Positions 1-64,000 of a stretch of 64,000 nt of DNA are shown in pieces. The DNA is taken from positions 1 to 64,000 of the forward strand of contig CALXLK010000009.1 of NCBI GenBank assembly GCA_944389175.1, given 5' to 3'. Positions within the stretch are counted from its first letter, which is position 1; every line of letters begins with the position of its first letter. Below the pieces are notes generated by a model, which was given only the letters and a program-made list of their open reading frames with translations, searched no databases and was not told the DNA's origin. The translations under genes were made by a program, and so were the position numbers. Source of the stretch: an uncultured Opitutales bacterium. Its GTDB lineage: Bacteria > Verrucomicrobiota > Verrucomicrobiia > Opitutales > Intestinicryptomonadaceae.

Positions 1-106
1 TTCCAAAATTACAGATTGAGGGTCTTGGTTCTATGCGGCGTCTTTCATTAAAATCCACTCTCTTTGGTGTTGACCCTTGTTTTTATTAAAATACCGATTT
101 GTCTAA

Positions 107-145
107 AAAACAACAAGAACAGGCTTCCCGATATGGGAAGCCTGT
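107..145 (-). terminator. Terminator of tRNA-Thr
   Basis: An 11-bp perfect inverted repeat (119-129 with 135-145, loop about 5 nt) lies just downstream of the tRNA-Thr gene. On the minus strand it is followed by a T-rich stretch that is interrupted (TTGTTGTTTTTT). The position and shape fit a rho-independent terminator. Confidence 0.7.
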
Positions 146-156
146 ATTAAAAACAG

Positions 157-229
<73 letters not shown>

Positions 230-596
230 TTGATTGTCCGCACCATGAAATACTATGCCCGTTTTTTGGCAAGCTTTTTTTCTCCGTTTATTTGCTTGCA
301 CTCGGCTGCCCCCGCACGCAAACCCGCGCTAAAGCGGCCTTCTCGTATCATGAGACAAACATCAAATCCGCCATAAAGAGACAATCGGCAATAAATAATG
401 CTTATTGATGCGCGAATTGCGCGGAACTCTCCTTACCACGTCTTAAAAACACGACAAAAATACCTTACCCCCTCTAAAACATGGGGGGAGAGAGAATTAT
501 GGCAGAAAGCATCGCTCAAGCCGCGCGCCATTCCAGGCCGCCCATGTCAACGAATAAAGGGAGTTAACGAATAAATGGGCTGAAATGCCTTAATAC
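230..596. other. Gene-free stretch between two tRNA genes
   Basis: I see no credible ORF or structured RNA here. It separates the minus-strand tRNA-Ala, which ends in its own terminator, from tRNA-Thr. The tRNA-Thr promoter should lie in its first 100 bases, but no clear -35/-10 pair stands out. Confidence 0.5.
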
Positions 597-628
597 AAAA
601 AAACGGTTCGCAAGAACTTTGCGAACCG
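597..628 (-). terminator. Terminator of tRNA-Ala
   Basis: A 9-bp stem, CGGTTCGCA (604-612) with TGCGAACCG (620-628), is flanked by A-runs on both sides of the plus strand. Read on the minus strand, the hairpin is followed by TTTTTTT, directly downstream of the tRNA-Ala gene. Confidence 0.8.
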
Positions 629-640
629 CCAAAAAAAAAC

Positions 641-713
641 TGGAGACGATGAGATTCGAACTCACGACCCCCACAATGCCATTGTGATGCTCTTCCAACT
701 GAGCTACGTCCCC
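641..713 (-). tRNA. tRNA-Ala (anticodon GGC)
   Basis: The minus strand gives a complete cloverleaf with acceptor GGGGACG/CGTCTCC and discriminator A. The anticodon loop ATGGCAT carries GGC, which reads GCC. The third acceptor pair is G3-U70, the classic identity element of alanyl-tRNA, which supports the call independently of the anticodon. CCA is not encoded. Confidence 0.95.
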
Positions 714-774
714 TTAGAATATGCGGTCTATACCACCATATTTGGCGAAGCCCGTCAATATTTATTTTTTAAAA

Positions 775-1161
775 TTATTTCACCACTATGGTGAAATTGG
801 CGCTTTCAACCGGCCTAGTTCCGGCTGGTTTCGAGTAGGAGAAGACGATGTTTGTGGTGCCCGCATTGACGCATCTGAAAACGAAAACCTCCCGTGTGGG
901 AGACTCGCTGCTTCCTCCGGCAGAATCGCCATCCTCATCCTTTAATTCCCTGCTCTCGAGGGCGACCGACCTGCAGTTGTCGGCGCTGACCCTCCACACG
1001 CAACCCGAGTGCGCATTTACCTTAAGAGATACCACGACGGCATCGCCCATGCGACATTCGATTTTTCCGCCGTCAATCGAGGCCTCAAGAATCCTCTGCT
1101 CGGGCATTGCAGCGCAAGCTCCGAGAAAGACACAAACCGCACACAACACAAACCTAAGCAT
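775..1161 (-). CDS. Chagasin-like cysteine protease inhibitor (I42), lipoprotein
   Basis: A 128-residue secreted lipoprotein. Residues 1-16 form a signal peptide ending in the lipobox FLGAC, with Cys16 as the lipidation site. The mature part resembles peptidase inhibitor family I42 (chagasin/ICP), which blocks papain-like cysteine proteases with three loops. I can match all three, although each is degenerate: NAHSGCVW (49-56) for the NPTTGxxW loop, AGGSS (81-85) for the GxGG loop, and RPV (116-118) for the RPW loop. The spacing and the final beta strand (NFTIVVK) also fit the fold. It is divergent from the acyltransferase gene, 88 bp away. The fold call is fairly secure. Actual inhibition, and the target (own or host protease), are unknown. 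Confidence 0.72.
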   Translation of the reverse strand: MLRFVLCAVCVFLGACAAMPEQRILEASIDGGKIECRMGDAVVVSLKVNAHSGCVWRVSADNCRSVALESRELKDEDGDSAGGSSESPTREVFVFRCVNAGTTNIVFSYSKPAGTRPVESANFTIVVK

Positions 1162-1249
1162 GACGCAATGTTAGAACGGCTCGTTTTCTCATCAAGCCAA
1201 TTCGCAAAATTTTCTTGATAAGACAGCCATCATTTTCATAATCGCCAAA

Positions 1250-1918
1250 ATGCAAAAAGAAGCCGACGTATACGTGCCGACATTTTTTCACCACATGGCA
1301 ATATTTCCGATATTTGCACTGGTGCGCACGCTCATAGCCACAATAAGGTTTGTTCCCTGCAAGAACGCCCATAAAATATGCACCGCCCCAGATAGGCTCG
1401 TTGGCATAGCTTGGCACAGAAATATAATATTTTTGGCAAAATCGAAGATATTCTTCAGGCCTAAACTGAATATGGCGGGCCTTGTAAGCGCGAGCAAAGA
1501 CGCCGCGTACTTGGTGGCATTTTTTGATTTTATGGGGATAAAGAGCGTAAGGGGCTCGTACAGGCGCCGCGGGCGCGAAGCAATCGGCGACCTCGTGGAA
1601 AAACTCGGCTCCGACAGCGATGTTTTCATCACCCCCGACGGGCCGCGCGGCCCCGCTTGTGTGGCGAAAAAAGGCTTTCTGGTCGTATCCGAACTTTCGA
1701 AAAAACGCATTGTCGTTATGCGCTTTAGACCAAAGTGCTACTTTACGATTCCTTCTTGGGACAAATTCATTGTTCCCCTGCCTTTTAGCAAAATTTTCGT
1801 CGAGGCGATAAATTTCAACTCGGCCTCGGAACTTGAAGAAACAGCGGCAAAGGTTGGCAAAACACCTGAAGAATACGTGTCGGACTTTATGAATTTTAAA
1901 ATCGACGCGGCGGAATAG
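1250..1918 (+). CDS. DUF374-family lysophospholipid acyltransferase-like protein
   Basis: A 222-residue protein matching the DUF374 family, a branch of the glycerolipid acyltransferases in Gram-negative bacteria that is thought to act on lipid A or related lipids at the inner membrane. It has WH at 55-56 (the usual catalytic His region), an RGS followed by a basic RRRGREA stretch at 101-111, and the hallmark ITPDGPRGP at 127-135, then a hydrophobic segment. The N-terminus (about 12-32) is hydrophobic and may be a membrane anchor. Translation could also begin at the Met at residue 16. The catalytic block reads WHRNII rather than the more usual WHGR. It appears monocistronic. The substrate is not known. 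Confidence 0.8.
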   Translation: MQKEADVYVPTFFHHMAIFPIFALVRTLIATIRFVPCKNAHKICTAPDRLVGIAWHRNIIFLAKSKIFFRPKLNMAGLVSASKDAAYLVAFFDFMGIKSVRGSYRRRGREAIGDLVEKLGSDSDVFITPDGPRGPACVAKKGFLVVSELSKKRIVVMRFRPKCYFTIPSWDKFIVPLPFSKIFVEAINFNSASELEETAAKVGKTPEEYVSDFMNFKIDAAE

Positions 1919-2361
1919 CACCGCCGCACAAACGCTAAGCCGTTTTTTGAATCTATTCTGCGCCGCTAAAAACACCGCAGAAATATCACAAAAGTTTGCC
2001 GCTTGTGTTGCGCCATTGGAACGCCATCTCTGCCATTTCTCTTGAGGCTCCAATATTACCCCGCAGGTAGACAGCCTCCGCCCGCCAAAAGTAGTTTATC
2101 CGCCGCAATGCTTCTTTTACGGTTCACGCAGCTCATCGTCTATGCCCTATACCAAGCCAAAATCTGAAAAGAAATTTTGTTTTTTTACAATAAACGCCAA
2201 ACGCGGCGAGAATAGATAGCCCGAGGATAAAGTCCCCCTCCCCCAAAAAGCCCGCGACACAGGAGTTGCCTCTTCCGCACCAAGACCTCAACGCGCGGAT
2301 AATCTACAAAAACGCAACTAAGGCTTTCTATGCCCCGACAGACAAGGAAAGCCAATGCCGC
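1919..2361. other. Gene-free stretch
   Basis: This lies between the convergent ends of the DUF374 gene and the first Gfo/Idh gene. I see no ORF with coding character and no named RNA. The only clear structure is the Gfo/Idh terminator at its right edge. Confidence 0.5.
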
Positions 2362-2390
2362 AAAAAAAAAGAGGGGTTTTTCGCCCCTCT
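2362..2390 (-). terminator. Terminator of Gfo/Idh gene
   Basis: A 7-bp stem, AGAGGGG (2370-2376) with CCCCTCT (2384-2390), is flanked by A8-9 and T8-9 on the plus strand. It can therefore work in both directions. It sits about 20 nt past the stop codon of the minus-strand oxidoreductase gene. Confidence 0.85.
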
Positions 2391-2409
2391 TTTTTTTAGA
2401 TAAAACCAA

Positions 2410-3831
2410 TTAGAACCAAGAAATCTTGGAAGGCAGATATTCTTCGTTATAGGCGTACAGGCTGCGCAGATGCGCGTTGGCCTCCTTGCAGTTGGTAAAC
2501 TCCATCTTATCCTGATTGTAATGAAGCGGCTGGCCGGGGAAGCTAAGCGATATCATCGACAATAGGCACATTTCCGTAAACGGCGCCGCGTAATCGAAAT
2601 TCGCCTTCGACTGCTTGCCTTCAAGGCAGGCCAAAACCCACTCCATATGCGGATTCCCCGGCGTGACGGAACGCTCGATGGTGCGCTTGGGCAACGCGCC
2701 GCTCTTTAGCAGTTCGCGCATCTTTGCCGGCGGGTAGACTATCGTGTTCTTGCCGTATTCGTCCGTGCGTATCGTCTGCTTAGTGCCAACGATGAATGTG
2801 CAGTTGCCGTTGAGCCACGTGTTCTTGGGATTCATCTTGAAAATCGACGGATCGTCAACGCGCTCGATTTTTGTCGGGCGCACGTTCGCGTCGGACCAGT
2901 GGAGCTTTATTTCGCCGTTGAGGCCGCGCTTGTTCTTAAAGACCATGTCGGTCTTTGACGCCGCCGGCCAGTTGTAATCGTCAAACGGCGTGGAAGAACC
3001 CACTATAGTCTCCGGGCAGCCGAGCTCGAAGGCCGAGTAGGGAACGTCCATAAAGTGGCACATCATGTCGCCCGCCGCGCCGGTTCCGTAATTGCGCAGG
3101 CCGCGCCAGTTAAACGGCAAAACCTTCGACGAATACGGCTGGTATGGGGCAACGCCCAGCCAGGACTTGTAGTCGACCCCAACGGGAACTTTCTCTCCGG
3201 CTGGCTTCTTCAGGCCGCCCTGCGGCCAGATTGGGCGGTTCGTCCAGATGTAAATTTCCTTTATGTCTCCGATGATACCGGCGTCGTACCATTCCCTTAT
3301 AACGCGCCAGCCCTCGTTGGTATGCCCCTGGTTGCCCATCTGGGTCACCACGCCCGCTTCGTCGGCCAGGCGCCTGAGCTCGCGCGCCTCCCAAACCGTT
3401 CTCGTGAGGGGCTTTTCGCAATAGACGTGCTTGCCCATTGCAATGGCCCATGCCGATATTGGGTAGTGCATGTGGTCGGGCGTAGCAACTACGACGGCGT
3501 CTATCTGCTTGTCGAGCTCGTCGAGCATCACGCGGAAATCCGTATAGCGCGGGACATTGGGAAACTTCTTATACACGTACGAGGCGGGTCTGTATCCGCC
3601 CCACGGCTTTACCGAAGTATCCGGCATGACGTCGCAGAAGCCGACCATATTGACCTTGTCGGGATGCGCGGCCAAGGCGCTTACCGCCGATTCTCCCCTG
3701 CCGCCGACGCCGACAAAAGCAACGTTTAGCTTGCCGTTGGCTTTTTTTACCCTTGAAGTCGCGCACGAAGGCAGAAGCATCATTGCTCCGGCTGCAGTCG
3801 TGCCCTTTATGAATTCTCTCCTTGTTAACAT
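2410..3831 (-). CDS. Tat-exported Gfo/Idh/MocA-family oxidoreductase
   Basis: A 473-residue NAD(P)-dependent sugar or polyol dehydrogenase-like protein. The start is placed at 3831 because AGGAGG lies 7 nt before this ATG; an in-frame Met 15 codons upstream lacks such a site. The N-terminus has a twin-arginine signal (TRREFIKG) and then LLPSC, so it may be a Tat lipoprotein. The Rossmann fingerprint is GVGGRG (41-46), followed by ATPDHMH (116-122) and CEKP (138-141), the conserved Lys region of the family. The C-terminal half fits the usual alpha/beta substrate domain. Exported Gfo/Idh proteins are common in Verrucomicrobia and Planctomycetes and usually accompany glycan breakdown. The exact substrate is unknown. 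It is divergent from the pentapeptide-repeat gene. Confidence 0.9.
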   Translation of the reverse strand: MLTRREFIKGTTAAGAMMLLPSCATSRVKKANGKLNVAFVGVGGRGESAVSALAAHPDKVNMVGFCDVMPDTSVKPWGGYRPASYVYKKFPNVPRYTDFRVMLDELDKQIDAVVVATPDHMHYPISAWAIAMGKHVYCEKPLTRTVWEARELRRLADEAGVVTQMGNQGHTNEGWRVIREWYDAGIIGDIKEIYIWTNRPIWPQGGLKKPAGEKVPVGVDYKSWLGVAPYQPYSSKVLPFNWRGLRNYGTGAAGDMMCHFMDVPYSAFELGCPETIVGSSTPFDDYNWPAASKTDMVFKNKRGLNGEIKLHWSDANVRPTKIERVDDPSIFKMNPKNTWLNGNCTFIVGTKQTIRTDEYGKNTIVYPPAKMRELLKSGALPKRTIERSVTPGNPHMEWVLACLEGKQSKANFDYAAPFTEMCLLSMISLSFPGQPLHYNQDKMEFTNCKEANAHLRSLYAYNEEYLPSKISWF

Positions 3832-4004
3832 AATGGTTATCCTCCTTTTTTTGATAAGGGCCCTAAAAAACCCCATGAAATATTAGCCCGGCCAAACCGG
3901 TATCAAGAGGCCACGTTAATCTTAAATATGCGATTGTCAACTCTTGTTTTCTCCTTTGTCAAAGGGGTCTTTCGCCCATTGACAAACGCCGCAAAAACAT
4001 AAAA

Positions 4005-4931
4005 ATGGCGACAATGGCCGACGAATACTACAAAGTTATACTGCCCGACGGAACATCGCCTACAAAAGAATTTGACTACGGCGCATACCTGCCCAGCAGC
4101 GGGGCTCCGGGGCCTTGGCTGCCGGAAATAAAGGACGCCCAAATACGAAAAAAAGGCTACTACGTATCAAAGTACTGGCGCTTTTGGTACAGGGAAGGCG
4201 CGCGCGTATTCGTCTGTCAATGCAAGGGCTTAGTCTGCGAATATACAAACGGCGTGGAAAAGCAGGCCTGCTGCGCAACGCTGCGGCTCGTCAAAGAAAT
4301 AACCCAAGAGGCGCTCGCCCAGCCTTCGGACAAAAATTTTAACCTCGGCAATTTCAATACGGGGCTCTCCAACATAGGAGAGGCAAATCCGGGCAATTTC
4401 AACATCGGGAGCCGAAACACAGGCTCTCTTAACATGGGCGACTTCAACACAGGAGACTCGAACACGGGAATCGACAACGTCGGAGATGAAAATCTCGGCA
4501 GCCTGAACACGGGCTCGCACAACGCGGGGCACTCAAACAGCGGAAGTTTCAACAATGGCAGCTACAATTCGGGAGACTACAACGAGGGCCACGCCAATAG
4601 CGGAAGCTTCAACAAGGGCAACCGCAATACCGGGAAGTGGAACGCATGCAATTACAGCAGCGGCTTCTTCAACACGCTCGAGCCGTGCGCGGTGATGTTC
4701 GACAAGCCCACCAATATAAAGGTATCCCAAGTGCGCCTGCCTAAGTGGCTTCAGAAGCCCGACATAAAAAAGGCCCTCTCCGAAGCCGAGGCCGGCGACA
4801 TAATGTCGACTTTCGACCTGCCCAACTTCGACGCCGAAATATTCGAGCGAATCACGGGAATCGGCAAAGAGCAAATTCTCAAGGCCGCCGAAGAGGCCGC
4901 TCGCAGGCGTGACCGGTTCGGGAACCCATAA
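4005..4931 (+). CDS. Pentapeptide-repeat protein (xNxGx type)
   Basis: A 308-residue protein with no signal peptide. Residues 1-110 form a unique N-terminal domain rich in Tyr, Trp and Cys. Residues 112-222 carry about 22 uninterrupted pentapeptides of the xN(T/S/x)Gx type (FNTGL, SNIGE, FNIGS and so on), which should fold as a right-handed quadrilateral beta-helix. Residues 223-308 form a C-terminal domain starting with an MFDKPTN motif. This layout (unique head, NxG repeat, FDKPTN-like tail) resembles proteins of gut bacteria and their phages, in which the function is unknown. No phage genes lie nearby. The start could also be the Met at residue 4. The gene ends 43 bp before the GH106-like gene and may share its transcript. 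Confidence 0.8.
   Translation: MATMADEYYKVILPDGTSPTKEFDYGAYLPSSGAPGPWLPEIKDAQIRKKGYYVSKYWRFWYREGARVFVCQCKGLVCEYTNGVEKQACCATLRLVKEITQEALAQPSDKNFNLGNFNTGLSNIGEANPGNFNIGSRNTGSLNMGDFNTGDSNTGIDNVGDENLGSLNTGSHNAGHSNSGSFNNGSYNSGDYNEGHANSGSFNKGNRNTGKWNACNYSSGFFNTLEPCAVMFDKPTNIKVSQVRLPKWLQKPDIKKALSEAEAGDIMSTFDLPNFDAEIFERITGIGKEQILKAAEEAARRRDRFGNP
4338..4670 (+). repeat. DNA encoding about 22 tandem pentapeptides
   Basis: A 15-bp periodic pattern built on AAC/AAT-x-GGC (Asn-x-Gly) inside the pentapeptide-repeat gene. The units have diverged at codon level, so this is a protein repeat rather than a recently expanded DNA repeat. Confidence 0.85.
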
Positions 4932-4974
4932 GATTTGTATTGACGCTTTCGCCGTAAATTTTAATGCTTGCGGC

Positions 4975-7548
4975 ATGGGAAGAGGTTTCGTAGCGCCGCT
5001 GGTTTTCTTTTTGTACGCATTTGCATGCGCCGGTCAATTCTCCACTGAAAAGCCGTGGACATGGTGGTGGATAATGGGCAACGCCGCATCAAAAGCAGAC
5101 ATAGACGCCCAACTTGAATACATGCGCGATTCCGGCATAGGCGGGGTGTGCGTAATTCCCATTTACGGGGCAAAGGGAGACGAAGCGAACTACGTAAAGC
5201 TGCTTTCGCCAAAATTCTTTGATGCGATAAAGCACATAAAAGGCAAGGCCGATAGCCTGGGCATGGGCGTCGATATTACAATGGGAAGCGGCTGGCCATT
5301 CGGGGGGCCGTGGATTACCCGAGAGCTTTCCTCAAAGAAGCTCTCGGAGGATATGCGCATAACTAGCACCATGTTCAAAGTCAAGCGCGCCGCGCCGGGC
5401 GGAGAGGGCTTTGCCGCAGACCCGCTCAACCGCCGCGCATACGCGCTGCACGCCTCCGTGATTAAAAAAGCCTTCGCAAAAAACGCAAAGAACGCCCTCC
5501 CGCGCGCATTTTTTAACGATTCCTACGAATACGCAGAGGCAAATATTACGGAAAAGTTTTTCGAAGAGTTTTCAAAGCGCCGCGGCTACAATTTCCGCCG
5601 CTATATGCGCTCGCTTTTCGCCCAGTCGCCGTCGGGTGGCGGCGCGAAAAGGCCCTCTGCCGACATGGAGCTCGACGCCGACACAAGCCAACGCCTCTGG
5701 CAGGACTATCACGCAACCATAGCCGAACTCGTGTACGAGAGCATGTCAGAATACACAAAGGCCTGCGCCGATATGGGCTGCATGAGCGTCTATCAGGCCC
5801 ACGGCTCGCCCGGCAACCTCATAGACTTGTACATGCTAAGCGACATACCCCAGACGGAATCATTCGGCCCAAGCGACTTCGACATTCCCAATCTCCGCGC
5901 CGATCCCGATTACGACGAAAAAAGATTCGGAAGGCCGGATCTGCGCATGATGAAATTCGCATCCTCGGCCGCCAATCTATCCGGCAAAAAACTCGTTGGA
6001 GCCGAGGCGTGCACATGGCTGGGCAACCATTTCAGGGTATCCCCCGCGCAGGCGAAACCAGAAATCGACAAATTATTTTTGGGTGGAATAAACCACGTAT
6101 TCTACCACGGCTCGACATATTCTCCGATGTCGCAGCCGTTTCCCGGGCGGTTATTTTACGCGTCGACAAACTTCAACTACAACGCGCATTTTAGCGGCTA
6201 TTTCAGCCTGCTTAACGCCTTTGTGCAACGATCCCAAAAGATATTGCAAAACTCGGCTCCGTCAAACGACGTGCTCGTCTATTTCCCGATTCACGAATTT
6301 TGGAAATCCTCCGGAGGGCCAAACCATATTCTGAGGTTCGACGTGCACCGAATATCCGAATGGATTGGCAGGTGCCCCCCGTTTGAAAGGCTTTCCCTGG
6401 AGCTGCTAAAACGCGGCTATTGCTACGATTTCGTATCCGACGGCGTACTGCCGCAACTAAGCGTCGATGACGGGCTTATCCGCACGAAAGACGGCATCGC
6501 CTACAAAGCTGTAGTAGTGCCCAAAATTCACAGCCTGGACATAAACACCTACGAACAGCTCGGCAGGCTTGCATATGCGGGGGCGTGCGTAATTTTTGAG
6601 GGCGGGTTCCCTGACAAGGCGCCGGGGTTTTTTGCAAAAAAATCGACAAATGCACAGCTGCTGCGCTATAGGAAATTCTTGATGAAATCGCTTGTGGCGC
6701 ATTCGGGAGATGTCTTTGAGATTCTGCAAGGAATGGGAATCCGAGGCGAACCCATGGCCGGCCTCGGCCTGGAATTCATAAGAAAATCAACACCCGATAG
6801 CGCCCTTTATTTCATATCAAACCACGCCCAAAAGTTTGACTTTGGGAAGGTAGAAATAAATGCGCGCGCGCGGCAAATCGAGTACTTTGACCCGGTGGCA
6901 AACCGCAGAGGAGAACTCGCCCACACTGACACTCCAAACGGCTCCGCGTTTGAGCTAAAGCTTCTTCCGGGGCAGTCGTGCTTCATTTTTGCAAACAAAA
7001 AAAAGCGCAAATTGCAGAAAATATCCTTTAGCGCCGACGGGCAAAAGAGCCAAATAACAGCGCCGTGGAAAATCGAATTCGTATCCAACAGGTACGATAT
7101 CTCCGGTTTAAAGCTGCCCGAAAGCATCGAGACAAAAGAGCTAAAAAGCTTTGCAGAGCTCGGCTTAGACGGCGCGGATTCTTTCTGCGGCACGGCAAAA
7201 TATTCGGCCAAATTCGACATTCCATCGCCCGGCAGATACGCCATAGACCTCGGCGCCGTCTTCGATTTTGCAAAAGTGAAAATAAACGGATGCCAAATTG
7301 CGACTCTCTGGTGCTATCCGTTCCGCGCCGACATACCCGAAGAAATCTTGAAGGCAAAGTCAAATACAATTGAAGTCGAGGTTCAAAACAGCGCGTTTAA
7401 CCTGGTGCGAAAAATTGCGGCCGAAAATCCTAACTGGAACAAATCAAACGCCATAGTCGACATAACGTACAAAAAATTCGAGCCGCAAAAGAGCCCGCCC
7501 TGGCCCTCAGGGCTTTTGGGAGAAGTCTCACTTATAAAGTTAAAATAA
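4975..7548 (+). CDS. GH106-like glycoside hydrolase (putative alpha-L-rhamnosidase)
   Basis: A secreted protein of about 857 residues. I place the start at 4975 because this Met begins a clean signal peptide ending near AFACAG; an upstream in-frame Met would overlap the previous gene. The mature N-terminus reads PWTWWWIMGNA and continues with GSGWPFGGPWIT, both typical of the GH106/PF17132 family of alpha-L-rhamnosidase-like enzymes acting on pectic or other rhamnose-containing glycans. The C-terminal 130 residues look like a galactose-binding-type beta-sandwich (ending FKVxxNG-like, AIDLGAVFDFAKVKINGC). At about 860 residues it is within family range. A large part of PF17132 is biochemically untested, so rhamnosidase activity is inferred. 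Confidence 0.8.
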   Translation: MGRGFVAPLVFFLYAFACAGQFSTEKPWTWWWIMGNAASKADIDAQLEYMRDSGIGGVCVIPIYGAKGDEANYVKLLSPKFFDAIKHIKGKADSLGMGVDITMGSGWPFGGPWITRELSSKKLSEDMRITSTMFKVKRAAPGGEGFAADPLNRRAYALHASVIKKAFAKNAKNALPRAFFNDSYEYAEANITEKFFEEFSKRRGYNFRRYMRSLFAQSPSGGGAKRPSADMELDADTSQRLWQDYHATIAELVYESMSEYTKACADMGCMSVYQAHGSPGNLIDLYMLSDIPQTESFGPSDFDIPNLRADPDYDEKRFGRPDLRMMKFASSAANLSGKKLVGAEACTWLGNHFRVSPAQAKPEIDKLFLGGINHVFYHGSTYSPMSQPFPGRLFYASTNFNYNAHFSGYFSLLNAFVQRSQKILQNSAPSNDVLVYFPIHEFWKSSGGPNHILRFDVHRISEWIGRCPPFERLSLELLKRGYCYDFVSDGVLPQLSVDDGLIRTKDGIAYKAVVVPKIHSLDINTYEQLGRLAYAGACVIFEGGFPDKAPGFFAKKSTNAQLLRYRKFLMKSLVAHSGDVFEILQGMGIRGEPMAGLGLEFIRKSTPDSALYFISNHAQKFDFGKVEINARARQIEYFDPVANRRGELAHTDTPNGSAFELKLLPGQSCFIFANKKKRKLQKISFSADGQKSQITAPWKIEFVSNRYDISGLKLPESIETKELKSFAELGLDGADSFCGTAKYSAKFDIPSPGRYAIDLGAVFDFAKVKINGCQIATLWCYPFRADIPEEILKAKSNTIEVEVQNSAFNLVRKIAAENPNWNKSNAIVDITYKKFEPQKSPPWPSGLLGEVSLIKLK

Positions 7549-7602
7549 TGCGCCGTCGGCATGCGGCCTTTCGCTTGCCTGCCCTTTAAAAGGCGTCAAG
7601 CG

Positions 7603-7629
7603 TTTGCGCCAAAGGTCTTTTGGCGCAAA
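7603..7629. repeat. Perfect 11-bp inverted repeat after the GH106-like gene
   Basis: TTTGCGCCAAA (7603-7613) pairs perfectly with 7619-7629 around a 5-nt loop. There is no T-tract on the plus strand, so it is not a textbook terminator. It could be a processed 3' end or a protein-binding palindrome. Confidence 0.5.
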
Positions 7630-7677
7630 GATCATTTGCAAATTTATTGCGCGGCGTCGGCGGGACAAATTATCAGC

Positions 7678-7704
7678 AAAAAAAAACGCCGGCAAACGCC
7701 GGCG
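7678..7704 (-). terminator. Terminator of the PPi-PFK gene
   Basis: A 7-bp GC-rich stem, CGCCGGC (7687-7693) with GCCGGCG (7698-7704), has a 4-nt loop. It is followed on the minus strand by nine T residues, 25 nt after the stop codon. Confidence 0.9.
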
Positions 7705-7728
7705 CCCCAAAAAAAGAAACCGTTAAAA

Positions 7729-8928
7729 TTAGGCCTGGCCTATGTCGGAGAGCAGATCCTTGAACCACTTTTGGGTGGTGTCGAAAGGCTTGCCGCCCTT
7801 GATGCGCTCGAATTCGCACGCCCTCAATACGTTGTTTGCGTTTTCGTCGTGGCCGATTACGCCGCCCTCGCGCTTGAATGCGCATTCAACGGCGAGATCC
7901 GTGCAGCTTTTAATCAGGCGCAGATCGTCGGCGTTGGCCGCGGCCGCGCGGGCAAAATAGCCGCTCTTTTGAACGAGAACCTTTTCGGCGCCAATCATGT
8001 CGGCAAACTGCTTGCCAAACCACTTGCCGGGATTTACGGCGTCGAGCTTAACGTGCCCGAAAGCGTCCCTGGGAACTTCCTCGCCCTTGGCCTCCATCTC
8101 GGCGACAATCGTCTTAACGCCGGCGCCCTCTGATATGAAGATGTTCACGCAGTCTATGTCGTCCATAATCTTCTTCAAGCGCTTGGCTTCCTTTGCTATG
8201 TCAAGCTCCATCTCGGGAATGTAGATTGCGTGCACGTCGCGGCGCGCCTTCGTAAGGCCGAGCCCGTCGGCCCACTGGCAGCCGCTAAGCATTTTGCGGT
8301 ACGCCAGCGCCGTAGCGGCCGTGAGCCAGCCGCAGTTCCTGCCCATGACCTCGTGAACTATCAACATTCTCGGGTTGGCGCCGCTCTCGCCGACTACGTT
8401 GCGGAAGAATTTCGCGCCCTCCTCGGCCGCCGTCCACGCGCCGAGGCTCTGCTTAATGGGATAGACGTCGTTGTCTATGGTCTTGGGCAATCCGATAACG
8501 GTGAGCTCGTAATTGTTTTCCTTTAAAAATTTTGCCAGATCCGCCGCGGCAGTATTGGTGTCGTCGCCGCCGATTGTGTGGAGGACGTCAACGCCGTCTT
8601 TTACCAGCTGGTCTGCGGCGACCTTCTGGGGATCCTGACCCTCTTTTACCAAGCCGCGCTTTACGCAGTCTTTAACGTTGGTAAGTTTCACGCGCGAATT
8701 TCCTATGGGAGAACCGCCGTAAAGATGCAACAAATGGGCTTGTTTGCGCATTTCGTCTGTAACTTTTATGCTATCGCCCAAAAGCAGACCCTTGTATCCG
8801 CCCACATAGCAGATAATTTCTATGCTGGGGTCTATTTCTGTATAGCGTTCAATGAGCCCGCCGATTGCGCTGGAAAGGCACGGAGCCAAACCGCCGGCAG
8901 TAAGAATAGCAACTTTCTTTGGTTTCAT
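7729..8928 (-). CDS. pfp: Pyrophosphate-type 6-phosphofructokinase
   Basis: A 399-residue phosphofructokinase that converts fructose 6-phosphate to the 1,6-bisphosphate in the cytoplasm. Two motifs point to PPi rather than ATP as donor: GGDDT at 120-124 (ATP enzymes have Gly at the second Asp) and PKTIDND at 148-154 (Lys in place of the smaller residue of ATP enzymes). The start is set at the ATG at 8928, which begins MKPKKVAIL, the standard family N-terminus; a weak AGTAGGA site precedes it. Upstream in-frame Mets would add an unrelated 18 residues. Because the reaction is reversible, it can serve both glycolysis and gluconeogenesis. The gene is monocistronic with its own terminator. Confidence 0.9.
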   Translation of the reverse strand: MKPKKVAILTAGGLAPCLSSAIGGLIERYTEIDPSIEIICYVGGYKGLLLGDSIKVTDEMRKQAHLLHLYGGSPIGNSRVKLTNVKDCVKRGLVKEGQDPQKVAADQLVKDGVDVLHTIGGDDTNTAAADLAKFLKENNYELTVIGLPKTIDNDVYPIKQSLGAWTAAEEGAKFFRNVVGESGANPRMLIVHEVMGRNCGWLTAATALAYRKMLSGCQWADGLGLTKARRDVHAIYIPEMELDIAKEAKRLKKIMDDIDCVNIFISEGAGVKTIVAEMEAKGEEVPRDAFGHVKLDAVNPGKWFGKQFADMIGAEKVLVQKSGYFARAAAANADDLRLIKSCTDLAVECAFKREGGVIGHDENANNVLRACEFERIKGGKPFDTTQKWFKDLLSDIGQA

Positions 8929-9484
8929 ATTTGTCCTACTACTGTTGTTGTTTATGAAAATTATGCGCATACTACGGCGCAAAAACCCTTAGGCAAGCAA
9001 AAAGACGCCCGCAAGCGCAAATGTTGCGCCTGCGCCCACTAAATGCCGAGCCTGCAAGACGCATTGTATAAGACGGGCAGCCAGAAATGACAAGACCGCC
9101 AATTAGCCTCATACAGATAAAATAATAAGGCCGATAAAAAGCGCGAAAAACCGACAAAAAACACGCGGGCACTCATGCAAATGCGTTAAAAACCGCGGCC
9201 AGGGACGCAAAAAAATGGGGCTAAAAATACGGGAAAACGCGCCCTGACAAACGAAGAAGTAAAAAAATAAAGAATGCCCCGAAACTGCGGCGGCAGCACT
9301 AGAGATTCCTCCCCTCAGAAAAAAAAGAATATGCCTCTTAAAAAGTAAAAAGGCTCCAAACGGCAAAAAAACGAGATAAAAAAATTCCCCTCCCCGAAAA
9401 AAGGCCGTTAAAAAGAAGTAATTCTAGCACACATACGCTCATCTAAAAAGCAGCGCGCACACTAAGCAAATAACCGCAAAAAAC
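8929..9484. other. Gene-free stretch with an ATACGGGAA motif
   Basis: This lies upstream of the PFK gene and downstream of the VOC gene, both on the minus strand. Short reading frames here are low in complexity and unconvincing. It contains AAAAATACGGGAAAA at 9223-9237, a motif that recurs in other gaps of this window. The PFK promoter must lie at its left end. Confidence 0.45.
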
Positions 9485-9520
9485 AAAAAAGCCCCGGAGA
9501 AGAAAATCAATTTCGGGGCT
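9485..9520 (-). terminator. Terminator of the VOC gene
   Basis: A 7-bp stem, AGCCCCG (9490-9496) with CGGGGCT (9514-9520), is followed on the minus strand by six Ts. It sits about 35 nt past the stop codon. Confidence 0.8.
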
Positions 9521-9553
9521 TGGCAAGGCCGCTGAGGCCGCATCGTCTGGCGG

Positions 9554-9880
9554 CTATTTTATGTTTTGCATAAGTTCAATAGGAATGCCGTCTTCCTCTA
9601 TGAATGCGGCCTTCACGCCCGGAAGGGGCACAAACGGAGGAACAAGAACTTTTGCATTTGACAATTCGGCGTCGATATCGTCGACCATGTAGGCAATATG
9701 CGTTGATTTCTTTATCAGATCCGGCATCGGGCAATCCGGGTCAAAGTACAGGAACTCGAGATTGTTTTTAGTATCCGCCGGATCTGTTATGTAAAGCTTG
9801 GAATCCGGCAGATAGGTTGCTTTGGACGGTTTTTCTGAAACCGGTATGCCTATGTGTGCGAGCGTTCTCATGCAAGCCAT
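9554..9880 (-). CDS. VOC-family (glyoxalase-like) protein
   Basis: A 108-residue single-domain protein of the vicinal-oxygen-chelate superfamily. It shows the beta-alpha-beta-beta-beta pattern with an N-terminal LAHIGIPV strand, a central THIAYMVDDID strand-turn-helix (His and Asp placed as in VOC metal sites), and a C-terminal EEDGIPIELMQ strand whose Glu is a typical metal ligand. The superfamily covers glyoxalases, dioxygenases, epimerases and resistance proteins, so the reaction cannot be named. A methylmalonyl-CoA epimerase role is tempting because the mutase genes are in this window. However, the gene is 44 kb away and the length is short for that enzyme. The start could also be the Met at residue 4. 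It is divergent from devB. Confidence 0.75.
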   Translation of the reverse strand: MACMRTLAHIGIPVSEKPSKATYLPDSKLYITDPADTKNNLEFLYFDPDCPMPDLIKKSTHIAYMVDDIDAELSNAKVLVPPFVPLPGVKAAFIEEDGIPIELMQNIK

Positions 9881-9973
9881 ATTTCACCAAGGCGCGCCGT
9901 TTACAAGAAAAAATTGCCTCCGCAAATATTTCTTTGTTGTAAAAAGCGCGCAATGTATGATTATTTGCCGTGT

Positions 9974-10891
9974 ATGAGAATTTTCAGACCGATTGTGATA
10001 GCGATATTGGCCGCGTCGTCAGTTTGCGCGCAAGAGCGCGGCGATTGGGTTGCCTGCGTGGGAAGAATAGTCCCGAACGAGCGCGTGCAAAAGCTCGCCC
10101 CGGTATGCCCGGGCGGCGCACAGGCCGTAGTCAAGGAATTGAAAGTAAAAATAGGCGACGTGGTTAAAGAAGGCGACGTCGTCGCCGTAATGGCCGGCGA
10201 AGACGCGGCAAAGGCCGCCCTTGCAAAGGCGCGCGCGGCGCTCGAAGTGGCAAAGACCGCCAAAGACATAAAGATTTTGCAGCAGAAGAATCTGATAGCC
10301 GATCTCGAGGGTGAATCGCAACAAATCGGCAACGTAATATCGGAAAAAGATCCGCCGCGCAGGGAGAGGGAGGAATTGGAATACAACCAGACCACCCTCG
10401 CCCGCCGCATAGCGCAATCGAGGGCGATGCTGCCATTGGTTGAAAGCAACCAGGCGGCCATCGTCTCGCAGGCACGGGCGGCGGCCGACGAGGCTCAGGC
10501 AGTCTACGAGAGCTACTTTGTAAAATCCCCGGTGTCGGGGCGGGTTTTGGACACGCACGTCAAGGAGGGCGAGGCCGCGCCGATGGAGGGAATTTGCGAA
10601 ATTGCCGATACGGGCAAAGTCTTTGTGGAGGCCGAGGTGTACGTATCCGACGTGGCGAAGGTCAAGGTGGGGCAGAAGGCGCAGATAACGTGCGACGCCC
10701 TCGACGGCAAGACTTTCGACGGCCGCGTCGTGGCCATATCGCGCACGGTAAAAAACAACAAAGTTTTCAGTTCGGACCCGTCTGATTATTCGAATTTGCG
10801 CGTTGTTCGCGTAAAGATAGAGCTGCAAGAGCCGTCGGCGTTTGCGAACCTCATAGGCTCACAAGTAAACGTGAGAATCCTTGCCGATTAA
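9974..10891 (+). CDS. HlyD/DevB-like periplasmic adaptor
   Basis: A membrane-fusion (adaptor) subunit of an ABC exporter, about 305 residues. The start at 9974 gives a clean signal peptide (RIFRPIVIAILAASSVCA, then QERG); an alternative ATG at 9953 would add seven residues. It has a first lipoyl half (VVKELKVKIGDVVKEGDVV), a long Ala/Lys/Glu-rich alpha-hairpin at about 75-170, a second lipoyl half (VKSPVSGRVLDTHVKEGE), and a beta-barrel domain. It lies 3 bp before a DevC-type permease. DevBCA systems export glycolipids or other hydrophobic cargo through the envelope. The ATPase DevA is not adjacent. Confidence 0.83.
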   Translation: MRIFRPIVIAILAASSVCAQERGDWVACVGRIVPNERVQKLAPVCPGGAQAVVKELKVKIGDVVKEGDVVAVMAGEDAAKAALAKARAALEVAKTAKDIKILQQKNLIADLEGESQQIGNVISEKDPPRREREELEYNQTTLARRIAQSRAMLPLVESNQAAIVSQARAAADEAQAVYESYFVKSPVSGRVLDTHVKEGEAAPMEGICEIADTGKVFVEAEVYVSDVAKVKVGQKAQITCDALDGKTFDGRVVAISRTVKNNKVFSSDPSDYSNLRVVRVKIELQEPSAFANLIGSQVNVRILAD

Positions 10892-10894
10892 GCC

Positions 10895-12085
10895 GTGGCG
10901 CGCGCGAAGAAAAGTCTGTTTGAAAGGCTGGTGCCGCTTGGAATTCCCCTGGCGTGGCTGCAGCTTACCGGGGAGCGCAAGCGCTTCTTTGTGGCCATTG
11001 CAGGCATCACATTCGCAGTGGCAATGATGCTTTTCCAGATGGGGCTTCAAAAGGCGCTTTTCAAGCAGGTTGTAGGGCCGCTGCTGCTGCTTGACGGCGA
11101 CGTTGTCATGGTGGGGTACCACTACGAATATTTCGGCGTCGGGCGCGGATTTCCGATAGTGAGGCTCCACCAGAGCAAGGCTCTGCCCGAGGTCGCGGGC
11201 ACGGCGCCGATAAAGCTCGGGTGCGCGTCGTTTAAGAACGTCGAAAACGGGCGCGAGCGCGACATATTTCTCATAGCATTCGACCCCACAAAACCAACCT
11301 TCAGCGATCCCGAAATAAACAGGGCCGCGCAGGAGCTTAAAATGCGCGGGTGCGTCGCCTTCGACAGGCTTTCGCGCCAACAGTACGGCAATGTCTGCCG
11401 GGCTTTTGAAAAGGCGGGGAACCTAAAGACGGAAATAGCGGGGCACTCAGTCGACATAAAGGACCTCGTTTCGATAGGCGCGACGTTCGCCGCCGACGGC
11501 AACGTTCTCATGAGCATAGACACCCTCCTCGACATTTGGCCGAATGCAAAAGATTCGATAATAGACGTGGGCGTAATAAGGCTCAAGAAAGGTTCTGATC
11601 CCCAGAAAGCCGTAGATGCGCTAAAAAAGATGCTGCCCGACGACGTCAACATCATGACCAAAGCCCAATACATAGAAAACGAAAAGCAATACTGGGCCGT
11701 GCGCACCCCGATAGGTTTTGTAATAGGCGCGTCTATGGCCGTGGCCATTTTTGTCGGCGCGGTGATTGTCTACCAGATACTCTACACCGACGTTTCCGAC
11801 CACATACCCGAATACGCCACGCTCAAGGCGATAGGCTTTAGCGACGGGTTTTTCATATGGACTATCGTGCAGGAGTCCATCATACTGTCGGTGTCGGGGT
11901 TCGTGCCGGGAACGATTCTGGCGGCCGTTTTATACAAGCTTACGCGCGACATAGGCAACATGCCCACGTACATGTCGGCCTCGAGCCTGGCGATAGTTTT
12001 CGGGCTCACGGTGGGCATGTGCGTTATAGCGGGGCTCCTTGCAACCCGCAAGCTAAGGAAGGCAAATCCCGCGGATATTTTCTAA
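10895..12085 (+). CDS. DevC-like ABC exporter permease
   Basis: A 396-residue FtsX/MacB-fold permease that starts with GTG only 3 bp after the devB-like stop. The opening [18 protein letters not shown] is close to the conserved N-terminus of cyanobacterial DevC (PLAWLQLxxxKxR). There is one transmembrane helix at about 28-50, then a large periplasmic domain, then three helices in the last 140 residues ([54 protein letters not shown]). It should work with the upstream adaptor and an ATPase encoded elsewhere. argH follows only 7 bp later, so the three genes are probably cotranscribed, although argH is functionally unrelated. Confidence 0.83.
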
Positions 12086-12092
12086 TGCAAAG

Positions 12093-13514
12093 ATGAAAGA
12101 TAAAAAAAACACAGGCAAACAAACCCAGGCCACGTGGGGCGGGCGCTTCTCGCAGGCGCCGAGCCGTCTGATGCTCGAATTTGGGGAGTCGGTCTCCTTT
12201 GACAGCGCTCTGGCCGAATTCGACATACAAGGATCGATTGCGCACGCGCACATGCTTGCCGACGTCGGCATAATCGAAAAATCGGAATACTCGCAAATAA
12301 AGGCGGGGCTGGAAAAGATACTAAAGCTAATCCGCGCCGGAGAGTTCGAATGGAAGACCGAGCTTGAAGACGTGCACATGAACATAGAGCAGGCTCTCAC
12401 TAGCATGGTTCCCTGCGCCGCAAAGCTGCACACCGCGCGCAGCCGCAACGACCAGGTCGCCACTGACATGCGCCTGTTCTTCAAGTTCGCCGCCGACGAT
12501 ATGCAAAAGCGCCTCAAAAAGCTCATAGCCTCGTTGCTCGATCTTGCAAAAAAGAACATTTTCGTCTGCATACCCGGATATACGCACATGCAGCGCGCCC
12601 AGCCGGTGAGCGCCGCGCACCACATTTTGGCCTGGTGCGAAATGTTATACCGCGATATAGAGCGCTTCAAGTTCGTCTATGAGGGCGCGAACGTATCGCC
12701 TCTGGGCAGCGGCGCGATAGCGGGGACGACACTGCCCATAGACAGGGCCCTTTCCGCGAAGTACATGGGGTTCGTCGACGAAGACGGGGATCCGATTCTG
12801 ACGGGAAATTCCATGGACGCCGTCGCCGACAGAGACGTATTCTTTGAATTTGCCTTTGCCTGCGCTACAATGGGCGTGCATTTTAGCCGCATTGCCGAAG
12901 ACGTCATAATATGGAACACCTCGGAATTTGCCTTTGTGAAGCTTCCCGACGCGTTTACGACGGGTTCGTCGCTAATGCCGCAAAAAAAGAACCCCGACTC
13001 GTTTGAATTGATGCGCGGAAAGTCGGCGCGCATGATAGGCAGCCTTACGGCGCTTATGACGCTTGTCAAAGGCCTGCCGCTTACCTACAACCGCGATCTT
13101 CAGGAGGACAAGCCCCCGGTATTCGACTCGTTTAGACAGGCGCGCATGTGCATAGACGTTCTCACCGCCTGCGCGAAAGAGATAAAATTTAATGAAAAAA
13201 AATGCGCCGAGGCCGTCGGCGACCCGCTCCTGCTTGCCACCGACCTGGCCGACTATTTTGTAAGGCGCGGCGTGCCCTTTAGAAAGGCGCACCACATGGT
13301 AGGCGAGATAGTTGCGCTATCGGAAAAGACGGCAACGCCCATAAACAAACTTTCCGACGAGCAAGTATTTGCCATATGCCCCGAGGCCTCTTCCGACTGG
13401 CGCGATGTGTTCGACCTCAAGCGCGCCTTTGCCATGAGGAAAGGCGTAGGCATGCCAAATCCAGAATTAATTGCCGAACAAATAAAAAATTTTTCCCAAT
13501 TAATTAAGCAATAA
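12093..13514 (+). CDS. argH: Argininosuccinate lyase
   Basis: A 473-residue enzyme of the fumarase/aspartase superfamily that cleaves argininosuccinate to arginine and fumarate, the last step of arginine synthesis. The N-terminal [10 protein letters not shown], the substrate-binding SRNDQVATD and the signature [12 protein letters not shown] (about 289-301, with the catalytic Ser) are all intact. Length is normal. The gene follows devC by 7 bp and ends in a strong terminator. No other arginine genes except the distant carA and carB are in the window. Confidence 0.97.
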
Positions 13515-13520
13515 AACATC

Positions 13521-13558
13521 AAAAAAGAAGCGCCCATATCGGGCGCTTCTTTTTTTTT
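13521..13558 (+). terminator. Terminator of argH
   Basis: A 10-bp stem, AGAAGCGCCC (13526-13535) with 13541-13550, has a 5-nt loop and is followed by T9. It sits 10-15 nt after the argH stop. Confidence 0.93.
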
Positions 13559-13559
13559 G

Positions 13560-13740
13560 CCCCGAACATCGGAGGGAAAAGAAGAGCAGGCAGAAACGTG
13601 GAGTGGTGAGGTGGAAGGAGAAAAAAAAGAGTAGTCAGAGAGAGTGCTTTGGTGGATGGGTGGGAGAAAAAAAAGGGGAAAAAAGGAAGTTAGAGGACAA
13701 AAAAGAAAGCCGAGAACGCCGCGCCAAAGCTGAAATATCT
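13560..13740 (+). repeat. Purine-rich intergenic block A
   Basis: About 180 bases of almost pure G and A on the plus strand, with very few C, between the convergent ends of argH and the DUF5696-like gene. It contains GTGGAGTGG (13598-13606), a word repeated exactly in blocks C (42311) and F (53431). The short reading frame across it is Lys/Glu/Arg low-complexity and not credible as a gene. Confidence 0.5.
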
Positions 13741-13760
13741 AATAGTTTGACGTTTCGTAA

Positions 13761-13791
13761 AAAAAACGCCGCCGAAAAGAATTCGGCGGCG
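13761..13791 (-). terminator. Terminator of the DUF5696-like gene
   Basis: A 10-bp stem, CGCCGCCGAA (13767-13776) with TTCGGCGGCG (13782-13791), is followed on the minus strand by eight Ts, about 30 nt after the stop codon. Confidence 0.92.
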
Positions 13792-13823
13792 AGCCTGCCA
13801 TCAAATTAACATGCCATAAATTT

Positions 13824-15665
13824 TTAGAACGGTTTCGGCTGGTATATTGAGCCGTCCGGATTGATGAGTATATAGCTTATGGGCTTAATCTGGGTGCCTT
13901 TGTAGTTGTAGGGGGCTTTATTATAGTTGCTTACTATTTTGCTGCCTTCGCCAAATTCCGTGACAAATACGTTGTCGGCTATCTCATCGTGGCGCGTCAT
14001 CATCTCCTTCTGCAGATGGCGCACGGGAACAAACTCGTCCCAGGCTCTTTTTATGCGGGGAACGTCGGCAAACTTGTAGGTGTAGAATATCGGCCGGCCG
14101 CCGAATTCGACAATCTTTAGGGAAACTTTCGGATCGACAATGCCGTCGCCCTCCATCCAACGCGGGTCTCCGCTTTTTTCTATCTTGTAAAGACATTTGC
14201 CCCTCGTGTGGTTCTGTGTGGCCCTGTCGGAATTGTAGAGGATAATTCCGTGATAGACGAGCTCCCAAAGGGGATATACGCCGGAGACGAGCTTGTTGTG
14301 CTTGTTCTCCCAGAGCATTTTCAAATCGCGCTCGATATAGTTGATGTAGTCGATATTGCCGGCGACATGGTCGTAGCCGGACTCGCTCGAGGCGCCGCCG
14401 AAGAGCTGCTTGCTCATCGCCAAAATCTTGTTTTGGTATTCGGCCATTTGCTCGGGCGTCGCCGGATGATTCGGATCGGCGCAACGGTTTGGATAAGTAG
14501 CCGAATAGACGTCTATGTAGTGGGGACCTTTCGCCCCCAAGGCGGCCATTTTTTTGAGCTCCTGGGGAACCCAGTTGTGCCAAGAGCAGTTCTGGCAGAC
14601 ATTAAAGCAGTTGCCGCCCGCCCACAGGCCGCCGCTCTCGTCGAGCGACCCGTCGGCTCTCTTGCCCACCCAGTCGGGATTCCACATCGGCGAAACGGTG
14701 TAGCCGTCGGTATTGGTTGCATGCAGGGTAAATTGGAAGCCGAGATCCTGAACCTTCTTGCAGAGTCTCTTAAGCCCTTCCTCTCCCCCGATTGTCTCCT
14801 CTACGGGAAAATGCTGCGGAGTGCGGCCGTCGTAGCCGCCGTAATTCCACCCCGCCGACACTATCGTAACCTTGTCGACGCCGGAATCCTTTATGGCCTT
14901 GGCAAATTCTTCAGAAACGCCAAAGGGCATGTGCACAATAACGGGAAGCTCGTTTTCCTTCGTAAAGTTGATGCGCTTTTCCGAAATCGGTTTTGCGCCG
15001 TGGGTTTGGATTCTTACAACTATGGACTCGCAAAGATAGTCAAGCTGCGGAAAATCCTTTATTCTGTCCTTAATTGTGCGAACGGCGCCGCTTTCGAGCT
15101 GGTACTTTTGGTATCCTTTTGCCATTCCGTTGTAGTCGGCGTCCTTGCCGGAGAGCATGTTGAATTCAACGACGATATCGTCGTAAATGGGCATGTACTT
15201 ACGCACAGTATCAAACGTGACGCGCGGATATATCTCGTACTTGCCGTTCTTTGCCTCCACAATGATTGTGAAATCGAAACGGTAGGTCTTCATGTGGCCC
15301 CAGAACATCTTGTCGCCCTTCTTCATGCCAAAAATCGGCATTAGGTGGCGCCAGCGGCTATAAAAGCCGTTGTCCTTGTCGAACTTTCCGTAGGTGCCTC
15401 GGGGCATAATCCAGTACCCCTCGTCGCCCTTATTTGCTTTGGCAAACTCGGGAACGATATCTATGCACGACATATCGTCGGTTATCTGAGACTTGGGAAT
15501 GACAAGCCTAAACTTATCTGGCGCCACTTTCTCAAGCTCCACCGTTTTTGTCTTAACGGTTTTATTCCTCCCCTGCACATAATGAGTGCGCACTTGGGCC
15601 GTCTCGGCAAACAGCGCCGCCGCCGCGAAACAGGCCGCCAACATAGATAATAGTATTTTCTTCAT
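13824..15665 (-). CDS. Exported DUF5696-like putative glycoside hydrolase
   Basis: A 613-residue secreted protein. Residues 1-20 are a signal peptide (KKILLSMLAACFAAAALFA). The first 240 residues look beta-rich. The rest looks like a TIM-barrel enzyme: VTIVSAGWNYGGYDG, then LGFQFTLHATNTDGY and GPHYIDVYSATYPNRC, each a strand followed by acidic or aromatic residues as in retaining hydrolases. I associate this pattern with DUF5696, distantly related to the GH101-type endo-alpha-N-acetylgalactosaminidases, but the assignment is from memory of the family and is moderate. The Cys pairs around 330-370 suggest disulfides or metal binding. The gene is monocistronic with a strong terminator. Function is best stated as probable glycan hydrolysis in the periplasm or outside. 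Confidence 0.68.
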   Translation of the reverse strand: MKKILLSMLAACFAAAALFAETAQVRTHYVQGRNKTVKTKTVELEKVAPDKFRLVIPKSQITDDMSCIDIVPEFAKANKGDEGYWIMPRGTYGKFDKDNGFYSRWRHLMPIFGMKKGDKMFWGHMKTYRFDFTIIVEAKNGKYEIYPRVTFDTVRKYMPIYDDIVVEFNMLSGKDADYNGMAKGYQKYQLESGAVRTIKDRIKDFPQLDYLCESIVVRIQTHGAKPISEKRINFTKENELPVIVHMPFGVSEEFAKAIKDSGVDKVTIVSAGWNYGGYDGRTPQHFPVEETIGGEEGLKRLCKKVQDLGFQFTLHATNTDGYTVSPMWNPDWVGKRADGSLDESGGLWAGGNCFNVCQNCSWHNWVPQELKKMAALGAKGPHYIDVYSATYPNRCADPNHPATPEQMAEYQNKILAMSKQLFGGASSESGYDHVAGNIDYINYIERDLKMLWENKHNKLVSGVYPLWELVYHGIILYNSDRATQNHTRGKCLYKIEKSGDPRWMEGDGIVDPKVSLKIVEFGGRPIFYTYKFADVPRIKRAWDEFVPVRHLQKEMMTRHDEIADNVFVTEFGEGSKIVSNYNKAPYNYKGTQIKPISYILINPDGSIYQPKPF

Positions 15666-16025
15666 AAACGTTCCTTTTAAAAGAGCAGTTAAAGCTAATA
15701 TATTTTCCTCAAACGTTCAAGAACAATAAAACAATAAAAAAAGCGGTATTTGCCAGGCTTTCCACGGATAAAAAAATTTTCTTCCATTTACGGGCGCCAT
15801 TCAAAGATTCCGCGCAACTAAAAGAAACCATAAAGGGTAATTAGGAAAGCCCGCGTATCTAACTTTAACAACTCAAAGAACATATCGCTGCATCGACAAA
15901 GGCAACGCCCGATAAAAACACGGCTTTTTTCCTATTTTTCCAACCGCCTTTAAAACCAATAAACTATTCAAAAAAAAATACGTTGGCGAAGATATCCCCG
16001 GCAAAAAATTCCTGTTGAGAGGCAA
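15666..16025. other. AT-rich gene-free stretch upstream of the DUF5696-like gene
   Basis: I see no ORF with coding character. It must hold the promoter of the minus-strand DUF5696-like gene. No clear -35/-10 pair or operator stands out. The stretch from here to 16463 is the longest AT-rich gap of the window. Confidence 0.45.
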
Positions 16026-16188
16026 AAAAATCGGTATTGGTTTCCCAATACCGATGCCCTTATCAATAATAACCTATATATGATTAACTAACTAAACTAA
16101 ATTCTTTAAAGCCCCGATTTCTCTATCGGAAGCTTTGCCCCTCCGCTTAATATGGTTGCATTAACGCATAAAATTAAACTGCTGTCAA
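16026..16188 (-). ncRNA. Candidate small RNA with its own promoter and terminator
   Basis: On the minus strand, TTGACA (16188-16183) is followed after 17 nt by GTTAAT (16165-16160), a plausible -35/-10 pair. The predicted start is near 16152. The transcript would end at a very strong terminator: an 11-bp stem (16030-16040 with 16045-16055), a 4-nt loop and T7. In between is a second hairpin of about 11 bp with one bulge (AAAG-TTCCGAT paired with ATCGG-GG-CTTT, around 16110-16135). That gives an RNA of about 125 nt. There is no ORF inside. The SUF operon upstream has its own terminator, so this hairpin needs another transcript to explain it. I recognise no known RNA family. Confidence 0.4.
16030..16055 (-). 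terminator. Strong orphan terminator
   Basis: A perfect 11-bp stem (16030-16040 with 16045-16055), loop TTTC, followed on the minus strand by seven Ts. No protein gene ends here; the nearest upstream gene, sufD, ends 410 bp away and has its own terminator. Confidence 0.88.
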
Positions 16189-16409
16189 CAATAAAATCAA
16201 AGAAATACAACTTTTTTCTAAAAATCCCCAAAACGCGCTGTTTTAGCGGATTTCATTGAATAAAAGCTATACAAATAAATAGTATGGTACGGGCATACAA
16301 AAACATTTTTCCTTCAAAACGCGTTTTTCTTTGGAATAATTGTGAAAACAAGAATAAATGCCCCAAGAGCCCAAGACCCTGGTTTTTTTTAAGCGCCGAA
16401 ATTATTTGC

Positions 16410-16437
16410 CAAAAAATCCCGAAGAAAAATCGGGATT
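16410..16437 (-). terminator. Terminator of the SUF operon
   Basis: An 8-bp stem, AATCCCGA (16415-16422) with TCGGGATT (16430-16437), is followed on the minus strand by a T6 tract. It lies 27 nt past the sufD stop. Confidence 0.85.
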
Positions 16438-16463
16438 CTTAGAAAGAAAAACTTGCCAACATT

Positions 16464-17627
16464 CTATAGCGCGCGCAGCTTTAACCCGTCGGGCAGGAGG
16501 GCGAAAGTAGTTGCGGCAAAGCTTTCAACTATCATTTCTCGCGCGATATCCAGGGGAAGCCCGCGCTGGCGCATGTAAAAAAGCTCTTCGGCATCGGGTT
16601 CGGCGACGGCGCAGCCGTGGGAGCACTCAACGTCGTTTGCGCATATTTCAAGTATCGGCGAGGCCTGGGCCAAGGCATCCCTATTTAAAAGCAGGGCGCG
16701 GCAACTTTGGTAGGCCTGTGTTTTCTGCGCCTGTTCGCACACGTCGACAAGGCCGGTGAACGCCAATGCCGACGAGTCGTCGAGGGCGGCCTTTACCGCC
16801 AGGTTGCTCTTCGATGAGCCAACCCTGTGAATTTGCTTTGTCCTCAGGTCGGCGACCGTATCGCCCGAGGCTTTTATAAAGGCGCGGCTGTCCAGACTTA
16901 CCCCGCGCCCCAAAATGTTAAAATTGCGCTCGCTCCTCGAATCGGCCAGCCCCTCCTGCGACATTGCATCGACTACGCTTGAAGAGTCGCCCAAGTAAAA
17001 ATCCTCCCTCTCGAACATGAGCGCAGCCCTGTCGGAAAACTTCGCCTGCGCGTACTCAAGCGACGCCCCCTCTTCAAGCTCAAAGCCAAACCTCGACGAT
17101 GAAAGAGAGCCCCCGAACGTAATAGACGTCTTGTTTAGGCGCAACTTTGAATTTTTCTTAAGCAGAAAATACGCGCCCGCAGCGCTTATGTGGGCATTTG
17201 AAAATACCGCCATGTCGAGCTCGACCGACGCGCCCTCCTCAATACACACGAAAACCCCGTCGCCCGCGCGAGTTGCCTCAAACATGTCCAGCTTGCCCGT
17301 CGCCGACATAAAAAATTCCTGGAGCCTGCGCGCATTTGCCGCGTACGCCTGGCCCATTGTCATTATCTGCGCGCCTTCCGGAACTTTCAAAATTCCCGGG
17401 CGCCCGTCGGAAAGGGTCAGCGCCACCCCGCCGAGCCCCTCTTTTATGAGGCGCGCCTTCTGGCACGGCTGGCCTTTGGGCGGCTGCGAAGATGCAAAAA
17501 AGGGCAAAAGGCCGTCAACGCCCCAGGCCTTCAAATTGGCAAAGCGCCAATACTCGTCCTTGCGGTGCGGAAACTCTATGTCGGCAAAGGCCTTCTTCGC
17601 CGCATTCGATATGTCGGACAAATCCAT
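16464..17627 (-). CDS. sufD: Fe-S assembly protein SufD
   Basis: A 387-residue right-handed beta-helix scaffold protein that partners SufB in the SufBC(D) iron-sulfur assembly complex. The N-terminus FPHRKDEYWRFANLK is the usual SufD opening (small helical region reading ExWRxTxL in others). The C-terminal NDVECSHGCAVAEPD carries the His that corresponds to the conserved SufD histidine at the SufB-SufD interface, followed by LFYMRQRGL. Its ATG overlaps the sufB stop by one base (TGATG), so translation is coupled. It is the last gene of the operon and is followed by a terminator. Confidence 0.93.
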   Translation of the reverse strand: MDLSDISNAAKKAFADIEFPHRKDEYWRFANLKAWGVDGLLPFFASSQPPKGQPCQKARLIKEGLGGVALTLSDGRPGILKVPEGAQIMTMGQAYAANARRLQEFFMSATGKLDMFEATRAGDGVFVCIEEGASVELDMAVFSNAHISAAGAYFLLKKNSKLRLNKTSITFGGSLSSSRFGFELEEGASLEYAQAKFSDRAALMFEREDFYLGDSSSVVDAMSQEGLADSRSERNFNILGRGVSLDSRAFIKASGDTVADLRTKQIHRVGSSKSNLAVKAALDDSSALAFTGLVDVCEQAQKTQAYQSCRALLLNRDALAQASPILEICANDVECSHGCAVAEPDAEELFYMRQRGLPLDIAREMIVESFAATTFALLPDGLKLRAL

Positions 17628-19036
17628 CAGCCCACGCTCCCTTCCATCTGCAAGTCTATCAGCCTCCGCAACTCGACGGAATACTCCATCGGAAATTCCT
17701 TTACCAAGTCGTTTACAAAGCCGTTTACCGAAAGGCTTACGGCCTCCTGCTCGCTCAAGCCGCGCTGGCGCATGTAAAAGATCTGCTCTTCGTTTATCTT
17801 GGAAACGCTCGCCTCGTGCTGCACGCTATTGTTCTCCCCGCCGCACACAACCGCAGGATACGTGTCGGTGCGCGAATTGGCATTTATCAGAAGCGCATCG
17901 CAAACGGTGTTGTTCTTGCAGCCGGAGGTATTCTTTGCCATATATACAAGCCCCCTGTAGGAGGCCCGCCCGCTGCCGATGCTCACCGATTTCGACGTTA
18001 TGTTCGACGTCGTGCCGCTTGCCAGATGTATCATCTTCGCGCCGGTGTCCTGGTGCTGCTTCGTAGTCGCAAGAGCTATCGAGACTACTTCGCCGCGCGC
18101 GCGCGCGCCCTTGAGAATGACGGCCGGGTACTTCATGGTTATGCCGCTACCTATGTTGCAGTCGACCCAGCGTATTTGGGCGTCCTCCTCCGCCATGCCG
18201 CGCTGCGTCACCAGGTTAAAGACGTTGTCCGACCAGTTTTGCACCGTCACATACTGTATCTTTGCCCCCTTTAGCGCCACCAGCTCAACGACGCCCGAAT
18301 GCAGCGTGCCGGTCTCAAAGCGCGGCGCCGTGCAGCCTTCCATATACATCAGTTCCGCACCTTCGTCGGCTATTATGAGCGTGCGCTCAAATTGCCCGAA
18401 ACTCTCGGCGTTTATTCTAAAGTACGCCTGCAACGGCTGCTTTAACTTTACACCCTTGGGCACATACACAAAGCTGCCGCCAGAAAATACGGCACTGTTG
18501 AGCGCGCTGTACTTGCTGTCGGATATCGGTATTACCTTGCCGAAATACTTCTTGAAAAATTCCGGATACCGGCGCATGCCCTCCGTAGAATCGCAAAAAA
18601 TTACGCCGTCCTTGGCGAGGTGCTCCTTCATGTTGGTGTACGCCGACTCGGAATCAAACTGCGCGTCTACTCCCGCCAAAAAAGCCCTCTCCTGCTCGGG
18701 AACGCCCAGGCGCTCGAACGTCTGCTTTACGTCGTCGGGCACTTCGTCCCAAGAGCGCTTCTTCTGCTGGCTCTTGGCCAGATAATAGCGTATCTTGGAA
18801 AAATCAAGCTCGTCGAGCTTCTTCGGCGCCCAATGCGTGGGATTCGGCATCTTCTCAAAGGCCTTCAGCGCCGAAAGCCTAAAATTTAAAACCCATTCGT
18901 CTTCGCCCTTTACCTTGGAAATGTAGCGGACGACGTCCTCGTTGAGACCAACGCCGGCATCATAGGCGTAGTCCTCGGCGTACTTAAAGTCGCCGGCGCT
19001 GCGGTCCACATCAAATGTGTCTTGCCCCTGCTGCAT
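17627..19036 (-). CDS. sufB: Fe-S assembly protein SufB
   Basis: A 469-residue SufB, the main scaffold on which Fe-S clusters are built. It shows the expected N-terminal helical part ([16 protein letters not shown]), the long parallel beta-helix region, and the C-terminal [24 protein letters not shown] block shared by all SufB proteins. NNTVCD and the preceding segment match the region of the essential cysteine. Length is normal. It lies 1-2 bp after sufC and overlaps sufD by one base. Confidence 0.96.
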
Positions 19037-19037
19037 A

Positions 19038-19775
19038 TTATTTGAGCCAGTCGTAGCCCTTCTGCTCCAACTCCACCGCCAGCTCGGGGCCTCCGCTTAA
19101 GACTATCTTTCCCCCGCTTAATACATGTATTCTGTCGGGCTTTATGTATTCCAAAAGCCTGTTGTAGTGCGTAATCAAAAGCATGCCAACCTCCGGCGAA
19201 CGCGCCGAGTTAACCCCTTGGGAAACTATGCGCAAAGCGTCGATGTCAAGGCCGCTGTCCACCTCGTCGAGAACGGCAAACTTGGGCTTGAGCATGAGCA
19301 TCTGCAGTATGTCGCAGCGCTTCTTTTCGCCTCCGCTAAATCCTTCATTGACGCTGCGGTTTGTGAAGTTTCTGTCTATCTTAAGCAAATCCATCTTCTC
19401 ATAGAGCTCCTTGTAGTAGGCGACCGGATTTACAGTTTTCCCCCCGCTCTGGCGCGCGTTAAGACATGCGCGAATGAAATTTGCAATGCTAACCCCCGGC
19501 ACGTCCACAGGATACTGAAACGACAGGAAGAATCCCATTCTGGCTATCTCGTCAACTGACTTGCCAACAATGTTCTCGCCGTCGAGCAACACCTCGCCCG
19601 AGGCTATCTTGTAGTCGGGATGTCCGGCTATCGCCTTCGAGAGGCTGCTCTTGCCAGTGCCGTTGGGCCCCATTATGGCGTGAACCTGACCGGCGGGAAC
19701 CTCCAAATTTAGCCCGTCTATAACCGTGCGGGAAGCGATCTTTACCACAAGGTTTCTTATCTCCAACCCCTTCAT
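19038..19775 (-). CDS. sufC: Fe-S assembly ATPase SufC
   Basis: A 245-residue ABC-type ATPase that drives conformational change of SufB/SufD during cluster assembly. Walker A is GPNGTGKSS (about 36-44), the Q-loop reads [13 protein letters not shown], the ABC signature is [13 protein letters not shown], and Walker B is [16 protein letters not shown]. These are all characteristic of SufC rather than a transporter ATPase. Its ATG overlaps the stop of the preceding gene in an ATGA arrangement, so both are translated together. sufS, sufE or sufU and sufA are not in this window. Confidence 0.97.
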
Positions 19776-20182
19776 TTCAAAGCCCTCTTCTTTTTCTTCG
19801 GCAAATAGGGCAAGACAAAAGCCTCCTTAAAGTCGTACCCGTCGTCGAAATCCTCTATTTTGTCGCCCTTGGCCGCGGCCAAAATCTGCGCGTCCACAAG
19901 GTTAAATACTATGTTGCCTATGTCGGAAGTCGATTTTACCCCCCATTCCCCGAGCAGCGTATAGGCCATCTGGCCGAAACTCTCAAGCGCAAACGCTCGG
20001 ATACCGTCGAGAAGCTCCGCGGCCGAAACATTCCTGTCTTTGCGGTTTTTATCCCGCGCGGCAAGCCGCTTTATGGTGTAGTCGAGCCCCATGCGCACAA
20101 AAATGTACGCACCGATAGCATAGCGCGAATCGTCCCTTACTATCGCCTCAAGCGCCTTTTGCAACTGCCTGTGAGCTCCCAT
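19772..20182 (-). CDS. Minf_1886-family conserved protein
   Basis: A 136-residue soluble protein that I recognise as the Minf_1886-type family, which I know mainly from Verrucomicrobia and Planctomycetes. Typical features are an N-terminal helix with DxRYxxxAYxFV (here [13 protein letters not shown]), a central helix ending FGxMAxTLLxEWG, an [13 protein letters not shown] block, and a C-terminal YDFKEAF followed by a basic tail. There is no signal peptide, transmembrane segment or Cys cluster. Function is unknown. It overlaps sufC by 4 bp (ATGA) and lies 30 bp after carB, so it is almost certainly co-expressed with the SUF genes. A role in Fe-S assembly is a guess from context. Confidence 0.78.
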
Positions 20183-20212
20183 AGTTCTTTATCGGGAAAG
20201 CGACCTCCCCTT

Positions 20213-23200
20213 TTAACCCTGGACGCGCTTTCTTTTTGCATCCATGTCTATCTTGTATTCCTGCAGCGATTTAACCGTTATCTTATTGTGCTTTACAGCC
20301 TCGATTCCCTTCAGTGCGGCGTAAGCGCCCATGATTGTAGTAATCATGCAAGTGCCGCTTAGAAGCGCGCTCTCTCTAATCTTATTTTCGTCTATGCGCG
20401 GATTCATCCCCGAAGGCGTGTTTATGACTATCTGAATCTGCTTGTTCTTCAGCATGTCGACGACGTTGGGGCGCGCCCCCTCGCTGAGCTTAAATAGCGT
20501 TGTTACTGGTATGTTGCGCTCGCGCAAATAGGCCGCCGTGCCCGATGTCGAGAAAAGTTTAAATCCAAATTCGACGAGCTTTGCGGCGATCTCCGCGCCG
20601 GCGGCCTTGTCGTGGTCTTTTAGCGATATGAATACGTTGCCCGAAGTCGGCAGAGCGCTTCCGGCTGCCATCTGGCTCTTGGCAAAGGCCATGCCGAGAT
20701 TGTCGTCAAGCCCCATTACCTCTCCGGTGGAGCGCATCTCGGGCGTGAGCATTATCTGCGAGCCCAGGAAACGCACAAACGGGAACACGCTCTCCTTGAC
20801 GGCTATGTAGTCGGGCATAACCTCCTTCGTAAACCCTAAATCCACGAGCTTTTCGCCCGCCATCACGCGGGCGGCAAGCTTTGCAAGCGGCACGCCTATT
20901 ACCTTTGAAATAAAGGGTATCGTGCGCGAGGCCCGAGGGTTGACCTCTATCAGGAACAGCTCGCCGTCCTTGATTGCGTACTGAACGTTCATTAGCCCCA
21001 CAACCCTCAACTCTTTCGCCAGGGCAAACGTCGCCGAGCGAACCTCGTCGAGTATCTTTTTTGAGAGCGTATGCGGCGGGATGACCATCGCCGCGTCGCC
21101 CGAGTGCACGCCCGCGTATTCGATGTGCTCGAGCATGCCGCCTATGACGGTCGTCTCGCCGTCGCTGATTGCGTCGACGTCGAGCTCTATGGCCGCCTCG
21201 AGGAATTTGTCAAGCAGCACGGGCTTGCCCGGAGCCGCATCGAAGGCCTCGCGTATGACGCGCTTCATCTCCTCCATCTTGTACACGATGAACATGCCGC
21301 GCCCGCCGAGAACAAAGCTGGGGCGCAAGAGAATCGGGAAGCCTATCTTGCCCGCGAGCTCGTAGGCCTGCTCGGGAGTTGTCGCCGTGGCGTTGACGGG
21401 CTGCTTGAGGTGGAGCTTGTCGAGAATTTCCTTAAATATCTCGCGGTCCTCCGCCGCATCGATAGATTCCGGAGACGTGCCTATTATGTTCACGCCGTTG
21501 GCCTTCAATTCGCTGGCCAAATTCAACGGAGTCTGCCCGCCGAACTGGACTATCGCCCCGTCGCATTTCTCCTGGTTGTAAACTTCGAGGACGTCCTCGA
21601 GGGTGAGCGGCTCGAAAAACAGCCTGTCCGACGTGTCGTAGTCGGTCGAGACCGTCTCGGGATTCGAATTTATCATAAGCGTCTCGTACCCGGCCTCGCG
21701 CAGCGCAAACGATGCATGCACGCAGCAGTAGTCGAATTCTATCCCCTGCCCTATCCTGTTGGGACCGCCGCCGATAATCATTATCTTCTTTTTCGTGGAC
21801 GGGCGCAATTCGCTCTCGACGCCGTAAGTGGAGTAGTAGTAGGGAGTGTACGCCTTAAATTCCGCCGCGCACGTATCTACGAGCCTGTAGACTGTGTTGA
21901 TGTTGTACTTTGCCCTCAGTTGCTTTATGTTGCGGATTTTCGTCGAGCAAATTTCCGATATCTGCAAGTCGGTAAACCCGGCCTCTTTGGCCTCGCGCAG
22001 AAGGTCCTCGTCGAGGTTGTGCACGCCGGATTTCTTCAGGCGGCTCTCGATTGAGACTATTGCCTTTATCTGGTCTATAAACCACCTGTCTATGTGCGAA
22101 AATTCGTAGATTTCGTCCTCGCTCATGCCGGCTTTCAGCGCGTATCTGACGTAAAAGACGCGCTCGGCCGTCGGGCGCACCAACCCCCTGCGAATCTCGT
22201 CGCGGTCGGTAATTTCGTCTCCGCCAAGCTTCCCGCCGCCGCCGAGGCCGCGCGTGCCTATTTCAAGCGACCGCAGCGCCTTTTGCAGCGACTCCTTGAA
22301 TGTCCTGCCTATGGCCATGGCCTCGCCGACGCTCTTCATCGACGAAGTCAGCGTGTTGTCGCAGCCGGCGAATTTTTCGAATGTAAAGCGCGGCACTTTT
22401 GTGACGACGTAGTCTATCGTCGGCTCAAAGCTCGCCGGCGTTTCGCGCGTAATGTCGTTGCGCAGCTCGTCGAGCGAGTAACCGACTGCAAGCTTTGCGG
22501 CGATTTTTGCGATGGGGAACCCCGTGGCCTTTGACGCCAGCGCCGACGAACGCGATACGCGCGGATTCATTTCTATGACAATCATTCTCCCGTTTTCGGG
22601 ATTGACGGCAAACTGAATGTTGGAACCGCCCGTTTCTACGCCGATTTCCCTTATTACGGCAAAGGAGGCGTCGCGCATTAGCTGGTACTCCTTGTCTGTG
22701 AGCGTCTGGGCTGGAGCCACTGTGATTGAATCGCCCGTATGGACGCCCATTGGGTCGAAATTTTCAATGGAACAGATAACAACGCACTGGTCCTTGTGGT
22801 CGCGCATTACCTCCATTTCAAACTCTTTCCAGCCCAACAGGCACTCCTCCACCAGAACTTCTCCGACGGGCGATGCGCTCAGGCCGAAGGCCACCATTTT
22901 CTCGTATTCCTCCCTGTTGTACGCGATTCCGCCTCCGGTGCCGCCGAGCGTGTAGCTGGGCCTGATAATCACCGGGAACTTGTTCCATTTTTCAATCCAG
23001 TCTGTGGCCTCTTTGAGATTGTAAACTACGGTGCTCTGGGGAATGTCCAGGCCTATCCTCAACATGGCCTCGCGGAACTTCTGGCGGTCCTCGCCCTTTT
23101 CGATAGCCTCCCTCTTGGCGCCGATGAGCTCGACTCCGTATTTGTCGAGTATGCCGCGGTTTGCCAGTTCAAGCGACAAGTTCAGGCCCGTCTGGCCGCC

Positions 23201-23470
23201 GAGCGTCGGCAGAAGGGCGTCGGGGCGCTCTTTTGCTATTATTTTCTCGAGAACTTCGGGCGTCAGAGGCTCTATGTAGGTGACGTCGGCAAAGCCGGGG
23301 TCGGTCATAATCGTCGCCGGGTTGGAGTTTACCAATACAACCTTGTACCCCTCCTCTTTTAGCGCCTTGCAGGCCTGCGTGCCAGAATAGTCGAATTCGC
23401 AAGCCTGCCCGATAACTATCGGGCCGGAGCCGATGATAAGTATTGTTTTTATATCCGTCCTCTTTGCCAT
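20213..23470 (-). CDS. carB: Carbamoyl-phosphate synthase large subunit
   Basis: A 1085-residue enzyme that makes carbamoyl phosphate for pyrimidine and arginine synthesis. The two homologous ATP-grasp halves are both intact: the first begins with [21 protein letters not shown] and the second with [19 protein letters not shown]. The first half also has the [11 protein letters not shown] loop and the second [10 protein letters not shown]. The C-terminal methylglyoxal-synthase-like allosteric domain ([15 protein letters not shown]) is present. The small subunit carA is about 15 kb away, so the two are not in one operon. It precedes the Minf_1886/SUF genes by 30 bp with no terminator between, which suggests readthrough. 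Confidence 0.98.
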
Positions 23471-23686
23471 AGCCAGAACCTACCAACAAATAAAGTTTTA
23501 TCTGAATAAAAATTTAAACGAAGTTAGACTCTCCCCCCGGTGAGAGCAAGCAAAAAAACGCCACAACGCCCCGGAAAAACCGCGACATACCTCCCCTTTG
23601 TGCAGCTTCAGACACAAGATAAAGATACCGGCCTCGGGCAAAAGGCAGGCGCCTCCTTTACAACCGCCCATATTCGGGCGCCAAAA

Positions 23687-23713
23687 CAAAAAAGCCCCGC
23701 TTCGCCGCGGGGC
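23687..23713 (-). terminator. Terminator of the exported-protein operon
   Basis: A 7-bp GC stem, GCCCCGC (23694-23700) with GCGGGGC (23707-23713), is followed on the minus strand by T6-7. It lies 30 nt past the last gene of the four-gene cluster. Confidence 0.88.
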
Positions 23714-23743
23714 CAACATGCTTAAAAATAAAGTGCTTGGGCG

Positions 23744-25129
23744 CTATTTGGCGCCCTTGCCCGAAGTGTCGATTATCCCCTCAAAGGCCTTTTCAAACTG
23801 CGAACGCTTTTTGCCCGTGCCCGGGTAAATTTTGCGCAAAAGTTCCTGGGAAGGCTTCGGCAAGTCGTCGTTTTCAAGGGCCCATACGCAGTATTGGTCG
23901 GCCAAGTCAGAGGCTTCCGTGTTGCGGATTAGCGATTTTAGCCCCACGATATGGACAACCCCCATAGTAAAGCGGTTGAGCTCGTCTTTGTTGGGGCGCC
24001 TCCCAGCGCGCATAATCGACTCCACAAACTCGCCCTCTTTTGCGTTTGCGAGAGTGTTCATCATTCTGCGCACGGGCCTGTACGAGCCTGTCATGTAGAA
24101 TTCGCCCCAGAGCATGTCCATCTGCACCGGCGCTAGCGTCCTGTGCCAGTCTTCGTAGGGATTGGGCATCTCGGCCTCAAAAAGCGACTTCTGATATTTT
24201 ATTTCCGAGGGGTCCAACAGCGAATCAAGTATCGGGGGTTTGCCTATAAGCTTGGAAATTAGTATAATTTTTGTCCTGTCGGCAAAATTGTACTTGGAGA
24301 AGTTTGCCATAATCTCCTCGACGAGGAAATCGTACCGGAGAAACCCCGCTTTGAAGAAGCCAAGCATGGTAAAATTTAGCCTGTAAGGAGATCTCGGCTC
24401 CTCCATGTCGAGAGCCTTTGAAAAAAACATGGAATACAAAAGTTCCGCGGAAGGCTTAAAGTAAAACGTGCGAAAGGCCTCATCGAGAAGTTTTGGGTCG
24501 TCGAGCGTCTTGGGAGCCTGCCACTTGGCAAGCTCGACCTCCGCCGTGTAGGCGGACTTCTGCCCCGAATTTTCATCTACAACATCGAGGGTGAACGAGT
24601 ATTTGCCCGGCTGGTAGCGTTTGTCGAAACGCAGGTCGATAACATCGGGGCAAATCATGGCCGAGGCCTCCTGCTTCTTTTCCCCCTCCCACTTTGCGTC
24701 CTTTACAATCTCGAGTTTCGCGCCGTCGGGCGCCGTTGCCGTAACGGAGTATTTTAGATTGAACTTGCCGTCTTTGGACGCCGCGTTTTCCACCATCGGG
24801 AAAAGCGAAAATTTCTCGCCGAAATAGGCCTTGGATACGCTAGTTATGCGCGGAACGGCACCGCGGGGCATTCTAAACCACACGTCGAGCTCGCCGTCCT
24901 GCGTCGAAGGCAACAGCCGCGCGCGAAGAGAGCCCTGTTTTACATCGACAATCTTGCCGTCGAGAAAATATCTCTGGTGCTCCGCGTTTTTAAGCTGCGC
25001 TCCCGCGGGAACTTCCTGCGTTATCATAGCCCCTTTCGAGGGAACCAGAAACGGCGAAGAGGCCGCGCTCAGAAACGGCGCGGCGCCAAGAAGGGCCAGA
25101 AACGCCGCTATGGTCTTTTTTATGATCAT
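23744..25129 (-). CDS. Exported protein of unknown function
   Basis: A 461-residue secreted protein with a signal peptide (MIIKKTIAAFLALLGAAPFLSA). The start at 25129 overlaps the previous stop as ATGA and gives this clean signal; the longer frame would remove it. Residues 60-220 look beta-rich with repeated immunoglobulin-like strands (RFDKRYQPGKYSFTLDVVDENSG). The rest is helical and rich in aromatic and charged residues (FFKAGFLRYDFLVEEIMANFSKYNF). I cannot name a family or catalytic motif. Translational coupling to a sugar nucleotidyltransferase suggests a role in envelope or surface glycan biology, which is inference. It ends at a strong terminator. Confidence 0.8.
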   Translation of the reverse strand: MIIKKTIAAFLALLGAAPFLSAASSPFLVPSKGAMITQEVPAGAQLKNAEHQRYFLDGKIVDVKQGSLRARLLPSTQDGELDVWFRMPRGAVPRITSVSKAYFGEKFSLFPMVENAASKDGKFNLKYSVTATAPDGAKLEIVKDAKWEGEKKQEASAMICPDVIDLRFDKRYQPGKYSFTLDVVDENSGQKSAYTAEVELAKWQAPKTLDDPKLLDEAFRTFYFKPSAELLYSMFFSKALDMEEPRSPYRLNFTMLGFFKAGFLRYDFLVEEIMANFSKYNFADRTKIILISKLIGKPPILDSLLDPSEIKYQKSLFEAEMPNPYEDWHRTLAPVQMDMLWGEFYMTGSYRPVRRMMNTLANAKEGEFVESIMRAGRRPNKDELNRFTMGVVHIVGLKSLIRNTEASDLADQYCVWALENDDLPKPSQELLRKIYPGTGKKRSQFEKAFEGIIDTSGKGAK

Positions 25130-25974
25130 ATTCTTCCGCTTTCCCTTAAAAAATTTTCCACTATGGCAACGTCGCCCTGGTAGGTCACGCCCTGCCATTT
25201 TTCGGATGTCGGCAAAATCTTGACGCGGGCAACCTTTTCTTTGATGGCGGTGTCTACGGCCGCGGGCAGATAAAATTCGGCCTTCTCGTCTTTGGAGTTC
25301 TTTGACAAAAAATCTTCAAAATACGTTCCCAAAAGCTGCATAAAAGAATTCGGGAAGCTCCAAAAATTTAGCGACGTGTACTCCTTCCCGGTAAATTCCT
25401 CACCCGAAGAATCGACGATTTTAGAGCGAAAGCGCACGAGTCCCGTGTGTTCGCGTATGCCCGAAAGATATCCGCTGTCGTCGGCGGCGCATATGCCGCG
25501 CGATACCCCGCCGTTTTCCGAAAGAGTGTTCTCGAGCATGTACCCGGCAAGCGAGTACGTCTTGGAGTCGGTCCCGTCGAGAAAATCGGCGGCGCTTTTG
25601 TAAACGCTTGGCCCGTAATAGTCGTCGGCATTGATGGCCAGAAACGGTTCGCTTACCTGGTCTATCATGGAAAGCACGGCGTGCCCCGTGCCCCAGGGCT
25701 TCGTCCTGCCCTCGGGGAGCCGAAAGCCGCAAAGCTCCTGAAAGGAATAGCGGACGTCTATTTTGTCCTCGTACTTTCCCGATACAACCTGCCTAAATAC
25801 ATCCTCAATGTCTTTGCGTATTACAAAAGCCAGCTTTGTAAAGCCCGATTGTATGGCGTCCTCTATTGCGAAGTCCAAAAGTGTCTTGGCCCCGTCGCCG
25901 AATTTTGCGGCCTGCTTTAAGCCTCCGAAGCGGCTTCCCATTCCCGCCGCCATTGCTATTAATGCCTTTTTCAT
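25126..25974 (-). CDS. NDP-sugar nucleotidyltransferase-like protein
   Basis: A 282-residue cytoplasmic GT-A-fold nucleotidyltransferase. The N-terminal ALIAMAAGMGSRFGGLKQ is the GxGxRxxxxK nucleotide-binding signature (10-21), and LAINADDYYG (around 115-124) holds the metal-binding Asp pair. These features fit enzymes that charge a sugar phosphate with an NTP, such as glucose-1-phosphate thymidylyl- or uridylyltransferases, although the substrate cannot be told. It overlaps ruvC upstream (ATGA, 25971-25974) and the exported-protein gene downstream (ATGA, 25126-25129). Confidence 0.85.
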   Translation of the reverse strand: MKKALIAMAAGMGSRFGGLKQAAKFGDGAKTLLDFAIEDAIQSGFTKLAFVIRKDIEDVFRQVVSGKYEDKIDVRYSFQELCGFRLPEGRTKPWGTGHAVLSMIDQVSEPFLAINADDYYGPSVYKSAADFLDGTDSKTYSLAGYMLENTLSENGGVSRGICAADDSGYLSGIREHTGLVRFRSKIVDSSGEEFTGKEYTSLNFWSFPNSFMQLLGTYFEDFLSKNSKDEKAEFYLPAAVDTAIKEKVARVKILPTSEKWQGVTYQGDVAIVENFLRESGRI

Positions 25975-26624
25975 ATCTTGTGCGTAAAGATGTGGGTGAT
26001 TGCCGCGCCGCTTGCGTCGGCCTCGTCTTCGGGCAGCTGCCCCGCCCCGGATACGAGCGAGGCGACCGACTTCACCACCTGGATTTTGCTCGCCCTGCCG
26101 TAACCTATTACGGCCTGTTTTATCCTCAGCGGCGGGTATTCAAAGACCTCCAGACCCGCGCGCGCGCAGGCGGCTATTGCGGCCCCTCTCGACGAGCCCA
26201 ATATTAGCGCCGTGCGGAAATTTTGCACATAGACGCTCTGTTCCATTGCCACACACTTTGGGTGCGTCCTTTCAATCATGCCCTCTATTTCCTCGAGTAT
26301 TCTAGCGAGGCACTGCGCCATGGAAAGCGACGGCGGATTCTTCACCGTGGTCGACTCTATGTATTTAAGCGAGCCGTCGGCCAGCGACTCTATGACAGAT
26401 ATGCCCGTTCCGCGCAGGCTCGGGTCGACCCCCATGACGACTCCGCGCATTTGCCTTCCGCGGGCGCTGCGCTCGGTCTTTTCCGATTTTGCGCGCTCGC
26501 CCGCGGTGAGGCCCGCTTTTGTCTTTAGCGTTTCGAAAGTCCACGCGTTGCCGGAGGCCGACTTTACCTTGACTTGGCCCTCGACAATTTTTTGCGTCCA
26601 CAGCGATCTCGATGATTTTGCCAT
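25971..26624 (-). CDS. ruvC: Holliday junction resolvase RuvC with N-terminal extension
   Basis: The endonuclease that resolves Holliday junctions during homologous recombination, working with RuvAB. The RuvC fold starts around residue 60: GVDPSLRGTG (first catalytic Asp), CVAMEQSVYVQNF (catalytic Glu), and DEADASGAAITHI with the last two acidic residues. All four catalytic carboxylates are present. The 58 residues in front are basic and unlike other RuvC proteins. Translation might instead start at Met59 or Met64, but the long frame begins immediately after the preceding stop (TAA-ATG), which favours it. ruvA and ruvB are not in this window. It is coupled to a sugar nucleotidyltransferase by overlap. 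Confidence 0.92.
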   Translation of the reverse strand: MAKSSRSLWTQKIVEGQVKVKSASGNAWTFETLKTKAGLTAGERAKSEKTERSARGRQMRGVVMGVDPSLRGTGISVIESLADGSLKYIESTTVKNPPSLSMAQCLARILEEIEGMIERTHPKCVAMEQSVYVQNFRTALILGSSRGAAIAACARAGLEVFEYPPLRIKQAVIGYGRASKIQVVKSVASLVSGAGQLPEDEADASGAAITHIFTHKI

Positions 26625-27926
26625 TTACAGGATTCTATATTGCCCTGATATGGGCAGCGGGTCAATGGGCAATTTGCCGAATTCGAGATTTTGCGGCATC
26701 AGCGATTTTTGCGGGCGCCGAAGGGCCCAATCGAACTTAAAGCGCAGGCCCGAATAGGCGCTCATGCGCGCGGAAATGGCGTACATGCACGCGTCGGTCA
26801 TCTCGGCTATGGTGTTTACGGGCTCTGAATTCCGCACGCTCTCAAGCAAAGTCCGATATTCCACAAGGACAGGGTCCTCAACGGGCTTTGAGCGCCAGTT
26901 AACCTCGCCTGTTATTGTCTCCTCGGAAAAGAGGCTCGTTTGCAAAACGCCCTTGGTGCCCACCACGCGCTCGATTACCTGGGGCGAAGTGCACGGCTCC
27001 TGCCTGCATTGGGCAAAGAGCCTGACGTTTTCTCCGAAATCGAAGTCGGCGCTAAAGTGCGAAAAGCGGTTGCCGTACTCGGGCATTGGCAGATCTACCC
27101 TGCGCCCGCCTATGGCGCTGACAAATTTCGGATTGCGCCCGAAAATCCAACGCATAATGTCGAGGTTGTGAACCTGCTGCTCGACGATATGGTCGCCGCT
27201 GGACCATATAAAAAGCGCCCAATTGCGCAACTGGTACTCCAGCTGTTGCGGATCGGAATTCGGAGGCGTTTTTAGGTCCATGCCGTCGAAGTGCGACAAA
27301 AACCAATAGCACTGGGCGTAAAGAATCTGTCCTATCTGCCCGTCGCGCACGCGCTCCACAGCCTCGCGGTAGCCGGCGTGGTAGCGCCTCTGGACGCCGC
27401 TTATTGCAGTCAGCCCCTTGCCCGAGGCCACTTCGGCCAATTCGTACATTTTGCGCGCCTGGACGGAATCCACGCAAATGGGCTTTTCCATCAACACGTG
27501 CTTATTCTTCGAAAATGCGTATTCCGTTTCGCGGGGCCTAAAAACCGGAGGCGTCGCCAAGACGACTATATCGGCGTCGGTGTCTATGGCGCTTTTGTAG
27601 GCGTCCAGCCCCCAAAAGACGCGGGAGGGCGGAACGTCGAAAATATCGCGCTTGTTCGGATATTTTTCCGCCAGGCTCGATGCTTTTTTTAACAAGTCCA
27701 GCGCGCAATCTTCGAATGCGTCGGCAAGGGCGACTACTTTCACCCCGGGAGAGAGCCTAAAGAGCGTTTCCACCGCCTTGTATCCGCTTCTGCCGCAGCC
27801 GACAATCGCCACTTTTAGAGTCTGGCTTGTGGAAGAAAGCGCCGACGCATACTTCGGCAGAACCGCCGATGCGGCCGCGGCCGTTTTCAAAAAAGAGCGC
27901 CTGTGCATTCCAACCATAGCATGCAT
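26625..27926 (-). CDS. Tat-exported Gfo/Idh/MocA-family oxidoreductase
   Basis: A second exported NAD(P)-dependent sugar dehydrogenase-like protein, about 433 residues. The signal HRRSFLKTAAAAS is a twin-arginine motif (residues 8-20). Translation may begin at Met7 (27908), which puts the RR near the start as usual. The Rossmann motif is GCGRSG (43-48), with LATPP and MEKPIC (146-151) following. It shares only distant similarity with the first Gfo/Idh protein at 2410-3831. The stop codon touches the ruvC start, so this is the first gene of a four-gene cluster. It is divergent from the FtsB-like gene, 111 bp away. The substrate is unknown. Confidence 0.88.
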   Translation of the reverse strand: MHAMVGMHRRSFLKTAAAASAVLPKYASALSSTSQTLKVAIVGCGRSGYKAVETLFRLSPGVKVVALADAFEDCALDLLKKASSLAEKYPNKRDIFDVPPSRVFWGLDAYKSAIDTDADIVVLATPPVFRPRETEYAFSKNKHVLMEKPICVDSVQARKMYELAEVASGKGLTAISGVQRRYHAGYREAVERVRDGQIGQILYAQCYWFLSHFDGMDLKTPPNSDPQQLEYQLRNWALFIWSSGDHIVEQQVHNLDIMRWIFGRNPKFVSAIGGRRVDLPMPEYGNRFSHFSADFDFGENVRLFAQCRQEPCTSPQVIERVVGTKGVLQTSLFSEETITGEVNWRSKPVEDPVLVEYRTLLESVRNSEPVNTIAEMTDACMYAISARMSAYSGLRFKFDWALRRPQKSLMPQNLEFGKLPIDPLPISGQYRIL

Positions 27927-28037
27927 TCTTACAAAATACCCGCGCGTTGCCAGTATTTTTTTGCCGATGTAAAAAAAACTTTACAGCGGGCCGGAGCGCG
28001 GGTTAAATCGGAACGACACAAAGATACTCAAAGGTGT

Positions 28038-28826
28038 ATGGGCAAGGGTTGGTACAATTTTCTCACATTCGTTTTGCTGGCGTCTTCCGCGCTTGCCGGC
28101 GTGCTCTTTTACATTGAATGGGCGGGCGTCATGGAGGAAAACCGGCAGCTTTTGCAGACATACCAAAACCTCCAGCGGCGCGCCGACGCGCTCGAAGAGG
28201 AATGCAGTTATAAAAACCGCTACTACAACCGCCTCATATCCGACGACAAATTCGCCTCGCGCGTAATTCGGGAAAAGTTGGGCTACGCCGAGCCCGACGA
28301 CATCGTATTTAGATTTAAGGATTCCGAAGAGGCCGAGCCTGGCGAAATTGCCGCCCCTAAGACCGCGAAAAAACTTCAAAAAACGGAGACTTTCTACGGA
28401 AAGGTTCTGGCATTTTTTGGCTTTAAAAAATCTCAAAGCGCCGAATCGGAGAGCGCGGCGCAAGTTCAGAGGGCGCCCGAACTGCGCGTCGATATGACGG
28501 GGGCATCCATAGACGCCCTCCGCAACAAAAAAATTTTGGTCTCGGCCGAACGCGCGGCCGCGGCGGAACAAGGAGCTTCTGCTCCGCAAGGAGGGTCTGT
28601 CGGCGCCGCTATTGAAGGCTCTTTGGCAGGCAATGCGCATTCGTCTGGGATTGTCCTGCAGGAGGCTTCTTTGGATATTTCCGCAGGGTCCGCCGCCGCG
28701 GAGAAACCCCGCGGCCGTTTCGTTGAAGCCGACATGAAGCCGGTTAAGCTCAGGCTGGGGGCGACCTCAAAACTCAAATACGCGCGCGCGCGGCCGGCTA
28801 AGCCTGTAAGGTTCTCAAGCCGATAA
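28038..28826 (+). CDS. FtsB/DivIC-like septum protein with long C-terminal tail
   Basis: A 262-residue membrane protein. The start at 28038 is chosen because AAAGGTG lies just upstream and it puts one transmembrane helix (NFLTFVLLASSALAGVLFY) at residues 7-27. A coiled coil follows (EENRQLLQTYQNLQRRADALEEE), then the FtsB/DivIC signature (YNRLISDDKFASRVIREKLGYAEPDDIVFRF). FtsB and DivIC link the divisome proteins FtsL and FtsQ in the periplasm. The C-terminal 140 residues are an Ala/Ser/Glu-rich extension not found in ordinary FtsB proteins, which are only about 100 residues long. Its GC-rich reading frame continues to the stop without disruption. It lies 6 bp before the GH13 gene. Confidence 0.8.
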   Translation: MGKGWYNFLTFVLLASSALAGVLFYIEWAGVMEENRQLLQTYQNLQRRADALEEECSYKNRYYNRLISDDKFASRVIREKLGYAEPDDIVFRFKDSEEAEPGEIAAPKTAKKLQKTETFYGKVLAFFGFKKSQSAESESAAQVQRAPELRVDMTGASIDALRNKKILVSAERAAAAEQGASAPQGGSVGAAIEGSLAGNAHSSGIVLQEASLDISAGSAAAEKPRGRFVEADMKPVKLRLGATSKLKYARARPAKPVRFSSR

Positions 28827-28832
28827 ACACCT

Positions 28833-31229
28833 ATGAAAATTTTGAAAGTTTGGTGGGTAAAACCCTCGGAAATAGTATTCGTACTCTCGCGCGACTGCCC
28901 GTTCATACCGAACGTGGAATTAAAAAACACAGACATTGCAGTTGCCGGAGTCGAAAGGGCGCCCGTTGAAAAGATAGGGCAATTTAGCTCGTACTACATT
29001 AGGGACGGCTTTGTCCATTTCATGATTTCGACGAAATCTTTTCCGAATGTCGAGCCCGACTTGAACTACTATCTCTGCGGAGATTTTAACGGCTGGGGAA
29101 AAGCCATCGGGGATGATGAATGGCTAATGAGGAAAGCTGAGGGGCAAAAGCACGTTCTATTTGAACTTGAAGTTCCCCTTTCAAAACTAAACTTTAAGCG
29201 CGGGACGTGCCTTTTTAAGTTTGCCGCAGGCAACGCGTGGCTCGAACCCGACGCGCGTGCTACGAACGTCTGCTGCGACGCTTCCGGGAACAGGAACCTG
29301 CAACTTAGCCTTTCCATAACAGGCAGGCACGCCTTTATTGTAAGAACCACCCAGATGTGCCAGCTCGGGGAGCCCGTACAGCTGCTTCTGACTGACTACA
29401 ACCTGCGCTGCGATGTAGACGAGTCTGTGCTCTTGCCCAAGATTAACACAAGCGCAAAATTGGGCGCGTGGCTCGACGGGGGGCGGACGGTGTTTTCGCT
29501 GTTCGCCCCGAGGGCCGACGGCGTTTACGTCGTCTACCGCAAGCCCGGGGAGAAGCAGGAGCGCGTTCTCGAGGCCCAAACGAGCGACTTTGCCGTCTGG
29601 AACGCCCGCGCCGACGAGGATCTTAGAGGCTGTCTGTATTCTTTTTACGTCGACGGCAAGAACCTCAATGCCACAACCGCCTTTGACCGCCGCAAGAGCG
29701 CTTCCGACCCGTACGCAAACGCGATGGTCGATTCAAAGGGCTGGTGCGTTGTCAAGTACGACAGCGATCTGCCCGTATGCGGCGACGGTTTTAAAACGCC
29801 GAAGTGGCACGACCTTGTAATCGTGGAGGCGCACCTGCGCGACGTTCTCGCGCAGGCCCGCGCCGAATTGACCGCGCAAGAGCGCCTCGGTTTTGCTGGG
29901 CTTACAAAATGGCTGAAATCACCCGACTGCTACCTGCGCAAATGCGGGGCCAACTGTGTCGAGCTGCAGCCCATCCAAGAATTCACCTACGAAAACAAAG
30001 GCGATTACGAATGGGGCTATATGCCCGTAAACTGGAATTCCCCCGCAAGCGCGTACGCCGCAGACCCCCTAAGGGCGACGCAAAACGAGGAATTCGCCGA
30101 GCTTGTAAAGGCCTTTCACACCGCCGGGCTCGCTGTGATAATCGACGTCGTCTACAACCATTACGGAGAGCCGAATTTTTTGGAGCTTGTAGACAAGCAG
30201 TACTACTTCAGGACCGATTTTGGCGGCCGCTACTCAAACTACAGCGGGTGCGGAAACGACTTCCGCAGCGAATCGCGCGCCGGGTTGCGCCTGATACTGG
30301 ACAGCCTGACTAAGCTCGTAGTCAACTACGGAGTTGACGGCTTCAGGTTTGACTTGGCCGAACTGCTGGGCATGGAGGCTCTGCTGAAAATAGAGCACCA
30401 GCTAAAGAGCATAAAGCCCTCAATAGTTTTGATTGCCGAGCCGTGGAGTTTTCGCGGGCACATAGCCCACGCCCTGCGCACGACCGGCTGGGCCTCGTGG
30501 AACGACGGCTTCAGGGATTTCTGCACTTCATATTCCAAAGGCTGGGGAAATTTTGACGGGTTCAAATACTTCATGAAGGCCAGTCTCGGCGGGGTGGCCT
30601 CGTTCCCTGCGCAAACGGTAAACTATGTCGAAAGCCACGACGACATGTGCCTATTCGACAAGATTTCAAACCGCTACGACAACCCCTCAATCGACGACAT
30701 CCACCGCTACAAAATGGCCTACGCCCTGACACTGCTTTCCCACGGCATACCGATGCTCTCCGAAGGATTTGATTTGTTGCGCACAAAGCGCGGCAAAAAC
30801 AACACATACAAAGACGGCAAGGCGAACGAGCTCGACTACCAGAGGGCGCAGGGATACAGGGGGCTCACACAATGGCTGCGCGCCCTTGTTAACTTCAGGC
30901 TTTCGCGCGAAGGCAAGGTGCTCAGGCGCGACTGCCGCGACGACTCCCCTTTTTACAAATTCTACAAGTCAGACACCGAACCCGCATACGCATTCATGTA
31001 CAACAGCTGCCGCTGCGACGAGCACTGCGGGAGCCTGTTTGCGGCGTTTAACCCCTCGAACTCAACCGCGGAATTTTTTGTCGGGGAAGACCTCAAAGGC
31101 TTCAGACAAATAGCCGACATAGATAATTTCGACGCCGGCGGCCTCCTCTGCGACGATCCGTGCCATGGCGGCATATTATCGTTGCCGCGCGTCTCCATGG
31201 CCATTTTTTACGCGCCTGCGCGGCGTTAG
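28833..31229 (+). CDS. GH13 pullulanase-type glucan hydrolase
   Basis: A 798-residue alpha-amylase-family enzyme without a signal peptide, so probably cytoplasmic and acting on glycogen or maltodextrin branches. Two N-terminal beta-sandwich modules resemble CBM48 (YYLCGDFNGWG at about 80-89; VFSLFAPRADGVYVVYR at 220-236). The barrel has all four conserved regions: DVVYNH (438-443), DGFRFDLAE with nucleophile Asp507, IAEPWSF with Glu536, and VNYVESHDD (597-604) with the third Asp. YEWGYMP (392-398) corresponds to the YNWGYDP pullulanase motif but has Met for Asp. It follows the FtsB-like gene by 6 bp and ends in a terminator. Isoamylase- or branching-type activity cannot be excluded. Confidence 0.87.
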   Translation: MKILKVWWVKPSEIVFVLSRDCPFIPNVELKNTDIAVAGVERAPVEKIGQFSSYYIRDGFVHFMISTKSFPNVEPDLNYYLCGDFNGWGKAIGDDEWLMRKAEGQKHVLFELEVPLSKLNFKRGTCLFKFAAGNAWLEPDARATNVCCDASGNRNLQLSLSITGRHAFIVRTTQMCQLGEPVQLLLTDYNLRCDVDESVLLPKINTSAKLGAWLDGGRTVFSLFAPRADGVYVVYRKPGEKQERVLEAQTSDFAVWNARADEDLRGCLYSFYVDGKNLNATTAFDRRKSASDPYANAMVDSKGWCVVKYDSDLPVCGDGFKTPKWHDLVIVEAHLRDVLAQARAELTAQERLGFAGLTKWLKSPDCYLRKCGANCVELQPIQEFTYENKGDYEWGYMPVNWNSPASAYAADPLRATQNEEFAELVKAFHTAGLAVIIDVVYNHYGEPNFLELVDKQYYFRTDFGGRYSNYSGCGNDFRSESRAGLRLILDSLTKLVVNYGVDGFRFDLAELLGMEALLKIEHQLKSIKPSIVLIAEPWSFRGHIAHALRTTGWASWNDGFRDFCTSYSKGWGNFDGFKYFMKASLGGVASFPAQTVNYVESHDDMCLFDKISNRYDNPSIDDIHRYKMAYALTLLSHGIPMLSEGFDLLRTKRGKNNTYKDGKANELDYQRAQGYRGLTQWLRALVNFRLSREGKVLRRDCRDDSPFYKFYKSDTEPAYAFMYNSCRCDEHCGSLFAAFNPSNSTAEFFVGEDLKGFRQIADIDNFDAGGLLCDDPCHGGILSLPRVSMAIFYAPARR

Positions 31230-31289
31230 ATGCGGAACTCTTAAGTAGAGCATCCCCTGCCGCAGCGATTATTCCGCCGTTTGGCAAAT

Positions 31290-31320
31290 AAAAAACGCTT
31301 TAACTTTGATAGCGTTTTTT
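31290..31320 (+). terminator. Terminator of the GH13 gene
   Basis: AAAAAACGCT (31290-31299) pairs with AGCGTTTTTT (31311-31320) and a further T-rich run follows (31321-31333). It lies 60 nt after the GH13 stop. Confidence 0.82.
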
Positions 31321-31333
31321 TTCTCTTTTTTTT

Positions 31334-31425
31334 CGCGGTGAAGATAATTGGGAAAGAAAAAGCAGAGCAGAGAGAGAAAAAAAGGGAAAAAACGCAAAAA
31401 TGCAATCGGCGCAAAAGCCGCCACT
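31334..31425 (+). repeat. Purine-rich intergenic block B
   Basis: A GA-rich, C-poor stretch on the plus strand between the convergent ends of the GH13 gene and the exported beta-rich protein gene. It resembles the other purine-rich blocks in composition and position. It lacks the GTGGAGTGG word. Confidence 0.4.
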
Positions 31426-31522
31426 CCTCATCGACAGTTTTAATTTTTTATGGATTAAAAATGTCTGCCGCGGCGCAAAAGCCGCTACCATTAGGCAAAA
31501 TGTTGCATGCTTGCTAACAGGG

Positions 31523-31560
31523 AAAAAAGAACGGGGCTGCCGCAAATTCGGCAGCCCCGT
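31523..31560 (-). terminator. Terminator of the exported beta-rich protein gene
   Basis: A perfect 12-bp stem, ACGGGGCTGCCG (31531-31542) with 31549-31560, is followed on the minus strand by a TTCTTTTTT tract, 15 nt after the stop. Confidence 0.92.
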
Positions 31561-31574
31561 TTTAAGAAAGAGAT

Positions 31575-32747
31575 CTACTGCTTGTCGGCTACGAGGAATC
31601 CCTTCTCGAGCCTGAAGTTTTTGTAGCCTGCAGCTTTTATTTTCGCGTAGTCGGCGGGGTTTTTCAAGCCCGAGCGCAACTTGACAGCGCCGTTTCTGTA
31701 ATTGACAAACGTAACGGTGACGTCATCAACTTTCGCGCCCGCGCCCGTCTGTGATAGGGAATTATCCGCCAGGCAAAGCTTTGCCGATGGGCACACCACC
31801 AGCGAATTTAGATCGAGGACGACTCCGCTTGATTTTTTAGGCAAAACTATGTTTACGTTGCGGCCCGTTTTTTTGCCGTTGTCGTAAATTGTAAGCCCCA
31901 TGAGTTCCGAGCGCCCGTTTATCTCTATAGTGTTGCTCTGGCCCGACAGGAACAAAATATTTACGGGTCTGACGTACGGTTTGTCCCCCGAAAGCTTTAG
32001 AGTCGCCGATCCGTTTAGGCGCACCTTGCTTGAAATATTGTATGGCTCTCCGTTTCGCACGAGCTCCAGCGTCGAATTGTCGACTTCTATTTTGCGGTAC
32101 GTTCCCCTCATAAACAGGCGCGATGTATCTATGAGGAGATTTGCGTTGTTTGAGAGGGCTATATCGCCGACGGTGGTGTTTCCGCACAGGCACACGCGGG
32201 TCTTTACTCCTCTAACGCCCACGATGGAAAGCGAATTGTATTTGCCGTCTTTGCCCTCGGTAGTTTTGAACACCCTGTCGATGGGCTGGTTCATCGATAC
32301 GGTCAGATTTTTAATGAGTTTTCTGTTATTGTTGAAGAGGATCTTGTCGAACTGCGCGTTTGAGACGAAGAAGAGAGTGCCGCCGTCGCCGCCGTAACCT
32401 ACGAGCGTATTCGACTGGCACTTAAAGAGGCCCGCGCCCGAGACGCAGGTGTTGACGTTCTGCATATTGAAGCCGCCCAGCGACAGCGTAAGCTGGGAGC
32501 CCTCGAGTATATGGATATTTTGATGTTTTCCCCAAACACTTATGTTTGCCACATCGACTTTTGCGTCGACTTCGAGATTGCCAGAAGTATGCGACATTCT
32601 CAGCTCGATGGGCGGTTTTGGAAGCGCGGCCTTCTCCCAGGTCGATGGGGCGCTCCAAAGCCCCCCCTGGTGAGAGACAAAATACGGAGCCGCCCAGAGC
32701 GCAGTTCCCGAAACGGCCATAGCAAACAGCATTAGAGATTTTTTCAT
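31575..32747 (-). CDS. Exported beta-rich protein of unknown function
   Basis: A 390-residue secreted protein. The start at 32747 is preceded by AAAGGTGG and gives a signal peptide (MKKSLMLFAMAVSGTALWA). The mature protein is a run of short beta strands with Asn/Gly turns (NTTVGDIALSNNANLLIDTSRLFMRG; NGSATLKLSGDK), as in parallel beta-helix or autotransporter-like passenger domains. It has no C-terminal beta-barrel, PEP-CTERM or other sorting motif that I can identify. An N-terminal WSAPSTWEKAALPKPP segment resembles the opening of G8-type or passenger domains. Function is unknown; adhesion or polysaccharide binding is possible. It is monocistronic. Confidence 0.75.
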   Translation of the reverse strand: MKKSLMLFAMAVSGTALWAAPYFVSHQGGLWSAPSTWEKAALPKPPIELRMSHTSGNLEVDAKVDVANISVWGKHQNIHILEGSQLTLSLGGFNMQNVNTCVSGAGLFKCQSNTLVGYGGDGGTLFFVSNAQFDKILFNNNRKLIKNLTVSMNQPIDRVFKTTEGKDGKYNSLSIVGVRGVKTRVCLCGNTTVGDIALSNNANLLIDTSRLFMRGTYRKIEVDNSTLELVRNGEPYNISSKVRLNGSATLKLSGDKPYVRPVNILFLSGQSNTIEINGRSELMGLTIYDNGKKTGRNVNIVLPKKSSGVVLDLNSLVVCPSAKLCLADNSLSQTGAGAKVDDVTVTFVNYRNGAVKLRSGLKNPADYAKIKAAGYKNFRLEKGFLVADKQ

Positions 32748-32896
32748 AATTTCCACCTTTGTTAGTTTCGGGCGGATTCTACCCGCCGTCGGCAGAATGT
32801 AAAGAAAATTCGTCATTTTTACAAAGGCAAAAAGGCGGCCAAGCCGTGCGTGCGTTGGCCCGTTGCCACCTCAAAAAAAACGCACGCTCTCAAAGG

Positions 32897-33439
32897 TTAG
32901 AAATTATTTTCTTCGAGCTCGAAAAAGCTCTGCGCATGCGAACACACGGGGCATTTTTTCGGGGCCTGTGTTGCCTCTATGCAGAAGCCGCACTTGAGGC
33001 ATTGCCACGTTTTCGGGGTGTCGCGCTTAAAGACTTTGTCCTTTTTAATGTTCTCAAGAAGGCGCTTATAGCGCGCCTCGTGGCGCTTCTCCACGCTCGC
33101 GACGAGCTCGAAGCGCTTTGCTATGTCTTCAAAGCCCTCTTTTCGCGCAGTCTCGGCAAATTCTTTGTACATGCTCGTCCACTCGTAATTCTCTCCGGCC
33201 GCCGCCTCTTCGAGATTCTCCGGCGTCGGGCACAATTCCCCGCCGATGATGGCCTTAAACCACAATTTTGCGTGCTCGCTTTCATTGCGCGAAGTTTGCT
33301 CGAAAAAGTCGGCTATCTGCTCGAAGCCGTCTTTCCGGGCCTTCGCCGCGAAAAACGAGTACTTAAGCGCGGCTTTCGACTCTCCCGCGAAGGCCTCCTC
33401 GAGGCATTTTAACGTTTGTGTGCCTTTTAATTTCTTCAT
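32897..33439 (-). CDS. Rubrerythrin
   Basis: A 180-residue non-haem iron peroxidase of anaerobes that reduces hydrogen peroxide in the cytoplasm. The diiron four-helix bundle has Glu20, Glu53-x-x-His56 and Glu117-x-x-His120 as the classic ligand pattern, with Glu83 in the linker helix. The C-terminal rubredoxin domain has C147xxC150 and C163xxC166. AAAGG lies before the ATG. It is followed upstream by the CBS-pyrophosphatase gene 60 bp away on the same strand, possibly cotranscribed. It points to an anaerobic or microaerobic lifestyle. Confidence 0.95.
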
Positions 33440-33499
33440 AAAAACCTTTCAGGGTTTTAATCGGAATAAATAGGCCCCAGTTAACTTCAAGGCGAGAGG

Positions 33500-35155
33500 C
33501 TAAAGATTGCGCAATATCGACATGAAATAGGGCACGAGCTGCTTTTTTCTGCTTACAATCTTGGGCAGCTCATAAACGTCGGCCTCGTCGTTTTTCTGGT
33601 AGGCGATATGCTCTATGACCTCGGAATTGCCGCATATCATCAGCAGCGAATCCTGCGTCATGACATTCGTGACAAACAGCGCCGAAAACGAAAGCTTATT
33701 GGCAACCCTGTATTCCTCCAGCGCGCGCCTGATGTTTTCAATGTTTTTGTAAAACGCGGAGAAATCCAGCTCTTCAATCTGCGATATCGAAAAATCCAAT
33801 CCGCAGCAGTTGTAGTGCTTGCAGTCTGTGGTTATGACGTCGGCGTCGCTTATGGAGCCTATTATGGAAGTCGAGCCGAAAATATAGTCTGCGAGCTCGT
33901 TTGCGGAAACATTCGCTATTTTTTCAAGGCGCGCGATCTCCTCGGCGTCCTCCGCCGTGGCGGTGGGCCCTTTTAGGTTGAGGGTGTCGCAAATGATGCC
34001 GCTTAACATTAGCCCCGCAATCCGCGGATCGGGCTTTATGTCGACCCGCGCGTAAAATTGGCTGACTATGGTGCATGTCGAGCCCACGGGCTTGTTCACA
34101 AATAGAATAGGATTGAGCGTATTAATAGATCCTATTTTATGGTGGTCTATAATTTCCACGATTTCGGCCTCCTCCGCACCGAGAACCGCCTGCGATATTT
34201 CGTTGTGGTCGACAAGCACTATTTTTTGCCTCGGGGCGTCGAGGACGTCGAGGCTCGAAAAGACTCCCTGCAGAAGGCCATCTTCGGAGCATACGCAAAA
34301 CATCTTGGAGCTGTTTTTTGCGCTCTCCGATATTCTCGAGAGGAGCTTGTCGGGCGGGACGGTAAGGGTGTCCGTCCTCATTATCTTGTTCGCCCGCGCG
34401 GCCATTCTAACGAGCAAAGCGGTGGTGGCGGAGTCGTAGTCGCATGAAATGACGCTCACGCATTTGGCGCGCGCCATTTCTATGACGGCGGGGTCTATCT
34501 GGTAAGCGCCCGTTATTATCAGGCCCCTTACGCCCATTTGTATGGCCTTTATCTGAATGTCGAAACGGTCTCCGACAACTATTAAATTCTGCTCGGCAAG
34601 GGAATCCTCGTCCTCGATAAACTTGCCGAAAGAGGATACTTCCATGGCGCCAATCCTGACATACATATCCTCGATTTCGTCGGCTCTGAACGCCAGATGT
34701 GCCGTGCCTTTGAGCGTTTTTATAACGTCGTTTAACGAGGCGCGGAGATGCCTGATGGATACGCCCTTGCCGCGCGGGCGCGGAATGAAAAACTCGCCCA
34801 TGTCAAATACCGACACCTCGCCGCAGAGTCTCTTTTGGGCGTCGACTACGGGTATGGAACGCAAATCGTACTTGTCGATGGCCTCCATGGCCGCATAGCA
34901 CGACGACTCGAGCGGCAGGCTGACGAAATCCGACTTCATTATGTCCTTTGCCTTCATGCGGACGTCGCCGACAAACTCCGGCAGCGGCATGGAAAAGCGC
35001 GAGAGAACTTTGTCAATGCGCACGTTTGAATTTCCGCAGCGCCCGGCCACGTAGTTGTCCATGCCTATGGCCCTCTTGAATCCGGCGTAGGAAACGGCCG
35101 AACAGATGGAGTCAACATCGGGATTCTTGTGCCCTAATATGTATATTTGTTCCAT
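33500..35155 (-). CDS. CBS/DRTGG-containing family II inorganic pyrophosphatase
   Basis: A 551-residue manganese-dependent pyrophosphatase of the DHH family that hydrolyses PPi. The N-terminal GHKNPDVDSICSA (8-20) and the later LVDHNE and EIIDHHK motifs are the metal-binding sites, and the DHHA2-type C-terminal domain is present. Between residues about 65 and 300 it carries two CBS segments with a DRTGG domain between them, the layout of adenine-nucleotide-regulated CBS-PPases found in clostridia and others. AMP or ADP usually inhibits and ATP or diadenosine polyphosphates activate this class. Together with the PPi-PFK gene, it implies controlled PPi turnover. Confidence 0.92.
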   Translation of the reverse strand: MEQIYILGHKNPDVDSICSAVSYAGFKRAIGMDNYVAGRCGNSNVRIDKVLSRFSMPLPEFVGDVRMKAKDIMKSDFVSLPLESSCYAAMEAIDKYDLRSIPVVDAQKRLCGEVSVFDMGEFFIPRPRGKGVSIRHLRASLNDVIKTLKGTAHLAFRADEIEDMYVRIGAMEVSSFGKFIEDEDSLAEQNLIVVGDRFDIQIKAIQMGVRGLIITGAYQIDPAVIEMARAKCVSVISCDYDSATTALLVRMAARANKIMRTDTLTVPPDKLLSRISESAKNSSKMFCVCSEDGLLQGVFSSLDVLDAPRQKIVLVDHNEISQAVLGAEEAEIVEIIDHHKIGSINTLNPILFVNKPVGSTCTIVSQFYARVDIKPDPRIAGLMLSGIICDTLNLKGPTATAEDAEEIARLEKIANVSANELADYIFGSTSIIGSISDADVITTDCKHYNCCGLDFSISQIEELDFSAFYKNIENIRRALEEYRVANKLSFSALFVTNVMTQDSLLMICGNSEVIEHIAYQKNDEADVYELPKIVSRKKQLVPYFMSILRNL

Positions 35156-35322
35156 GGTCTGTTGCCTTTATGAACCTTTTCTTTCTTTTTTCAACAAAAA
35201 TCAAAATTTAACAAAAGCGCCGGCAATCCGCGGCCGTTCCTTTTCTCAATGAGAAGCAGAAATAGCGTCGGCGCTCATTGACATATTGAAAGCATGCGCC
35301 GTATGAAATTTTACAGCAAAAC

Positions 35323-35350
35323 AAAAAAGCCCGCAAGCTGCGGGCTTTTT
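35323..35350 (-). terminator. Terminator of the rpsP-trmD-rplS operon
   Basis: A 12-bp stem, AAAAAGCCCGCA (35324-35335) with TGCGGGCTTTTT (35339-35350), followed on the minus strand by Ts that form part of the stem. It is 15 nt after the rplS stop. Confidence 0.92.
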
Positions 35351-35364
35351 GAAATCATGCAAAA

Positions 35365-35727
35365 TTAGAAGTTTGCCAGGCGCTTTTCCTTGACCTTGGA
35401 GGCCTGCTTGCCGATACGGTCGCGGATGTAGTAGAGGCGCGCGCGCATCGGGACCGAGTCTCTGTCGACTTCGATCTTTGCAATGTTCGGGGAATTCACC
35501 GGGAAAACGCGCTCTACGCCTTCGCCGTATGAAAGGCGGCGAACCGTGAATGTTTCATGAATGCCGCTGCCCTTTCTCGCTATAACGATGCCTGCAAAGA
35601 CCTGAATACGCTCCTTGTCGCCTTCGCGAACTTTTGCATGAACTTTAACGCCGTCACCAACCTTGAAGTTCACGACGTCGGTCTTGATTTGATCTTTAGT
35701 TATTTCTTTCAACAACTCTTGGTTCAT
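35365..35727 (-). CDS. rplS: 50S ribosomal protein L19
   Basis: A 120-residue bL19 protein at the 30S-50S interface. The start at 35727 is preceded by AAAGGAGA and begins [13 protein letters not shown]; a longer frame would add 25 unrelated residues. Conserved blocks [31 protein letters not shown] and [26 protein letters not shown] are present. The ATG overlaps the trmD stop by 4 bp. Confidence 0.97.
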
Positions 35728-36422
35728 TGTTTGTTCTCCTTTGATTTTAAAATGTCCGGTCTGCGCTGTTTTGTTTTTTCCACCTGTTGCTGCCTTCGCC
35801 ACTGGCTTATTAGCTCGTGATTCCCAGACATCAAAACCTGCGGAACTTCCATTCCTCTGAATACGGCGGGTCTTGTATATTGTGGAAAAGATAGAAGATT
35901 GCCATTAAATGAATCGTTCGTCAAGGAATTTTCTTCGCCTAATACGCCTTTTACATATCGACACAAGGCGTCGGCTAAAACCGCCGCGGGCAAGGTGCCG
36001 TTGGTCAAGACGTAATCGCCTATGGAAATCTCCCTGTCGATGAGGCAGTCGCGAACTCTTTGGTCTATTCCTTCGTAATGGCCGCTGAGTATTATAAGGT
36101 GTTTCTTTTGCGAAAGCTCGGCCGCTATTTGGGGCGTCAGCCTCTCCCCGTCCGGGCACATGTATATTCTCGTGCAACCGGGAGTCTGCAAGGCTTCTAT
36201 CGCCGAAAATATAGGATCGGGCATTAGCAACATGCCCGGCCCTCCGCCGAACGGGCGGTCGTCGACATTCTTGTGCTTGCTCTTCGACCAGTCCCGAATG
36301 TCGTAGACGTTTAATTCGAGTATTCCGGCCTCTCTCGCGCGCGCAAGCATGCTCTCTCCCAAAAAGCCCGAAAGCATATTCGGGAAAAGCGTCAAGAAAT
36401 CAATCCTGAGTTTTGCGCCCAT
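35724..36422 (-). CDS. trmD: tRNA (guanine-N1)-methyltransferase TrmD
   Basis: A 232-residue SPOUT methyltransferase that makes m1G37 in tRNAs, which prevents frameshifting. The start at 36422 begins [14 protein letters not shown], the family N-terminus. [17 protein letters not shown] and the two trefoil-knot blocks [12 protein letters not shown] and [18 protein letters not shown] match the SAM and tRNA sites. It overlaps rplS by 4 bp. It is separated from rpsP by a terminator-like hairpin, and rimM, which often lies between rpsP and trmD, is absent here. Confidence 0.97.
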
Positions 36423-36431
36423 TAAGAAAAG

Positions 36432-36466
36432 AAAAACCCGTGGCGAGCATAGTCGCTGCGGGTTTT
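36432..36466 (-). terminator. Terminator or attenuator between rpsP and trmD
   Basis: A 14-bp stem with two G-T pairs (36433-36446 with 36453-36466) and a 6-nt loop is followed on the minus strand by TTTTCTTTTC. It lies between rpsP and trmD, ends about 10 nt before the trmD start, and is well placed to lower transcription into trmD-rplS. Confidence 0.75.
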
Positions 36467-36484
36467 GAAACAAAGGTTTGCCTC

Positions 36485-36745
36485 TTAGGCATTGGCCGAG
36501 GCGGCCTTTGCCTTCTTGATGATTGCCTTGACAGTGTCGGAGGGCTGTGCACCCACGCTCACCCAGTAGTCGGCGCGTGCCAAGTCTATCTTCGACTCTA
36601 TATCCTTGCCTCTGGGGCTGGGATTGTACATGCCGATTGTCTCAACAAACTTTCCGTCGCGGCGCGCCGAGCTCTCGGCTACAACTACCCTGTATACGGG
36701 ATTGTGTGTCGAACCGTGTCTTTGTAATCTGATTTTAAGTGCCAT
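36485..36745 (-). CDS. rpsP: 30S ribosomal protein S16
   Basis: An 86-residue bS16 protein needed for 30S assembly. The N-terminal [42 protein letters not shown] is highly typical, with the short C-terminal Ala/Lys tail. It is the first gene of rpsP-trmD-rplS and has a promoter-like region directly upstream. Confidence 0.97.
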
Positions 36746-36769
36746 ATTTATTATTCTTTTAGAAATTTA

Positions 36770-36805
36770 AACCGTTTATCAAATATTATAGGCGGGCTTT
36801 GTCAA
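36770..36805 (-). promoter_or_regulatory. Probable promoter of the rpsP operon
   Basis: On the minus strand, TTGACA (36805-36800) lies 9 bp before TATAAT (36790-36785) and about 16 bp before TTTGAT. The exact pairing is uncertain, but both boxes are strong matches and lie 40-60 bp ahead of the rpsP start. Confidence 0.45.
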
Positions 36806-36898
36806 ACGCTTTTTTTATTTTTTTGCCGATGCAAAAAATACAAAAAACGCGTTGCAGGCAAGACAAGGGCATGTCCATGCGCTGTAATAAGCGGCAAA

Positions 36899-36930
36899 CA
36901 AAAAAGCCTTCCGCTTGCGCGCGGAAGACT
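36899..36930 (-). terminator. Terminator of the HMGL-like aldolase gene
   Basis: A 10-bp stem, 36905-36914 with 36921-36930, has a G-T pair that exists only in the minus-strand RNA (A-C on the plus strand), and six Ts follow. This strand preference supports the direction. It lies 20 nt past the stop. Confidence 0.88.
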
Positions 36931-36949
36931 TGAAAATTCAAATCAAAGC

Positions 36950-37933
36950 CTACTTTGTCATATCGTCGTAGAAACTGACGATCTTGCCCTTGTTCGGACT
37001 TTCGTTGAACTCTATTGCGCTTTTTGGGTGGCGGTTTAGGAAACCCGTAATCATGTACGGGTAGTCGAATCCCCAACCCAGCTTGGCGCGCATCGGCTCG
37101 ATTTTGCGCTCTATGCACTCAAGCACGGGACGCATCCTGTACTTGGGATTGTGCAGGAAACCAATCAGCAGCTCCATCGGGCAGTTGCCCGCGCCGCGCC
37201 CCAGTCCGGCGAAAGTGGCATCGCAGAGGTTCGCGCCGCCTATGATGGCCTCTATAGTGTTCGAAAAGGCCATCTGAAGGTTGTTGTGGGCGTGGAAGCC
37301 TATGCGCTTGCCGCCGGCTTTCTCCTTGTACTTGCCCATCATAGCCCGAATCTGCTCCCCGTAGAACGAGCCGAAGCTGTCGACGAGGTAAATCGTGCCG
37401 ACGTCGGTCTTGGAAAGCAGCTCAAGGCTCTCGTCGAGCTCCGACTCCCTGACGGTGGATACCGCCATGATGTTGACGGTCGTCTCGTAGCCCTTGTCGG
37501 TCGCGTCCTTAATCATGTCCATAGCCAGGGGTATTTGGTGTATGTACGTGGCTATTCTGACCATGTCTATGGGCGAGTTTTCCTTGCTGACAATATCGGA
37601 TTTGTAGTCGCTCTTCTCGGCGTCGGCCATGACCGATATTTTCACGTCGCGCTTGTTGTCGCCAATTATGCGCTTAATGTCGTCGTCTTTGCAGAAGCGC
37701 CATGCTCCGTATTCGTCGCGGGAAAAAATCTTGTCGCTGTTCTTGTAGCCTATTTCCATGTAGTCTATGCCGGCGTCGGCGCATGCGTCGTAGACGGCGC
37801 GCACCGTCTCGTCATCGAAACGCGATGAATTCATCAATCCGCCGTCGCGGATTGTGCAGTCAAGCACGTTTAGTTCTTTTCTGAAGCCCACCCATCTTTC
37901 GGCGGCTTTTGTCTCTTCATTTTCTGGATTCAT
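36950..37933 (-). CDS. HMGL-like aldolase-family protein
   Basis: A 327-residue TIM-barrel protein of the HMGL-like group, which includes 4-hydroxy-2-oxovalerate aldolase, HMG-CoA lyase and isopropylmalate synthase. The metal-binding opening NVLDCTIRDGG (22-32) and the HAHNNLQMAFSN block (His-x-His metal ligands) are intact, as is GLGRGAGNCPMELL. It is about the size of MhpE/DmpG-type aldolases, but the partner dehydrogenase is not adjacent. These stand-alone aldolases occur in surface-glycan and unknown-pathway clusters, so I do not name a reaction. It is monocistronic with its own terminator; carA lies upstream behind another terminator. Confidence 0.8.
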   Translation of the reverse strand: MNPENEETKAAERWVGFRKELNVLDCTIRDGGLMNSSRFDDETVRAVYDACADAGIDYMEIGYKNSDKIFSRDEYGAWRFCKDDDIKRIIGDNKRDVKISVMADAEKSDYKSDIVSKENSPIDMVRIATYIHQIPLAMDMIKDATDKGYETTVNIMAVSTVRESELDESLELLSKTDVGTIYLVDSFGSFYGEQIRAMMGKYKEKAGGKRIGFHAHNNLQMAFSNTIEAIIGGANLCDATFAGLGRGAGNCPMELLIGFLHNPKYRMRPVLECIERKIEPMRAKLGWGFDYPYMITGFLNRHPKSAIEFNESPNKGKIVSFYDDMTK

Positions 37934-37959
37934 ATTCTTCCCTGTTTATTCTTCTTTAC

Positions 37960-37998
37960 AAAAAAACCCGAATGCACTCTTCCGGCATTCGGGTTTTT
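37960..37998 (-). terminator. Terminator of carA
   Basis: A 14-bp stem, AAAAACCCGAATGC (37962-37975) with GCATTCGGGTTTTT (37985-37998). It lies 130 nt after the carA stop, longer than usual, but no other gene ends here. Confidence 0.78.
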
Positions 37999-38131
37999 CA
38001 AGACAACACCTATCAAGCTGCTCACCGAACACCATGTCGCATGCAATAATAGAAGTAGCCTGTAAAATATTTTGTCATATTGCGTCCATTGAGAACGGTT
38101 TTTCGCCCTTTGCAAGCTTTTTTTTATATTT

Positions 38132-39283
38132 TTATGAATTTTTTTTGACGAGTTCGTAGAAATCGGCAAAAAGCTTCGACGCCTCGTTTGGCCCGGGCGC
38201 AGCTTCGGGGTGGTACTGCACGGAAAACACCGGCAGATCCCTGTGCCTTAATCCCTCCACAGTGTTGTCGTTGAGGTTTATCTCGGTGACGATCGCCCCG
38301 ACCTTTTCAAGCGACTTCGCATCGGCTGCAAAACCGTGGTTCTGCGCCGTTATAGACACCAGACCCGTCTCGAGGTTCTTAACCGGCTGGTTTCCGCCCC
38401 TGTGGCCAAACTTCAGCTTGTATGTCTGCGCGCCAAGGGCGTGCGTTATCACCTGGTGGCCAAAGCATATTCCAAACGTCGGATATTTTTTTATCAGCAC
38501 AGAAACCGTATCGTGCGCGTACCCGACAGCCGAGGGGTCTCCCGGCCCGTTTGAAAGAAAGACGCACTGCGGCCCGAATTCGGAAATTTCCTCCGCCGAC
38601 GCCGTCGCCGGGAACACGGTAACATCGAACCCGTTAAAGGCCAGGCGCCTGAATATGGAAGTCTTAGCGCCGAAATCTATGGCCGCGCATTTAAAGAGCG
38701 GGCGGCGGCGCTCAAAATTGTAAAGTTTTGTGCCGCAAACAGTGAACGGCTTGAGTTCCTCGTCGGATAGGTCGAAGTGGTACGGCTTTTTGCAGGAAAC
38801 TTTTTTCACGTAGTCGACGCCCACCAAGCCCTTCCAGCCCTGCGCCTTTGCTACGGCCTCTTCGGCCGATATGCCCTCGGTAGACAGGCACGCCTTCATG
38901 GCGCCTGCATCGCGGATTTTCTTTGTAACGGCACGCGTATCTATGCCGCTTATGGCCGGAACGCCGGCATTTTCAAGGTACTGCTGGATCGTCTGGCGCG
39001 CGCGCCAGTTGCTGGAGATTGGGCTTACATCGCGAACGACAAAACCCGAAACCTTAACCCCGTCGGATTCGTCGTCTTCGGGATTTACCCCGTAATTGCC
39101 AATCTGCACCGAAGTCATCGTAACAATTTGCCCGAAATACGACGGATCCGTCAAAATCTCCTGGTATCCCGTCATAGACGTGTTAAAAACAGCCTCGCCA
39201 ACGACGGTCTTAATCGCGCCGAAAGCCTTGCCCTGATATACGCTGCCGTCCTCTAACGCTAAAATTGCTCTATTGCCGCTCAT
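38132..39283 (-). CDS. carA: Carbamoyl-phosphate synthase small subunit
   Basis: A 383-residue glutamine amidotransferase subunit that feeds ammonia to CarB. The start at 39283 begins MSGNRAILALEDGSVY, the normal family opening; the longer frame adds 17 unrelated residues. The small-subunit domain has FNTSMTGYQEILTDPSY. The class I amidotransferase domain has FLSNGPGDPSA, the nucleophile Cys in TFGICFGHQ (Phe in place of the usual Leu) and the QYHPEA His-Glu pair. It is unlinked to carB (about 15 kb away). Confidence 0.97.
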   Translation of the reverse strand: MSGNRAILALEDGSVYQGKAFGAIKTVVGEAVFNTSMTGYQEILTDPSYFGQIVTMTSVQIGNYGVNPEDDESDGVKVSGFVVRDVSPISSNWRARQTIQQYLENAGVPAISGIDTRAVTKKIRDAGAMKACLSTEGISAEEAVAKAQGWKGLVGVDYVKKVSCKKPYHFDLSDEELKPFTVCGTKLYNFERRRPLFKCAAIDFGAKTSIFRRLAFNGFDVTVFPATASAEEISEFGPQCVFLSNGPGDPSAVGYAHDTVSVLIKKYPTFGICFGHQVITHALGAQTYKLKFGHRGGNQPVKNLETGLVSITAQNHGFAADAKSLEKVGAIVTEINLNDNTVEGLRHRDLPVFSVQYHPEAAPGPNEASKLFADFYELVKKNS

Positions 39284-39809
39284 ATTCTTTTTTAACCTTT
39301 TAAGTAAACAGCTTCGCAATATCATTTCAACCAAAAAAGAAACACAGCATTATAAAACGCCGCAAGAGGGCGACGATCGGCAAAAACATGCCCCGCATAT
39401 TGCCCAAAACACAATTCATTCCCCGCAACGGACGGATTCTCCCAGAAAACCCCTCCGAGGCAAAATAACGGAGCGCTTTGGCCCCAAAACGGCTTTAGCC
39501 AATAAGACTTCACCCCAATTTCGCCGCGGAAATATTTTTTTTTGCGCGCATTCCTTTTTTACATGCTTTTTGCTCGCATCCCTTTTTACGTGCGCCGCGG
39601 CGGTAGATTTTAGCTTTATGTAAAAAACAAAAGCGCCGTCGCGGCCGTTTTCGCCGCGCAACGCGCGCGGCGCGCAGGCCCGGGCGCTTTAATTTGAGAG
39701 CCTTCCCGGCAACTTCGCCTGCGCCCTCCAAAAAAAAGTGTTCCACCTATGCAGCACCTCAAAAAAAAGTGCCTACAAAACAGCTTAACAGCCAAATTCG
39801 ACACGACGT
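39284..39809. other. Gene-free stretch upstream of carA
   Basis: This lies downstream of the aldolase gene fba and upstream of carA, both minus strand. Short basic reading frames here are low-complexity. CAAAAAAAAGTG occurs twice 31 bp apart (39729-39740 and 39760-39771). ATTATA at 39349-39354 (TATAAT on the minus strand) may be the carA -10 box, but no good -35 goes with it. Confidence 0.45.
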
Positions 39810-39836
39810 AAAAAAGCGCCGCAAGACTGCGGCGCT
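39810..39836 (-). terminator. Terminator of the fructose-bisphosphate aldolase gene
   Basis: An 8-bp stem, AGCGCCGC (39815-39822) with GCGGCGCT (39829-39836), followed on the minus strand by T6. It is 35 nt past the stop. Confidence 0.88.
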
Positions 39837-39870
39837 CTCGAAATTTATTTTAAATGCGATCCGGTGCAAA

Positions 39871-40863
39871 TTAAGCCTTGCCGGCAGAACCGAGAACGCT
39901 CTCGACCTTGTGCATGTAGAGCTTCTTGAGCTCGTCGCGGGCGGGGCCGAGATACTTTCTGGGATCGAATTCGGCGGGCTTTAGGGCAAAGACCTCGCGG
40001 ACAGCGGCAGTCATTGCCAGACGGCCGTCGCTGTCGATATTGATCTTGCATACGGCCGACGCGGCGGCCTGGCGGAGCTGCTCTTCCGGGATGCCGACAG
40101 CCGCCTCGAGTTTGCCGCCGTACTTGTTGATGATGTCAACGTACTGCTGCGGAACGGAAGACGAACCGTGCAAGACAATCGGGAAGCCGGGAATGCGCTT
40201 TTCAACTTCCTTGAGGATGTCGAAACGCAGCGGCGGCGGAACGAGTCTGCCGTTGGCGTCGCGCGTGCACTGCTCGGGCTTAAACTTGTACGCGCCGTGC
40301 GATGTGCCGATGGATATTGCCAAAGAGTCGACGCCCGTCTTTTTAACGAAGTCTTCAACTTCCTCGGGACGCGTGTAGGAGTGTGTTTCGTGGGAAACCT
40401 CGTCTTCGATGCCCGCCAGAACGCCGAGCTCGCCCTCGACTGTTACGTCGTACTTGTGGGCGTATTCGACAACCTTGGCAGTCAGCGCGACGTTTTCGTC
40501 ATAGGGATGAGCCGAACCGTCAATCATGACCGACGAGAAGCCGTACTCTATGCACGATTTGCAGAGCTCAAAAGTATCTCCGTGGTCGAGGTGGAGCACA
40601 ATCGGAATGGCATAACCGAGTTCCTTGGCGTATTCGCATGCGCCCTGGGCCATGTATCTAAGCAGGGTCTGATTTGCATACTTGCGAGCGCCGCTTGAAA
40701 CCTGCAATATTACAGGCGATTTCTTTTCGACGCAGGCCTGTATGATAGCCTGCATTTGTTCCATATTATTAAAGTTAAACGCCGGAATGGCATATTTGCC
40801 TTCGAAAGCCTTTTTAAAAAGCTCGCGCGTGTTAACCAAACCAAGTTCTTTGTATGATACCAT
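39871..40863 (-). CDS. fba: Class II fructose-bisphosphate aldolase
   Basis: A 330-residue zinc-dependent aldolase that cleaves fructose 1,6-bisphosphate, the step after PPi-PFK. The start at 40863 begins MVSYKELGLVNTRELFKKA. Zinc ligands are in VLHLDHGDTFE and the IEYGFSSVMIDGSAHP signature. The catalytic and phosphate-binding blocks SIGTSHGAYKF and VLHGSSSVPQQ are intact. The gene is monocistronic. Upstream is a 470-bp AT-rich gap without a recognisable gene. Confidence 0.96.
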   Translation of the reverse strand: MVSYKELGLVNTRELFKKAFEGKYAIPAFNFNNMEQMQAIIQACVEKKSPVILQVSSGARKYANQTLLRYMAQGACEYAKELGYAIPIVLHLDHGDTFELCKSCIEYGFSSVMIDGSAHPYDENVALTAKVVEYAHKYDVTVEGELGVLAGIEDEVSHETHSYTRPEEVEDFVKKTGVDSLAISIGTSHGAYKFKPEQCTRDANGRLVPPPLRFDILKEVEKRIPGFPIVLHGSSSVPQQYVDIINKYGGKLEAAVGIPEEQLRQAAASAVCKINIDSDGRLAMTAAVREVFALKPAEFDPRKYLGPARDELKKLYMHKVESVLGSAGKA

Positions 40864-41281
40864 AGTTATTATTTTGATTGAGGCTCTTATTGAAAAAAAA
40901 ACGAAAATCAAATGCAAACAAAAAAAGCCACTTTTTTGCCGCGCCCCAAGCATCAGGAAATGACGAGAGAAACTCAGAAAAATAAAAGCATAAAAATGCG
41001 CAACGCTAAATACTCGCAAGAAAAACAATCAAAACCAAAAGCGCGCGCGTTCCCAGCAAATGAAACTTTTTTTTTTTGCTTTTTGCCCCCGCTAAAAAGC
41101 GCCGATACTACCCATCTCTTTTTCCCCTTGCCCCCCTAAAAAATAGGGAAGGAGAAAATTTGCATGCGCAGTTTCCCTTTCCCCAAAGCAACGCCTGCGC
41201 ACAACTACTTGGATGCACACATTCAATTGCGAAATTCCGGGCGGCTTCGAGAAATACGTGGGCGCCATCGGGAACAAACAC
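40864..41281. other. AT-rich gene-free stretch upstream of fba
   Basis: A long leader or intergenic region with alternating A- and T-runs and a pyrimidine-rich patch near 41100-41160. I see no gene and no named riboswitch. The fba promoter must lie in it. Confidence 0.45.
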
Positions 41282-41333
41282 GCCCCGGCTTAATGCGTCG
41301 GGGCCTGCCTAAGAAAGTTAACAAAAGTCCAGC

Positions 41334-42125
41334 CTATTTGCCGAGCTGGCTTTCGACAGCCTCCTTTGCCATCTTCTCCATAATAGCGTAGCATGCTGCG
41401 GTCGGGTGGACGCCGTCTTTTGCCATGTCCGGGTCCAGACCCTTTTGGGCGTTTGCAAGTTTCGAGAAATAGTCGAGGTACAATATGGAATTTTTCTGCG
41501 CGTAATCCTTTAGCATGGCGTTTATCTTGGCTATGCTTTCAACGGACTTAATCTGGGGCCTCCACCTGTAGCTTGACGCCGGCAATATCGAGCATATGAT
41601 GGGCTTTACCGAGTTGGCCTTGGCTATTTCGCACATCGATATCACATTGCCCACGACATTTTCTTCGGCAATATATCCGCTGTTGCGCGCCACGTCGTTT
41701 GTGCCTGCAAGTATTAGAACCACCTGCGGTTTGAGAGCGAGAACGTCGTTGCGAAAGCGCACGAGCATTTGCGAGGTAACCTGACCGCTTATGCCGCGGC
41801 CAACGTAATTATTCTCGGAAAAGAAGTTCGGCCGAACCTTGGCCCAAGCATCGGTAATGCTGTCTCCCATAAACACGGCAACCGGCGCTTTCTTTAATTC
41901 GGCGTTGTCTTTGGCATATCTGGAAAAATTCGCAGCGTCCTCGTTATACATGTAGTCGATTGTCTTTATAGTCCACGGATACGTCCTTTTCTGGGGCTTT
42001 TCCGCTTGCGCCTTCTGTTGGGCCGGATTGCCCGCCGGCTTCCGAGCCGCCGCGTTTACATTTGCGGCGAATCCGAGCGCGCAAAAAATCAAAACAACAA
42101 AAATTTTTATCTGCCGTGTGTTCAT
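41334..42125 (-). CDS. Exported SGNH/GDSL-family hydrolase
   Basis: A 263-residue secreted esterase-like protein, starting at 42125 so that the signal peptide (QIKIFVVLIFCALGFAANVNA) is directly N-terminal. Block I is GDSIT (catalytic Ser89), block II GRGISGQ (oxyanion Gly), block III GTND (Asn143), and block V DGVHP (Asp237, His240). All catalytic residues are present. SGNH enzymes of this length often deacetylate glycans or act as rhamnogalacturonan acetylesterases. It is divergent from the large GH2 gene, so they may be co-regulated in glycan breakdown. A weak GC hairpin (41282-41304) lies after the stop. Confidence 0.9.
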   Translation of the reverse strand: MNTRQIKIFVVLIFCALGFAANVNAAARKPAGNPAQQKAQAEKPQKRTYPWTIKTIDYMYNEDAANFSRYAKDNAELKKAPVAVFMGDSITDAWAKVRPNFFSENNYVGRGISGQVTSQMLVRFRNDVLALKPQVVLILAGTNDVARNSGYIAEENVVGNVISMCEIAKANSVKPIICSILPASSYRWRPQIKSVESIAKINAMLKDYAQKNSILYLDYFSKLANAQKGLDPDMAKDGVHPTAACYAIMEKMAKEAVESQLGK

Positions 42126-42480
42126 AGGAATGCTCTCTACCACCGCCCCCGCGGTTTTTCAACCATAAAAAGAGCAAAGTCGCATTGCGCCCGAAAGGAA
42201 ACATCGCAAAAAAAATGAAAGGCGCTGGAGCGCACGCCTTTGACCGCCCTTTTATGATGTTTTTAAGCAAGTTCTTTTTCAAAATACACCCGCGGCAGAG
42301 CGCTGTATGGGTGGAGTGGAAAAAAAGCTAGGCTAAAAAACTTTATAAAACTAAAAAGCACGACAGCTTTGAATGAACCACAAAGGCGAAGAACAAAGGC
42401 GCGTTTGCCAGAAGCGGGAAAAGAATGGATGAGAACCCGAAGCTATTACAAAACGCGCCGCGCGCGCGGCAAGTTGCAAA
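42126..42480. other. Divergent intergenic region with purine-rich block C
   Basis: This lies between the divergent SGNH and GH2 genes. The plus strand has a purine-rich patch with GTGGAGTGG (42311-42319) followed by A7, the same word as in blocks A and F. I see no ORF. Promoters for both genes should be here. Confidence 0.45.
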
Positions 42481-42484
42481 AATA

Positions 42485-45955
<3,471 letters not shown>

Positions 45956-45981
45956 ATTTCCAAATGCTTGCATCCTTCTTG

Positions 45982-46009
45982 CGGCGCGCGTTTGCGCGCC
46001 GTTTTTTTT
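45982..46009 (+). terminator. Terminator of the GH2 gene
   Basis: An 8-bp GC stem, CGGCGCGC (45982-45989) with GCGCGCCG (45994-46001), loop GTTT, then T8. It lies 27 nt past the stop. Confidence 0.94.
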
Positions 46010-46084
46010 GCGAATCATTTTATTAAATCCAAAAAGTTTCTCCAGAAGGGGCAATTAGCGTATTTCTCCCAAGATAGGCAGTCT

Positions 46085-46215
46085 TTTTTGCCTGTGTGTA
46101 TAGGGGTGGAAGAGAAAAAAGGAGAGAAAGAGCGCCAGTAGGATGGAAAAATACGGGGAAAGATGGGTAAATGGGAAAAAGAAAAAAAGCAAACGGCAAG
46201 GATGTAAATAGCGGC
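46085..46215 (+). repeat. Purine-rich intergenic block D
   Basis: A GA-rich, C-poor block between the GH2 terminator and the first chemoreceptor-like gene. It contains AGGGGTGGA (46102-46110, also in block F), AAAAATACGGGG (46147-46158) and GGGGAAAGATG (46155-46165, also in block E at 50922-50932). There is no coding potential on either strand that I would trust. Confidence 0.5.
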
Positions 46216-46291
46216 GGCAAATAAGAGTTTTTGCAGGCGTTTTTTTGGGGCGTGGAAAGTGGCGGAAAAATTCCGCGCGGTGAGATTACGC

Positions 46292-46319
46292 TTGATACGT
46301 GGCAAATATGCTATTTAAT
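46292..46319 (+). promoter_or_regulatory. Possible promoter of the chemoreceptor pair
   Basis: TTGATA (46292-46297), a 16-bp spacer and TTTAAT (46314-46319), followed by the start codon 22 bp later. Both boxes match 5 of 6. Confidence 0.45.
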
Positions 46320-46340
46320 GGAGCGCGGTTTTGAATAGGA

Positions 46341-48542
46341 ATGAGAATCTCGCTGAGACTGGCCGTAAGCGTGGCATCGATGCTGCTGGTATCGATACCC
46401 GTCTTGTGCATATGCTTATTCACGACGCTTTCAAACAACTGGCTAAAAAATAACATAACTAGGCTCTACACCGAGGCCGATACGGAGATGGCTATTCAGG
46501 CCACGGCCGATATATACCGAATGTGCGAAATTCTCACGGCCCGCGATAAAGGATTTGCCGCCGCGGTGGAAGAGGCATTGGTGAAGTCGTTTATGGAGCT
46601 CGGCGCACCGGAACTGACTAAAAAGACCTATAAGCGGCGCATTGTATCAACCGAGTTCCCGAATGAAGAAAAAGAAGCCGACATACGGCTGTTAAAGTTT
46701 GGCAACACCGTCATAGACTGCGCCGATGCGGAAAACAAAAACGCGGCCGCGAATACCGTCTTAGACCGGCTAAAGAAGCGTTTTGGATGCGATTTTACCG
46801 TTCTTGCGAAAATAAACGACGAGGGCGATTTTCTGAGGGTGGCCAGCACGTACTCGGAGACGTCGGGCAAGAACATATCGGGCACATATATACCGTCGAA
46901 TGCCCAAAACCTGCAGCGTTCGGCCGTGATAGAGTCGCTGCTTTCGGGGACTCCGTACTACGGTTTTATAACGTCGTCTACATCCACAATTTCCACGAAC
47001 TACCTGCCTATATTCGACAGGTCTGGAATGGTGATAGGAGCAATGTTTTTCGGTTTTGAACAGGCGTCGGTAAAAGACATGGAGCGCTATATATCTTCCG
47101 TGAACGCGGCGCTAAAGTGCAATGCTTGGGCGATAGACGAATCCAACCCGGAAAATCCGATAGTAAAGATATCGCACGGGCAGTCGGAATCAAACTTAAG
47201 CATAAAAGAGGCCACTTCGCTTGTGCGCAAGAATGCCGCCTTTGAAATAATAGAAAAAAGCCGTGTTCTAAAGGGAGGGAAAATAGGGACCGAAATATAT
47301 CAGCCCCCGAGTCCAGACGGTAGAAAATACCTGCTTACCTACACCTACTACCGTCCGTGGAAGTGGGTCATAGGAACACTGACCGAGCTTGACGACTTCA
47401 ACCAACAAGCCTCCTCAATAGCCGATAATTTTAGCGACGGCATGGCGAACGCCCCACGAAACATTTTGATAATTGCCCTGTTGGTCGGGGCGCTGGCTTT
47501 CGTCTTGTCGACGCAGCCGATAAAGAGGATAAAGTTTTTAATAACGGTTGCGCGCGCGCTTGCCGAAGCGAATCCGGCAAAGGCGCGGGAAATGGTGGAA
47601 GATTTCGAGGCCAAGGGCCATTCGATGGCCGAAGGCACGGGCGCGGCGCTGTTGTCGTTAAAGGCCGTGTCGGCGCATTTGAGCGCGCTTGCCGAAGACA
47701 TATCCGACGATGCCGCGGGACTGTCCCAGATAACGGGGAAAATATCCGCCTTCGCCCGGAACGCCGAAAGCGCCAACGACGACGAACTATTGCAGATGAA
47801 AAACATCGCGCGGACCGGACGCACGATTTTGGCCTCGTCGGCAGATCTTAAGAAGACGACGCAAACGTCGGCCGAGGAGATACAAAAGGCGCTCGAGCTA
47901 AACAGGGAGTGCGAAAACGCGCTAGACTCGCTCATGCGCAAATACGACACTCTCGCCGCCGCTTCTAACAGCGTTTCGCAAAAGCTCTCCATAATAAACG
48001 ACAACGCCGAGAAAATCACAGCGCTTATAAGCGACATATCCGACGTGAGCGTCAGGACGAACATGCTCTCGCTCAACGCCTCCATTGAAGCGGAGAAGGC
48101 GGGGGAAAACGGGCTTGGCTTTGCCGTGGTGTCGCGACGGATACGCGCGCTTGCCGACACGACCGAAAAGGCCTCCAACGACATAAACGACATAGTTGTT
48201 CAGATGCGCGGATCGGTCAATTCGGGAGTTATGGAGATGGACAGGTTTAGCGCCAGCATGCGCGGCAACTCGCGCACGACGGTCGCCACGGCGAAGAAGC
48301 TATCTTCGACGATATCGAATATAGAGTCGATAGGTCCAAAGTTTGAAAACATAGCCGATAGGATTTCGGAGCTTGCAAAGATAGCCATATCGATAACCGA
48401 TTCCATACAAAACCTCTCAAAAGACACGGAAAAGATAGGCGCAGACATAAACGAGCTCAGCGACGCCGACAAAGTCGCAGAGCTTATTGGGATGGAAGTG
48501 GGCAATTCGAACAACATAACGCGGAGGCCGAAACGCTCATGA
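46341..48542 (+). CDS. Double-Cache methyl-accepting chemotaxis-like receptor 1
   Basis: A 733-residue membrane receptor. A transmembrane helix at about 8-30 is followed by a periplasmic Cache3-Cache2-type sensor (CDFTVLAKINDEGDFLRVAST; NYLPIFDRSGMVIGAMFFG) and a second Cache-like part (TYTYYRPWKWVIGT). The second transmembrane helix is at about 374-390. The cytoplasmic part is a long helical bundle with a signalling-domain tip, RTNMLSLNASIEAEKAGENG followed by LGFAVVSRRIR (572-602). Usual MCP tips read TNLLALNAAIEAARAGExGRGFAVVADEVR, so this one lacks the second Arg-Gly and the Asp-Glu-Val. No CheA, CheW or flagellar gene is in the window. It overlaps the next gene by 4 bp (ATGA). Confidence 0.86.
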   Translation: MRISLRLAVSVASMLLVSIPVLCICLFTTLSNNWLKNNITRLYTEADTEMAIQATADIYRMCEILTARDKGFAAAVEEALVKSFMELGAPELTKKTYKRRIVSTEFPNEEKEADIRLLKFGNTVIDCADAENKNAAANTVLDRLKKRFGCDFTVLAKINDEGDFLRVASTYSETSGKNISGTYIPSNAQNLQRSAVIESLLSGTPYYGFITSSTSTISTNYLPIFDRSGMVIGAMFFGFEQASVKDMERYISSVNAALKCNAWAIDESNPENPIVKISHGQSESNLSIKEATSLVRKNAAFEIIEKSRVLKGGKIGTEIYQPPSPDGRKYLLTYTYYRPWKWVIGTLTELDDFNQQASSIADNFSDGMANAPRNILIIALLVGALAFVLSTQPIKRIKFLITVARALAEANPAKAREMVEDFEAKGHSMAEGTGAALLSLKAVSAHLSALAEDISDDAAGLSQITGKISAFARNAESANDDELLQMKNIARTGRTILASSADLKKTTQTSAEEIQKALELNRECENALDSLMRKYDTLAAASNSVSQKLSIINDNAEKITALISDISDVSVRTNMLSLNASIEAEKAGENGLGFAVVSRRIRALADTTEKASNDINDIVVQMRGSVNSGVMEMDRFSASMRGNSRTTVATAKKLSSTISNIESIGPKFENIADRISELAKIAISITDSIQNLSKDTEKIGADINELSDADKVAELIGMEVGNSNNITRRPKRS

Positions 48543-50746
48543 GACAACCGATGAAAAGGCTTTTTTACATTTTTGCCGCGATAGCGACATCGTTATCGGC
48601 GGCGTACCTGACCGTCGTAATGCTCGCGCAATCCCGAGGTGCGATGGCCGAGATTTCGCGCCAATTCGATTCTTTTACTCAACGAAACGTTCGCATCAAG
48701 ACGGAAGAGGCCGTAAGGGAATGCCAGGCTGTGCAAAGGTCTATAAGCGCAAATTTTGACGAAGCTTTGTCAAATGTGCGTGGCGAACTTGCCGCGCTCG
48801 GGCCGGCGCAGGTTGGCAGCGGGTATGTGTGGATTAAAGCCCGCGGGCAAAATGGCGCCGGCAAAAGCGCGCGCATTGAAGTGCCCATACCTGTTTTTGG
48901 AGATACGCCGATAGTGCCGGAGAAAGATAAAAACGACAACCCCGTTAAAAACTGCAAAATATCCGAGCGTATTTTTGACCGAATACAAAACGGTAAGAAG
49001 ATACACGCCTCGATAATGACCAAGACGAATGCCGCGGGAGAAATGTTGCGAGTGGCCACGACACTCAAGGACGCCGACGGCCGACTCCTATTGGGAACGA
49101 AGCCCGAGGACAGTTCGGAGCCTGCGGCTATCGCGCACTCGATGCTTGCGCGAAAGACGTACACCGGGATACAAAACATAGCGGGCCGACCCTATATAAG
49201 CGTGTGCGAACCGTTGCTTGACCAGTACGGGGAGGTCATCGGCGCAGTCGAGTTTTTGAAAGACTTTAACGACATAGGTTTTGTTTTTGAAAACCTAGAA
49301 TCCGTGCGCATAGGCGACGACGGCTATCTGTGGGGCATCCGCATCGGCTCAGCCGGCGACCATTCATTGCAATTCTGCCGGGAAAGGCTTATGGGCGCGG
49401 AATCGGAAAGCGGCGCCATCAACTTCAACGAGGTGGGCTCCTCCCCCGACGAAATTGTCGATGCGGCCATATCTGCGGGCGAAAACAAAATATTGTTTCG
49501 CCCCTCGGAGAACTACGACGGGCTTTCGCGGAGAGGAAATAGTGCCGTCATAGCCTTCGCCTACTTTAAGCCGTGGAAAATGGTGATAGGCGCCACTCTG
49601 CACCGCGAGAATTTCGAATCTCGGCTAATCGACATAGAATTAGCAGTTAAAAACCGTCCGCTGTACAGCATGCCGATTGCGATATTTTCGGTAATGGTGT
49701 CGATGATTTTTGCGGCGATATTTGTAGGCAAGATTTCCTCCCAGCCAAAAAAGATAATGTCGGCCATCGACGACATGAAACTCTTTGACGAAAAATCGGC
49801 GCACAGAAAGTTGATTGAAGAAAGGGAGTCTGAATACATATCCATAGCCGAAACGGAAACGTTGCGCATAGAGGTGCTCAAGTGCGCAAAATTTATCTCC
49901 CGATACGTGCTGAGACTGTCGACGCTTTCAGCGGACATTCTTGAAAAGGCCGCCAAGATGAACGAGCGCGTCTGCTCCATTATGGCCCAAATGGACGACA
50001 AAATGGCGAAGCTCTCGGAGGTGCAAAACGCGCTTGCGGTCATAAGCAAGACGGCCGCCGTCCTCAATGAGGACTCGGGAGCGGCGCTCGAGGGAATGGG
50101 GAACTCGCTCGAGGAAATGAAAGAGGGCTCAAATCTGCTTTTGCAGCTTGAAGAAAACGCCAAAGCCCTAATTGCCGACTCTCAGAACGTCGAGTTTCAA
50201 CTTTCCGAGGTCAAGGACAAAGCCGACAAAGTTGCCGCGGTAGCCGCCGATATACGCACAGTAAGCGACAGAATAAACATGCTCGCCGTCAATGCCTCCA
50301 TCGAGGCCGAACGTTCAAAGGACGCCTCCGGATTCAAATCGGTTGCGGCCGAAGTGACAAAGCTTTCCGACACGACCGCTCTGTCGGCCTCGAGAATATC
50401 CGACACCGCCTCGGGCATGTGCGACTCGGTAAATTCGGGAGTCGACGAGATGAAAAATTTCTCGCTTATCATGCTGGGTTGCAAAGAGTCGATTAAAAGC
50501 GTCCGCCAGATGATTTCGACGGCCCAAAGGACGACATTCGAGCTCTCGCCAAAATTCAAAGACATTTCGCGCGGAATATACTCTCACGCTCAAAGCGTAT
50601 CCGCCATTGAAGAGGGCGTAAACAAGCTCTATAGCCGCGCCGTCGAAAGCAAAGCCATATCCGCGCGTCTAAAAAGCGACATCGACACATTAAGCGCAAC
50701 GGCGGAGGCCATAAAACAGCGCATGCGCTACTTCAAAACCATATAG
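48539..50746 (+). CDS. Double-Cache methyl-accepting chemotaxis-like receptor 2
   Basis: A 735-residue paralogue-like partner of the preceding receptor, translationally coupled by an ATGA overlap. It has an N-terminal transmembrane helix (about 7-28), a Cache3-Cache2-like sensor (AAGEMLRVATTLKDADGRLLLG; YISVCEPLLDQYGEVIGAVEF), a second transmembrane helix at about 374-397, and a helical cytoplasmic domain. The signalling tip, SDRINMLAVNASIEAERSKD followed by ASGFKSVAAEVTKLSDTT, is further degraded than in receptor 1: the Gly-Arg-Gly-Phe-Ala motif is replaced. It may have lost binding to CheA/CheW or may signal differently. The two proteins could form a mixed receptor. There is no terminator obvious directly after it. 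Confidence 0.83.
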   Translation: MRQPMKRLFYIFAAIATSLSAAYLTVVMLAQSRGAMAEISRQFDSFTQRNVRIKTEEAVRECQAVQRSISANFDEALSNVRGELAALGPAQVGSGYVWIKARGQNGAGKSARIEVPIPVFGDTPIVPEKDKNDNPVKNCKISERIFDRIQNGKKIHASIMTKTNAAGEMLRVATTLKDADGRLLLGTKPEDSSEPAAIAHSMLARKTYTGIQNIAGRPYISVCEPLLDQYGEVIGAVEFLKDFNDIGFVFENLESVRIGDDGYLWGIRIGSAGDHSLQFCRERLMGAESESGAINFNEVGSSPDEIVDAAISAGENKILFRPSENYDGLSRRGNSAVIAFAYFKPWKMVIGATLHRENFESRLIDIELAVKNRPLYSMPIAIFSVMVSMIFAAIFVGKISSQPKKIMSAIDDMKLFDEKSAHRKLIEERESEYISIAETETLRIEVLKCAKFISRYVLRLSTLSADILEKAAKMNERVCSIMAQMDDKMAKLSEVQNALAVISKTAAVLNEDSGAALEGMGNSLEEMKEGSNLLLQLEENAKALIADSQNVEFQLSEVKDKADKVAAVAADIRTVSDRINMLAVNASIEAERSKDASGFKSVAAEVTKLSDTTALSASRISDTASGMCDSVNSGVDEMKNFSLIMLGCKESIKSVRQMISTAQRTTFELSPKFKDISRGIYSHAQSVSAIEEGVNKLYSRAVESKAISARLKSDIDTLSATAEAIKQRMRYFKTI

Positions 50747-50799
50747 AAAAAATGCGCATAGAGGCAGGAAAATACCCGCTTGCATTTTATCGCAACGCT

Positions 50800-50945
50800 C
50801 AAACAATCCGCCTCAGTTTCCCGTATGTTTCGTGATTTTTAAGCAAAGAGCGCTTTTTGCTCGCTGCCGGTAAAAGATGGGCGGATGTATATCGACCTCC
50901 CCCCGCGCGAAATGGGAATAGGGGGAAAGATGTGGAAAGGGTAAG
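50800..50945. repeat. Purine-rich intergenic block E
   Basis: This lies between the convergent ends of receptor 2 and comM. CATACGGGAAA occurs on the minus strand (50827-50817), and GGGGAAAGATG (50922-50932) is shared exactly with block D. The plus strand is GA-rich from 50910. Confidence 0.4.
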
Positions 50946-50972
50946 CCGCGCAGTTGCGCCAAAAATCCGGCG

Positions 50973-52502
50973 CTAAAATTCCCTGTCGAGGGCGCGGTAG
51001 TTGATAGCCTCGAGCAAGTGGTGGGTTTGAATATCGAGAGAATCGTCGAGGTCGGCGATTGTGCGGGATACTTTAAGGATTCTATCCCAGGCTCTGGCGG
51101 AGAGACCGAGATCGTTCATGGCAGACACAAGCAGAGAGCTTTTTTTATCGTCCAAATTGCAATAGCGCCTCAGCATCGGAGCCGTCATATCGGCGTTTGA
51201 ATGTATGGGCGTCCCGGCGAAGCGCCTCTGCTGAATAGTGCGGGCGGCCACTACCCGGCGGCGTATCGCCTCGGAAGATTCGGCGGGCTTGCCGGAACGA
51301 ATATCTTCGACGCTCAGGGCGGCGGCTTCCACATGTATGTCTATTCTATCGAGCATCGGCCCCGACACCCGCGCCCTGTATGCGCGTATTTGCTGGGGAG
51401 TGCAGCGGCAACGGCGCTGCGTGCTGCCGTAATAGCCGCATTTGCACGGATTCATCGCCGCCACGAGCATAAATTTACACGGAAGCGTTATCTTGCCCGC
51501 CGCCCGCGAAATTGTAAGGCGCCCGTCCTCCATGGGCTGTCGGAGATTGTCGAGCACGCTGCCAAATTCCGGAAGCTCGTCGAGGAAGAGGACGCCGTTG
51601 TGCGCCAAAGAAACCTCTCCGGGCTTTGGATTTGGCCCTCCGCCGACGAGTCCGACCTTACTTATAGTATGGTGCGGCGCGCGAAACGGCCTCTTAAAGC
51701 GCCTGTACTCGGCCGCCTTCGTAAGCCCCGCCGCCGAATAGACGCCTAAAATCTCCAGGAACTCCTCGTAGGTGGGCAGCGGCATTATTGTGGGAATGCG
51801 CTTTGCAATCATGCTTTTGCCAGAACCCGGAGGGCCCACCATTAAAAGATTATGCCCCCCCGCTACGGCAACTTCAACGGCTCTGCGCACTTGAAACTGA
51901 CCCTTGACGTCCGCGAAATCGACATCGAAAATTCCGTCATTTTCTCCGGGCAAAAGTTCCTTCGGCTGGGATATTTTTTGAATGTTGGCCTTGCCGAGAA
52001 AGAAATCTACAAGCTCGCGCAATGTGCGCGGGGCAAAGACATCAACCCCCTCTACGAGACTGGCCTCATACGCAGATTCCGGAGGCAATATGACGCCCTT
52101 TTTGCCCGACTTTTTTGCAAGCAAAGCCATTGCCACCCCGCCGGATATGGCGCGCAAACTGCCCGAGAGGCTCAGTTCCCCTGCTATTATGTAATCCTGC
52201 ATCGGCGCCTGGCTTACCACGCCCAGAGAGGCCAATATCGCAAGCGATATGGGCAGGTCGTAGATGGGACCCTCTTTTTTTATGTCTCCGGGGGCCAGAT
52301 TTACCGTCATCTTTGTCGAGGGCATGCAAAAGCCGCTATTTGCCATCGCCGAGGACACCCTGTTTAGGGACTCCTTAACCGCAGCGTCGGGAAGCCCGAC
52401 TATAAAAATTTTCGGCTCTCCGCTCTCTCCGGAATTGACCTCGACATCCACCGGCAGAGCATCCACGCCGAACAACGCCCCCGAATGCAGTCTTGAAAAC
52501 AT
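50973..52502 (-). CDS. ComM/YifB-family Mg chelatase-like ATPase
   Basis: A 509-residue AAA+ protein of the ComM/YifB family. ComM is a branch-migration helicase that helps incorporate transformed DNA in naturally competent bacteria. I place the start at 52502 ([15 protein letters not shown]), the family N-terminus; the longer frame adds an Arg-rich stretch with no match. The N-terminal Lon-like domain has [15 protein letters not shown], Walker A is GPPGSGKS (223-230), Walker [10 protein letters not shown], and the Cys-rich insert [15 protein letters not shown] is typical. Catalytic residues are intact. It is divergent from the PncC-like gene, 80 bp away. Confidence 0.92.
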
Positions 52503-52582
52503 ACACGCATTAAATCTTAACGGCGCTTTTTTAGCAAGAAATTTGTATTGCCTTGTCCGAATAAAAATGCCGTATTCAGACC

Positions 52583-53092
52583 ATGTACCCCGACTTTTCC
52601 GACGAAATCCTGGGCATATCGGCCCGCATTGTAAGCCTCTACACAGACAGAGGCCTGTTTTTGTGCGGGGCCGAATCGTGCACCGGCGGAGCCTGCGCCT
52701 CGGCCATAGTGGCAACCCCCGGGGCAAGCCGAATTTTTAGAGGATCGGCGGTGTGCTATTGCGACGGGGCAAAGGAAAAAATTCTCGGCGTAAAAGCCTC
52801 AACCATTGAAAAGTTTTTTGCCGAAAGCAGCCGGTGCGCGGAAGAAATGGCCTTCGGCGCCCTCGGCCTCTACGAGGCCGACATCGCCTTTGCCACGACA
52901 GGCTTTCTCGACGCCAACGTAGGCGGCAAACCCGAATCTTTGCGCGGCATCGTGTTCGCGGCGATTGCCATGCGCGGAAGGCGGGAGGCCCTTGTAAATA
53001 GAATAAGCCTCGACCCATCCAACGAGCGCAATTTCAACCGCCTTTACTGTGTGCTTGAGGTAATGAAGATGATAGAAAAAGCAGCTCTATAA
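52583..53092 (+). CDS. CinA C-terminal/PncC-like protein, atypical
   Basis: A 169-residue protein resembling the stand-alone CinA C-terminal domain, which includes nicotinamide-nucleotide amidase PncC. AESCTGG (30-36) contains the catalytic Ser, and [19 protein letters not shown] matches the conserved YxxxAKxxxLGV block. The usual GVSGIAGPDGG segment is replaced by [12 protein letters not shown], which could change or remove activity. The domain lacks the N-terminal MoCF-like half of full CinA. Its position next to comM, both linked to competence or DNA uptake in other bacteria, may be chance. Confidence 0.75.
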
Positions 53093-53854
53093 GGGGAAAA
53101 AAGTACCCGACGCAATATTCCGCCCGACTCCGCCCTTTTTGAAAACCGCCTAAAATTCTCGAAGCAAAGACAAGAATAAAAAGCGCACATGAATATAGCC
53201 CAAGTATTAACGGAGCATCGGCTGCATTTTATACATTGCGTGTAAATAAATTTTACGTTTTTAAATTAATATATAACTTATAAAATTTTGCCGCCCGCGC
53301 ACCGCTCGCGCGTTTTTTTTCGCCCAATTCCAGGGGTGGATTGGGAAAATACGGGAAGAGAACCAAATCTATATGGGAAGGGGGAAAGTGTGCGTGGTAG
53401 CGCGTACATGTATGTGGCGGTAGTTTTTGTGTGGAGTGGGGAGAGGGAAAAAATTAGAGATGGAGAAAAAAAAGGAAAAAGGCGGGAAGGAAAATAAAGA
53501 GGAAAGATTGCCTTTTTGTGTAAGCGAGTGTTTTTTTGTGCGGCTATGAATGAGTGAAGATTGGATGAAACGGGAAAGAGATAGTGTGTGTTCTTTTTTG
53601 AAAAAAAAGATAATAAGAGTTTAAAAAGAAGATGAAAGGCAATGCAACGAATATAAAACGCGGCGCAGGGCGACATAATTTTTAAAGGCTTGCAATATTT
53701 GCCATCGCCCCGCTTCCCTTTTCTTTCCGCGCAGACATCCAATCAAATACAACTGCCGCTAAAAGACTGCAAAAATCAAGACACGCCCATCTGAATATAT
53801 TGAAAAAATACAAATATACCCTGCCGCCCTTCCGAAAAACCTCCGTTGCATGGA
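53093..53854 (+). repeat. Long gene-free stretch with purine-rich block F
   Basis: About 760 bases between the convergent ends of the PncC-like gene and the mutase operon. From about 53325 to 53600 the plus strand is strongly GA-rich and C-poor. It contains AGGGGTGGA (53332-53340), AAAATACGGGAAG (53346-53358), GTGGAGTGG (53431-53439) and GGGGGAAAG (around 53380). It is the longest of the purine-rich blocks and shares words with blocks A, C, D and E. The antisense reading frame across it is low-complexity and I do not call it a gene. Confidence 0.5.
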
Positions 53855-53884
53855 CAAAAAAAACGCCGCTTTGAAAAAGCGGCG
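53855..53884 (-). terminator. Terminator of the methylmalonyl-CoA mutase operon
   Basis: A 9-bp stem, CGCCGCTTT (53864-53872) with AAAGCGGCG (53876-53884), followed on the minus strand by T8. It is 24 nt past the stop. Confidence 0.92.
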
Positions 53885-53907
53885 CGAAAATTTTGTGCGA
53901 AAGAAAA

Positions 53908-56088
53908 TTAAGCCTCGAGAAGTTCGAGCATTTTCTTTGCGGAATCGGCGATCTTTGTGCCGGGGCCAAATATTGCGGCTGCGCCGTGGTCGAAGAGGAA
54001 CTGGTAGTCTTGGACGGGAATGACGCCGCCGACAACGACCATGATATCCTCGCGGCCGAGCTTTTTGAGCTCCTGAACCAGCTGCGGCAACAGAGTCTTG
54101 TGGCCTGCGGCCAGCGAGCTCATGCCGACAATGTGGACATCGTTTTCGACGGCCATCTTTGCCGTTTCTTCCGGAGTCTGGAACAGGGGACCGACATCGA
54201 CGTCGAATCCGAGGTCGGCATAGCCCGTGGCGACAACCTTTGCGCCGCGGTCGTGGCCGTCCTGCCCCATTTTTGCTATGAGGATTCTCGGCTTGCGGCC
54301 TTCGCGAGCCTCGAACTTTTTAATCATGTCGGCGATTTCGTTCACAGTCTTTATGTTGTTTGCGTTCTTTGTCAGTTCCTTGCCGTATACGCCGTCGATA
54401 GAGCGGATTACGGCCTTATAGCGGCCAAATACCTTTTCGCAAGCCATGGATATTTCACCCAAGCTCGCCCTGGCTTTCGCGGCCTCGACGCTCAATTCGA
54501 GCAGGTTGCCCTTGCCCGTAGCAGCGCAATTTGTAATCTCGTCAAGTATGCGGCGAACCTGAGCGTTGTCGCGGTTTGCGCGCAGCTTTTCAAGCTTGCG
54601 TATCTGAGCCTCGCGCACGGCGGTATTGTCGATGTCGAGAATGTCCAGCGGCTGCTCCTTTTCGAGCCTGTATTTCGTCAGGCCTACAATCGTCTCCATT
54701 CCGCCGTCGATTCTGGCCTGGCGGCGCGCCGAAGCCTCCTCAATGCGCAGTTTAGGCAGACCAGCCTCAATGGCCTTCGTCATGCCGCCGTGCTCTTCGA
54801 CTTCGCTGATGTGGTTCCACGCCGAGCGCGCCAACTCGTCGGTCAGCTTCTCTACGTAGTATGAACCGGCCCACGGATCGATTACGCGGCAAATGCCGGT
54901 CTCGTCCTGCAAATACAGCTGCGTGTTGCGGGCAATTCTCGCGGAGAAGTCGGTCGGCAAAGCAATCGCCTCGTCGAGGGCGTTTGTGTGCAAGCTCTGG
55001 GTGTGGCCCAAAGCCGCGCCCATGGCCTCGACGCACGTGCGCGTTACGTTGTTGAACGGATCCTGCTCCGTCAACGACCAACCCGATGTCTGAGAGTGCG
55101 TGCGCAACGCAAGGCTCTTGGGATCCTGCGGATCAAAGCCCTTTACGATTTTCGCCCACAACATTCTCGCCGCGCGCATCTTGGCAACTTCCATGAAGTA
55201 GTTCTTGCCTATCGCCCAGAAGAACGACAGACGCGGAGCGAACTGGTCAACCTTCAGCCCGGCCTTTATGCCTTCGCGCAAGTATTCCAAACCGTCGGCA
55301 AGCGTGTAGGCCATTTCCAAATCGGCCGTGGCGCCCGCCTCCTGCATGTGGTAGCCCGAAATCGATATGCTGTTAAACTTGGGCATGTTCTTCGACGTGT
55401 ACGCAAAAATATCGCCGATAATCTTCATCGAGGGCGTCGGCGGATATATGTAGGTATTGCGCACCATGAACTCTTTGAGAATGTCGTTCTGAATTGTTCC
55501 GGCAAGCTGTTCAAGCTTTGCGCCCTGCTCCAAACCGGCCACAATGTAGAAAGCCATAATCGGCAAAACAGCCCCGTTCATCGTCATCGAAACCGATACC
55601 TGCGAGAGCGGGATTTTGTCAAAGAGGACTTCCATGTCCATAATAGAGTCTACTGCCACGCCCGCCTTGCCGACGTCGCCAACGACGCGCGGATGGTCGG
55701 AGTCGTAGCCTCTGTGGGTGGCCAAGTCAAACGCGATCGAAAGCCCCTTCTGGCCGGCGGCCAAATTGCGCCTGTAAAACGCGTTGGATTCCTCCGCCGT
55801 CGAGAAACCGGCGTACTGGCGAACCGTCCACGGGCGAACAACATACATAGTCGCATACGGCCCGCGCAAGTACGGGGCAATGCCCGCCGTAAAATCGAGG
55901 TGCTCAAGACCCTCGTAATCCGCCTTCGTATAAAGGGGCTTTACTCGGATGCGTTCCATCGTATCGGCAACGAGCGAATCGGCAGAAACCCCCGTTGCAT
56001 TCTTTACTGCGTCCTCCCACTGCTGTTGCGAAACTTTGTCGGAGGAAAACTCCAATCCAATCTTACTAAAATCAGGATTCTTGTTCAT
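53908..56088 (-). CDS. mutB: Methylmalonyl-CoA mutase large (catalytic) subunit
   Basis: A 726-residue adenosylcobalamin enzyme that converts succinyl-CoA and methylmalonyl-CoA into each other. The barrel domain has the family opening [25 protein letters not shown], then [16 protein letters not shown], and [15 protein letters not shown]. The C-terminal B12-binding domain (from about 590) has [15 protein letters not shown], with the His that binds cobalt. All residues typical of the active subunit are present. It follows the small subunit by 18 bp with an AAAGGTG ribosome site. No cobalamin riboswitch is seen. Confidence 0.97.
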
Positions 56089-56106
56089 CTATACAACACC
56101 TTTCTA

Positions 56107-58179
56107 TTATAGAACGCCGAGGTCGCTCAAAACCGATTTTAAGACCTCGTAGTTGTTGCTCTTTATATTGATGAAGCCGTCGCAACCGGCGCCTCTGTAG
56201 ACGGGCTCGAGCTCTTCCGGAGCGGCCCCTGCCATATATACCACGCTCTCGGGCTTTAGCGCCTTTATCGCCTTAGAAACGGCAGGCACCAATTCCGGAT
56301 ACGTAGCGTCGGTGGAACAAATTACGGCGTACTTGCAACCGCTGTCGGCAAACGCCTTTGCGGCGGCGTCGGCATCGGCGAATCCGTTGGGGTAGACAAC
56401 GTCGAAACCGCCGACCTCAAAGAAGCCGCGGATAAAATCTGCGCGAATCTTGTGCTGGACAAGCGGGCCCATCGTCGCCAAGAAAATCTTGGGCGCCGAA
56501 CCGTTCTTTGCCTTGTAGTCGGCGCTGGCCACGCGCAGTTTTTCAAAGTGCTCCACAGCCCTGTGGATGTCGAGGGGCTTTACGCTTTCAGAAGCGTTGC
56601 ACTTGCAAACAGCCTGGCGCATTTCGCCAATCGAGGCGCCCTTTTCGGCGGCCTCTGCGAGCTTTTCCATGCCGCATTTGGGGCAAAGCTTGCCTATCTC
56701 GACCTCCTTGCGGGCAGCGGAAACCGCCGCAGAACGATCCTTAAAGACTTTTGCCAGATCGTCGCAGTTGGCAGGAAGCGGCTTTTCGGTCATGTTCGCG
56801 TAGTTGTTTGTACCCACGACAGAGCTCCTGCGGCTGTCGTACCCCTTGCGGCGAAGCGCCGAAACAGCTGCAATTTTGTCCTGGACGAAACCCGATTTCA
56901 AAGCCTCGAGCATACCGCCGAGCTTTTCTATCTCGACGAACATATCCCATGCCCTCTGGGCGACAGCGCGCGTGAGCGTCTCGACGTAATACGAGCCGCC
57001 AGCCGGGTCAGCCACGTCGGAAAGGCCGCATTCCTCTTGAAGGATAACCTGCTGGTTCCTTGCAATGCGCTCCGAGAATTCGTCGGGCTTGCGTATGATT
57101 TCGTCAAAGGCGCCTACCGTCATGGAATCGGTGCCGCCGATTACGCCGGAGAAAGCCTCCGTGGCGGTTCTGAGCATGTTGACATACGGGTCGAACTTCG
57201 TCTTGTTGAAGAACGCCGTGCGCGCGTTTACCTTTATTTTCAAGGAGTCGCCAGTGCCGCCGAAAGCCTTTACCATGTTGGCCCACAGCACTCTGGCCGC
57301 CCTGAATTTTGCAATTTCCATGAAGAAATTCGAGCCGAGCGCGAAACGGAACCTGACCAATGCGGCCACGTCGTCTATTTCCATGCCGCGCTCGAGCATT
57401 GCCCTAATATAGTAGGAAGCCGTGGCCATTGCGCAGGCCAATTCTTCGACGACGCTCGCGCCGGCCGAGGAATAGGGCATGGTGTCGACGCCTATCGCGC
57501 CGAACTGCTTGGCGTTTTTGGCGCAGTACGAGGCAATCATATGCATTTCGTTGAGCGCGCAATCCATGGAGCGCGGAAGAGAGCCGCCCGAAGCCAAAGT
57601 GCCCAGGGGGTCGAACCTTATTCCGCCTGATATCTTTTTGCCGACGGAGGCCGCCAGGAACGCAGCAAACACGGGTGCAGCTGAGGATTGTGTTGAAATG
57701 TTAACGTCGACGCACTCAAGCGCGACGCCCTTGAGGGCTTTTTTGAAATCTTCGGCCGTGCTGATTGACAAACCGCATGCTCCGACATCTCCCTCTTTGG
57801 ACTTATCCGCATCGATGCCGTTTGCCGAGGGCTTGTCGAGGACAATTTCGATGGAAGTCTGCCCCTTGTTCAGGGCGTCGAGAATCTTTGCGTTAAATTC
57901 CTCGGGCGTGGCCGCCGAAAGCTCCTGAGAAATAAGCCACGGCTTTGTCTTGTTGCCGTCGGGTTTTACGCCCCTGACAAAATCTCCGAATCCCGGAGGC
58001 GTCGGTTCAAAATCGACGTCTGAACGGTTGTATATCGGCTTCAACACGATACCCTCGGGGGTCTTCGTGTTCATTTTCTTGTCAAACGGAGCACCTTTTA
58101 GAAGTTTTTCAGCCGCGGCGTACCATTCTTCGTACGTAGCCGGCTTGAACTCCGAAAATAGAGACTGTTTGTCTTGCAT
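56107..58179 (-). CDS. mutA: Methylmalonyl-CoA mutase small subunit
   Basis: The 690-residue non-catalytic beta subunit of the heterodimeric mutase. It has the barrel and B12-like domains, but the cobalt-binding DxHxxG is replaced by LVQHKIRADF, as normal for MutA. The N-terminal FSEFKPATYEEWYAAAEKLL and the TKPWLISQE block are typical. AAGGAAG lies 4 nt before the ATG. A possible promoter lies about 85 bp upstream (TTGACT at 58286-58281 on the minus strand with a weak -10). It is first in the operon, as usual. Confidence 0.95.
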   Translation of the reverse strand: MQDKQSLFSEFKPATYEEWYAAAEKLLKGAPFDKKMNTKTPEGIVLKPIYNRSDVDFEPTPPGFGDFVRGVKPDGNKTKPWLISQELSAATPEEFNAKILDALNKGQTSIEIVLDKPSANGIDADKSKEGDVGACGLSISTAEDFKKALKGVALECVDVNISTQSSAAPVFAAFLAASVGKKISGGIRFDPLGTLASGGSLPRSMDCALNEMHMIASYCAKNAKQFGAIGVDTMPYSSAGASVVEELACAMATASYYIRAMLERGMEIDDVAALVRFRFALGSNFFMEIAKFRAARVLWANMVKAFGGTGDSLKIKVNARTAFFNKTKFDPYVNMLRTATEAFSGVIGGTDSMTVGAFDEIIRKPDEFSERIARNQQVILQEECGLSDVADPAGGSYYVETLTRAVAQRAWDMFVEIEKLGGMLEALKSGFVQDKIAAVSALRRKGYDSRRSSVVGTNNYANMTEKPLPANCDDLAKVFKDRSAAVSAARKEVEIGKLCPKCGMEKLAEAAEKGASIGEMRQAVCKCNASESVKPLDIHRAVEHFEKLRVASADYKAKNGSAPKIFLATMGPLVQHKIRADFIRGFFEVGGFDVVYPNGFADADAAAKAFADSGCKYAVICSTDATYPELVPAVSKAIKALKPESVVYMAGAAPEELEPVYRGAGCDGFINIKSNNYEVLKSVLSDLGVL

Positions 58180-58603
58180 ATACTTCCTTGCGTTAAGTTA
58201 ACCGCCCAATAAAACAAAGAACGTTATTCACCTATTTAGCGGTATAAACTAAAGGGTGGTTATTTCATATAAAATGCGCTAGTCAAGCTTTATCTATCTT
58301 TTTAATCCCCGTAAAAAAGCCTCGCGCGCCAAATATCGGCGGCAAACGGCCCCTTTTGGGAAAATCGCCGTGTTTTTGCAGCGAGCGGCAAATGCGAGCA
58401 AAATTTGGTTGACGTTTTTTTGCCTTTGATTCTTTTAGGTGGGTTTTCGTTTAACTGAGGACTTTCATTTGAAATATACCGAGGGCCACTAATACAGAAT
58501 ACGTTATCAAAAACAAGGAGCATCAACGGCAACTGCCGGGTTCGTGTTTAAAGACACAAACCCGCAAGCACGGCCCTCAAAAAAAAATCAATATCCCAAC
58601 ACC
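58180..58603. other. Divergent intergenic region of mutA and the MFS gene
   Basis: The region holds the promoters of both genes. The plus strand has TTGACG near 58410 without a convincing -10. A hairpin (58538-58546 with 58555-58563, one mismatch) lies in the leader of the MFS gene. I do not recognise a B12 riboswitch or any named element. Confidence 0.4.
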
Positions 58604-59797
58604 ATGTCAGATACGGACAAAAAATTATTGCTGTACAGATTGGCGGCCATGTCGTTTTTTTTCATGCAGGGTATCGTTTTTTCAAGCTGGACGACCCGAA
58701 TTGCCGATATAAGGACTGCCCTTAATCTTTCGGAGGCGCAGCTGGGCACCATACTTTTTGCCCTCCCGCTCGGACAGCTGCTTACAATGCCCCTCTCCGG
58801 ATATCTCGTGGCGAGGTTCTCCAGCAAAAAGTGCATACTTACAGCTTCGATGATATACCCTTTGTGCCTGCTTCTCATCGACGCATCCTCAAGCATAACC
58901 GAACTGTTTCTGGCCCTGTTTTGTTTCGGTATCACCGCCAACATAAACAACATAGCCTTCAACACACAGGCCGTATCGGTCGAAAAGCTAAGTCCGCGCT
59001 CAATAATGGGCACAATGCACGGCACGTGGAGCCTGGCGTGTTTTTGCGGAGGCATCATAACCATGCTATTTAGCCGCGCGGGAATTGGCATAACAGAACA
59101 CTACATAATAACGATAGTCTATTCCGCCGTAAATCTCGCCATCTTCGGCCGCCTGCTCTACCCCTTCGACGCAAACCCGAGGGAGAAAAAGCCCGGGGAC
59201 GAGGGCAAGACCAGGGGTATGTTTTCGCCGACGCCCTTCATTTTGATGCTCGGCATTGTAGCATTCGCGTGCATGAGCTGCGAAGGCACCATGTACGACT
59301 GGAGCATAATATACTTCCGCGACATAGTAAAGGTGCCGGCGAAAAACAGCGCCATAGGCTATATATGCTTCATGTCGATGATGGCGCTCGGGCGCTTCGG
59401 GTCGGATTTCTTCATAAACCGCTTTGGCCGCACGCGGGTTCTGCAAACAAACGGCGCGATAATAACTTTCGGAATGATGCTTGCTGTAATATTCCCGTAT
59501 CCCGTCCCGGCGACGATAGGGTTCTTCCTCGTGGGCATTGGCGTTTCCTCTGTAATTCCGATATGCTACTCCTCGGCCGGGCGCTCGCGCAGAATGCCCT
59601 CGGGCATTGCCATTGCAACTGTTTCAAGCATCGGCTTTCTCGGATTCCTCATGGGGCCGCCGATTATTGGCCATATCGCGGCGGCGTCAAACTTGCGGGT
59701 GTCTTTTGCCACGATGGCTGTCATCGGCTGTTTTGTCTCCATAATCGCGCCGTTTCTGCGCAATAGGCTCGACGGCGACGACTCAAAGAGCCAATAG
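58604..59797 (+). CDS. MFS transporter
   Basis: A 397-residue inner-membrane transporter of the major facilitator superfamily with about 12 transmembrane segments. The start at 58604 (ATG, MSDTDKKLLLYRLAAMSFF) is chosen because the upstream GTG at 58544 would add a 20-residue polar stretch. The loop 2-3 has GYLVARFSSKKCIL, the usual GxxxDRxGRR-type site with conserved Gly and Arg. A pattern like FxxxRFGRTRVLQ follows loop 8-9. The layout resembles the YbjJ/fucose-permease-like group, so the substrate may be a sugar or similar small molecule, but this cannot be fixed. Confidence 0.82.
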   Translation: MSDTDKKLLLYRLAAMSFFFMQGIVFSSWTTRIADIRTALNLSEAQLGTILFALPLGQLLTMPLSGYLVARFSSKKCILTASMIYPLCLLLIDASSSITELFLALFCFGITANINNIAFNTQAVSVEKLSPRSIMGTMHGTWSLACFCGGIITMLFSRAGIGITEHYIITIVYSAVNLAIFGRLLYPFDANPREKKPGDEGKTRGMFSPTPFILMLGIVAFACMSCEGTMYDWSIIYFRDIVKVPAKNSAIGYICFMSMMALGRFGSDFFINRFGRTRVLQTNGAIITFGMMLAVIFPYPVPATIGFFLVGIGVSSVIPICYSSAGRSRRMPSGIAIATVSSIGFLGFLMGPPIIGHIAAASNLRVSFATMAVIGCFVSIIAPFLRNRLDGDDSKSQ

Positions 59798-59922
59798 CCT
59801 TCGGCCTTTTTCATAAAATCTTAAAAAAATAAAAATTTTTCTTTAAAAATTAAGATAATCTGCAAAAATACGCCTTGCCTTCTTTTTATTATAGGAGGGT
59901 ACATAGTCTTACATTCGCTATT

Positions 59923-61164
59923 ATGAAAAGGATAATTGTTGCTATAGGCGCGACGGTATGCGCTTACACCACAATGTTTGCGGCCGGATTCCAGACTCTG
60001 GAACAGGGCGCATCTAACATGGGCACCGCGGCAGCGGGCGCCACTGCAAACGCAAATGCCGACGCAACCGCGGCATTTTGGAACCCGTCGGCAGGGTTCA
60101 ATGCGGGATTGGAAGTGGGAGAGACGAAAGTCGACGTGGGAATAAATGTCGTCCTCTCGGTATTCGATTTCAACGCCACGAGCGTGACCAGCGTCAATCC
60201 GACGCTCAAGCCCGGTAAAAGCGGCGATGCCGGCTGCACGAGCATAGTTCCGAATGTGTTTGTTCTGCACCGCCTCACCGAAGACGTAATGCTAACCCTT
60301 TCAATGACGGCTCCGTACGCATTGGAGACTGACTATGACGAAAACTGGGTCGGGCGCCAGATGGCTCTAAACAGCAACCTCACCACGCTCGAGTTTAATC
60401 CGAGCCTAGCCTACCGCATAAACAAGTACATAACAATTAACGGCGGCATATCGGGCCAGTGGCTGCACGCGAACCTGACTTCCATGCCCGACTTTGTAAA
60501 CGAGTACGCCGTATCCGGACAGAGCTTTGCAGTGGGCGGAAACGCCGGTTTTACAATCAACTACGCCGAAGACGGAAGGGTTGGCTTTCAATGGCGCAGC
60601 GAAGTCAGCCACGACATAGCCGGAAACCTGAATATAAACGGCAATGTGGCAAAGCGCATAGGCTGCGATCTAACTCTTCCCCAAACATTTACCGTAGGAT
60701 GGTACCAGCGCCTAAGAGGCGATTTAAAACGCTTTGCCGTAATGGTTGATTACGCTTACACGATGTGGTCGAGCTTTGACAACCTCTACATATACGGCAA
60801 GGACGGCTCCGGCGCGGTGACAAACCAGGACGAGTCTTGGAGAAACACATCGAGGGTTTGCGGCGGCATACATTTCTTCCCCCTTTCCAATGACGATCTG
60901 GTAATTCGCCTGGGCGCCGCCTGGGACCAGACTCCCATAAAAGACGCCCAACACCGCTACGCCAGAATTCCCTGCACCGACCGCCTGTGGTTTTGCGGCG
61001 GCATAGGTTACAAGTACGGCAATTTCAATATCGACATCTCCTATACGTACATATACTTCCTCGACGATCCCGAAATGAACGACGCCTCTTACGGAACGCA
61101 ACTTGAAGGTTATTTTGAGGGGCGCGCCCACGTATTTGCAATTCAGTTCGGATACAAATTTTAA
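59923..61164 (+). CDS. FadL/OmpP1/TodX-family outer-membrane porin
   Basis: A 413-residue outer-membrane beta-barrel. The start at 59923 gives a signal peptide (KRIIVAIGATVCAYTTMFA). The mature N-terminus AGFQTLEQGASNMGTAAAG, followed by a DATAAFWNPSA stretch, is the FadL hatch signature. The rest has alternating amphipathic strands and ends in Phe (IQFGYKF), as outer-membrane proteins do for BAM recognition. FadL proteins move long-chain fatty acids or other hydrophobic compounds, such as aromatics, across the outer membrane. No fatty-acid genes are nearby, so the substrate is unknown. It is followed by a GNRA-loop terminator. Confidence 0.92.
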   Translation: MKRIIVAIGATVCAYTTMFAAGFQTLEQGASNMGTAAAGATANANADATAAFWNPSAGFNAGLEVGETKVDVGINVVLSVFDFNATSVTSVNPTLKPGKSGDAGCTSIVPNVFVLHRLTEDVMLTLSMTAPYALETDYDENWVGRQMALNSNLTTLEFNPSLAYRINKYITINGGISGQWLHANLTSMPDFVNEYAVSGQSFAVGGNAGFTINYAEDGRVGFQWRSEVSHDIAGNLNINGNVAKRIGCDLTLPQTFTVGWYQRLRGDLKRFAVMVDYAYTMWSSFDNLYIYGKDGSGAVTNQDESWRNTSRVCGGIHFFPLSNDDLVIRLGAAWDQTPIKDAQHRYARIPCTDRLWFCGGIGYKYGNFNIDISYTYIYFLDDPEMNDASYGTQLEGYFEGRAHVFAIQFGYKF

Positions 61165-61204
61165 ATTTCGAGGGTAAAAATATTTTTCCGACGACGATTT
61201 TTGC

Positions 61205-61237
61205 GCGGCGGCCGAAAGGTTAGCCGCATTTTTTTTT
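61205..61237 (+). terminator. Terminator of the FadL-type gene
   Basis: GCGGC (61205-61209) pairs with GCCGC (61223-61227), with an inner GGCC-GAAA-GGTT stem and one bulge, followed by ATTTTTTTTT. The GAAA loop is a stable tetraloop. It lies 40 nt past the stop. Confidence 0.8.
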
Positions 61238-61434
61238 ACAAGGAAGGGAAATTGATTAAATGGGGCAATCAATGTCTGAAACCGCGCTATTGCGAGTGTT
61301 TTAGCCGCATGGAAGCAGATATCATATATGCATAACATAGCCCGAAATAAACACTTGGCAAAAATTTGCGCTTTTTTAGCTTGACGGGAACAAAACATTG
61401 TCCACCATACCCAATTTTAAGACTAAGCACAACC

Positions 61435-61719
61435 ATGTCGGACGAAAAAGTTTCATGCACCCTCACAGTTCAAAACAAGATGGGCATTCATGCCCGTCCT
61501 GCAGCTATGGTCGTTCGCATTTCGAACAAATATCCCGACACCGACGTTTTTGTGGAAAAAGACGGCGAGCAGGTTAACGGCAAGAGTATCATGAGCCTCA
61601 TGATGCTTGCCGCAGGCAAAGGCTCTGAGGTTAAGTTTACAGCCTCCGGAAAAAACGCCAACAAGATGCTTGCCGAGATTACGGATCTCTTCGACAGAAA
61701 GTTCGACGAGCAGGAATAG
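61435..61719 (+). CDS. HPr-family phosphocarrier protein
   Basis: A 94-residue HPr-like protein. GIHARPA (17-23) carries the phosphorylated His19, and GKSIMSLMMLAA (49-60) carries Ser51, the site that HPr kinase modifies in organisms with that control. Length is normal. It starts at ATG 61435; a longer frame would add an unrelated leader. No enzyme I or PTS transport genes are in the window. In Verrucomicrobia the protein often acts in regulation rather than sugar uptake, which I know from the phylum's incomplete PTS and cannot see here. Confidence 0.93.
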   Translation: MSDEKVSCTLTVQNKMGIHARPAAMVVRISNKYPDTDVFVEKDGEQVNGKSIMSLMMLAAGKGSEVKFTASGKNANKMLAEITDLFDRKFDEQE

Positions 61720-61738
61720 CAAAAAGACGCAATTTCTA

Positions 61739-61775
61739 AAAAAACGCCTTCATTTTCACATGGGGCGTTTTTTTA
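61739..61775 (+). terminator. Terminator of the HPr gene
   Basis: AAAACGCC (61741-61748) pairs with GGCGTTTT (61764-61771) and T-rich sequence follows. It lies 22 nt past the stop. Confidence 0.78.
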
Positions 61776-62606
61776 TGGGCGGAATGTTCTTTTGCGCGAC
61801 ATGTTTGTCAACACCCGCGAAAACGACGGAATAAAAAAAACGCCCTTTGAAAAAAAAGAATGGCAAACATAAAAACGGAGGAACTTCGGGCGAAATATCA
61901 ACCTTAAGGCTTACAACCCCACTGCCTGCAATATTCAAATTACTTTGCTCTTATTATCTAACAAGAGTTCAACTGAACTGTATTAAGAAGGCCTCTCTTG
62001 GCGCCATAGAAAAAAGTAGTTGCCATCAAAAAGAAGCGGCAATTAACGTTTCTATGCGCGGACTCTATCTGCCCAAAAGACCAATTTTGCGCATAAGCGC
62101 TTGAATGACTGTCTGTTTTGCATATGTGCGGCGTCTGGGCGGGATTTTCCGCCTCGTCTGCCCCGCGAAACGGCTTTTTCTAATATCTTTATTTACCGCT
62201 TGGCGGCCGTTTAAAATTTGCGTTTTTCTTACACCAATATGGGGCTTGCGTACACAGTAAGGCAGATTGTCCTCATTTCGGGCCCGCTTAGGGGGAAAAT
62301 TCCCGCAACTTGGCTGCATGGCGGAGAAAATTTTGGGAGAATAGCCGCAATGTGCACGGCGGCCTCGGTAAGTATTCAAGCATCGCCCGAGAAATATTTT
62401 TCTCCTTTTTTCTTTTTTTCTTAGGGATAAAAGATAGTCGCAAAAAACAAAAAAAACGCGCCGAAAGTACGGGAAAGAACAGAAACTCCCCGGGAAACGG
62501 GGATTGACAAATTCCAACGATAGAATGAGCCCAAACAACTCATTCGGCAAACCCCCATTTGCTTTACGAGGATTGAAAGCCGATATAATGGCGATTGCCA
62601 GAACAT
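61776..62606. other. Gene-free stretch between HPr and lpxK
   Basis: About 830 bases with no gene I can support. A pyrimidine-rich patch (62395-62425) and GTACGGGAAAG (62468-62478), a near match to the recurring ATACGGGAA word, are the only patterns. It contains the convergent ends of the HPr (+) and lpxK (-) transcripts. Confidence 0.45.
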
Positions 62607-63824
62607 TTATTTTTTCTGATCGGCCTTTCTCTTGGGGAAGCAGATTCTTTCAACTGCGTTTTCGAAATCGTCAGCGCCGGATATTATGTCGATTTCCAAT
62701 TTTGTGTAGAAGAAATCAATCTTTGGGTTGTAGGTTGCCTCTATTCTGACCGAGTCTTTCTCGGTGGTGACAACCATTTCAGCGCCCTTTGCGGCGGCCG
62801 TCTCAAAAACGGAGTCAAGCTCCGACTCAGAGAAGCGGTGGTGGTCGAGAAAACGCTTTCTCAAGACCAATTTTGCCCCGAGTTCCCTGAGGAAACGCTC
62901 AAAGCTCTCGGGGGCTGCTATTGCCGAAAAGCAGGCAACCTTCTTGCCCTTGAGCCTCTCAAGCGGGACTTTTTCAAGTGTCTTAAAATTTACAAGGCAC
63001 CTTAATTTATGCGTACATTCTATTATTTCCGCCGTCTTGTTATAGGTGCGTATGGTTTGCTCGAGCTCGTAGTCTTTCTCGCCGTTTGATTTTGTCAAAA
63101 ATATATAAGAGGCTCTTTTGAGGTGCGATACCGGTTCGCGCAGTATGCCGCGCGGGAGAAGCCTGCGGTTGCCGAACGGGTTTGTCTTGTCGACAAGCAA
63201 AAGCTGAAGCTGACCCTTAAGCGGCAGATATTGAAAGCCGTCGTCGAGGATGAGGGTGTCTGCGCCGAACTCGGTTATGGCGTAATGGCCGGCCCTTACC
63301 CTGTTTTTATCGACGATTACAATTACGCCGGGAAGATTGCGCGCAAGCATGTAAGGCTCGTCGCCTGCGACGGACGAGTCCAGAAATATGGTCTTTCCGT
63401 CCGATACGACGCGCGGCTTCGGAGACTCCCCGTGCGTAAACCAGCGCGACAGCTTCCCAAAGAAGCTGTCCGACTTGCTCTTGTATCCGCGGCTTAAAAT
63501 TGCCACCCGCCTGCCGCGCTCGGCAAGCGATCTTGCAAACTTTTCCACGATGGGCGTCTTGCCCGTGCCGCCCACGGTAAGGTTGCCCACAACGACGACA
63601 AGGCAACCCAGCGGCGCATCTCGCAAAATGCGCTTATCATACAGGTAAAAGCGCAGCCGCGCTATAAATTCGAAGACAAACGACAGGCAAAAAAGCACGC
63701 CCCCGTAAAGCACCGCGACAAACCCGTCGGCGCGGTCGTATATTACGTCGGCAGTAAAATTGGCAATGCGCTGGGCGTATGATTTCAGCCTTCTTCTTAT
63801 GCGTTGGAATAAAGTCAATGACAA
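62607..63824 (-). CDS. lpxK: Tetraacyldisaccharide 4'-kinase
   Basis: A 405-residue kinase that adds the 4' phosphate to lipid A precursors at the inner membrane. The first part has a membrane-associated helix (about 35-57), followed by the P-loop [16 protein letters not shown] (77-92) and the LxSRGYKS block of LpxK. DDGFQY and DAxHxxxxY-like LDHHRFS motifs are present. I choose the TTG at 63824 because AAAGGG lies 6-7 nt before it and the preceding gene ends at 63841. The upstream ATG at 63923 would overlap that gene by 83 bp. Its presence implies a lipid A-containing outer membrane. Confidence 0.92.
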
Positions 63825-63840
63825 TCCAATCCCTTTGATT

Positions 63841-64000
63841 TTAACGGCGGTTTTTCCTGTTGTTTTGCTCGAGCTGACGATCCTGGAGATCCATTTCCTC
63901 GTACTGCTCGCGCAGCCTGGCAAGCTCGTCTTTTTCCGCAGAAAGACCGGCGCCTCTAAGCATCGATTCGGCGCTCTTAATCACCTTAAAGGCCTCCTTT
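63841..64000 (-). CDS. 3' end of an unidentified gene
   Basis: Only the last 52 codons lie in the window; the gene continues beyond the right edge. The visible tail is a highly charged helix (KDELARLREQYEEMDLQDRQ), probably a coiled coil, ending in a basic stretch. It stops 17 bp before the lpxK start, so the two genes are probably cotranscribed. I cannot name it from this part. Confidence 0.6.
   Translation of the reverse strand, partial: KEAFKVIKSAESMLRGAGLSAEKDELARLREQYEEMDLQDRQLEQNNRKNRR

Follow-up and report, generated by a model that had tools for sequence, protein, structure and literature searches.

A candidate small RNA gene with a conserved linker between sufD and a DUF5696 gene in an Opitutales genome

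What is encoded by an A+T-rich stretch of about 800 bases (15666-16463) that separates sufD from a DUF5696 protein gene and contains a promoter-like sequence and a perfect 11-bp terminator but no recognizable gene? The stretch lies in a 64-kb piece of DNA (the window) from a 2.29-Mb genome, here called G000; within the stretch, only the candidate small RNA (sRNA) unit is explained. From its sequence and its conservation in one relative, G003, we consider it likely that the unit is an independently transcribed intergenic sRNA gene. The features discussed below are as follows.

16464..17627, minus strand: sufD, the upstream neighbour (PF01458; named sufD from its position behind sufC and sufB)
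16410..16437, minus strand: separate terminator-like hairpin behind sufD, marking the boundary of the upstream operon (read from the sequence)
16160..16188, minus strand: predicted promoter, TTGACA-17-GTTAAT (from the sequence and from upstream alignment to G003)
16024..16153, minus strand: predicted non-coding RNA of about 130 nt (start placed from the promoter, end from the terminator)
16108..16136, minus strand: 5' bulged hairpin of 6 + 5 bp with one bulged U (from folding)
16056..16101, minus strand: conserved A+U-rich, weakly structured linker (identical to G003 over its 46 nt, and over 51 nt when the foot of the terminator is included)
16030..16055, minus strand: perfect 11-bp intrinsic terminator hairpin with a GAAA loop (T-run at 16030-16024)
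13824..15665, minus strand: DUF5696 protein gene, the downstream neighbour (PF18952; start 364 nt past the terminator stem)

The preliminary description had placed a promoter, a bulged hairpin and a perfect 11-bp terminator in this order on the minus strand, and all three were found in that order and at those positions, with the A+U-rich linker between bulged hairpin and terminator. RNA polymerase would start near 16153 on the minus strand, make about 130 nt and stop at the terminator. The stem of the terminator is perfect over 11 bp and is followed by the seven T's that had been reported (16030-16024, the last stem base being counted among the seven), and its fold scores z -5.9 (0/200 shuffles). 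In the 64-kb window, 3 distinct sites combine a perfect stem of 11 bp or more with a following T6; 30 dinucleotide shuffles contain none. Two more palindromes that are perfect and terminator-like, at 2366-2394 and 13524-13552, have T-runs on both strands. A laxer scan of 12000-20000 gave 19 terminator-like sites, compared to 11.9 (sd 3.6) in shuffles. The SUF operon had been credited with a terminator of its own, and this is visible at 16437-16410, though the scan of 12000-20000 omitted it. The candidate unit thus owns a terminator distinct from those of its neighbours.

Folding of the predicted RNA as a whole also departs from expectation (118-nt RNA, z -4.3, 0/200 shuffles; 130-nt RNA, z -3.9, 1/200 shuffles). 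At 16136-16108 the fold contains the 11 bp and one bulged base attributed to the 5' hairpin. Taken alone, this hairpin is weaker against shuffles, which match it in 5/1000 cases for a 31-nt piece, 17/1000 for 51 nt and 51/200 for a 61-nt piece. The fold of the linker is no better than that of shuffled sequences (633/1000).

The promoter is the weakest part of the unit. TTGACA (16188-16183), a 17-nt spacer and GTTAAT (16165-16160) are present on the minus strand as described, but the -10 hexamer lacks A at position 2, and because of this a simple promoter scan omits the pair. The TTGACA block and the sequence around it are kept in part in G003 (the local alignment scores 43, compared to 24.0, sd 4.2, reached by 1/2000 shuffles), and the distance from the start of TTGACA to the linker is 92 nt compared to 87 nt in the window. 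The -10 is not conserved; by eye, no good -10 lies 16-18 nt after TTGACA in G003. An imperfect promoter and a weak 5' hairpin are what would be expected if the locus were a spacer like any other that carried a terminator and hexamers resembling a promoter by accident, and promoter-like sites in 12000-20000 (10 compared to 6.1, sd 2.7, in shuffles) are within 1.5 sd of shuffles. We regard chance as extremely improbable, however, given a terminator of a kind seen in 0/30 shuffled windows and 51 identical bases in G003 despite other neighbours and only 70% identity in sufB.

This conservation is the main support for an sRNA gene. A DNA search of 14 genomes of the genus returned one strong match outside the window, an 81-bp segment of G003 with 94% identity to window positions 16027-16107, including 51 consecutive identical bases; strong identity between the two genomes is confined to these approximately 81 bp. 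Of the five differences within them, two form a double change in the terminator stem, one is in the loop and two lie at the 5' edge. G003 is the nearest congener of G000 by SufD (62% identical, clade support 100/100), and the DNA of the two genomes, where aligned, is 70% identical in sufB and 68% in sufD, so conservation of the unit's core far exceeds that of these protein genes. For independent sites differing at the sufB rate, the probability of 51 identities would be about 2e-8, a figure for a stretch picked after inspection. An exact 24-mer scan of genome contigs returned a single record, SUVO01000014.1 (Verrucomicrobiaceae bacterium SIG74), which is the same sequence as G003 contig C34 where compared.

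The preliminary description had named poor conservation of both hairpins in close relatives as grounds for rejection; the terminator hairpin is kept in G003, whereas the sequence of the 5' hairpin is not. The only difference in the terminator stem replaces a U-A pair of the window with C-G in G003 and so keeps the pairing. One double change proves little because only two sequences exist, and a pair-keeping double change is reached by 258/500 shuffles and has no statistical weight. The U-run of the G003 terminator is broken, with four T's followed by CA. At the position of the 5' hairpin, G003 has a different hairpin (58 nt, 6/1000 shuffles; 35 nt, 41/1000), which at most suggests conservation as structure rather than sequence. 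The 5' hairpin, being free in sequence, would probably serve only as a stability cap.

Conserved letters might also reflect a peptide. No complete frame of at least 4 residues begins inside the predicted RNA, and the earlier statement that it has no ORF is therefore true in substance. Among RNA-strand frames starting with ATG, GTG or TTG from 16189 to 16024, the sole complete ones of at least 4 residues are two of 4 residues each, both beginning in the promoter; a 32-aa frame from 16066 exits through the terminator, and a 41-aa frame whose start (16231) precedes the promoter stops at 16106. Both genomes also have an open plus-strand frame with the final residues KIGIG[FY]P[IM]PMPLSIITYI; it has 22 aa counted from a TTG in the window and 19 aa from an ATG in G003. 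The three base changes in the shared 18 residues amount to one silent and two conservative substitutions, as a tiny gene might show. Such a gene is nevertheless very improbable. The silent sites beyond the stem are all unchanged and identity extends beyond the stop codon for another 18 nt. The full frame lacks an ATG in the window, no ribosome-binding site is apparent by eye, and in G003 a terminator-like hairpin precedes the frame. Selection seems to act on the letters, not the residues, of this frame, and the candidate RNA is conserved as non-coding sequence, in two sequences only.

The genes around the unit differ between the two genomes. One flank of the unit in G003 holds a small opposing ORF and a GAF/sigma-54 activator gene, the other a BNR_2 gene transcribed away from the unit; neither suf nor DUF5696 genes were seen around it, and in G003 sufD lies on a different contig, C18, where by eye other ORFs follow it. 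The opposing ORF, of 61 aa, lies beyond the conserved part and runs towards the unit, with its own terminator-like hairpin (by eye) and no Pfam match. The regulator gene is past this ORF, more than 550 nt from the conserved part, and is unrelated to the DUF5696 gene. Because these neighbours differ, the unit is neither a leader nor a 3' UTR tied to a single gene, and it therefore behaves as a gene of its own. A conserved core amid other neighbours, with a linker identical over 46 nt, supports the small-RNA interpretation first offered for this locus.

The same comparison bears on a cis-acting role, in which the unit would control the DUF5696 gene as its leader or attenuator, the terminator being the off switch. 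That gene is on the same strand, 364 nt downstream of the unit, and the simple scan lists no minus-strand promoter between them. The element is conserved in G003, however, before a different downstream gene (the opposing 61-aa ORF, then the regulator gene), and the hallmark of a riboswitch or attenuator, the same kind of downstream gene in relatives, was not found between G000 and G003. We consider a cis-acting role quite unlikely.

How widely the unit occurs was assessed with R1, a covariance model of the conserved core. R1 found the core in 2/19 family genomes, with one match each in G000 and G003. It was not detected in the other 12 congeners, among which G004 is uninformative. G004, a single-contig genome of the same genus given as 95% complete, was matched nowhere, even where nearly all congeners were, and possibly has unusual sequence; because it matched in no search, SufD included, its misses tell nothing. 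At the Suf loci of 16 family genomes, G003 among them, the core model gave no match (about 1.5 kb on each side, where sequence was present). The order and phylum samples, which overlap with each other and were searched with stricter filters than the family, gave matches in 3/372 genomes, one a likely false positive, and in 2/387, namely G000 and the likely false positive G103; G003 was evidently not drawn in the latter. The G103 match (41.3 bits, with E 0.002 in a single genome and about 0.8 across all 372) falls on the final codons of a 409-aa ORF that looks porin-like by eye, together with the 3' flank and terminator of that ORF, and was judged false. In Rfam, the whole window gave two tRNAs only at the gathering cut-off, and permissive thresholds over 15660-16470 gave sub-threshold hits only, nothing credible. 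The unit is thus either narrow and lineage-restricted or diverged beyond detection elsewhere.

So narrow a distribution (2/19 family genomes), in differing contexts and with strong identity limited to about 81 bp, would also fit DNA without RNA function, either a small mobile or repeat-like element or about 81 bp recently transferred between the two lineages. Against this, a linker 20-mer is single copy in G000 at up to 3 mismatches, and R1 matched only once in each genome. The partly conserved TTGACA block lies outside the 81 bp, and the stem carries its double change. Phages and plasmids gave no match to the core, and the core 25-mer was not found in viral contigs. Two viral contigs with 19-mer hits were dismissed as chance-like, neither having the rest of the core. 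Taken together, we rate mobile DNA or recent transfer as rather improbable.

Returning to an sRNA gene, the anatomy of the unit is that of a trans-acting sRNA or a protein-binding RNA. The unit is probably a lineage-restricted sRNA of a known kind, trans-acting, whose family was not found in Rfam. The 46-nt linker is under very strong sequence constraint and would be the most likely working part; it may pair imperfectly with mRNAs in trans, or alternatively may be the landing site of an RNA-binding protein, putatively one with an RRM.

Hfq-dependent trans-acting sRNAs of enterobacteria consist of a hairpin, an unpaired conserved stretch and a terminator with a U-run. The candidate has the same three parts, but unlike in those systems an Hfq gene was not found in any of the 19 family genomes (G004 uninformative; controls positive in 5/14). 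An RRM_1 protein was found in 16/19 family genomes (controls 2/14), with one match over the cut-off each in G000 and G003; that of G000 has 171 aa (G000:C7:48223-48738; L088 1495-2010). UUAG is a common RRM target, and the linker contains three UUAG and four UAG, counts that same-letter shuffles reach in 1.5% and 2.2% of cases. One could imagine that the RRM protein of the genus binds the UUAG-repeat linker, either as its ligand or as a sponge site, which we consider unlikely.

A parallel exists in Bacteroides thetaiotaomicron. Its RRM-1 protein RbpB has the sRNAs FopS and GibS as ligands and prefers single-stranded sRNA parts, including those of a family with a single-stranded stretch before the terminator (PMC11697453). 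As FopS is described there, the candidate resembles it in having a single-stranded stretch before a Rho-independent terminator and a host with an RRM-1 protein, and differs in that its linker is single copy, whereas FopS is a 14-copy family in B. thetaiotaomicron (PMC11697453). The 5' hairpin is an extra element relative to FopS. The likeness is one of anatomy and host RRM only, and RRM binding is putative here. Rfam's BTnc060 (RF04184, a Bacteroides sRNA) aligns weakly over hairpin, linker and terminator, but membership is ruled out at 19.1 bits (E 2.1) against a cut-off of 228.9.

A single-copy candidate RNA that keeps its unpaired part identical despite changed neighbours offers a clear entry point to sRNA use in bacteria without detectable Hfq and with an RRM protein. 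If the UUAG linker does bind the RRM protein, it would be a founding example of an Hfq-free sRNA circuit built on an RRM protein in Verrucomicrobia-type bacteria, similar to RbpB-FopS of Bacteroides but not descended from it. In the titles and abstract beginnings searched, no dedicated study of sRNAs in this phylum was found, which is not proof of absence.

A limited examination of complementarity to mRNAs yielded no more than chance would. With 2 mismatches allowed, a 16-mer complementary to the linker matched only the locus itself in G000, and reversed-pattern controls gave equal counts in G000 and G003 (1 and 3). One G003 gene, L096, has 13 complementary nt just before its start codon, forming a duplex reached by 18/500 shuffled sRNAs; it has no G000 counterpart at 2 mismatches and no Pfam match. 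The best duplex among 79 ORF starts of the window, many of them not real genes, has -30.8 kcal/mol, a value without shuffle control, and is formed mostly by G-U pairing with the 5' part, which is not conserved.

Several minor observations concern G003. The activator protein beside its copy is 75-76% identical to those of other congeners compared to 69% to that of G000, and kinship therefore differs by gene. The activator is NifA-like by eye (Pfam: GAF, sigma-54 activator), but a link to nitrogen fixation is not supported: no nifH match exceeded the cut-off in 19 genomes (weak matches below it occurred in 17/19), and the activator's nearest relatives in ten other genus genomes, G000 included, stand beside other sequence. 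Among those ten, the core occurs only in G000, at another place. A sigma-54-like element, TGGCATAAAACTTGC, precedes the 61-aa ORF, divergent from the activator gene (G003:C34, about 31.8-32.1 kb); the pattern was not found in the 700 nt preceding the activator's nearest relatives in the same ten genomes. Finally, a dispersed G003 repeat on five contigs (L033-L037) contains TTTAGTTTAGTTAGT followed by CAAAG and has 15 nt in common with the linker; considered as a relative of the sRNA, it was judged a separate repeat family, probably REP-like.

Follow-up and report, generated by a model that had tools for sequence, protein, structure and literature searches.

The window analysed here is a 64-kb stretch (C9:1-64000) of an Opitutales MAG, presumably from a gut (32 contigs, 2.29 Mb), and a convergent gap near its 53-kb position raises the question of what kind of element fills it. 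An earlier note had grouped the block in this gap with other C-poor and purine-rich intergenic blocks into a family that lies on one strand and favours convergent gaps. The family proved to be real; the observation as first framed was partly confirmed and its first interpretation partly supported. The two main features, a base order that passes from T/G through G to G/A and an orientation with the lagging strand, were absent from that description. Relatives of a protein encoded in the window were found in Opitutales (Verrucomicrobiota), mainly in MAGs. Altogether 2.18 Mb of the 2.29-Mb genome was read, in pieces, and genes (n=1605) were called with a home-made hexamer model, which misplaces some starts but delimits gaps well enough for the tests used. 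A two-state segment model was run over 877 gaps.

Purine-rich blocks of the window

Table 1. Blocks and elements of the window, with coordinates, strand and context.
Feature	Position	Strand	Remarks
Strongest element	53409..53507	+	two-state score 40.0
Whole C-poor block around strongest element	53325..53640	+	convergent gap 53093-53907
Second element	13644..13709	+	score 29.6; within C-poor block 13552-13729; convergent gap
Purine block with short TGTGTGTATAGGGGTGG K part	46070..46220	+	found in looser scans; under two-state threshold
Purine-rich block 3' of a T-tract, without K-tract; weak member	31334..31425	+	convergent gap
Very short GGGTGGAGTGGAAAAAAA stretch; doubtful member	42305..42328	+	divergent gap
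Short AGGGGGAAAGATGTGGAAAGGG stretch; doubtful member	50900..50945	+	convergent gap

The short words reported to recur among the blocks do so, on the + strand only: GTGGAGTGG at 13598, 42311 and 53431, AGGGGTGGA at 46102 and 53332, and GGGGAAAGATG at 46155 and 50922. Four of the six gaps concerned are indeed convergent (13515-13823, 31230-31574, 50747-50972 and 53093-53907); the other two are a divergent gap (42093-42571) and a tandem one (45956-46340). All six had been called GA-rich. In the gaps starting at 13515, 31230, 45956 and 53093 some 60-base stretch reaches at least 85% purine (85-92%); the blocks at 42300-42330 and 50900-50945 are very short. In the remaining 22 gaps of the window the purine maximum of such stretches is at most 78%, and the skew is therefore not a general property of gaps.

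Only the two scored elements of Table 1 pass the genome-wide two-state model. The strongest consists of a GT-rich K-tract up to a junction at about 53447 and a GA-rich R-tract from there to its end. The C-poor block around it is preceded by an intrinsic-terminator-like hairpin (53296-53312) and is flanked by a CinA-domain gene (end 53092) on one side and a methylmalonyl-CoA mutase gene (- strand, 3' end 53908) on the other. The latter belongs to a pair of adjoining methylmalonyl-CoA mutase subunit genes (53908-58179, - strand), the neighbours of which differ in congeners. A search of the window against Rfam returned two tRNAs only.

Architecture and genomic context of the tracts

The genome carries about 44 intergenic tracts of low complexity, with a typical length of 60-200 bp. 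On the C-poor strand they run from T through GT repeats, a G-run and G/A to A (K to R), and many of the 84 mainly non-coding C-poor blocks of the genome are ordered as T-run, GTGTGT, G-run, GAGAGA and A-rich sequence. In a scan with two adjoining 35-base halves (35+35), non-coding DNA gave 27 GT-to-GA and 3 GA-to-GT sites, and 14 and 0, respectively, once the threshold was tightened; coding DNA had no K-to-R site. The earlier statement that the coding regions around the blocks are free of the skew stands for the ordered pattern; unordered purine-rich blocks do occur in coding DNA (39 of 123 blocks). The two-state model gave 44 sites against 13 of reversed order at score 20, and 26 against 5 at score 30 (877 gaps); Markov-shuffled gaps yielded no elements at any threshold used.

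At the junction, averaged over 24 strong sites, the share of A goes up from 0.06 to 0.58 and that of T drops from 0.35 to 0.04, with a G peak just before, in a profile that is sharpened by the way the junction was chosen. In 38 of 43 K tracts T lies ahead of G (p 1e-7), and these tracts have a clear period of 2 (lag-2 identity 0.607 vs 0.411 expected). The apparent enrichment of words was lost when corrected for composition, with 458 shared 9-mers between elements vs 487.5 +/- 22.8 expected. Only words of 11 or more bases exceeded a second-order simulation, which is the pattern expected of simple repeats.

Tracts occupy the longer gaps (median 647 vs 307 bp). Their preference for convergent gaps was upheld genome-wide (17/39 elements vs about 25%, p 0.008-0.015); divergent gaps hold fewer (6/39), and 28/39 are faced by the end of a leading-strand gene. 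They are also present between tandem genes of either strand and in divergent gaps, with replication orientation unchanged. Their density is uneven: the tracts are spread over most contigs, with none on C8.

Several structural readings were rejected. BLAST detected no flank homology that would mark shared repeat copies, except at assembly duplicates (C19/C3, contig ends), and no excess of inverted repeats expected of a hairpin RNA or REP-type element was seen (score 8.8 with the own upstream sequence v 8.6 with others). Pairing of K and R halves as a reverse-Hoogsteen mirror (H-DNA) scored 11.42 for own v 11.89 for permuted halves (p 0.93). The halves were uncorrelated as mirror, direct or complementary copies, leaving no sign of a templated fold-back, and a G-quadruplex core (four runs of at least 3 G, loops 1-7) matched only 5 times inside elements. 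With shared 9-mers at the level set by composition, flanks non-homologous, no inverted-repeat partner and uncorrelated halves, the tracts are neither copies of one repeat nor hairpin RNAs.

Orientation relative to replication

The replicative strand was assigned by contig GC skew, independently of the elements; the sign of GC skew, third-position skew and gene bias were concordant in nearly all contigs, and the skew-positive strand carries 60% of coding bases. Of the 40 tracts that could be assigned, 39 have their G-rich strand as the lagging strand (p = 7e-11, each element counted), the single leading case being a contig-end artefact. Counted per contig, all 16 were net lagging and none leading, and orientation was coherent within contigs in 42/44 elements, a value reached by 0 of 20000 null draws. 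The tracts thereby oppose the general GC skew of the genome.

Simple repeats are biased to one replication orientation, as slippage or expansion tracts should be, with (GT)4+ repeats at 2 leading vs 30 lagging and (GA)4+ repeats at 3 vs 35. Purine tracts outside the elements are lagging-biased as well (33 vs 10). Leading-sense non-coding DNA has T at 0.304 vs A at 0.263, from which it follows that the lagging sense is A-rich. Non-coding G-runs of 8 or more, e.g. at C7:133322 and C1:78753, are without strand bias (29 leading, 26 lagging). Many of the leading-strand runs sit after terminator-like T-tracts.

Distribution among relatives

A 14+16-base pattern, abundant in the own genome, detected no tracts in 12 readable congeners; this count omits congener G010, which gave no candidates in any search. 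Comparable tracts were likewise absent from two 200-kb congener samples, in itself a weak test. When orthologous gaps were sought in congeners, synteny of the mutase locus proved not to be conserved. A stricter pattern applied to 384 genomes of the class was insensitive, matching only two own-genome elements, and the search was therefore redone at order level with a tolerant pattern. Among 372 genomes of the order, the own genome gave 35 overlapping matches vs 1 for the reversed control, and all other genomes together 29 vs 15. Small clusters of matches were found in one other genus (G617, G619, G633) and in G141 and G318; where readable, matches elsewhere in the order were short and isolated. 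Taken with their orientation, this distribution suggests that the tracts are peculiar to the lineage and either result from lagging-strand DNA synthesis as a by-product or serve it as a signal.

Possible origin of the tracts

The best explanation at present, to which a probability of roughly 0.4 is given, is that the tracts were born by slippage or expansion during lagging-strand (Okazaki) synthesis and were tolerated in long gaps; their growth and instability are what we infer from the pattern. An Okazaki fragment with much GT, G and GA could, while nascent, adopt slipped or non-B structures and gain units, whereas the same sequence would be prone to contraction when it lies in the lagging template. 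With expansion in the one case and contraction in the other, only one orientation would survive. Survival would further be confined to places where extra DNA is harmless, i.e. long, convergent gaps, with the exact sequence free to vary. The unit types, single orientation, restriction to tolerant gaps, absence from congeners and contig breaks fit such slippage, and the orientation rule agrees with the one documented for structure-prone repeats (PMC3310812). The missing flank homology and the missing K-R correlation fit independent origins, and the excess of contig ends inside elements (4 vs 0.2 expected) is consistent with length instability. The long G-runs without strand bias count against the slippage reading. 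The analysis covered one genome of the species.

The replication gene set offers a possible background. No DNA polymerase I polymerase domain (PF00476) was found in any member of the genus, and it was matched in 7/41 of the Opitutales relatives sampled, thus missing from most, while a stand-alone PF02739 5'-3' exonuclease of about 300 aa (311 aa ORF) is present in all readable genus members. A genus with no detectable Pol I domain and a separate flap-type 5' nuclease probably matures its Okazaki fragments in an unusual way. The absence of the domain could be a permissive background for the tracts; it is no species-specific trigger, since the loss is genus-wide and the tracts are species-specific. 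It is conceivable, if doubtful, that an active strand-specific process in this lineage, e.g. error-prone filling of gaps at Okazaki junctions where DNA polymerase I is lacking, writes the GT-G-GA tracts on the lagging strand; if true, such DNA writing would leave a directional record of replication across the chromosome. Other lesions and sources were dismissed: loss of mismatch repair is contradicted by intact MutS and MutL, which leaves the slippage reading with no mutator lesion to invoke and counts against it, flap-nuclease loss is contradicted by the presence of PF02739, reverse transcription by the lack of any RVT_1 match in the genus, and a viral origin by the lack of exact matches in viral contigs.

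Slippage alone does not predict that T/G always precedes G/A, so that the K-before-R order is not fully explained and a functional polar signal stays a serious rival. In that case the G-free lagging template (C/T, C-run, C/A) would be a landing site for primase, SSB, restart or segregation proteins, selected in one orientation chromosome-wide. This is possible, given the orientation (39 to 1), the fixed K-to-R order (27 v 3, with T before G in 38/43) and the dispersion over most contigs, but the tracts have no conserved core word and an uneven density, with none on C8. Species of one genus normally have conserved core replication proteins, yet the tracts were not detected in congeners, and known polar signals are short leading-strand words (PMC5993296). 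Sites for a DNA-binding protein, as had also been proposed earlier, are a possible reading of the tracts. A role in transcription is unlikely: either a C-rich, G-poor leading-sense transcript (Rho rut-like) or a G-rich head-on R-loop transcript would stop read-through between genes, in line with the enrichment in convergent gaps and the leading-strand genes ending toward the tracts, but orientation is set by replication and not by genes, and does not change in the 5 cases where both neighbours are lagging-strand genes or in the 6 divergent gaps. The same dependence on replication rather than on neighbouring genes, together with the lack of an inverted-repeat partner, speaks against the 3' RNA elements first proposed.

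The proposal that the tracts derive, as degenerate copies, from a single dispersed or mobile repeat is largely refuted and now very improbable. Shared words of at least 11 bases do exceed the second-order simulation, but these are simple repeats, 9-mers are not above composition, flanks are homologous only at assembly duplicates, and RVT_1 reverse transcriptase is unmatched in the genus. Little probability is likewise left to an ordinary non-coding compositional skew exaggerated by chance, to which T over A in leading-sense non-coding DNA and the lagging bias of purine tracts outside elements would lend themselves; the controls on order and on GC skew largely refute this reading, general GC skew being of opposite sign and shuffled gaps yielding no elements. 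It is hardly credible that poly-G or low-complexity misassembly produced the tracts as an assembly or sequencing artefact. Four contig ends lie in elements, the start of C19 fuses halves of two loci and the end of C7 is pure poly-G, but an artefact cannot know each contig's replication direction (39 to 1), and most elements are located deep within contigs with ordinary flanks.

Comparison with known systems

No description of lagging-strand composite tracts was found in the literature searched, from which subscription papers were mostly absent. AIMS, a class that includes KOPS, consist of leading-strand octamers that become denser toward the terminus (PMC5993296). The tracts resemble them as DNA words strongly biased to replication direction around the chromosome, but are long and of low complexity, have their G-rich strand lagging and occur in gaps only; no short over-represented leading-strand word was recognised among them (39/40 lagging, no shared 9-mer excess). 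The GGGAATC repeats of Xanthomonas and Nostoc are likewise G-rich, mostly intergenic, of many copies and restricted to some lineages, but they are heptamers with no strand preference, as reported for the leading and lagging strands in Xanthomonas (PMC4692102). In CTG/CAG microsatellites, expansion is orientation-dependent, with the structure-prone strand nascent-lagging, and is worsened by flap-nuclease loss (PMC3310812). These too are simple repeats whose growth is set by which strand is nascent lagging; they have one unit, however, in contrast to composite GT-G-GA tracts at dozens of bacterial loci, where growth is deduced from the pattern. Rut sites are C-rich and G-poor. The complementary strand of the tracts is so as well, but tract orientation is set by replication and not by the upstream gene.

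Species-specific, long composite tracts tied almost perfectly to the lagging strand against GC skew differ from the known replication-polar words, which are short and leading-strand. They would either record, as a natural readout, the errors made in lagging-strand synthesis or represent a polar signal so far unrecognised, and both readings are testable in lineages apparently without DNA polymerase I.

Tracts and repeats at contig ends

In C19:1-150 two elements are fused, with the left half matching that of C19:6450 (C19:6400-6560) and the right half that of C3:3911 (C3:3900-3970), a join that is either an assembly chimera or recombination at a tract. In addition, TCGTCAAAGGTAGTGGGATGAGGGTAGAAGAAGTAGAAAAAAAGGGAGGCAAAGAGGACGGAAG, a multi-copy purine-rich sequence, was located at the contig ends C2:1-90, C8:104240-104330 and C12:71790-71888, and also at a C5 end.
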